32,215 nucleotides of DNA from Alphaproteobacteria bacterium (GTDB lineage Bacteria > Pseudomonadota > Alphaproteobacteria > UBA9219 > RGZA01): the NCBI GenBank assembly GCA_010031785.1, contig RGZA01000009.1, positions 1 through 32,215 of the forward strand. The letters run 5' to 3'. The position numbers were made by a program, and so were the translations under genes. A model generated the notes under the pieces. That model did no database searches. It worked only from the letters and a program-made list of their open reading frames with translations, and was not told the DNA's origin. Of the stretch, positions 1 through 32,215 are shown one piece after another. The number at the start of each line of letters is the position of its first letter. Position 1 is the first letter of the stretch.

Positions 1-200
1 GCGCTGATACGATTTTGCGGCAGCTTGAGCAGGGCCAGAACAAAAATACAGTTATTTCATCAGCAAAAGCGCAGGATTTTGTGCCTAAAATGACTCGCGA
101 AAAATCTGCGCTTGATAAGGCGTTTGAACATCTCAACCCCGATGATCTCACCCCGCGTGAAGCGCTTGATAAGCTTTATGCGCTGAAAAAACTATCCTAA
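1..200 (+). CDS. mutS: DNA mismatch repair protein MutS, C-terminal fragment (5' end outside window)
   Basis: Open from the window edge; C-terminal '...LNPDDLTPREALDKLYALKKLS' is typical of the MutS C-terminus. Confidence 0.85.
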   Translation, partial: ADTILRQLEQGQNKNTVISSAKAQDFVPKMTREKSALDKAFEHLNPDDLTPREALDKLYALKKLS

Positions 201-932
201 GATAGGACGGTCAGCACGAGCGCCGTAACGACGCGTATTCCATGGGTTGATATTCATCACCATGTAATCACGAAAACCTTTGTCACTCTTTCCTGCCAGC
301 TGAATGCGGGTTGCATCATGTGTCATGATACGATCATCAAAGAAGATCATCTGGTTTTCTTCAATAATGGTGGTATGAAAAGGGTTTCCCGTTTCAAGAT
401 CAAATAAGCTCAGTTCTGCGCCTTCAATTGCATGGCGCTTAAATACAAGAATAGCAACGCATTCCTGCCCGTCCTGATGCCGCCCTTCAGGTACTGCAAG
501 CCCGTCCATTTCACGCGTTGCATATACGCGATATTGATGTACATCAAGATGATATGGTTGCTCTTTATCTGCGCCGATGGTTGAGAGCACGTTGTTGATA
601 TACGAATCGACGCGACATGCCGGATTAATTGGCTCGAAATGCCGCTCAATTCCTTCAATCATCGGGTTGCCAGTATTATATTGAACAAAGGGAAGGCAGG
701 GTAACAGTTCCGCTTGCCATGCTGCGTTGTTCCACATGCCTTTATATTGAGAAAAGCGCCGTTGCCGCTGCGCATGCGGCGCATAATCATCCGTTGGAAG
801 ATGATTGAAGTGATCTAGGAAAGCAGGGTTTGGAACGGGAATAGGAGTAGTGAGGTAGCCGCATGCGGGCAAATGCCGTGCCCATGAAAGGGGCGCATAT
901 TTCAATGTGCGGGGTTGTGTAAGTGCATTCAT
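192..932 (-). CDS. 2OG-Fe dioxygenase family protein
   Basis: 246 aa; HxD-type motifs (HLDVHQYRVYA..., GRHQDGQECVAILVFKRHAIEGAELSLFD, FFDDRIMTHDATRI) match the 2OG-Fe dioxygenase family pattern. Confidence 0.8.
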   Translation of the reverse strand: MNALTQPRTLKYAPLSWARHLPACGYLTTPIPVPNPAFLDHFNHLPTDDYAPHAQRQRRFSQYKGMWNNAAWQAELLPCLPFVQYNTGNPMIEGIERHFEPINPACRVDSYINNVLSTIGADKEQPYHLDVHQYRVYATREMDGLAVPEGRHQDGQECVAILVFKRHAIEGAELSLFDLETGNPFHTTIIEENQMIFFDDRIMTHDATRIQLAGKSDKGFRDYMVMNINPWNTRRYGARADRPILG

Positions 933-997
933 TTCATGGCATCTTACGTTAAATATAAAACAGGGCAGTTATGATTTAGATAACTGCCCTGCCTATC

Positions 998-1363
998 TTA
1001 TTTTTTATTTTTCTCAAGCCAGGCTTTCATGAACGTGATCTCAGTCGTTTGTGCATTGATAACATCTTGCGCAAACTTCCTGATTTCGGGGTCCTTGCCA
1101 TATTGCAATTCGATCTTGGCCATATCTACTGCGCCTTGATGGTGCGGTATCATGCCTTGAACAAAATCGCGATCCGCATCACCCGTATAGGCAATCGCCA
1201 TATCCTTGTGCATAACGGAATTGGCTTCAACGTATGCTTTGGTTGATGCAGACGCATTTGACGGCGCCTTCACCGCCATATGCGCATGATCAACTTCCGC
1301 ATATGCAATTCCTGCACAGGCAATCGCTCCAACAAAACCAAGGGTAAGAAGAAAACGGTTCAT
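998..1363 (-). CDS. DUF305 family secreted protein
   Basis: Signal peptide-like N-terminus plus 'FVQGMIPHHQGAVDMAKIELQYGKDPEIRKFAQDVINAQTTEITFMKAWL'. Confidence 0.85.
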   Translation of the reverse strand: MNRFLLTLGFVGAIACAGIAYAEVDHAHMAVKAPSNASASTKAYVEANSVMHKDMAIAYTGDADRDFVQGMIPHHQGAVDMAKIELQYGKDPEIRKFAQDVINAQTTEITFMKAWLEKNKK

Positions 1364-1410
1364 TATCAGCTCCAGTAATAGAGAAACGAAAAAAGAATAA
1401 GTGCTAAACG

Positions 1411-1818
1411 CTATTCTTTTTTGATGCTCGTATTGCTATCAAAGCTTGTTGCCGGGGTTTCTGATTTCTTTTCATCATCTTTCTTTTCTTCAGTCTTTGT
1501 CACCGGTGCTTTTCCTGCTGGATGGGCTGGGGATGCCTTAGGTGCTTCCGGTAACTTTGGTGCTTCTGGTGGCTTTGGTGCAGGCGGAAGCTTTGGCAAT
1601 TCAGGCAGCGGTGGCACAGCAAACGGCTTTTCTTTTCCAGATGATTTTACCGTTTTTTCTTCTTTTACAGTTTTTGACTCTGTTTTCAGCGGTGCATGTA
1701 CTTCTGTTTCGGTTGATGTTTCAGTAGTGACGGCTGTTTCTGCATGGGCAAGACCGCCGCATGCAAATGCTGCAGCAACGCCCAAGACAAGAGGAAGAGC
1801 AAGAAGGGACTGTTTCAT
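1411..1818 (-). CDS. Hypothetical exported Pro/Lys/Glu-rich protein
   Basis: Signal peptide-like N-terminus MKQSLLALPLVLGVAAAFACGGLAHAE followed by a low-complexity PxLPxLPxxPKPPEAPKLPEAPK region; co-oriented with the DUF305 gene. Confidence 0.6.
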   Translation of the reverse strand: MKQSLLALPLVLGVAAAFACGGLAHAETAVTTETSTETEVHAPLKTESKTVKEEKTVKSSGKEKPFAVPPLPELPKLPPAPKPPEAPKLPEAPKASPAHPAGKAPVTKTEEKKDDEKKSETPATSFDSNTSIKKE

Positions 1819-2088
1819 AAAGGCTCCACAAGAAGGGTTAGGGGTAGGATGTTCGTATTCTCAGTATCCTCTAAAATAAGACTTTTTAAAGGTGATTTTT
1901 GAGCGCTTTGACACGCGTTGCACATAATCTTTAACATGTCTTTCACACAATCAAGACATTCTTAACCCGGAATCGATAAAAATGCACCATGTCGAAGACA
2001 GGCCCTATTATAGCTTGACCAGATGATAGAGCTGTTTACAAATTAGGTTAACCGACTATTGAGTATAAATAAGGTTAGGGTTTAAACC

Positions 2089-2724
2089 ATGAATCTGAAT
2101 TGGCGAGTTCTGCCGCGCGCGGATGCAATGCGCATCGTTGCAGCCGTAAACCCTTTCCTTGGTGAATATGCATTGCCGCCGGGTACAAGCCCAGTGCGTC
2201 AGGCTAAATTATCCTTTTATGAAAATTACCAGTTTTTTGAACTCACCGATATTCGCGAACAGCAACCAAAAAGCATGTTTGCCCTGCATAATCCCAATGG
2301 CGGCGAAGATGCAACCTTTGTGATGGATTGGACCAACCGCCCGATTTACAGCGTGAATGAGCAGGACCCCATTAATCTGCGCACCGATAACATGGCAGAT
2401 TATCTTGGCTTCTTTTTTGCCTGTGTGCAGGGGCCATATGGCCCGATGACGGTGGTTGAGAATCTTGATCCGCCAGCCGATGCCGATGAAGAGGTGCGCA
2501 AGCGCGTAAAAGAAATTCTACGCATGACCCCGCCCAAGGTTGTCAATTATGACCGCGCCAGTGGCACATTCACAGTGTATGCAGGAATGCTTTTTAAAGA
2601 TTGCATCTTTAAAACCAAGATGGAAGTGGGCAGCAATGGCCTGATCCAGATCGTGGATCACGAGCTTGCCATTGGCTCGCTTAACGATGATCCGCAAGCT
2701 CCACCAGGCGCAGCGGCAGGGTAG
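2089..2724 (+). CDS. Hypothetical protein (211 aa)
   Basis: Clean ORF with non-repetitive globular composition; family not recognised. Confidence 0.7.
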   Translation: MNLNWRVLPRADAMRIVAAVNPFLGEYALPPGTSPVRQAKLSFYENYQFFELTDIREQQPKSMFALHNPNGGEDATFVMDWTNRPIYSVNEQDPINLRTDNMADYLGFFFACVQGPYGPMTVVENLDPPADADEEVRKRVKEILRMTPPKVVNYDRASGTFTVYAGMLFKDCIFKTKMEVGSNGLIQIVDHELAIGSLNDDPQAPPGAAAG

Positions 2725-2737
2725 TCATCTCCATGTA

Positions 2738-2843
2738 CATCCCGGACAAGAACCAACGCAGCTTTAGCTGCATGGTTTGCCGATCCGGGATCCAATTTTT
2801 CTAACATATGGATCCCGGATCATCGCTTCGCTCGTCCGGGATG
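2738..2843. repeat. Palindromic intergenic element with CATCCCGGAC...GTCCGGGATG termini
   Basis: 10-bp perfect terminal inverted repeat; interior hairpins gcagctttagctgc and gatccggga...ggatcccggatc. Confidence 0.75.
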
Positions 2844-3107
2844 TTCGTTCCTAAAATGCACCGCAGTTTTTACAGTGACATGAAATCCACAACTGTGCTT
2901 TTTGCATACCCTGTTGAACAAAAAAGTTATCCACAGGCTAAATTCATCGCCGTGCAATAATTGTGTTCAAATTCACCTCACGATCTTGCTAGAGTGCGGC
3001 CTCAGGAATCAAAAATTCGCTGCGTTGTAGTTTTTTATTAAGAACTGTGAATGCGCTTTTTTATGTTTTCTTTATATCTTTTGTTGCGCACCCTTCTCGA
3101 GGAAACC

Positions 3108-6100
3108 ATGGCGAAAAAACCGCAAGCACCTGCTTCTTTTGGCCAAAATCAAGCAAGACCCGCCAGTCCTTCCCAGCAGAATCCGCATCAAGTGCCGGAA
3201 TTACGCAGCGGTATTAGTGATCGCCAAAATGAAAGCAACCGCAAGGTCCAAGGTACTTTTGGGGGCGGTGCCATTATTGATCCACCTAAAGCGCGCGAAG
3301 GCTTTGCATCATGGCCATTCTGGACCGGTATGGGCCTGACCATTGCGTGGTTCGCAGCCGTATTTCTTGCAACCATGAGCGTGAATGCAGCAGGCAGCAT
3401 TGCAGGTATGCCTGTGACCACCGTTGCGCTGGGTATTTCTGGCATCATCGCGCCCGTTGCGTTTTTATGGATGATTATTGCTTATTTGCAGCGCGCATCA
3501 GACGTAAAGGCGATCACCGAACCACTGCGCCGCCAGTTGCAAATGGTGCTTGGAACAGGTGCAAATGCGGAAAGCCGCGTGCGCCGTTTCAACGAAGCAT
3601 TGGAGCGCCAACTGGAATTATTGCGTCAAGCGGGCGATGGCTCATACGATGTTTTGCAAAATGCCGTACAGGTTTTACAAGAAGAAGAGCGCGCAATTAA
3701 CAGCCTTGCTGAACGTTCTGGAAAAGAAATTCAACGCGTTGCAGGCATCGTGCGCGACAATAGTGAAGTATTGGAAGATTTGCTGCATGATAACCGTGAA
3801 CGCTTCAATGATCTTTCGGGGAAAATTGCGGGTCACATTGCAACCCTTGATGAGCGCGCTGATCAAGCCGCTGGTCGTCTTGGTGATATGGTTGATCGTT
3901 TGCATCTTGTGATGGAACAATTCAAGGCAGCTGCGGATCAAAAACTTGCGGATGTTGCAACTGTTTCAGAGCAAATTGGTCGTCAGGAAAAAGACACCGA
4001 AGAATCCACCCGCCGCATGAATGAAACCTTGCAGGCTGCGCGTTTGTCAGCGCAAGAGCTTGGTAATATGCTTTCCAAAAATCAGGATCTGCTTGATGGA
4101 TCGGGCCAACGCCTGATGACACGCATGAAGGAAATCGGCGGCGAGATCGAACGCTTTGCTTCCATCAGCGACACCAAGGAAGCCAAGCTTGCACAAAGTG
4201 GCCGTCAGCTCAGTGAAACCATGACACGTGAAATCGCAGCACTTGAAGCCTTGACCGCCCGTCTTGAAGCACAAATTACGGCTGCAAACCAGGGTATTGG
4301 TTCACGCACCGATGAACTTGAGGAACGTCAAATCAAGCTTGCAGAACAAGCCGGCAATCTGATGCAGAATTTGCAAAGCACGGTGGTGTTACTTGATAAA
4401 ACAGCCTCCGAAGCATTCCAGAAATATTCATCGGTACGTGATGATGTTGCCAACCAAAGCGAGCATGTTTCACAACAATTCAAAATTTCCGGTAGCCATT
4501 ATGAAACCATGGCTGAACGTCTTGAAGCAATTTCCAAAAATGTAGTGGAGCGCATCGCTGTTATTGGCGCTAGCCTTTCAGGCCAGGTCGAAAGCATTGC
4601 AACCAGCAGCGAACGCGCGGTTGCCGCAACACAGGAAGCTAATCAAAGCGCAGGTCAATCGGTGCAGCATCTTGATCAGATGATTGCGCGTATCTTCATG
4701 GCTGAAAAACAAACCACCGAAAGCTCTTCCGGTTTGATTGATGGTGTTGAACAACGCTTCAAGGCACTGGTTGGTCTTACCGATCAGCATGTGGCCAAGC
4801 TCAATGCAACCCATGAACAATTCGAAGATGTGGGTCAAAAACTTGCAGCCCGCGCCCGCGAAGCCGAAGGCACATGGCAGTCGCTCGCTCAATCGGTTGC
4901 GCATCAGAATGATGTCTTGCAACAACAACTTCGCCAAAAGGTCGATGAAGCCGTTGCACTTCTTAATGAAAATGCCTACGCCATCGAAGCCGCACGCGAC
5001 AGCATGTATCAACATGTTGAAGCAGGTCTATCGCGCAGCAATGAAATGGTGGAAACGCTTACCAAGCTTGGCACCATTTCCGATGCGCCGTTTAACGATG
5101 CCGTTGCCCGTGTAAGAGCATGTGTTGATCAAGGCGAAGCGCAATTATCGCGTTTTGCAAACAACTTGCAAAAGAACGCAGCCGATATTGCTGAACTTAA
5201 TACCCGCCTTACCACGCATGGCGATAATGCTGGCCACAAAGCTGCCGAAACTCTTGCTGGTCTTGATGCAGTGGCTGCACGTATGGAAGCAATTCAGCAT
5301 GGCAACATGCAGGCAACACAAGATGTGTTGCTGCGCCTGAACCATGTTGCACAACAAGTGCAAAACCGTATGGGCGATATCAGCAACACGGCCGAAGGCG
5401 AACAGAAACGTCTTGCTGAAACTGTGCGTCAACTCAGCCTTGATATTAATGGTCTCATCCATGATAGCCAAACAGCCGATCAACGCATCCGCATTGCCGC
5501 AAGCCTTCTGTCCGAGCAGGCTGGTGATGTCCGTAGCAAACTTGAAACGCAAGCTGAAGGCATTGAAGATGCGCTTAGCCGCCTGAATAAACAGTTTGCT
5601 GGCATGTCTGATCAAATGCGCGGCGCAACACAAAATGCCCAAGTGCACATCGAAGAAATCAGCAAGCGTTATGGTGAGCTCGCTTATATGAGCCAAACCG
5701 GTCTTGAAACCAAGATCGAAACGCTTGATGGCGTTGTGAATGCTGCTGCCGATCGCCTCATCAGCCTTGGCGAAACGATGGATAGCCGCACGCAACAACT
5801 CACCCATGTGCACACGCAAATTCACGACAGCACACAAATTCTTGATAACGCAACCCAGCAAGCTTTGGATCGTCTGTCGGTCTTTACCAATGCCGTTGTG
5901 TCGGCCAAGACAACCTCGGGCGATACTGCGCAGGAAGTTTATGCACGCCTTAACGATGTGCATGATCAGTTTAACCGTCAGATCAGCGCCGTCAGCGAAG
6001 GCAGCCAAACCATTGCGCACACCATGCGCGATGCCGTCGCTAGCCTTGTTGAACAATCGGTTGGTCTGGCTGCTGCATCCCAGCAAGCTGAACAACGCAT

Positions 6101-9100
6101 CGAAACCCTTGCGGCAACAACCGCAGCCCTGCAACAGGAAGCGCAAAATGTGCGTCTTTCGATTGAAGGCGAAGCCAAAGCAATGCAAAACCGCCTTGGT
6201 GATATTCTTGCGCAAATCGAAAGCGCAAGCGTGGGCATGGAACGCAACGCTGTTATGGCCTTTGATCGTACCGAAGGTATGTCCAAGCGCTTTGATGGCA
6301 TTAGCCAATCGGCATTCGTTCGTCTTGGTGAAGCTGCGCAACAAATCGAAGAAGTTGCAGACAGCTCCATTGCCAAGGTTGAACAGGTCAATCAATCCCT
6401 GCGCGATCAAATGGCAAGCCTTACCTTTGCCAGCGATCATTTGTCTGAAGTCGATGGCGACATTCGCCGTTCGGCAAAAGAAAGCACTGCTTATCTCAAT
6501 CGTCTCTCGAGCGAAGTGGGCGCAACCGCATCCTTTGCTGCAGAACAATTGCGTCAACAAATTAGCGGCCTGAAGACTGAAGCCGAAGGCCTTCTGAACC
6601 GTTTTGGCACATTGGGCAATGGCCTTGCTCATCAATCCCTCGCCGTGATGGATATCACCGATGCGCTTGAGCAAAAGATTGCTGGCGTTCGTGATGCCGC
6701 AATGTCGGCGTATGATGATGCAGAAAAAGCGGGTGAACGTATTATCAACTCAACGCTTGAGTTCAAGAATGAAGTGGCTGAAGCCGTACAAACCATGGCT
6801 GCAACCGGTGATGGCTTGCAGCAACGTGGCGATATGGCTGTGACCATGGTTCATCAGATGGCTGGCCGTTTTGCCGAAGCTACGCAAAATCTGCGCGAAC
6901 AGTTTGAAGCACAAGCGGGCCGCCTGGAAGAAGTCGCAGGCAAGGCGCAGGAACAATTGCAAAGCTTTACCTCCGATATCAAGGGCGGCGCCGATCAGCT
7001 CAATGATCTGACAGGCAAGCTCTTGACATCCGGTTATGACGTTAATGAAACGCTGGAAAAAACCAATTTCTTGGTACGTAATGTAGGCGGTCAAATTGAT
7101 CGCATGCGCACCAGCACGCAGGAAGTTTCCGGCACCTTGTTGCAAAACATGGCGACAATGATTTCAACCTTTGAAAATGAATTCAAGGGCATGACCGATA
7201 ATGCCGGCATGAGCATCGAAGTGCTTAACCAAAAGGCTCAAGGTGTCAGCGCCCAGATGAAGGAAGAAGCACAGGTTGCAGCGGATACAATTTCAACCAC
7301 GCTTAATTCCATGCGCAGCAATGTTCAAGAAAGCCTGCAACAGGTCGTTGGCCGCACCAGCGATGTGATGGCAACGGTTCAATCTGAAAGCAGCAAGCTT
7401 TCAGCCACCATGACGCAGGATGTGGAACAGGCCTTTATCAAGGCCAACCAAAATATTGCATCGATGCAGGGTGATTTCCGTGGCACCATCGTCAATATGG
7501 TGGAAGTGCTCGTAACGCACTTGCGTCAAATTCAGGAAAATGGCGCAGGGGTAATGGAAAGCATTCGCTCGGGCGCATCCATGGGTGTTGATCAGGCAAT
7601 GGAAATGCTTAGCGATCTGCGTAGCAAGACCGAAGCGCAAGTTGCAAGCATGTCATCCTATGTTGAGCAATCGCTAAGTGATATGCGCAACTCATCGCTT
7701 GCCCTTGCACAGGATATCAAGGTTGATAGTACGCAAGCGCAACGTGAAGCAGCACAAGGCTTTGCCCAAATGCGCGAGCAGGTGGAAGGCGAATTGCAGG
7801 CCATCATTGCGCGCGCGCAAGAAACAGCTGCGCAATTGCAACGTAACTGTGAACAGCTTACGCAGGATATGCGCAATACGGTTGAAGGCACGCAAATTAA
7901 CTCTGCGCAAATCGCACAGGATATTTCAACAGCCGTTAATCATGCTCAAGATGTTGGTGCACATTTTAGCACCATTGCCAATGGCATGCGTCATGATACG
8001 GCCAAGATCAATGCCGGTGTTTCAGAAGTTTCGCAAAGCCTGTCGGCAACCAATACGCTGCTGCAACGCAGCCAGTCGGCACTTTATGATGTTGCGCAAA
8101 AATCAAGCGATGCGCTCAGCGTATTTAATGACAGCATCGTGCATCAAACCCGCACGCTTACCGGCTTGCAGCAAACCTTTGTGGCTACTACAACACACAT
8201 GGCCGAAGCGGATGAGCGTATGAATGTTCTTAAGAACGGCATTCAAAATGTTCTTGGCGAAATCATGGATCGTCTCAATGGCGGCCTTGTTACCCTTGGC
8301 CAGCACATCGTCAATGTGAAGCAGGAAGCACAATCAGCTGCTGATGTTGTTTCAGCAAGCGGCGAAACCGTTGCGAACCAAAACACCAACATGACGCAAA
8401 CGGCACAAGCGCTTGCTCAAGCACTAAGCCAGCTCGAAGCCGTAAACCGTACCCTGAGTTCTAGCATGCGTGAAAGCGCAGGTGAAACGGCGCAGCAAGC
8501 GCGTCAAATCACTGCGCTGAGCCAGCAGGTCCAACAACAAGTTTCAACACTTGAAAATGCAGCACAAGCTGCTGCGCATCAAAGCGTAGCGGTAAGTCAG
8601 GCGCTGGATACCCCACTGGGTCGTTTTGATGCATTGAATGAGCGTATGGACAAAACGCTTAACCTGACCGTGATGGTGGGTGACAAGATCACCGGCCAAC
8701 TCGGCGGTATCACGCGCGAAATGGAACGTGCGCTACAGGATCTTGCAGAAGGCACACAACGTGCAGGCAATATCATTCAAGGCACCACGCAATCCTTCAA
8801 GCATGCGCGTGACGATGCTGCAGAAGATATGATGCAGCGCTTGCGTGATCTGACGCGCAAGAATGAACGCGATGTGCGCGAGGCAACGCAGCAGCCAAAT
8901 CAGCCACCTGCCTATCAGCCACGAGCAGCAGCGCAGCCTTTTACACCTGCGCCGTCACCATCTTCCTTGCAAACGTTTGTGCAGCCACAACCGGTCAAGC
9001 AACCTGTTGCTGCCAAAAAGCAGGATAGCGATCTGATTAATTCGCTCACGCAGATTATTCAGCAGCTTGAAGAAACCGCGGGCTCAAACACCGGCGGCGT

Positions 9101-9128
9101 TGGCGTTAAGCAGAAAAAAAGTAACTAA
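3108..9128 (+). CDS. Giant membrane-anchored coiled-coil protein (~2006 aa from ATG 3108), apolipoprotein/MCP-like helical repeats
   Basis: Two adjacent hydrophobic segments near the N-terminus (FWTGMGLTIAWFAAVFLATMSV; VTTVALGISGIIAPVAFLWMIIAYL), then ~1700 aa of A/Q/E-rich heptad-like helix and a Pro/Gln-rich tail. ATG 3108 is preceded by a GAGG-like RBS; the ORF track start at 3051 is less likely. Confidence 0.85.
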   Translation: MAKKPQAPASFGQNQARPASPSQQNPHQVPELRSGISDRQNESNRKVQGTFGGGAIIDPPKAREGFASWPFWTGMGLTIAWFAAVFLATMSVNAAGSIAGMPVTTVALGISGIIAPVAFLWMIIAYLQRASDVKAITEPLRRQLQMVLGTGANAESRVRRFNEALERQLELLRQAGDGSYDVLQNAVQVLQEEERAINSLAERSGKEIQRVAGIVRDNSEVLEDLLHDNRERFNDLSGKIAGHIATLDERADQAAGRLGDMVDRLHLVMEQFKAAADQKLADVATVSEQIGRQEKDTEESTRRMNETLQAARLSAQELGNMLSKNQDLLDGSGQRLMTRMKEIGGEIERFASISDTKEAKLAQSGRQLSETMTREIAALEALTARLEAQITAANQGIGSRTDELEERQIKLAEQAGNLMQNLQSTVVLLDKTASEAFQKYSSVRDDVANQSEHVSQQFKISGSHYETMAERLEAISKNVVERIAVIGASLSGQVESIATSSERAVAATQEANQSAGQSVQHLDQMIARIFMAEKQTTESSSGLIDGVEQRFKALVGLTDQHVAKLNATHEQFEDVGQKLAARAREAEGTWQSLAQSVAHQNDVLQQQLRQKVDEAVALLNENAYAIEAARDSMYQHVEAGLSRSNEMVETLTKLGTISDAPFNDAVARVRACVDQGEAQLSRFANNLQKNAADIAELNTRLTTHGDNAGHKAAETLAGLDAVAARMEAIQHGNMQATQDVLLRLNHVAQQVQNRMGDISNTAEGEQKRLAETVRQLSLDINGLIHDSQTADQRIRIAASLLSEQAGDVRSKLETQAEGIEDALSRLNKQFAGMSDQMRGATQNAQVHIEEISKRYGELAYMSQTGLETKIETLDGVVNAAADRLISLGETMDSRTQQLTHVHTQIHDSTQILDNATQQALDRLSVFTNAVVSAKTTSGDTAQEVYARLNDVHDQFNRQISAVSEGSQTIAHTMRDAVASLVEQSVGLAAASQQAEQRIETLAATTAALQQEAQNVRLSIEGEAKAMQNRLGDILAQIESASVGMERNAVMAFDRTEGMSKRFDGISQSAFVRLGEAAQQIEEVADSSIAKVEQVNQSLRDQMASLTFASDHLSEVDGDIRRSAKESTAYLNRLSSEVGATASFAAEQLRQQISGLKTEAEGLLNRFGTLGNGLAHQSLAVMDITDALEQKIAGVRDAAMSAYDDAEKAGERIINSTLEFKNEVAEAVQTMAATGDGLQQRGDMAVTMVHQMAGRFAEATQNLREQFEAQAGRLEEVAGKAQEQLQSFTSDIKGGADQLNDLTGKLLTSGYDVNETLEKTNFLVRNVGGQIDRMRTSTQEVSGTLLQNMATMISTFENEFKGMTDNAGMSIEVLNQKAQGVSAQMKEEAQVAADTISTTLNSMRSNVQESLQQVVGRTSDVMATVQSESSKLSATMTQDVEQAFIKANQNIASMQGDFRGTIVNMVEVLVTHLRQIQENGAGVMESIRSGASMGVDQAMEMLSDLRSKTEAQVASMSSYVEQSLSDMRNSSLALAQDIKVDSTQAQREAAQGFAQMREQVEGELQAIIARAQETAAQLQRNCEQLTQDMRNTVEGTQINSAQIAQDISTAVNHAQDVGAHFSTIANGMRHDTAKINAGVSEVSQSLSATNTLLQRSQSALYDVAQKSSDALSVFNDSIVHQTRTLTGLQQTFVATTTHMAEADERMNVLKNGIQNVLGEIMDRLNGGLVTLGQHIVNVKQEAQSAADVVSASGETVANQNTNMTQTAQALAQALSQLEAVNRTLSSSMRESAGETAQQARQITALSQQVQQQVSTLENAAQAAAHQSVAVSQALDTPLGRFDALNERMDKTLNLTVMVGDKITGQLGGITREMERALQDLAEGTQRAGNIIQGTTQSFKHARDDAAEDMMQRLRDLTRKNERDVREATQQPNQPPAYQPRAAAQPFTPAPSPSSLQTFVQPQPVKQPVAAKKQDSDLINSLTQIIQQLEETAGSNTGGVGVKQKKSN

Positions 9129-9952
9129 TGCCCTTTGAACTGAAGGATGTTCGAGCTCTTGCGCAGCTAGCGCGCGAGGCAGGGCAGATCATCCTTCATT
9201 ATCGCGAGCAACATCGCGAAGGGCGCACGCTCGGCCTTGAAGCCCTGAATCTTGAAATTAAGCACGATGGCTCACCGGTCACGCTCGCTGATATCGCATC
9301 ACAAGAACATATCCTTGAAGGTATTGAGCAGCTCGGCCTTTATCAGCCTGTGGTGGCCGAAGAAGCAACTGCGCCTGATGTTTCTACGCTCGATGGTTTT
9401 TATCTGATCGATCCGCTAGATGGCACCAAGGCCTTTGTTGATGGCGGGGATGATTTCACCGTCAATATCGGCTTCATCCATCATGGTCGCCCGGTGATGG
9501 GCGTGCTGCACAGTCCGGTTCTAAATGAAACCTATTATACCGATGGTACGTGCGCTTATTACCTCAGCCCATCGGGTGAAGAAAGCGTGATTGAAGCACG
9601 TCGCGCTGATCCAGAAGGTGTGGATGTGATCACTAACCGCACCGAAGATTGGTCAGGGCATCTTAAAAATTATCTTGCGCAGCATAAGGTTCGCTCAACT
9701 GAACGTCTTTCCAGTGCGTTCAAACTAGGCCTTGTCGCACATGGCAAATTTGATCTTTATCCACGTTTTGGCCCTACATCCGAATGGGATATTGCCGCAG
9801 GCGATGCCATTTTGCGCGCCGCAGGCGGCAGCGTGAAAACATTGGATGGGAATGACCTTGCCTATGGTAAGCCGCGCTTTCTGAACCCAGCCTTTATCGC
9901 ACGTGGTCTCACTTCTTCCTCTCCCCTTGAGGGAGAGGTTGCAACAACTTAG
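9128..9952 (+). CDS. cysQ: 3'(2'),5'-bisphosphate nucleotidase CysQ (inositol monophosphatase family)
   Basis: Motifs 'VVAEEAT' and 'YLIDPLDGTKAFVDGGDDFTVNIGFI'; start overlaps the upstream stop (TAATG). Last residues SSPLEGEVATT are encoded by repeat copy 1. Confidence 0.88.
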   Translation: MPFELKDVRALAQLAREAGQIILHYREQHREGRTLGLEALNLEIKHDGSPVTLADIASQEHILEGIEQLGLYQPVVAEEATAPDVSTLDGFYLIDPLDGTKAFVDGGDDFTVNIGFIHHGRPVMGVLHSPVLNETYYTDGTCAYYLSPSGEESVIEARRADPEGVDVITNRTEDWSGHLKNYLAQHKVRSTERLSSAFKLGLVAHGKFDLYPRFGPTSEWDIAAGDAILRAAGGSVKTLDGNDLAYGKPRFLNPAFIARGLTSSSPLEGEVATT

Positions 9953-10090
9953 GCTTAGCTTTAGCTAAGTCTTAGTTGTTGCTGGTGAGGGGTTGTTCTA
10001 TCAAACAAAAGTGCAACCCCTCACCAAGAAAAACCAAGCACTTAATAAATTAAGTGCAGGTTTTTCTATCCTCTCCCTCAAGGGGAGAGG
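9918..10090. repeat. Multi-hairpin element MH, copy 1
   Basis: CCTCTCCCCTTGAGGGAGAGG ... CCTCTCCCTCAAGGGGAGAGG ends, with internal stems gcaacaact/agttgttgc, ggtgaggggttg/caacccctcacc and agaaaaacc/ggtttttct. Confidence 0.9.
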
Positions 10091-10110
10091 ATAAACGGAG
10101 AGTGTATTTC

Positions 10111-10998
10111 TTAATCCTGCTTTGCAGGACAATAAAACGTCGATCGCCCACCTTGCGTGATGCGCTGCACTTTCTTTTGTTTGCAATCACAGTCTTTGCA
10201 CGCTTTTCCCGCCCGGCCATAGACCGCAAATTCATGCTGAAAATAACCGAGCTCACCATCCGCCTGCACATAATCGCGTAAAGACGATCCACCCTTGGCA
10301 ATCGCGCGTTTTAAAATGGTTTTAATCGCACTGACCAATGCTTTGCATTCAGCCATGCTCAAGGTGTTTGCTGCGCGCTCTGGGTGAATACCAGCTGCAA
10401 ACAATGCTTCGCACGCATAGATATTGCCCACACCAACCACCACACGCTGGTCCATAATGGCCAGTTTTACTGCTATTTTTTTACTTTTTAATTTGGCAAA
10501 TAATGCTTCGCCCGTAAAAGCTGCATCCAGCGGTTCAGGCCCCAAATGCTTAAGCAATTTATGCTGCTGTGCGTTGGCCGTTGCCACAATATCCATCATG
10601 CCAAAGCGGCGTGGATCATTGAACTTAATCTGAATTTTTTGCTCAAACGCCGCAGGGCTTCGCTCGCATAAGCTCGCGGGTCGGCGGTCGCCGCCCTTAG
10701 CTACATGAAAGATCACATGATCATGTTTTTGAAGATCGGACGTTCCATCATCAATCACCATACGCCCCGACATGCCCAGATGTACAATCAGGCTTTGCTC
10801 ATGTTTGAAGTGGATCAGGATATATTTTGCGCGGCGCGATAGGCCAATGATGATCTCCCCGCAAAGCACATCCGCCATATTTTTTGGCAGCGGGAAACGC
10901 AAATCCTTGCGCCGTTGCTCAATGCTGACAAAGCGGTTATCAACCAGCACAGCCGATAGGCCGCGCATTACGGTTTCAACTTCAGGAAGTTCGGGCAT
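10111..10998 (-). CDS. mutM: Formamidopyrimidine-DNA glycosylase
   Basis: N-term MPELPEVETVMRGL, FNDPRRFGMMD, VGVGNIYACEALFAAGIHP, C-terminal zinc finger CxxC...TFYCPAKQ (Cys pattern partly atypical). Confidence 0.95.
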   Translation of the reverse strand: MPELPEVETVMRGLSAVLVDNRFVSIEQRRKDLRFPLPKNMADVLCGEIIIGLSRRAKYILIHFKHEQSLIVHLGMSGRMVIDDGTSDLQKHDHVIFHVAKGGDRRPASLCERSPAAFEQKIQIKFNDPRRFGMMDIVATANAQQHKLLKHLGPEPLDAAFTGEALFAKLKSKKIAVKLAIMDQRVVVGVGNIYACEALFAAGIHPERAANTLSMAECKALVSAIKTILKRAIAKGGSSLRDYVQADGELGYFQHEFAVYGRAGKACKDCDCKQKKVQRITQGGRSTFYCPAKQD

Positions 10999-11018
10999 AC
11001 AAAACGCGAAGAGGTGAG

Positions 11019-11306
11019 TTAAGCGGTTAGAGCATGATATAGGGGCTCATCATCCGAATGAACAGGCCTTCTTTTTGGTCGTTTTGGATGAAGGCCAGCT
11101 TCGGCGCGTGCTGCAAGCAGGTCAAGCCATAAGCCAAAACGTCGTGAATTATCGAGAACGAATTGTTCCCTTGCCTCCAGGGTGGTTTCAGCAGCAGCGC
11201 GCAACCATTCTGTAGCGGTGCTTGCAGTTTCTGAAACAAAAGCGGCTGCATGGCTAAACTGTGCCAGTGGGTTTTCTAATCGCATTGCTCCAAAACCTGC
11301 GTTCAT
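11019..11306 (-). CDS. Small hypothetical protein (95 aa)
   Basis: ORF divergent from ubiE with plausible composition; no recognised family. Confidence 0.4.
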   Translation of the reverse strand: MNAGFGAMRLENPLAQFSHAAAFVSETASTATEWLRAAAETTLEAREQFVLDNSRRFGLWLDLLAARAEAGLHPKRPKRRPVHSDDEPLYHALTA

Positions 11307-11373
11307 CTTTTTTTCCCCTTACCTAAAAGCATCCTATCATGTAGAAATACTTTCACGAAAAGAAAGAGTCTTA

Positions 11374-12186
11374 ATGGTTAACGCACCACGCAAAACAAAA
11401 GCAAAAGAAGCACATAGCGCTTCACAAAATGAAACTACACAAGCTGGTTTTGGCTTCAAACCCACTGCGCCAGAGATGCGCACCAAGCTTGTGCGCGACG
11501 TGTTTGAAAGTGTCGCGCCAAAATATGATGTGATGAATGATATCATGTCGCTCGGCATCCATCGCTTGTGGAAGCGCGATTTTGTTGGGCAGATTGAGCC
11601 CTTAGCCAGTGATGCGATTTTAGATCTTGCTGGCGGCACCGGCGATATCGCCTTCCTGATGGAAAAAGCGCGCAGCAAAACTATCCAACCAAAAAACAAA
11701 ATCACCATTTGCGATATTAATCCTGCGATGCTTGATGTGGGCAAACAACGCGCGATGGATAAGGGCCTGCACGGCAAATTCAACTGGGTTGAAGGCAATG
11801 CCGAAGAACTACCCTTTGATGATAACAGCTTTGATATCGTGACCATCGCTTTTGGCCTGCGCAATGTAACGCGCCTTTCCAAAGCGCTTGCCGATATCCG
11901 CCGCACTCTGAAACCCGGCGGGCGTTTTTATTGCCTTGAGTTCAGCCATATTCCCGTGCCGCTTTTGCAAAAACTCTATGATCGTTATTCCTTTAACTTT
12001 TTGCCCTGGGCCGGCGAAAAAGTGGCGGGCGACCGCGCGGCCTATCAATATCTGGCTGAAAGCATTCGCGCCTTTCCAGAGCAACAAGCCCTTGTAAAGC
12101 TTATGCAAGATGCGGGCTTTAGTGCGGTGCGCTACCGTAATATGAGCCTTGGCGTAGCTGCCGTGCATAGCGGTTTTAAGGCCTAG
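11374..12186 (+). CDS. ubiE: Ubiquinone/menaquinone biosynthesis C-methyltransferase UbiE
   Basis: VFESVAPKYDVMNDIMSLGIHRLWKRDFV, LDLAGGTGDIAF, NAEELPFDDNSFDIVTIAFGLRNV; start placed at ATG 11374 rather than 11182. Confidence 0.93.
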   Translation: MVNAPRKTKAKEAHSASQNETTQAGFGFKPTAPEMRTKLVRDVFESVAPKYDVMNDIMSLGIHRLWKRDFVGQIEPLASDAILDLAGGTGDIAFLMEKARSKTIQPKNKITICDINPAMLDVGKQRAMDKGLHGKFNWVEGNAEELPFDDNSFDIVTIAFGLRNVTRLSKALADIRRTLKPGGRFYCLEFSHIPVPLLQKLYDRYSFNFLPWAGEKVAGDRAAYQYLAESIRAFPEQQALVKLMQDAGFSAVRYRNMSLGVAAVHSGFKA

Positions 12187-12256
12187 CCCCTGTTTTGCTT
12201 GACTCATAACGCATAAACCCCCTATTTTGCGGCCATCTCAGAATTACGAGATAATC

Positions 12257-12301
12257 GGCACCATGGTGCCACAGCCTGTCCACGAGTTTCGTGCACAGGC
12301 T
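12257..12301. other. Two adjacent short hairpins between ubiE and ffh
   Basis: Perfect palindrome ggcaccatggtgcc (12257-12270) and stem-loop agcctgtccacgagtttcgtgcacaggct (12273-12301). No U-tract, so function unknown. Confidence 0.5.
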
Positions 12302-12322
12302 CGTTTGCTATTGGGTATTAAA

Positions 12323-12395
12323 AGGCCCAAGGCCCAAGGAATGAGGTTCAAGGCAGGCTTCTTGTCTAACACCTAAAACCCCGGGCCTAACACCT
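12323..12395. repeat. Stuttered-word element SW-1 upstream of ffh
   Basis: ggcccaaggcccaagg ... cttgtctaacacctaaaaccccgggcctaacacc; 20-nt exact reverse-complement match to SW-2 (13785-13804). Confidence 0.7.
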
Positions 12396-12406
12396 GATTG
12401 GATAAA

Positions 12407-13771
12407 ATGTTTGAGAATTTAACGAACAAACTCTCCACGATTTTCGACCGCTTACGCGGGCGCGGTGCATTGACCGAAGCTGATGTCGATGCCGCATGCC
12501 GTGAAATCCGCATCGCTCTGCTCGAAGCTGACGTTGCGCTGCAAGTTGCCAAAGATTTTATTGCCAAGGTACGCGTGCGCGCCATTGGCCATGAAGTCAT
12601 CGCATCCGTTACGCCCGGCCAGCAGGTTGTAAAAATTGTTCATGACGTTCTGGTGGAAACATTGGGCGCTAGCGCAACGCCGCTTAATTTTTCCCACACA
12701 CCGCCCGTTCCCATTTTGATGGTCGGCTTGCAAGGTTCGGGTAAAACCACATCATCGGGTAAGCTTGCTAAACGGTTGAAAGAAGTTGAGCGTAAAAAAG
12801 TCATGCTCGCTTCGCTCGATACGCGTCGCCCGGCTGCGCAGGAACAGCTGGCAATATTGGCTAAGCTTGCCGATGTGGGCAGCCTGCCGATTATTGCTGG
12901 CGAAACGCCCACTGCTATTACCAAGCGCGCGCTCGATATTGCTGCGCGTGAAGGCTATGACGTTATTATTCTCGATACAGCTGGCCGCACCGCGATTGAT
13001 GAAGAGCTCATGGCCGAAGTAAAAGCGGTGCGCGATATTGCGCAGCCCGCTGAAACGCTGCTCGTGGTGGATGCGATGACCGGGCAAGATGCCCTCAATG
13101 TCGCTGAAAAATTCCATGCCGCTGTCAGCATTACCGGTATTATCATGACACGCCTTGATGGCGATGCACGCGGCGGCGCTGCACTTTCCATGCGTGCAGC
13201 AACCGGCCAGCCGATCAAATTCTTTGGCTCGGGCGAAAAGCTTGATGCGTTTGAAGTCTATCATCCTGATCGTATTGCAGGCCGCATTCTTGATATGGGC
13301 GATGTTGTCAGCCTTGTTGAAAAAGCCGCTGCGGAAATGGATATGGGCGCGGCTGAAAAAATGGCCGCCAAGATGCAGAAAGGCCAGTTTGATTTTGATG
13401 ATCTGGCTGACCAACTGCGCCAGATCCGCAAAATGGGCGGTTTTTCGGGCATCATGGGCATGATGCCGGGCGTTGGCAAAATCAAGCAGGCGATGAGCGA
13501 AGCCAAAATTGATGAGCGCATCATCAAACGTCAGGAAGCGATCATTACCTCCATGACCAAGGCGGAGCGCAAAAATCCGGATCTGCTCAACGCATCACGC
13601 AAGCGCCGCATTGCCAAGGGCAGTGGCACCGATGTTGCGATGATCAATCAGTTGATCAAACAATATATGCAGATGCGTGATATGATGAAGCAGATGAAAA
13701 AAATGGGTAATAAGAATTTCATGCGTAGCATGCAGGGCGGGGGATTGGAGAATTTATTGGGTAAGAGATAG
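12407..13771 (+). CDS. ffh: Signal recognition particle protein Ffh
   Basis: MFENLTNKLSTIFDRLRGRGALTEADVD, VGLQGSGKTTSSGKLAKRL, DTAGRTAIDEELM, C-terminal M domain GGFSGIMGMMPGVGKIKQA. Confidence 0.97.
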   Translation: MFENLTNKLSTIFDRLRGRGALTEADVDAACREIRIALLEADVALQVAKDFIAKVRVRAIGHEVIASVTPGQQVVKIVHDVLVETLGASATPLNFSHTPPVPILMVGLQGSGKTTSSGKLAKRLKEVERKKVMLASLDTRRPAAQEQLAILAKLADVGSLPIIAGETPTAITKRALDIAAREGYDVIILDTAGRTAIDEELMAEVKAVRDIAQPAETLLVVDAMTGQDALNVAEKFHAAVSITGIIMTRLDGDARGGAALSMRAATGQPIKFFGSGEKLDAFEVYHPDRIAGRILDMGDVVSLVEKAAAEMDMGAAEKMAAKMQKGQFDFDDLADQLRQIRKMGGFSGIMGMMPGVGKIKQAMSEAKIDERIIKRQEAIITSMTKAERKNPDLLNASRKRRIAKGSGTDVAMINQLIKQYMQMRDMMKQMKKMGNKNFMRSMQGGGLENLLGKR

Positions 13772-13845
13772 GCCCAAGGCCCAAGGTTTTAGGTGTTAGA
13801 CAAGATGCTCTTGTCTTGGGCCTAAGACCTCGGGCCTCGGGCCTT
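13770..13845. repeat. Stuttered-word element SW-2 abutting the ffh stop
   Basis: ggcccaaggcccaaggttttaggtgttagacaaga tgc tcttgtcttgggcctaagacctcgggcctcgggcc: inverted arms with acaaga/tcttgt at the apex. Confidence 0.8.
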
Positions 13846-13898
13846 AAGATAAGTGAAAGTAGTAATTTTTAACGTGAACCAAGAAGGAGAACTAAACT

Positions 13899-14279
13899 AT
13901 GTCAGTAAAAATCAGAATGTCACGCGGCGGCGCAAAAAAGCGTCCCTATTACTCAATCGTTGTTGTTGATGGCCGCAAGGCACGCGATGGCCGCTCCATT
14001 GAGCAAGTGGGCAACTACAACCCGATGCTTCCAAAAGACCATCCACAACGCGTTCAGCTCAATGCAGAACGCATCCAATACTGGATTTCAAAGGGCGCGC
14101 AGCCATCGCAGCGCGTTGCCATTTTCATGCACAAAGCTGGCATTGGTCCAAAGGTTGAGATCCGCAACGCACCTGTGAAGTCTGCACCAAAAGCCAAGGC
14201 GCAAGAACGCTTAAAGGCCGCAGCAGATGCAGCAGCTAAAGCTGCAGAAGCTCCTGCAGCAGAAGCAGCCACCGCTTAA
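13899..14279 (+). CDS. rpsP: 30S ribosomal protein S16
   Basis: MSVKIRMSRGGAKKRPYYSIVVVDGRKARDGRSIEQVGNYNPM; RBS aaggag upstream. Confidence 0.97.
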   Translation: MSVKIRMSRGGAKKRPYYSIVVVDGRKARDGRSIEQVGNYNPMLPKDHPQRVQLNAERIQYWISKGAQPSQRVAIFMHKAGIGPKVEIRNAPVKSAPKAKAQERLKAAADAAAKAAEAPAAEAATA

Positions 14280-14299
14280 TTATTTGCCGCTCTTTTATT

Positions 14300-14489
14300 C
14301 CTCTCCCCTTGAGGGAGAGGATAGAAAAACCTGTGCTTAGCTTGCTAAGCGCTTGGTTTTTCTTGGAGAGGGGTTGTGTTTGTTTTATATGTTCCTCATT
14401 TCTGCTTGTGGGTATAATAACCCCTCACCAGCAAAGACTTAGCTAAAGCTAAGCCCAAGTCTTTGCATCCTCTCCCTCAAGGGGAGAGG
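14300..14489. repeat. Multi-hairpin element MH, copy 2 (inverted relative to copy 1)
   Basis: Same terminal 21-nt palindromes; internal stems gaaaaacc/ggtttttc, ggggttgt.../...aacccctcacc and gcaaagact/agtctttgc. Confidence 0.9.
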
Positions 14490-14510
14490 ATGAGCGGAGA
14501 GTTTTTTGCG

Positions 14511-14873
14511 ATGAAACGAGCTGTGCGTCATTATGCAAAATCATTAACGGGCTTTGCCCGGAATCTGCGTCATGATCCTACACCTGCCGAGATAAAGTTA
14601 TGGTCTGTATTAAGAGAAAATAGCGCTAATACAGGCGTTAAATTCCGCAGACAGCAACCGATTGGTAAATATATTGCCGATTTTTATTGTGCAGAAATGA
14701 AGTGTGTTATTGAAATTGATGGCGCATCGCATGATTATAAAGAAAAAGAGGATGCTGTGCGCGATGTTTATATGCAAAAGCAAGGCATAACTATTTTTCG
14801 TTTTTCAGAAAATGATGTTTTGCGTGATCCTGTTGCGGTTTATCAAACGATTTTAAGCGAAGTTAAAAAATGA
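14511..14873 (+). CDS. DUF559 domain (Vsr/restriction-endonuclease-fold-like) protein
   Basis: LTGFARNLRHDPTPAEIKLWSVLRENSANTGVKFRRQQPIGKYIADFYCAEMKCVIEIDGASHDYKEKEDAVRDVYMQKQGITIFRFSENDVL. Alternative starts TTG 14463 and ATG 14490 lie in or at the end of the repeat. Confidence 0.88.
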   Translation: MKRAVRHYAKSLTGFARNLRHDPTPAEIKLWSVLRENSANTGVKFRRQQPIGKYIADFYCAEMKCVIEIDGASHDYKEKEDAVRDVYMQKQGITIFRFSENDVLRDPVAVYQTILSEVKK

Positions 14874-15481
14874 AGCCATCCAATCTTATCCTCGTTGGTC
14901 AAATTTTGGCCGCACATGGCATCAAGGGGGAGGTAAAGATTAAAAGCTTTACCCAAGATCCCTTGGGCTTGCGTGACTACAAAACTGTGCAAGATGAAAA
15001 AGGCACAGTGCACTACACATTAAAAATTCTCGACACGCACAAAAATGCGCTCATTGCCAAGGTAAAAGGAATTGCTGACCGCACAGCGGCGGAAGTCTTA
15101 GCAAAACCCAAACCAAAACTTTACGTCACGCGCGATCAGTTACCTGAAATCGAAGAAGGCCGCTATTACATTGAAGACCTCAAAGGCTTTTCAGCGATTT
15201 CTGAAAAAGGTAAGCCGCTGGCCACGCTCAAAGACATTCAAAATTTTGGTGCAGGCGATATTCTGGTGCTTGAACTGCTCGAAACTGGCAAGGAATTCAT
15301 GCTGCCGTTCAAGGAGCCCTTTGCAGGCAAGGTGGATATCAAAAAACGCACCATTGTTATTATGATTCCGCCCGGTTGGCTCGCCCAAGAAAGGCCCGAG
15401 GCCCAAGGCATCAGGCCCGAGAAGAAAAAGCCAGTCACCAAAAAAGCCGATGAAAAAAGCGATGATAATGCGGGAGAATAA
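14870..15481 (+). CDS. rimM: Ribosome maturation factor RimM
   Basis: LILVGQILAAHGIKGEVKIKSFTQDP, YYIEDLKGF, MLPFKEPFAGKVDIKKRTIVIMIPPGWL; ATGA overlap with the DUF559 stop. Confidence 0.93.
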   Translation: MKPSNLILVGQILAAHGIKGEVKIKSFTQDPLGLRDYKTVQDEKGTVHYTLKILDTHKNALIAKVKGIADRTAAEVLAKPKPKLYVTRDQLPEIEEGRYYIEDLKGFSAISEKGKPLATLKDIQNFGAGDILVLELLETGKEFMLPFKEPFAGKVDIKKRTIVIMIPPGWLAQERPEAQGIRPEKKKPVTKKADEKSDDNAGE

Positions 15482-15513
15482 TCTAAAGCCTAAGGCCTCG
15501 GGCCTCGGGCCTC
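15391..15513. repeat. Stuttered-word element SW-3 spanning the rimM/trmD junction
   Basis: Left arm aaggcccgaggcccaaggcatcaggcccgag (15391-15422), right arm cctaaggcctcgggcctcgggcctcc (15489-15513). Confidence 0.7.
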
Positions 15514-15979
15514 CCTGGTCCGTTCATATCCTCACCTTATTTCCGGAAATGTTTCCAGGCTTGCTCGGCTTTTCACTGCCGGGGCGCGCGCTTGAAAGCG
15601 GTATCTGGAATTTGAACGCCATTCAGATCCGCGATTTTGCAACCGACAAACACAAAACGGTTGATGATACACCCTATGGCGGCGGTGCAGGCATGGTGAT
15701 GAAACCGGATGTGCTTGATGCTGCACTTAATAGTTTGCCACAGGGCACACGCAAAATTTATCTAAGCCCACGCGGTAAACCGCTTACGCAGAAATTATTG
15801 CAGGAATTATCCGCAACCCCGCCACCAAACCAGCAGTGTGGCAAGGGCGCGAGGTGCCCCAAATCCTGCTCAGCGGTGATCATGCAAAAGTTAAGGAATG
15901 GCGCCTTAAACAGGCAAAAGCGTTAACGTTGGCGCGTCGGCCAGATCTATTAAGGGGCCGAAGGGACGAAGGGGCGTAG
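15450..15979 (+). pseudogene. trmD: tRNA (guanine-N1)-methyltransferase TrmD, disrupted by a frameshifting internal deletion
   Basis: N-terminal half VHILTLFPEMFPGLLGFSLPGRALESG...HKTVDDTPYGGGAGMVMKPDVL...IYLSPRGKPLTQKLLQELSAT is in one frame. The C-terminal part VWQGREVPQILLSGDHAKVKEWRLKQAKALTLARRPDLL is in another frame (codons from 15836, stop TAG 15977-15979). The GRYEGIDERV...SIGDYVLSGGE core is absent. Confidence 0.85.
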
Positions 15980-16087
15980 GCACCAAGAACTTAATGTTTT
16001 CAATGATTTTTATAATTTCGAAACTATGAAACCTCGCAACTACGAAACTTTTTCGGCCCTTCGGCTCTCCGGCCCTTCGTCCCCCCT
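15953..16087. repeat. Stuttered-word element SW-4 between trmD and rplS
   Basis: ggggccgaagggacgaaggggcg ... ttcggcccttcggctctccggcccttcgtcccccc inverted arms; internal cgaaactatgaaacctcgcaactacgaaact stutter. Confidence 0.75.
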
Positions 16088-16141
16088 TGCATTCCACCCC
16101 TCAACTGTGCTTATTACGGCACTTAATTCAGGAGCACTATA

Positions 16142-16546
16142 ATGAACTTGTTACAAAAAGTTGAAGCTGCGCAAATTCAAAAATTGACCAGCGCAAACGC
16201 AAATGCCATTCCCGATTTTGCACCGGGCGATACTGTGCGCGTAAATGTGCGCGTTATTGAAGGTACCCGTGAACGTATCCAGGCCTATGAAGGTCTGGTT
16301 GTTGCACGCAAGAATGCTGGCCTCAATTCATCCTTCACTGTTCGCAAGATCAGCCTTGGTGAAGGCGTTGAACGTGTGTTCCCGCTTTACAGCCCACGTC
16401 TTGAATCAATCAAGCTGGTTCGTCGTGGTGAAGTTCGCCGCGCGAAGCTTTATTATCTTCGTGACCGTCGCGGTAAATCTGCACGTATTGCAGAACGTAC
16501 CACGGGCTTTGGCATGAATGACGGCGCTGCAGAAGGTCAAGAGTAA
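16142..16546 (+). CDS. rplS: 50S ribosomal protein L19
   Basis: [94 protein letters not shown]. Confidence 0.97.
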
Positions 16547-16569
16547 GAATTGATCTTCCACACTATTCA

Positions 16570-16600
16570 AAAAGGCCGCTAGAAATTAGCGGCCTTTTTA
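16570..16600 (+). terminator. Rho-independent terminator downstream of rplS
   Basis: aaaaaggccgct agaaatt agcggccttttt stem-loop with T-run. Confidence 0.9.
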
Positions 16601-16799
16601 TTTGAATCAGAAAAAATCTCTCCGCGTCATTGTAAGGGGCTTAAAGCTTTCGCTACCCTTTGAAACATACAGCAAGCGCGCTATATTAAGATAACCCAAT
16701 AACCACAGTGGCTGAGCGCAATCCATTTGCATTGCGCAGGTGTTTATGGGAAAAAAATTCTTTATAAGAAAAAGCTGGCCGTTTTTAATTAGGAAGATC

Positions 16800-18215
16800 A
16801 TGAAAAGCGCTAAAACATTATACGATAAAATCTGGGATCATCACATTGTAAAAACCCTGCCCGATGGCACGGCAATTTTATATATCGACCGTCACCTTGT
16901 GCATGAAGTTACCAGCCCGCAGGCGTTTGAAGGCTTGCGCATGTCGGATCGTAAAGTGCGCCAGCCGCAAGCAACCCTCGCCGTTGCCGATCATAACGTG
17001 CCAACTTCGTCCGATCGCTTGCAAGGCATCAAGGAAGAAGAATCGCGCATTCAGGTCGCAGCACTTGAAAGCAACGCCAAGGAATTTGGCGTTACCTATT
17101 TCGATATGGCTGATAAGCGCCAGGGCATCGTGCATATTGTTGGGCCAGAGCAAGGCCTAACCCAACCGGGCATGACCATTGTATGCGGCGATAGCCATAC
17201 GGCAACCCACGGTGCCTTTGGCGCATTGGCCTTTGGTATCGGTACATCCGAAGTTGAACATGTGCTTGCAACGCAAACGCTGCTCGCCAAACCATCCAAG
17301 AATATGAAGATCGAAGTAACGGGCACGCCCGGTTTCAGCGTCACGCCAAAAGATATTATTTTGGCGATCATCGGCGTTACCGGCACTGCTGGTGGTACCG
17401 GCTATGTCATGGAATATGTCGGCGATGTGTTCAAGAATATGAGCATGGAAGGCCGTATGACCGTATGCAACATGAGCATCGAAGCAGGCGCGCGCGCTGG
17501 CCTGATTGCACCTGATGAAAAAACGTTCGAATACCTCAAAGGTCGCCCCATGGCACCAACCGGTGAAGCATGGGATAAAGCGGTTGCATACTGGAAGACA
17601 CTGCCAAGCGATGCAGGTGCACATTATGATAAGGTCTATACGCTTGATGCATCCACAATCGTACCGCAAGTTACCTGGGGCACCAGCCCGCAGGATGTGT
17701 TGCCGATCACCGGCATCGTGCCAAACCCTGCTGATATCAAGGATGATAATCACCGCAGTTCGGTTGAACGCGCGCTGGCCTATATGGGCCTAACGCCGGG
17801 CACCAAGCTGACCGATGTTGCAATTGATAAGGTGTTCATTGGCTCTTGTACCAATGGCCGCATCGAAGATCTGCGCGCAGCAAGTGCAGTGCTTAAGGGT
17901 CGCAAGGTTGCATCCAATGTGTATGCCATGGTGGTGCCGGGTTCCGGCCTTGTGAAGGAACAGGCTGAAGCCGAAGGCCTAGATAAGATTTTCCGCGAAG
18001 CAGGCTTTGACTGGCGCGAGCCAGGCTGCTCCATGTGCCTTGCCATGAATGATGACAAGCTCAAGCCGGGCGAGCGCTGCGCATCCACCAGCAATCGCAA
18101 CTTCGAAGGCCGTCAGGGCAGGGGTGGTCGCACACATCTTGTCAGTCCAGAAATGGCCGTGGCTGCTGCGATTACCGGGCGGTTGGCGGATGTAAGAGAG
18201 TTATTAGGGACATAG
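16800..18215 (+). CDS. leuC: 3-isopropylmalate dehydratase large subunit
   Basis: [79 protein letters not shown]; start at ATG 16800. Confidence 0.97.
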
Positions 18216-18288
18216 GGCCCAAGAGACGAAGGGGCGAAGGAATGCTATTTTACCCTTCGGCTCTTCGCCCCTACGACTCTTCGCCCCA
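18214..18288. repeat. Stuttered-word element SW-5 abutting the leuC stop
   Basis: gggcccaagagacgaaggggcgaagg aatgctatttta cccttcggctcttcgcccctacgactcttcgcccc. Confidence 0.75.
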
Positions 18289-18312
18289 TTTTAAAAAAGT
18301 AAAAAAGGAAGC

Positions 18313-18909
18313 ATGATGAAAGCCTTTACCAAACTTACCGGAATTGCCGCGCCATTGCCGATCGTCAATATCGATACGGACATGATCATTCCAAAGCAGT
18401 TTCTAAAAACCATCAAACGTTCAGGTTTGGGAAAAAACCTGTTTGATGAAATGCGCTTCACGCCTGAAGGAAAAGAAATTCCTGAATTCGTGCTTAACCG
18501 TGAACCTTACCGCCATGCAACAGTCATCGTAGCAGGCGATAATTTTGGCTGCGGTTCATCGCGCGAACATGCGCCATGGGCCTTGCTTGATTTTGGCATT
18601 CGCTGCGTGATTGCGCCAAGCTTTGCCGATATTTTTCATAATAACTGTTTTCAAAACGGCATTTTGCCCGTCACCTTACCACCCGAACAGGTTGATCAAT
18701 TGATGGAAGATGCCAAGGCAGGTCGTGAAATCACCATTGATTTGCAGGCGCAAACGGTGAAAGCCGGTAACAAGGAATTCAGCTTTAATATCGATGCATT
18801 CCGTAAAGATTGCATGCTCAAAGGCCTTGATGCGGTGGGCATTACCATGCAACACCAGGATGCAATCAGCACGTTTGAAGAAAAACGCAAAGCCAGCCGC
18901 GGCTGGTAA
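18313..18909 (+). CDS. leuD: 3-isopropylmalate dehydratase small subunit
   Basis: [77 protein letters not shown]. Confidence 0.97.
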
Positions 18910-18917
18910 ATTATTCC

Positions 18918-19316
18918 TCACGTACATTCCCGCGTAAGCGGGAATCCATCTTCTTATATGATGATAGGAAATGTCGGATAGGGTTTTTGTTTACATCATA
19001 ACGAATAAAGCGAATGGCACTCTTTATATCGGTCAGACAAATGATCTTGCTCGCAGAATGATGGAACATAAAAATGGATTATTTCAAGGATTTTCAAAAC
19101 GGTATGGCTTAAAAAAGCTTGTATATTATGAAATCTATGATAATCCAATGGAAGGTTTTGCGCGTGAGCGAGCAATGAAAAAATGGAACCGCAGTTGGAA
19201 AATACAGGCGATTATTTCAATGAACATGGTCTGGCGCGATTTAACCGATGATTTGAATAAATAATAATCTTTACCACGGTAAAGATGGATTCCCGCTTAC
19301 GCGGGAATGTACGTGA
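18918..19316. mobile_element. Candidate GIY-YIG nuclease cassette bounded by perfect 35-bp inverted repeats
   Basis: Left tcacgtacattcccgcgtaagcgggaatccatctt (18918-18952) is the exact reverse complement of right aagatggattcccgcttacgcgggaatgtacgtga (19282-19316); a GIY-YIG ORF fills the interior. Confidence 0.7.
18971..19264 (+). CDS. GIY-YIG nuclease family protein (UPF0213-like)
   Basis: FVYIITNKANGTLYIGQTNDLARRMMEHKNGLFQGFSKRYGLKKLVYYEIYDNPMEGFARERAMKKWNRSWKIQAI. Confidence 0.92.
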   Translation: MSDRVFVYIITNKANGTLYIGQTNDLARRMMEHKNGLFQGFSKRYGLKKLVYYEIYDNPMEGFARERAMKKWNRSWKIQAIISMNMVWRDLTDDLNK

Positions 19317-19348
19317 TGGTTTGTTTTCTTATTTAAATGGGTACCTCA

Positions 19349-20452
19349 ATGTCAAAAGCACACAACATCCTTATTCTTCCCGGCGATGGCATTGGCCCCG
19401 AAGTGATGGAGCCGATTAAAAAGCTCATCACCTATTTCAACAGCAAGGGCGCAACGTTTGAAACAAGCGAAGATGTTGTGGGCGGTGCTGGTTACGATAA
19501 ATACGGAACCTCACTTGATGACTCCACGCTCGCAAAAGCAAAAGCAGCAGATGTTGTGATGCTTGGCGCCGTTGGTGGCCCAAAATGGGATAAGGTCGAT
19601 TACGCAAAGCGCCCTGAAGCCGCCTTGCTCAAACTACGCAAAGAACTCGACCTGTTTGCTAACTTGCGCCCCGCCATCGTGTTTGATGCGCTGATTGATG
19701 CAAGCTCACTCAAGCCCGAATATGTGCGCGGCCTTGATATCATGATCGTGCGCGAACTATGCGGCGGTGTTTATTTTGGTGAACCACGCGGTATTTTTGA
19801 TCTGGGCAATGGCCAACGCAAAGGGGTGAATACCCAAGTTTACACCACATCTGAAATCCACCGTGTTGCACGCGTGGCGTTTGAATTGGCGCGTAAACGC
19901 GGTAACAAGGTCTGCTCCTGTGAAAAGGGCAATGTGATGGAATCTGGCCGCCTATGGCGCGAAGAAGTCACCGCATTGCATGCCGCAGAATATAAAGATG
20001 TTGAACTAAGCCACATGTATGCCGACGCCGCCGCGATGGTGTTGCTGCGCAATCCAAAATCCTTCGATGTGATTGTAACCGATAATCTGTTCGGTGATAT
20101 TCTATCCGATGAAGCATCGATGCTGACCGGTTCGCTTGGCATGTTACCATCCGCCAGCCTTGGCGCGCCGGATGCAAACGGCAAACAAAGCGCAATGTAT
20201 GAACCGATCCATGGCAGCGCGCCCGATATTGCAGGGCAGGATAAAGCCAATCCGCTCGCAACAATCCTGAGCTTTGCAATGGCGCTCAAATATTCCTTCA
20301 ATATGCCAAAGGAATGCGCAGCATTGGAACGCGCAGTATCATCGGTTCTGGAAGCAAACATCCGCACCGGCGATATCGCAGCAGCAGGCGTAAAGCCTGT
20401 GGGTACCCAAGCGATGGGCGATGCGGTGCTCAAGGCGCTGATTGCAGGATAA
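19349..20452 (+). CDS. leuB: 3-isopropylmalate dehydrogenase
   Basis: [97 protein letters not shown]. Confidence 0.97.
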
Positions 20453-20487
20453 ACATAATAGAGTTCTGCACAGAGCCTACCAAAGCC

Positions 20488-20663
20488 GCGTCATTGCGAT
20501 GAGCCGTTTATGGCGACGAAGCAATCCATCTTATTTTATTCCATGACATCCACTATGGATCGCCTCCTCCGTTGCCCAAGAGAGCTATGGAGGACTTGTT
20601 CCATGACCCTTGCGTAGCTTTAGCGAAGCAGGGACGCACCCTAAAGGGTGCTCGCGATGACGC
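20488..20663. repeat. Palindromic element with GCGTCATTGCGATGAGC...GCTCGCGATGACGC termini
   Basis: Complementary termini; interior gacgaagcaatccatc / ggatcgcctcctccg and gcaccctaaagggtgc hairpins. Confidence 0.7.
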
Positions 20664-20713
20664 CTCCATAATATTTTTATTATGGTTAAAAACCATTCAC
20701 TATGAATCCTGTT

Positions 20714-20797
20714 GTTTTAATTACAAAACGATATTTGTGTTTCAAAATCCGTTCCGGCTAGTTTCATAAAATTTTAAATAAATGAAAGTAATGTAAT
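20714..20797 (+). promoter_or_regulatory. Putative regulatory block, copy A
   Basis: gttttaattacaaaacgat (20714-20732), 29-bp gap, tttcataaaattttaaataaatgaaagtaatgtaat (from 20762). Both blocks recur with identical spacing upstream of 21548. Confidence 0.65.
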
Positions 20798-20830
20798 TCT
20801 ATATTTATAGAACTTTTTGGATGGCACATT

Positions 20831-21355
20831 ATGGTAGCTAGGTACCAACCTTATTCTCCCGAAACTGCCGAGGGAACGGCGTTTTTCAAATGTGTACGCG
20901 CGCCCTTTTTAGCAGAATTAGTGGATAGCAATGGGCAAACCACCGATACCATGAGGGAATTTGCCGCGCGCATGGAAAAAGAAGTTGGAAGCGAAGGACC
21001 TGACGCACAAAGAGCCTGGGCTGAGTCAGTGATTAACCGCTGCATCGCGCGTAAACATACTCTGGCTTACGAACTAAGTAATCATGAAAATTATGCCTAT
21101 TGGCCGAAGCACCAGTCACAACCAGGTTTGTCTGATAACCAAGGCTTCATGAACATTATTTTAACGGTAATAAAACAAGGCACCAATCTAAGTAACAATG
21201 CAACGGGGAACGCTTCTGGAAATGTCGGATTTGGCGGTGGCTACCAGACAAGTACACATGGTAGCGAACGTTTCGGTGTGGAGCTCGCGGATACAGGCTG
21301 GATGCAGAAAAAATATTCAGAAATGCAAAGGCAATATTTAGCAAGATTATCATAA
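20831..21355 (+). CDS. Hypothetical protein, paralog 1 (possible hydrolase-like domain)
   Basis: Shares EVGSxGxxAQxAWxExxxNRxxAR...GTNxxNxATGNASGxVGFGGGxQ...ERFGVE with ORF 22312-23337. Confidence 0.75.
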   Translation: MVARYQPYSPETAEGTAFFKCVRAPFLAELVDSNGQTTDTMREFAARMEKEVGSEGPDAQRAWAESVINRCIARKHTLAYELSNHENYAYWPKHQSQPGLSDNQGFMNIILTVIKQGTNLSNNATGNASGNVGFGGGYQTSTHGSERFGVELADTGWMQKKYSEMQRQYLARLS

Positions 21356-21434
21356 CAGCTTAATTGATGACACGCCCTAAACATCCTCAGAAAATTTTTC
21401 TCAGAATTAAAATCCATTTACCATGAATCATGCC

Positions 21435-21518
21435 GTTTTAATTACAAAACGATTCAGGCCCAGTCTCATCTTTACGAAGTATTTTCATAAAATTTTAAAC
21501 AAATGAAAGTAATGTAAT
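21435..21518 (+). promoter_or_regulatory. Putative regulatory block, copy B
   Basis: gttttaattacaaaacgat (21435-21453), 29-bp gap, tttcataaaattttaaacaaatgaaagtaatgtaat (from 21483). Confidence 0.65.
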
Positions 21519-21547
21519 CATATCTAGGAAAGGATATTGAGGAAGCT

Positions 21548-22300
21548 ATGAGCAGGACTGTATTTCAACGTGTGAAAGATTTTGTAAGCGGCGCTAGCCC
21601 TCAAAATAATATAGCTAAGGGCTTGTCTGTCGCTGCAGGCAATTTTATAAACAGTTTCACGGCTAAATTTGACCACCTCAGATACGGTTTTGGCAGTAAG
21701 GGACTGAAGGGCTCGGTTGATTGCTCGGGATGGGTAAATCATGTAGTCACAGGAATGATTGCTAAGATATGTGGAGCTGGCAGTGCCATTGGCTCGGGCA
21801 TTAAACGCATCATGAATTGCAGTGCTGCAGAGCAGCTTCGAGGCTTGATAAAAGCGGGATGCGGTATTGCATCATCGTTGATCAAATCGGGTCAGGTAGC
21901 CGTTGGAACCGTAATTGGTGTGTGCCGTTCAAAGATACCTGCCTGGGCAAAGGGCCGTTGGGGTGGTATCTCCCATGTTGGGGTGGTAACCGAAGTGAAT
22001 GGCAAGAAATATATTTCGGAATCCAGTGGCGGTGGCGTTAAGCTTACAGAATATAATACATGGGTTCAAAAAAATGACAGCGGAAAATTATATGCGGCGA
22101 ACCCGTTGCTGCTTGTCAAGGACAATGGCCCCAATTACAGCGGCTATGATGGGCGCAAGAATAATATTGCACAAGTGCGCACGCCTTATCTTGCGCCTGC
22201 AGCTAAATCACACTACGCATCAACGCACACACACGTGACCGCATCTTTAGATAATGCATCCCCGCGCAGTAGATCAGGGAGCCCCTTTCGATATTCATAA
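21548..22300 (+). CDS. NlpC/P60-like (papain-fold) cysteine hydrolase, putative
   Basis: GSVDCSGWVNHVV (Cys block) and GRWGGISHVGVVTEVNGKKYISESS (His block) in NlpC/P60-like order, with a long insertion between them. Confidence 0.6.
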   Translation: MSRTVFQRVKDFVSGASPQNNIAKGLSVAAGNFINSFTAKFDHLRYGFGSKGLKGSVDCSGWVNHVVTGMIAKICGAGSAIGSGIKRIMNCSAAEQLRGLIKAGCGIASSLIKSGQVAVGTVIGVCRSKIPAWAKGRWGGISHVGVVTEVNGKKYISESSGGGVKLTEYNTWVQKNDSGKLYAANPLLLVKDNGPNYSGYDGRKNNIAQVRTPYLAPAAKSHYASTHTHVTASLDNASPRSRSGSPFRYS

Positions 22301-22311
22301 GGTAAAAAGCT

Positions 22312-23337
22312 ATGTTTGTTGATCGATCACAATTTGCCAGTCAACTAAGAAGTCTCGATGTCAGGCTTGCCTTTGCCGGGCGCCTTCACACGGAAGTCGG
22401 CAGCCAGGGGCTGCAGGCGCAAATCGCATGGGTTGAAACGACATTTAATCGTGCGGCTGCGCGTAATCAAAGCTTGATGAAAACTTTGTCCGGGTCCTAT
22501 TTCCCGACCTCTCATCCGGGCCGCTCCGACAATCCGCATTATCATGCCGTCATTTATAAAGTATTTAATGAAGGAACCAATATCACCAATGGCGCCACGG
22601 GCAATGCATCCGGAACAGTCGGATTTGGCGGCGGCCCGCAAATGTATGCCGCGAATGGTGAGCGCTTTGGCGTTGAAGGCGTCGATAAACCCTGGTGGAA
22701 GCGCATATTCCCAACTCTTATGAATACCGCTAGACGCGTAGTTGGTTTTGTTGGCACGATGGTAAAAGATGGGCTGAATTTTATGGCAGGTGGCGATAGC
22801 ACGGGTAATACGTACAGGCCGCAACCCCAACAAGTCTATGGTAATGGCTATCAGGGCGGTTATTATCACCAGCCACAATCACAGCAATATTATGGGAATA
22901 GCTATGGTAGTGCCAATGGCCCGGATAATTATTATCGCTATCCAAGCGAGCAGCCTACCCAAACCTATTCATCGCTCTATCAAACCCACAACCAGCCTTC
23001 TTATTACAATTCGGCGCAGCGTCCGTATTATAATGGGTCATCTGGTGTGGCTACCCAAAATAACGCATTCAGGACATTCCAGCCACAGCCACAGCGCTAT
23101 TATGGGAACACCGATGGTGGGCATAGTTATTACCGCACTCAAAATGAGTGCGCAACGCCACCTGCTTCTTCAGGCGATAGCCGCCCTGCTACCGGATCAG
23201 CGCCGCATTCTTACTATCCGTTGACGCCGACCGCAGCGAAAATGTACAGCACGGGTGCCACGCACCATTATGGAAATAAAGAGAAGTCATTTCCTGCACC
23301 GCAAAAAGAAAAGCCAAACTATCACACATATCACTGA
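22312..23337 (+). CDS. Hypothetical protein, paralog 2, with Tyr/Gln/Asn/Pro-rich C-terminal tail
   Basis: N-terminal ~125 aa align with ORF 20831; C-terminal QPQPQQVYGNGYQGGYYHQPQSQQYYGNSYG... low complexity. Confidence 0.75.
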   Translation: MFVDRSQFASQLRSLDVRLAFAGRLHTEVGSQGLQAQIAWVETTFNRAAARNQSLMKTLSGSYFPTSHPGRSDNPHYHAVIYKVFNEGTNITNGATGNASGTVGFGGGPQMYAANGERFGVEGVDKPWWKRIFPTLMNTARRVVGFVGTMVKDGLNFMAGGDSTGNTYRPQPQQVYGNGYQGGYYHQPQSQQYYGNSYGSANGPDNYYRYPSEQPTQTYSSLYQTHNQPSYYNSAQRPYYNGSSGVATQNNAFRTFQPQPQRYYGNTDGGHSYYRTQNECATPPASSGDSRPATGSAPHSYYPLTPTAAKMYSTGATHHYGNKEKSFPAPQKEKPNYHTYH

Positions 23338-23385
23338 CACCTAACCGCTTGTCAGTATCCGCATAATGCGGTTAAGATTTCCGGC

Positions 23386-24981
23386 ATGCTGATTTATCAA
23401 ATCTATCCCCGCTCGTTCAAGGACAGTAACGCCGATGGTATTGGCGACCTTAAGGGCATTCTTGAAAAGCTCTCCTACATCGTGCGCCTTGGCGTTGATA
23501 CGATCTGGATTTCACCGTTCGTCAAATCCCCGCAAAAAGATTTTGGCTATGATGTCAGCGATTATTGCGATGTTGATCCGCGCTTTGGCACGCTGCAGGA
23601 TTTCAAACAATTATTAAACGAAGCGCACCGGCAAAAACTCAAAGTGATCATGGATCAGGTCTGGTGCCATTGTTCGGACCAGCATCCATGGTTTATTGAA
23701 AGCCGAAGTAATACAAAGAACTCGAAAGCTGACTGGTTCATCTGGGCCGATGCGCGGCCCGATGGCACGCCGCCCAATAATTGGCTGTCCTATTTTGGTG
23801 GTGGCGCATGGGCATGGGATACAACGCGCCAGCAATATTATTTCCACCAGTTTCTGGAAAGCCAGCCCACCTTTAATTTACGCCACCCGGATGTGCGCAA
23901 GGCGATCTTGCAGGTTGGAAAATTCTGGCTTGATATGGGCGTTGACGGCTTCCGGCTTGATGCCATTCATACCGGTTTTGCTGATCCTGCCTTGCGCAAT
24001 AATCCTGCGCGGCCAAAAGGCATGGCGGTTGCACCCGATGTTCCAAAAGATATTCCGCAAGCGCGGCAGTTACGTAGTAATAGCGAAGGTCATAAAGACA
24101 CGCTGATATTTTTAGAAGAATTGCGCAAGCTTACCAACCGCTATGGCGCACTATTGCTCGGCGAAGTGGGCGGTGAAAACCCGCTTGAACGCGCCGCCCT
24201 TTATACCGGTAAAAAGCGCCTGCACATGGCTTATACGTTCAGCCTGCTTAAATCAAAACCCGATGCAGCATCCTTTGCACAAACGGTTGCACAGGCCGAA
24301 GAAACCAAAAATAAGGACAGCCAGTTTTGCTATGCGCTTTCCAACCATGATGTAAAGCGCGTTACCAGCCGTTGGAGCGAGGCAGGCGTCAAACAGGAAT
24401 ATGCAGCGCGCACTGCATTGCTGTTTGGCCTCAGCCTGCCGGGCACCTATTGCATGTATCAGGGCGAGGAGCTTGGCCTGCCCGAAGCCGACGTGCCGTT
24501 TGATAAAATGGTCGATCCGTTCGGGTTAGCATTTTATCCAAAATTCAAAGGACGCGATGGATGCAGAACGCCCATGCCATGGAGCAGAATTGGCAGTAGC
24601 GGTGGTTTCAGTTCTACACGTAATCCATGGCTACCCTTTTGCGAAGACCACCGCGCACTCGCAGTTGATGTTCAGGAACGCAATAAAGCCAGTACCCTTT
24701 ATTTCACGCGCCGCATGATTGCATGGCGCAAAGCACAACCAGCGTTGCAGGGCGATGGGCTGCGCGTTCTTAAAACCAAAGGGGATATCATTGCCTTTGA
24801 ACGGTTTGATAAAAAACAGCGCCTGCTTTTTGTCTTTAATCTGGGCGATACATCCGCCAACTACAAAATTCCTGCCAAGGCCGAACTGTGTGATGAAGCC
24901 AGCATTGGCGTGCAGTGTGTAAAAAACAGCCTCATCCTGCGGGCCATGAGTGGTGCGGTGCTGACGCTAAAGACGCATTAA
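23386..24981 (+). CDS. GH13 alpha-glucosidase / oligo-1,6-glucosidase-like protein
   Basis: LIYQIYPRSFKDSNADGIGDLKGI, GVDTIWISPFVKSPQKDFGYDVSDY, GVDGFRLDAIH, LLGEVGG, ALSNHDVKR. Confidence 0.95.
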   Translation: MLIYQIYPRSFKDSNADGIGDLKGILEKLSYIVRLGVDTIWISPFVKSPQKDFGYDVSDYCDVDPRFGTLQDFKQLLNEAHRQKLKVIMDQVWCHCSDQHPWFIESRSNTKNSKADWFIWADARPDGTPPNNWLSYFGGGAWAWDTTRQQYYFHQFLESQPTFNLRHPDVRKAILQVGKFWLDMGVDGFRLDAIHTGFADPALRNNPARPKGMAVAPDVPKDIPQARQLRSNSEGHKDTLIFLEELRKLTNRYGALLLGEVGGENPLERAALYTGKKRLHMAYTFSLLKSKPDAASFAQTVAQAEETKNKDSQFCYALSNHDVKRVTSRWSEAGVKQEYAARTALLFGLSLPGTYCMYQGEELGLPEADVPFDKMVDPFGLAFYPKFKGRDGCRTPMPWSRIGSSGGFSSTRNPWLPFCEDHRALAVDVQERNKASTLYFTRRMIAWRKAQPALQGDGLRVLKTKGDIIAFERFDKKQRLLFVFNLGDTSANYKIPAKAELCDEASIGVQCVKNSLILRAMSGAVLTLKTH

Positions 24982-25039
24982 CATTACCTTTTCCATTAAT
25001 TTAATTGTATTTACAAAATAAACATGGTAGGGTTGCACA

Positions 25040-25306
25040 ATGGAGTACGAATGGGATGAAGAAAAAAGCCATATTAACTGGCGTAAGCATAAAATTGATT
25101 TTGCTGAAATCGAATGGTTTGACTGGGCGACTGCATTAATTACTGATCGTTCACGTAGCAGTGACAAAGAGTCACGCTTTGCTGCTGTGGGTTATATGAA
25201 TGGCAAACTTTACACCGTAATTTATACATGGCGCGGTAATTGTCAGCGCATCATTAGCTTGCGTCGTTCCAATAAAAATGAGGAGAAAGCGTATGAAAAA
25301 AATTAG
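25040..25306 (+). CDS. brnT: BrnT family toxin (type II toxin-antitoxin)
   Basis: YEWDEEKSHINWRKHKIDFAEIEWFDW...RFAAVGYMNGKLYTVIYTWRGNCQRIISLRRSNKNEEKAYEK is BrnT-like; overlaps the downstream antitoxin. Confidence 0.85.
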   Translation: MEYEWDEEKSHINWRKHKIDFAEIEWFDWATALITDRSRSSDKESRFAAVGYMNGKLYTVIYTWRGNCQRIISLRRSNKNEEKAYEKN

Positions 25307-25574
25307 AACAGAAAAATATGATGATGCACCCTTGACGTCTGCTGAGCTTAAACGTCTTCGTCCTGCGCGCGACGTTGATCCAAAGCTTGTTGCAGCATAT
25401 GAAGCAGGAAAGCTCCGCTATCGGGGCCAGCGCGGCAAACAGAAATCACCGGTTAAATCGCTGATTTCTTTGCGTGTGGATCGTGAGGTGCTCGATTATT
25501 TCCGTAGCAAGGGCAAAGGCTGGCAAAGCTTGATGAATACGGCGCTCAAAGCATTTGCGGATGTGGGACGCTAG
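25293..25574 (+). CDS. brnA: BrnA family antitoxin
   Basis: LISLRVDREVLDYFRSKGKGWQSLMNTALKAF C-terminal BrnA/RHH-like motif, immediately after brnT. Confidence 0.85.
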   Translation: MKKIRTEKYDDAPLTSAELKRLRPARDVDPKLVAAYEAGKLRYRGQRGKQKSPVKSLISLRVDREVLDYFRSKGKGWQSLMNTALKAFADVGR

Positions 25575-25706
25575 TTAATATTTTAAACGAACGTCATAGT
25601 GGTTTATAAAGGCCAATAATCTGGCTTCATTATTCCATTTTTTTTGCAAGCGTTATGCGCTATCAATAGCGCCACAATAACGCTCTAAACCCATAGAAAC
25701 ACATCA

Positions 25707-27440
25707 ATGTCCGTTCCCCTATCCCATATTCGAAATTTCGCCATCATCGCGCATATTGATCACGGCAAATCCACGCTTGCCGATCGCCTGATCGAATTTT
25801 GTGGCGGTATTGAAAAACGCGACATGAAAGAACAGATGCTCGACAGCATGGATATCGAGCGCGAGCGCGGCATTACCATCAAGGCGCAAACCGTGCGTCT
25901 GAACTACAAGGCGCGCAATGGCGAGATGTATCAGCTTAATTTGATGGATACTCCCGGCCACGTCGATTTTGCCTATGAAGTGTCGCGCAGCCTTGCCGCC
26001 TGCGAAGGAAGCATTCTGGTGGTGGATGCAAGCCAAGGTGTTGAAGCGCAAACGCTTGCCAATGTCTATCAGGCCCTTAATAACGGGCATGAGATTATTC
26101 CAGTTTTAAATAAAGTTGATTTGCCCGCCGCCGATGTTGACCGCGTTAAAACACAAATCGAAGATGTGATTGGTCTTGATGCCAGCAACGCGGTGTGTGT
26201 TTCTGCAAAAACCGGTCTCAATATTCAGGATGTTTTAGAAGCGGTGGTGGAGCGTTTACCAGCACCCAAGGGTGAAGCAACCGCGCCCCTTAAAGCATTG
26301 CTGGTCGATAGCTGGTATGATGCGTATCTGGGCGTTGTTATTCTTGTGCGCATTTTCGAAGGCGAGCTTAAGGAAGGCATGAAAGTGCGCTTTATGGCTG
26401 CCAGCGCGACTTATCAGGTGGAGCGCGTTGGTTATTTTACGCCAAAGAAAATCCCTGTGCCTTCATTGCTGCCCGGTGAAATGGGTTATATCACTGCAGG
26501 GATCAAAACCATCGCCGATACCAAGGTTGGCGATACGATTACCGATGAAAAGCGTCAGGCCACCGAAGCACTTCCGGGCTTTAAGCCATCGCTTGTGCTC
26601 AATGATTCCAGTTTCCATTTTGAAGGGGAGACATCGGCGGCACTCGGTCTTGGGTTCCGCTGCGGCTTTTTGGGCCTTCTGCATCTTGAAATTATTCAGG
26701 AACGTCTGGAGCGCGAATTTAATCTTGATCTGATCACAACGGCGCCAAGCGTAGTTTACAAACTGCATATGACCGATGGCAGTTTGCTGGAGATTCATAA
26801 TCCGGTTGATATGCCCGATGTCATGCGCGTTGACCATATTGAAGAGCCATGGATCAAGGCAACCATTCTGGTGCCTGATGAATATCTCGGCTCCATCCTA
26901 AAATTATGTGAAGACCGTCGCGGTGTGCAGGTAGAGCTCACCTATGCGGGTACGCGCGCAATGCTGGTGTACCGCCTGCCGCTTAACGAAGTCGTGTTTG
27001 ATTTCTACGACCGCCTTAAGTCGGTTAGCCGTGGTTATGCCAGCTTTGATTATGCGATGGATGGCTATGAAACCGGCGATCTTGTGAAAATGAGCATTCT
27101 TGTTAATCAGGAACCTGTTGATGCACTCGCGATGATTGTGCATCGCGTTGCTGCTGAAAAACGTGGCCGCGCCTTGTGCGAACGCCTTAAGGATCTTATT
27201 CCAAAACAAATGTTCAAGATCGCAGTGCAGGCAGCGATTGGTGGCAAGATTATTGCGCGTGAAGATATTTCTGCCATGCGTAAAGACGTTACCGCAAAAT
27301 GCTATGGCGGTGATATCAGCCGTAAGAAAAAATTGCTCGAAAAACAAAAAGAGGGCAAGAAGCGCATGCGTCAATTCGGGCAGGTGGAAATTCCACAAAG
27401 CGCCTTCATTGCTGCGCTTAAATATGATGACAATAAATAA
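25707..27440 (+). CDS. lepA: Elongation factor 4 (LepA)
   Basis: [70 protein letters not shown]; in-frame gap after LPGFKPS. Confidence 0.95.
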
Positions 27441-27527
27441 TGCATCCATATATGTGCATTTTATTGACCAATATGGTTAATGAATAATGGAATTATACCA
27501 TTACTCTCGCCAGATTTCTGATATAGT

Positions 27528-28316
27528 ATGCGAATGAGGATATCGTTTGCCCAGTCATTTGTATCTATCTGCATTCACTGTATGGACCGAAGGGTTAACC
27601 CTGATGCCGTCCATGATCTAAAAGTATACAAGATGTCCAATGCTGGCGCAGCGTTCCCAGTGCCCCTAAAAAATGATGCAGCCCAGAGCAATACACAAGA
27701 AGATTCCCTGCATATCTTGCTCGAGCGCGCCAAGGAAACTCACCAAACCGTACTCTCTGCTTTTTCAGGGCATGAAGATTGCGTTGCCGTGCGCAGCATC
27801 TGGAATGTGGGCAATAAGCCAGTTGCAGAACGCACCGAGCGCGATCGTGCGCGCCATGCCCCTTATAGCGAGCTTGTTGAGCAGGTGCGCAATCTGGAAG
27901 GCTTTGATGAAACGGAGCGCTTGCGTCTGTTAACACAGGCAAAAGTGTTGCAGGATATTAATCACGCCTTTGCCTATGACGATATTCAGACCATTGTGAA
28001 TGAGAATGAACTCAGCATTCTGGCCTATTACGAAGATGTGACGTCAGAGCCATCCTATTTATATCTGTTTGATCCTGCGCAGAATGTATTTTTGCCAACC
28101 ACCTTGCGTCTCAAGGAATTTTCACAGCGTCCTGAATTACTTGCGCATTATGCGCTAAAAGGCCCTGTGAATGTTGCTGCGTTTATTAACAGCAAGGCTG
28201 CACTCTTTACCCGGCGCCGTTATGAAAAAGTCATGCAGGTGATGATGGCCGATGGCTATAGCGTGGAACAGGGTGAGCAAACCATATCGCCTGCTGCTAA
28301 AACTGCGCAACGTTAG
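27528..28316 (+). CDS. Hypothetical protein (start 27528 or ATG 27633)
   Basis: Clean ORF; no family recognised. Confidence 0.65.
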   Translation: MRMRISFAQSFVSICIHCMDRRVNPDAVHDLKVYKMSNAGAAFPVPLKNDAAQSNTQEDSLHILLERAKETHQTVLSAFSGHEDCVAVRSIWNVGNKPVAERTERDRARHAPYSELVEQVRNLEGFDETERLRLLTQAKVLQDINHAFAYDDIQTIVNENELSILAYYEDVTSEPSYLYLFDPAQNVFLPTTLRLKEFSQRPELLAHYALKGPVNVAAFINSKAALFTRRRYEKVMQVMMADGYSVEQGEQTISPAAKTAQR

Positions 28317-28317
28317 A

Positions 28318-28482
28318 GCATTTTTAAATCCAGTGACAGTTACCGCGACAGGTCTGGGACAGTTACTTTTCATTCCTGCTTTTTCCCTATACAGCAAGGG
28401 CAGCGATGAAAAGTAACTGTCCCAGCTTTGGCAAGCCTAGCGCTGGCGGATAGGCGGTAACTGTCACTGGATTTAAAAATGC
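28318..28482. repeat. Nested double inverted repeat (28-bp outer, 20-bp inner)
   Basis: gcatttttaaatccagtgacagttaccg (28318-28345) / exact reverse complement (28455-28482); ctgggacagttacttttcat (28354-28373) / exact reverse complement (28406-28425). Confidence 0.92.
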
Positions 28483-28486
28483 CCTA

Positions 28487-29341
28487 CTAACGCAAGCCTG
28501 TATGCAATCCTGCGCATAATTCCGCATAGCCCGCATCATCGGGCGATATCATCCCGTGGCGGATGAAAAAATCAATCAGCACCAGATTAACATTAAACTT
28601 AAACTCATCCGTATCCTGCACCAGCCGCACGGCTTCATTCATCGGGATCAGGCGGAATTCTTCCACTTCACCATCCTGATTGCGGGGCGTAAAATCATCC
28701 GGGCAAGCAAGATCAAACAAAAACAAAGCATCGCGGCGAATACCGTTGGTCTGTGCACGTGTATAGCTGATGGAGCCAACGGCCTTTGCCTGTGCAATCA
28801 CATGCGCAGGCGCGCCTGCTTCCTCATGCGCTTCCTTGGCAAGATTTTCCATAATGCTTAGCCCATGGGGTTGCCCGCCCGCAATCATATGATCAAGCTT
28901 GCCGGGGTCCACCGCGCGGTCACTCGCGCGCTTGCCAACCCATAAATGCAAATCATCCTTGCGTTTCACATAGCCATTGCAATGCACGCCATGCGCGATG
29001 AACCCAAGCATCGGGATAAGCGCGCGGTCCGCGAGCGCCACGGGAGCGTCTTTAAACGATGAAGCAACGCTATAGAGTTCAAAGCGTTCTTTCTTGATGA
29101 ATTTTTTCTCAATCAAATGATGCAGGATGATCTGCAATTGTTTGCTGCGCCCATCGCAATCGGCTTTTTCATCCACCACAAACAGCACATCGTTGTTGCG
29201 CTCCAGCAACCGCGCACTACACAATGCATCTGCAACCGCATGATGCACACAGCCAAGTTTTTTCCCTGCGATAAAGAGCGGCGTATAATCCGCCCAGTTT
29301 ACGGCATTGTTGGTGGCGATATGACGGTACAAAGGATGCAT
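28487..29341 (-). CDS. Nudix hydrolase with DUF4743-like N-terminal domain
   Basis: Nudix-like GGQPHGLSIMENLAKEAHEEAGAP plus Tnr3-like context 'GFIAHGVHCNGYVKRKDDLHLWVGKRASDRAVDPGKLDHMIAGG'. Confidence 0.85.
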   Translation of the reverse strand: MHPLYRHIATNNAVNWADYTPLFIAGKKLGCVHHAVADALCSARLLERNNDVLFVVDEKADCDGRSKQLQIILHHLIEKKFIKKERFELYSVASSFKDAPVALADRALIPMLGFIAHGVHCNGYVKRKDDLHLWVGKRASDRAVDPGKLDHMIAGGQPHGLSIMENLAKEAHEEAGAPAHVIAQAKAVGSISYTRAQTNGIRRDALFLFDLACPDDFTPRNQDGEVEEFRLIPMNEAVRLVQDTDEFKFNVNLVLIDFFIRHGMISPDDAGYAELCAGLHTGLR

Positions 29342-29349
29342 ATAAGTGA

Positions 29350-29488
29350 TAAGAGCTGAGTGTTAAGAGATGAGGTGTTTATACAATAGAATCATAGCAT
29401 TAGCTATATTTAATCCTTTTTTATTCCCCTTTACTTTATTCTCATCACTCAACGCTCATCACTCAACGCTCATCACTCAATACTCTTA
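29350..29488. repeat. Stuttered-word element SW-6 between Nudix and YbjQ-like genes
   Basis: aagagctgagtgttaagagatgag ... ctcatcactcaacgctcatcactcaacgctcatcactcaatactctta; 14-mer tcatcactcaacgc in three tandem units. Confidence 0.75.
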
Positions 29489-29964
29489 TGTTTGACTCCA
29501 TCAAAGAAAATATGCGCAAAGCGAATGAAGAACGCGCCAAAACGCGCGAGGAGCAGGAGCGCAAGGATAAAGCCCGCGCACGTGAAGCAGAAATGAATGC
29601 GCGCCTCAAGGATGAGCGTGAACGCAAAATCGCCACCATCCGCGTGATTACCGGCGATGTTAAATATCGTTACGCGATTTTGGATACATTACGTGTGTTC
29701 TCGCATTACACGGCCGAGCCCGGCCAGCCTTATGATCCAACCGCATCCTCCATGCAGGCAACGCGCCTGATGCAGGAACTTGCCTTTGCCGCAGGGGCAG
29801 ATGCCGTCATTCATGCGCAATATCAAATTGTGCGCTACACAACGCAACGCCGCAATTATGCCGATGTGCCGGTGTATGAAACGCATTTGTTTGGCACCGC
29901 GATCAAGGTGATGGGCCCACCAACCGATTGGGCATCTGATCGAGATGAGAAAAATCCCGAATAA
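29488..29964 (+). CDS. Hypothetical protein, possibly YbjQ/UPF0145-like C-terminal region
   Basis: Charged helical N-terminus, then 'FAAGADAVIHAQYQIVRY...HLFGTAIKVM', which resembles the heavy-metal-binding YbjQ pattern. Confidence 0.5.
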   Translation: MFDSIKENMRKANEERAKTREEQERKDKARAREAEMNARLKDERERKIATIRVITGDVKYRYAILDTLRVFSHYTAEPGQPYDPTASSMQATRLMQELAFAAGADAVIHAQYQIVRYTTQRRNYADVPVYETHLFGTAIKVMGPPTDWASDRDEKNPE

Positions 29965-30005
29965 AAAGCTGCGTTGTGTTAATATGAAATACCCTCTCCG
30001 TTACT

Positions 30006-30184
30006 CCTCTCCCCTTGAGGGAGAGGATAGAAAATCTTGCACTTAGCGTTTAGCTAAGTGCTTAGATTTTCTTGGTGAGGGGTTATTCTCAGTAAAGCAT
30101 AACCCCTCACCAGCAAACACTAAGGCTTAGTTCGCTTTGCTCACTAAACCTAAGTGTTTGCAACCTCTCCCTCAAGGGGAGAGG
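30006..30184. repeat. Multi-hairpin element MH, copy 3
   Basis: Same 21-nt terminal palindromes; internal stems agaaaatct/agattttct, ggggttat/ataacccc and gcaaacact/agtgtttgc. Confidence 0.9.
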
Positions 30185-30270
30185 AATAGCAGCGCGCTGC
30201 TTCACGCTTATATAGCCAATTGAAAATATAGCGAAACACTGTCATCCCGGCTCAAAGCCGGAGTAAGAGA

Positions 30271-30312
30271 CCAGTGACAGTTACTTTTTTTAGAAAAAAG
30301 TAACTGTCACTG
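30271..30312. repeat. Perfect 20-bp hairpin related to the nested element at 28.3 kb
   Basis: ccagtgacagttactttttt ag aaaaaagtaactgtcactgg. Confidence 0.9.
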
Positions 30313-30603
30313 GATTTTCTTGATTTTAAAATGATGGAAATCATCCGCGCTAATACAAATAAACAGCGATTTATATGCATTAGACTGATCGGTTAACCAA
30401 AACCGAAAAAACACGCATTCACTTTATTCAATGATATCAACGAAAAATCGTATTTTTGGTGATTCATTTTTGATTAACCATACGCATTAATCAGCTAACC
30501 ATCGGGTTTAAATGAGTTTTTGCACATTAAGCGTATTTTAAATGGTTGTGATGATAATCACGTTCATACACAGGTATAATTTTTTTTGAATAAGGTGATT
30601 TTT

Positions 30604-31350
30604 ATGGGATCAGAAGATCGAAACTGCGTTAGTAGTTCACGCTTTGCTGTTATACAACGACCACGCGGCTATGCGCGCGGATGGGGGGCGATGGATTGGC
30701 GTTACAGCCCAGACGAAGCAACGCGCTACGAACAGCAAGCAGTTGCTATGGCGTCAGCGTTTAGTTATCCAGCTCCAGTACAGGGATCATTATTTATGCC
30801 TAATGATGGTACTCGCCGTTCAGCTATAGACCCTGAGCTACCGTATGTTCTGGCCAATGAAGAAAGCCTTGAGCATATCAAAAACATGCAAAAGGCTTTA
30901 GAAGAACTTGGCCTCTATAAAGGCGTTGATGGTAAAATGGGTCCAAGAACCTCCGCTGCATTGGATCGGTACAATGCTGCATTGAACCAATATGGACCAG
31001 ACGTTTTTGCTGACCGCCGTATGCACGTAATTGCGCGACTGCAGGGTGGTAGTGTTGGCCATGGCCTATCCGCTGGCCAGCAGAATGCAATGGAAGGATC
31101 ACGTCAGGATATTAGTCCTGAGGCACAAGCTCGCGCCCTGCAAGGTGGTGGGCCTTCAGAAAACTCTCGCTTGCCAAATCAGGATTTTAGTCCTGAGTCA
31201 CAACCTCGCGCTCTGCAAGGGGACACCCCCCCTTCTCTATCTCGTGCGCCGGATCAGGATTTTAGTCCTGAGTCACAACCTTTCGTTCTGCAAGCCAAAG
31301 AAGGGGAGAAAGAAAAAATCTCTCCTCTAATGTCTTCAAGACCTGGTTAA
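30604..31350 (+). CDS. Putative peptidoglycan-binding-domain protein with C-terminal tandem repeats
   Basis: ESLEHIKNMQKALEELGLYKGVDGKMGPRTSAALDRYNAALNQYG resembles PG_binding_1; three SPExQ...LQ repeats follow. Start ATG 30604 or alternative 30586. Confidence 0.6.
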   Translation: MGSEDRNCVSSSRFAVIQRPRGYARGWGAMDWRYSPDEATRYEQQAVAMASAFSYPAPVQGSLFMPNDGTRRSAIDPELPYVLANEESLEHIKNMQKALEELGLYKGVDGKMGPRTSAALDRYNAALNQYGPDVFADRRMHVIARLQGGSVGHGLSAGQQNAMEGSRQDISPEAQARALQGGGPSENSRLPNQDFSPESQPRALQGDTPPSLSRAPDQDFSPESQPFVLQAKEGEKEKISPLMSSRPG

Positions 31351-31464
31351 AGGGTTCAGGATTCCTCTCCTGAAACTAGTGGACAGCGTCGAGCGGTACC
31401 AAAGATATTACAACATTTTTCTTAAAAACACTAACGTTACACATAAACCTAAGGAGTATATATC

Positions 31465-31989
31465 ATGTCAACTGAACCAAAACCAAATAATCTTAATGCT
31501 GCTGCAAAACTATGGGCTGCAGGTATTGCCACAGCCGAAGGCGTTGAACCAGACAAAGCACCAGTGACAAAGACTGATAAACTCACAAAAATTAGGCAAA
31601 GTCATACAACGCTTCTGATTGGTGTAGAGAGCGGTTTAACTGCAGATGAAGCTAGTACCTCTTATATTCGAATCAACAGGACGGTAGGTCCAGTAGTTGC
31701 CTCACAACGCTTTGATAAAGATACAAGCGGTAATTTTGTCCCTGGTGAAGTACAAGTCCAGGGAGAAAGAGGGCAACTGATCGATTTGGAAAATTCAAGG
31801 CTTAAACCTGCCAGTCAAGATAATATTAAAACAAAAATGGAAGAATCAGCCAGAAGTGTATTTGGTAGTACCCCGAAAGCGGATGGTAATTATAAGCCTG
31901 CTGACGGCTCTATCGGAAAAACAGCTTTTGGTCCTCCAAAAGACACGCTGGCTTTAGCGCGTAAAAATGTTATGAAACCTGTTGCTTAG
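31465..31989 (+). CDS. Hypothetical protein (174 aa)
   Basis: Strong RBS aaggag upstream of the ATG, followed by a terminator; no family recognised. Confidence 0.7.
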   Translation: MSTEPKPNNLNAAAKLWAAGIATAEGVEPDKAPVTKTDKLTKIRQSHTTLLIGVESGLTADEASTSYIRINRTVGPVVASQRFDKDTSGNFVPGEVQVQGERGQLIDLENSRLKPASQDNIKTKMEESARSVFGSTPKADGNYKPADGSIGKTAFGPPKDTLALARKNVMKPVA

Positions 31990-32012
31990 GTTGTAGATTG
32001 CCGATCGAGTAT

Positions 32013-32042
32013 AATCCCCGCCCACTGGGCGGGGATTTTTTT
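32013..32042 (+). terminator. Rho-independent terminator
   Basis: aatccccgcccactgggcggggattttttt. Confidence 0.9.
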
Positions 32043-32056
32043 ATGGGCTATCGCTC

Positions 32057-32215
32057 ACGTCATCCCGGAAGCAGCTTTAGCTGCTATCCGGAATCCAGTA
32101 ATTATAAAAAGCTGGATCCCGCATAAAATGCTGACCTGTCCGCCGAAGCTTCCGCCTTCGCCAAGGCTTTGGTAGACGAGTTAGCGAAGGTGGAAGCATT
32201 TTTGCGGGATGACGT
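32057..32215. repeat. Composite palindromic element with ACGTCATCCCG...CGGGATGACGT termini
   Basis: 11-bp perfect terminal inverted repeat; internal tcccgcataaaatgct/agcatttttgcggga and gcagctttagctgc hairpins. Confidence 0.75.

Follow-up and report, generated by a model that had tools for sequence, protein, structure and literature searches.

Among described systems, those closest to the locus considered here are the REP palindromes served by RAYT enzymes, the intrastrand triplex motif repeats and the homing endonucleases of the EDxHD family. DUF559, the subject of this report, is a Pfam family of unknown function that occurs across Proteobacteria and in other phyla. Nucleases of the Vsr/EDxHD type, among which its predicted fold places it, have never been described as transposases. 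Triplex motif repeats are known from more than 260 bacterial genomes and have been linked to genome instability, with no mobility gene found nearby (PMC4666352), and the CGTC REPs are said to have no dedicated transposase (Di Nocera et al. 2013, PMC3733652). A search of the literature outside subscription journals and preprints found no report linking DUF559 to palindromic repeats. We consider it reasonably probable (roughly 0.6) that DUF559 is the cognate nuclease of the triplex motif repeats, which would be REP/MITE-like mobile palindromes, and that it works on them much as RAYT does on REP. The association described below offers one testable answer to the questions that surround both the repeats and the function of DUF559.

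The starting point is a DUF559 gene between rpsP and rimM in an alphaproteobacterial contig; by ‘the window’ we mean the whole 32,215-nucleotide stretch that was analysed. The features concerned are as follows.

9905..10113, no strand: repeat copy 1, without a nuclease gene (repeat families D1/D2; palindromes 9918-9938 and 10070-10090)
13899..14279, + strand: rpsP (ribosomal protein bS16), the upstream neighbour (ORF; tblastn match in the rimM loci of relatives)
14300..14320, no strand: left terminal hairpin CCTCTCCCCTTGAGGGAGAGG (exact palindrome)
14321..14382, no strand: left half, second, AT-richer hairpin (AGAAAAACCTGTGCTTAGC..GCTAAGCGCTTGGTTTTTCT), then the G-rich strand TTGGAGAGGGGTTG (sequence; arms of loci L021 and L031 arranged alike)
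14408..14468, no strand: right half, AACCCCTCACC and the second hairpin in inverse orientation (sequence; inverted repeat I7)
14469..14489, no strand: right terminal hairpin CCTCTCCCTCAAGGGGAGAGG (exact palindrome)
14511..14873, + strand: DUF559 (PF04480) nuclease gene, 120 aa from the likeliest ATG (PF04480; alignment residues; fold)
14870..15481, + strand: rimM (ORF; relatives)
29993..30202, no strand: repeat copy 3, without a nuclease gene (repeat families D1/D2; palindromes 30006-30026 and 30164-30184)

The repeat between rpsP and the nuclease gene is 190 bp long (14300-14489) and, as had been noted before, begins about 20 bp past the rpsP stop. It consists of two inverted halves, each with a terminal hairpin CCTCTCCCCTTGAGGGAGAGG, then the AT-richer second hairpin and then a G-rich strand (GGAGAGGGG or GGTGAGGGG) that faces the middle. 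In the genome to which the window belongs (G000; 2.18 Mb in 294 contigs) the palindrome occurs 51 times per strand with up to two mismatches, against none for a control pattern, and chance is therefore rejected as its source. An Rfam search gave only sub-threshold matches to animal miRNA families, which were taken as chance hits on hairpins and rejected. Nor is the palindrome a plain terminator of the nuclease gene, because arms stand on both sides of such genes and are also found without one.

The window protein matches PF04480 at 112.3 bits (E 1.3e-32; curated cut-off 20.6) and is thus a member of the family. Residues E34, D64, E75, D77 and H81 are invariant in an alignment of 23 sequences that includes the window copy, which retains the conserved acidic and histidine residues of the nuclease core. 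The original prediction let the reading frame begin within the right end of the repeat. The frame does open there, at TTG 14463 (MHPLPQGERMSGE...), with a further possible start at ATG 14490, but ATG 14511 is the likelier start, since GGAGAG at 14496-14501 lies 9 bp upstream of it and the alignment with the homologues L002 and L040 begins near that point. At the other end, the stop codon (TGA 14871-14873) overlaps the rimM start (ATG 14870-14872) as ATGA, in agreement with the earlier reading. The gene would now be co-transcribed with rimM, and possibly translationally coupled to it. Repeats of another kind, AAGGCCCAAGG / GGCCTCGGGCCT, recur at the gene junctions around ffh, rpsP, rimM and trmD (12321-12388, 13768-13845 and 15390-15512); the part at 15390-15422 falls within the C-terminal coding region of rimM.

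That close relatives might preserve an empty site proved correct. The gap between rpsP and rimM is 590 bp in the window and from a few to about 17 bp in two genomes of the same genus (G001 and G002), put at about 16 bp by one of the comparisons, and these two have neither DUF559 genes nor palindrome copies, against 3 and 45, respectively, in G000. The insertion of DUF559 and repeat at this junction is derived. The junction is also a permissive site in the order, as other inserts have widened the gap to more than 100 bp in 7 of 21 further relatives that were scored. Several members of the order hold inserts of about 550-960 bp here, and a ParE-family gene directly adjoins rimM in G017 (L059) and G026 (L054).

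Whether DUF559 genes at large are accompanied by palindromes was examined blind, by local alignment of the left 350 bp with the reverse complement of the right 350 bp, a score of at least 18 counting as flanked. The test covered 184 loci, 107 chosen by the family HMM and 77 by a peptide pattern, from Alpha-, Beta-, Gamma- and Deltaproteobacteria and also from Nitrospira, Anaerolineae and Gastranaerophilales contigs; the closer alignment A2 was used to scan the collection for DUF559, alignment A1 being too diverse, and plasmid records of the family were few (43). Two-sided inverted arms were found at 76 of the 107 HMM loci (71%) and 55 of the 77 pattern loci, or 71% of all 184; a flanked locus, or more than one, was present in 44 of 54 genomes. 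Mismatched flanks gave 9%, and there were no such repeats around neighbouring ORFs of the same contigs (0/105, maximum score 15.5) or around rimM (0/27, maximum 13). The predicted enrichment of palindromes near DUF559 is thus real. About 29% of the loci, the window copy among them, are without two-sided arms, and this counts against our reading.

The arms are inverted copies of a pyrimidine/purine hairpin together with a G-rich strand. They come in several types, among them CCCTCTCCC with GGGTGAGGG, CCCCTCCC with GGGGTGGGG and CCTTCTCCCC with GATGAGGGG, and the type covaries with the protein subfamily (over 131 loci, Mantel rho 0.273, the highest value among permutations being 0.124). The same holds within genomes that have at least three flanked DUF559 genes, where proteins that resemble each other tend to have arms that do so too (r 0.536, permutation p 0.002); both tests are simple ones that do not include a full phylogenetic model. 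Direct repeats of at least 6 bp were as frequent at the edges of the 131 elements as in shuffled sequence (0.8% in each case). As target duplications are absent, the boundaries of the elements are inferred ones, a further point against our reading. At L153, in Legionella anisa, the gene lies in a long inverted repeat (score 125) with a different outer sequence, in which a triplex-like core is nested.

It could be supposed that palindromes and small nuclease genes simply gather in intergenic gaps where insertions are tolerated, DUF559 being a hitch-hiker there, and the other inserts at the rpsP-rimM junction, ParE-type genes among them, fit such a view. Yet none of 29 ParE-family genes has flanking repeats, including those in such gaps, and a passive gathering would not be expected to produce arms that are inverted, two-sided and matched to the protein subfamily, or that, in 78 of the 91 cases that could be scored, have the G-rich strand between hairpin and gene, the strand order of the triplex motif. 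We regard this explanation as highly improbable.

A parallel case in the window bears on the same question. It comprises two features.

18918..19316, + strand: GIY-YIG unit between perfect 35-bp inverted REPs of the CGTC/dRS3 type (inverted repeat I10; leuD-leuB insertion)
18971-19264, + strand: GIY-YIG nuclease ORF, 97 aa (ORF; PF01541, 61 bits)

The unit separates leuD from leuB, two genes that directly adjoin each other in G001 and G002. Of the stand-alone GIY-YIG loci of the order, 35 of 66 are flanked by inverted repeats, and in 29 of these 35 the arms carry the CGTC tag. GIY-YIG is therefore a candidate enzyme for the CGTC REPs. The type of palindrome is specific to the nuclease, pyrimidine-stem hairpins being found in 108 of 131 DUF559 arm pairs and in only 1 of 35 GIY-YIG pairs (p 6e-19), which again argues against a passive association.

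The link extends to whole genomes. Among 150 genomes of Pseudomonadota, with a strong match taken as DUF559-positive, at least two copies of the pattern CCTCTCCC-N3-7-GGGAGAGG were present in 30 of 36 positive and 8 of 114 negative genomes (odds ratio 66, p 2e-18). The association persists when genomes are collapsed by genus (p 1e-12) or treated by family (p 6e-8), and on permutation within families (p 0.0002). Two genomes of one genus illustrate it: G145, with DUF559, has 141 copies of the palindrome and G149, without it, has none. The pattern covers only one type of arm, so that positive genomes with other arms, such as G126, score as negative and the bias runs against the association. Some genomes have palindromes and no detected DUF559, namely the 8 negatives just mentioned and G009, and these count against our reading; G009, a 99% complete genome, has 26 exact palindromes and no DUF559 gene that we could find, and its palindromes are either an orphan repeat family or one that has lost its enzyme. 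RAYT was considered as the mover of the palindromes and rejected, since Y1 transposases (the RAYT family) have no association with palindrome presence (odds ratio 0.69, p 0.35); DUF559 has just as strong an effect whether a genome carries Y1 or lacks it.

Something can be said about the enzyme itself. AlphaFold2, run on the DUF559 alignment, gave a model with a mean pLDDT of 84, for which the Foldseek matches include 3hrl, itself a DUF559 protein (E 3.6e-7), the homing endonuclease I-Bth0305I (3r3p_A, E 9.4e-4) and E. coli Vsr (E 6e-3). The sequence profile also reaches 3r3p, annotated as a ‘mobile intron protein’ (E 0.0012). On the predicted structure, which has the EDxHD homing endonuclease fold, DUF559 is a PD-(D/E)XK nuclease of the Vsr/EDxHD type. 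A search for defence systems with PADLOC returned weak hits only (E >= 0.001).

This relationship gives substance to two further explanations. According to one, DUF559 is a selfish gene of the homing type: the palindromes exist beforehand and are spread by something else, and the nuclease cuts gene-less hairpin pairs, whereupon gene conversion places a copy of its gene between the arms, so that the repeats are its target and not its cargo. The likeness to I-Bth0305I in both sequence and fold is in keeping with this, as are a paper that counts a DUF559 gene among the EDxHD homing family (PMC9403480) and the finding that the recombination hotspots of Legionella include DUF559 segments and GIY-YIG homing endonucleases (PMC12308824). 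Stand-alone GIY-YIG genes, from another homing family, lie likewise inside a palindrome, although a different one. According to the other explanation, DUF559 is a repair nuclease like Vsr, or a resolver of hairpins or triplexes, that protects the genome and moves no repeats, and that is kept because the genome is full of palindromes that stall replication. The Vsr-like fold would suit this, and the Caulobacter DUF559 protein VsrA has been tied to DNA damage, with a proposed role in very-short-patch repair (PMC12907096), a proposal that tells against our own reading. It has also been observed that triplex motif loci in E. coli are rearranged more than control sites (PMC4666352).

Both explanations can be set against the sites at which the element is polymorphic, for which 31 genomes of one genus, around G126, were compared. 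At the first site, the full unit of arm, DUF559 gene and arm is present in 8 species and a clean short junction in 6 (G177, G229, G217, G207, G213 and G210); most other species hold one-arm remnants, with other hairpin pairs. At the second site, G107, G214, G208 and G230 have the full element, G126 has a gene-less hairpin pair, and G217 and G211 have a single hairpin. At locus L226, in G107, the element lies at the 5' end of a glyS-like gene starting MPDLLLELRSEEIPAR, the downstream flank carrying a partial duplication of that gene start. The DUF559 copies at the first site are under purifying selection, with dN/dS of about 0.10 over ten species pairs. Within one genome, the highest identity among DUF559 copies ranges from 0.27 to 0.84; copies so divergent imply a gene that is not proliferating now and is retained like a single-copy gene, which counts against our reading.

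Gene-bearing and gene-less arm pairs alternating at one site are what a homing gene would leave. It is harder to see, on that explanation, why genomes lacking DUF559 are mostly without the palindromes altogether, or why there are nearly gap-free sites with neither gene nor palindrome; moreover, divergent copies within a genome and strong purifying selection would be unusual for a homing gene whose sites are filled. We therefore hold homing to be unlikely. Purifying selection and vertical retention of the gene sit well with a host function, but such a function gives no account of why the gene is placed between inverted copies of a repeat, subfamily by subfamily, or why its presence is patchy and varies from site to site, and we think it quite improbable. 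The placement of the gene between mirror copies, together with the presence of the repeat in gene-bearing genomes, makes DUF559 a strong candidate for spreading or maintaining these repeats.

The pairing of gene and repeat is less simple in the window itself. The window repeat matches both arms, second hairpin included, of the DUF559 elements L021 (G028) and L031 (G010), with scores of 44-48 and 40, the next best being 22 and the shuffled maximum 15.5. The window protein, on the other hand, is closest to the C62, C20 and G003 copies, of which the intact C20 and G003 carry arms of the CCCCTCCC type; C20, from the same genome as the window, and the sole DUF559 copy of G003 have the hairpin and GGGGTGGGGTTG on both sides, in inverse orientation. 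These comparisons suggest that the window gene has shed its own arms and now adjoins the repeat of another subfamily. Gene and adjacent repeat are thus not one unit, as the repeat matches the ends of L021 and L031, the kin of the gene have other arms and its own appear to be lost. Upstream of the G003 gene, which still has both of its own arms, there is also a repeat from another subfamily. The end of the window gene (GCGAAGTTAAAAAATG) resembles the rimM leader of G001 (GCGAAGGTTAAATG), and this one comparison suggests that its right end has fused to the rimM leader. The original prediction, in which repeat and nuclease form one unit within the operon and DUF559 is tied to its palindromes as RAYT is to REP, is therefore upheld as regards their insertion between rpsP and rimM and, more generally, the enrichment and empty sites, with covariation and genome association in addition, and is not supported as regards the pairing of the two in the window, where the arrangement is nested and the subfamilies differ.

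A scheme that would accommodate these observations can be outlined. The autonomous form would be a DUF559 gene between inverted repeats, with a median length of about 494 bp. The outermost part of each arm would be a pyrimidine/purine hairpin, CCCTCTCCC..GGGAGAGGG or a variant of it; a second hairpin often follows, and the part nearest the gene would be a G-rich strand (GGGTGAGGG). Stripped of the gene, the arm pair would make up the non-autonomous form, as in the 190-bp repeats of the window. The folded or triplex-forming arm is most likely what DUF559 recognises, and a nick or cut would be made beside it; host recombination may then excise the unit or copy it elsewhere, leaving no target duplication. 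The rpsP-rimM junction would have been entered by a repeat and by a DUF559 gene of another subfamily, which subsequently lost its own arms. What the analysis itself establishes is the anatomy, the enrichment, the covariation, the presence or absence of elements, the purifying selection and the fold; that the enzyme recognises its arms, cuts DNA and drives mobility is inferred, and the part played by DUF559 may be in mobility or in maintenance. The association predicts, inside one genome, which nuclease should act on which hairpin. The broader proposal, that nucleases of the Vsr/EDxHD type move hairpin/triplex repeats as a new class of bacterial mobile element, and that GIY-YIG nucleases do likewise for CGTC REPs, we put at about even odds; were it true, homing endonuclease folds would be a general class of enzyme dispersing bacterial palindromic repeats, alongside RAYT.

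The system that the DUF559 elements most resemble in arrangement is RAYT/TnpA-REP, with the REPINs (REPtrons). In both, short palindromes in inverted pairs, many per genome, flank a gene that is low in copy number, divergent and under selection; in both, target duplication is absent and the pairing of enzyme with repeat is type-specific. The enzymes differ, RAYT being a HuH Y1 transposase and DUF559 a Vsr/EDxHD-type PD-(D/E)XK nuclease, so that the flanked gene is not the Y1 transposase that defines REP/RAYT. The DUF559 palindromes are also independent of Y1 genes, and no GTAG (or GTGG) tag adjoins the foot of the window hairpins or appears in the printed DUF559 arms. The CGTC REPs (dRS3) are alike in their arrangement around a stand-alone GIY-YIG gene and differ in both palindrome and nuclease family. 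With an insertion sequence and its derived MITE pairs, the elements share the possession of common ends by full and gene-less versions; they differ in having no target duplications, no near-identical gene copies in one genome and no DDE or Y1 enzyme, and two marks of a classical transposon, target duplication and near-identical copies, are thus missing. The EDxHD homing endonucleases (I-Bth0305I, 3R3P) are akin to DUF559 in profile and fold, at the E-values given above, and the genes of both are small and either free-standing or carried by mobile sequence; DUF559 genes, however, lie outside introns and inteins and are flanked by inverted palindromes.

Finally, the intrastrand triplex motif (TMECO/PIT), CCCTCNCCC N3-6 GGGNGAGGG N3 GGGNGAGGG, corresponds to the hairpin plus G-rich strand of the DUF559 arms (PMC4666352), save that in the window arms the second hairpin stands between the two, so that the published N3 spacing does not apply there. 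One of the 23 E. coli sites, TMECO no. 9, is listed at 1,351,204-1,351,239 (PMC4666352); it falls between fabI and ycjD, the DUF559 gene of E. coli, and is no more than about 250 bp away from the latter. Of 5426 genomes, 3334 have the complete ycjD gene; in others, ATCC 25922 and an O157:H7 strain among them, a different set of genes takes its place. As the motif is on one side of ycjD only, in the form of remnants and not a clean two-sided pair, we do not treat this locus as key evidence. Holder et al. (2015) reported no mobility gene near the motif (PMC4666352), whereas in the elements described here it forms the arms around a nuclease gene.
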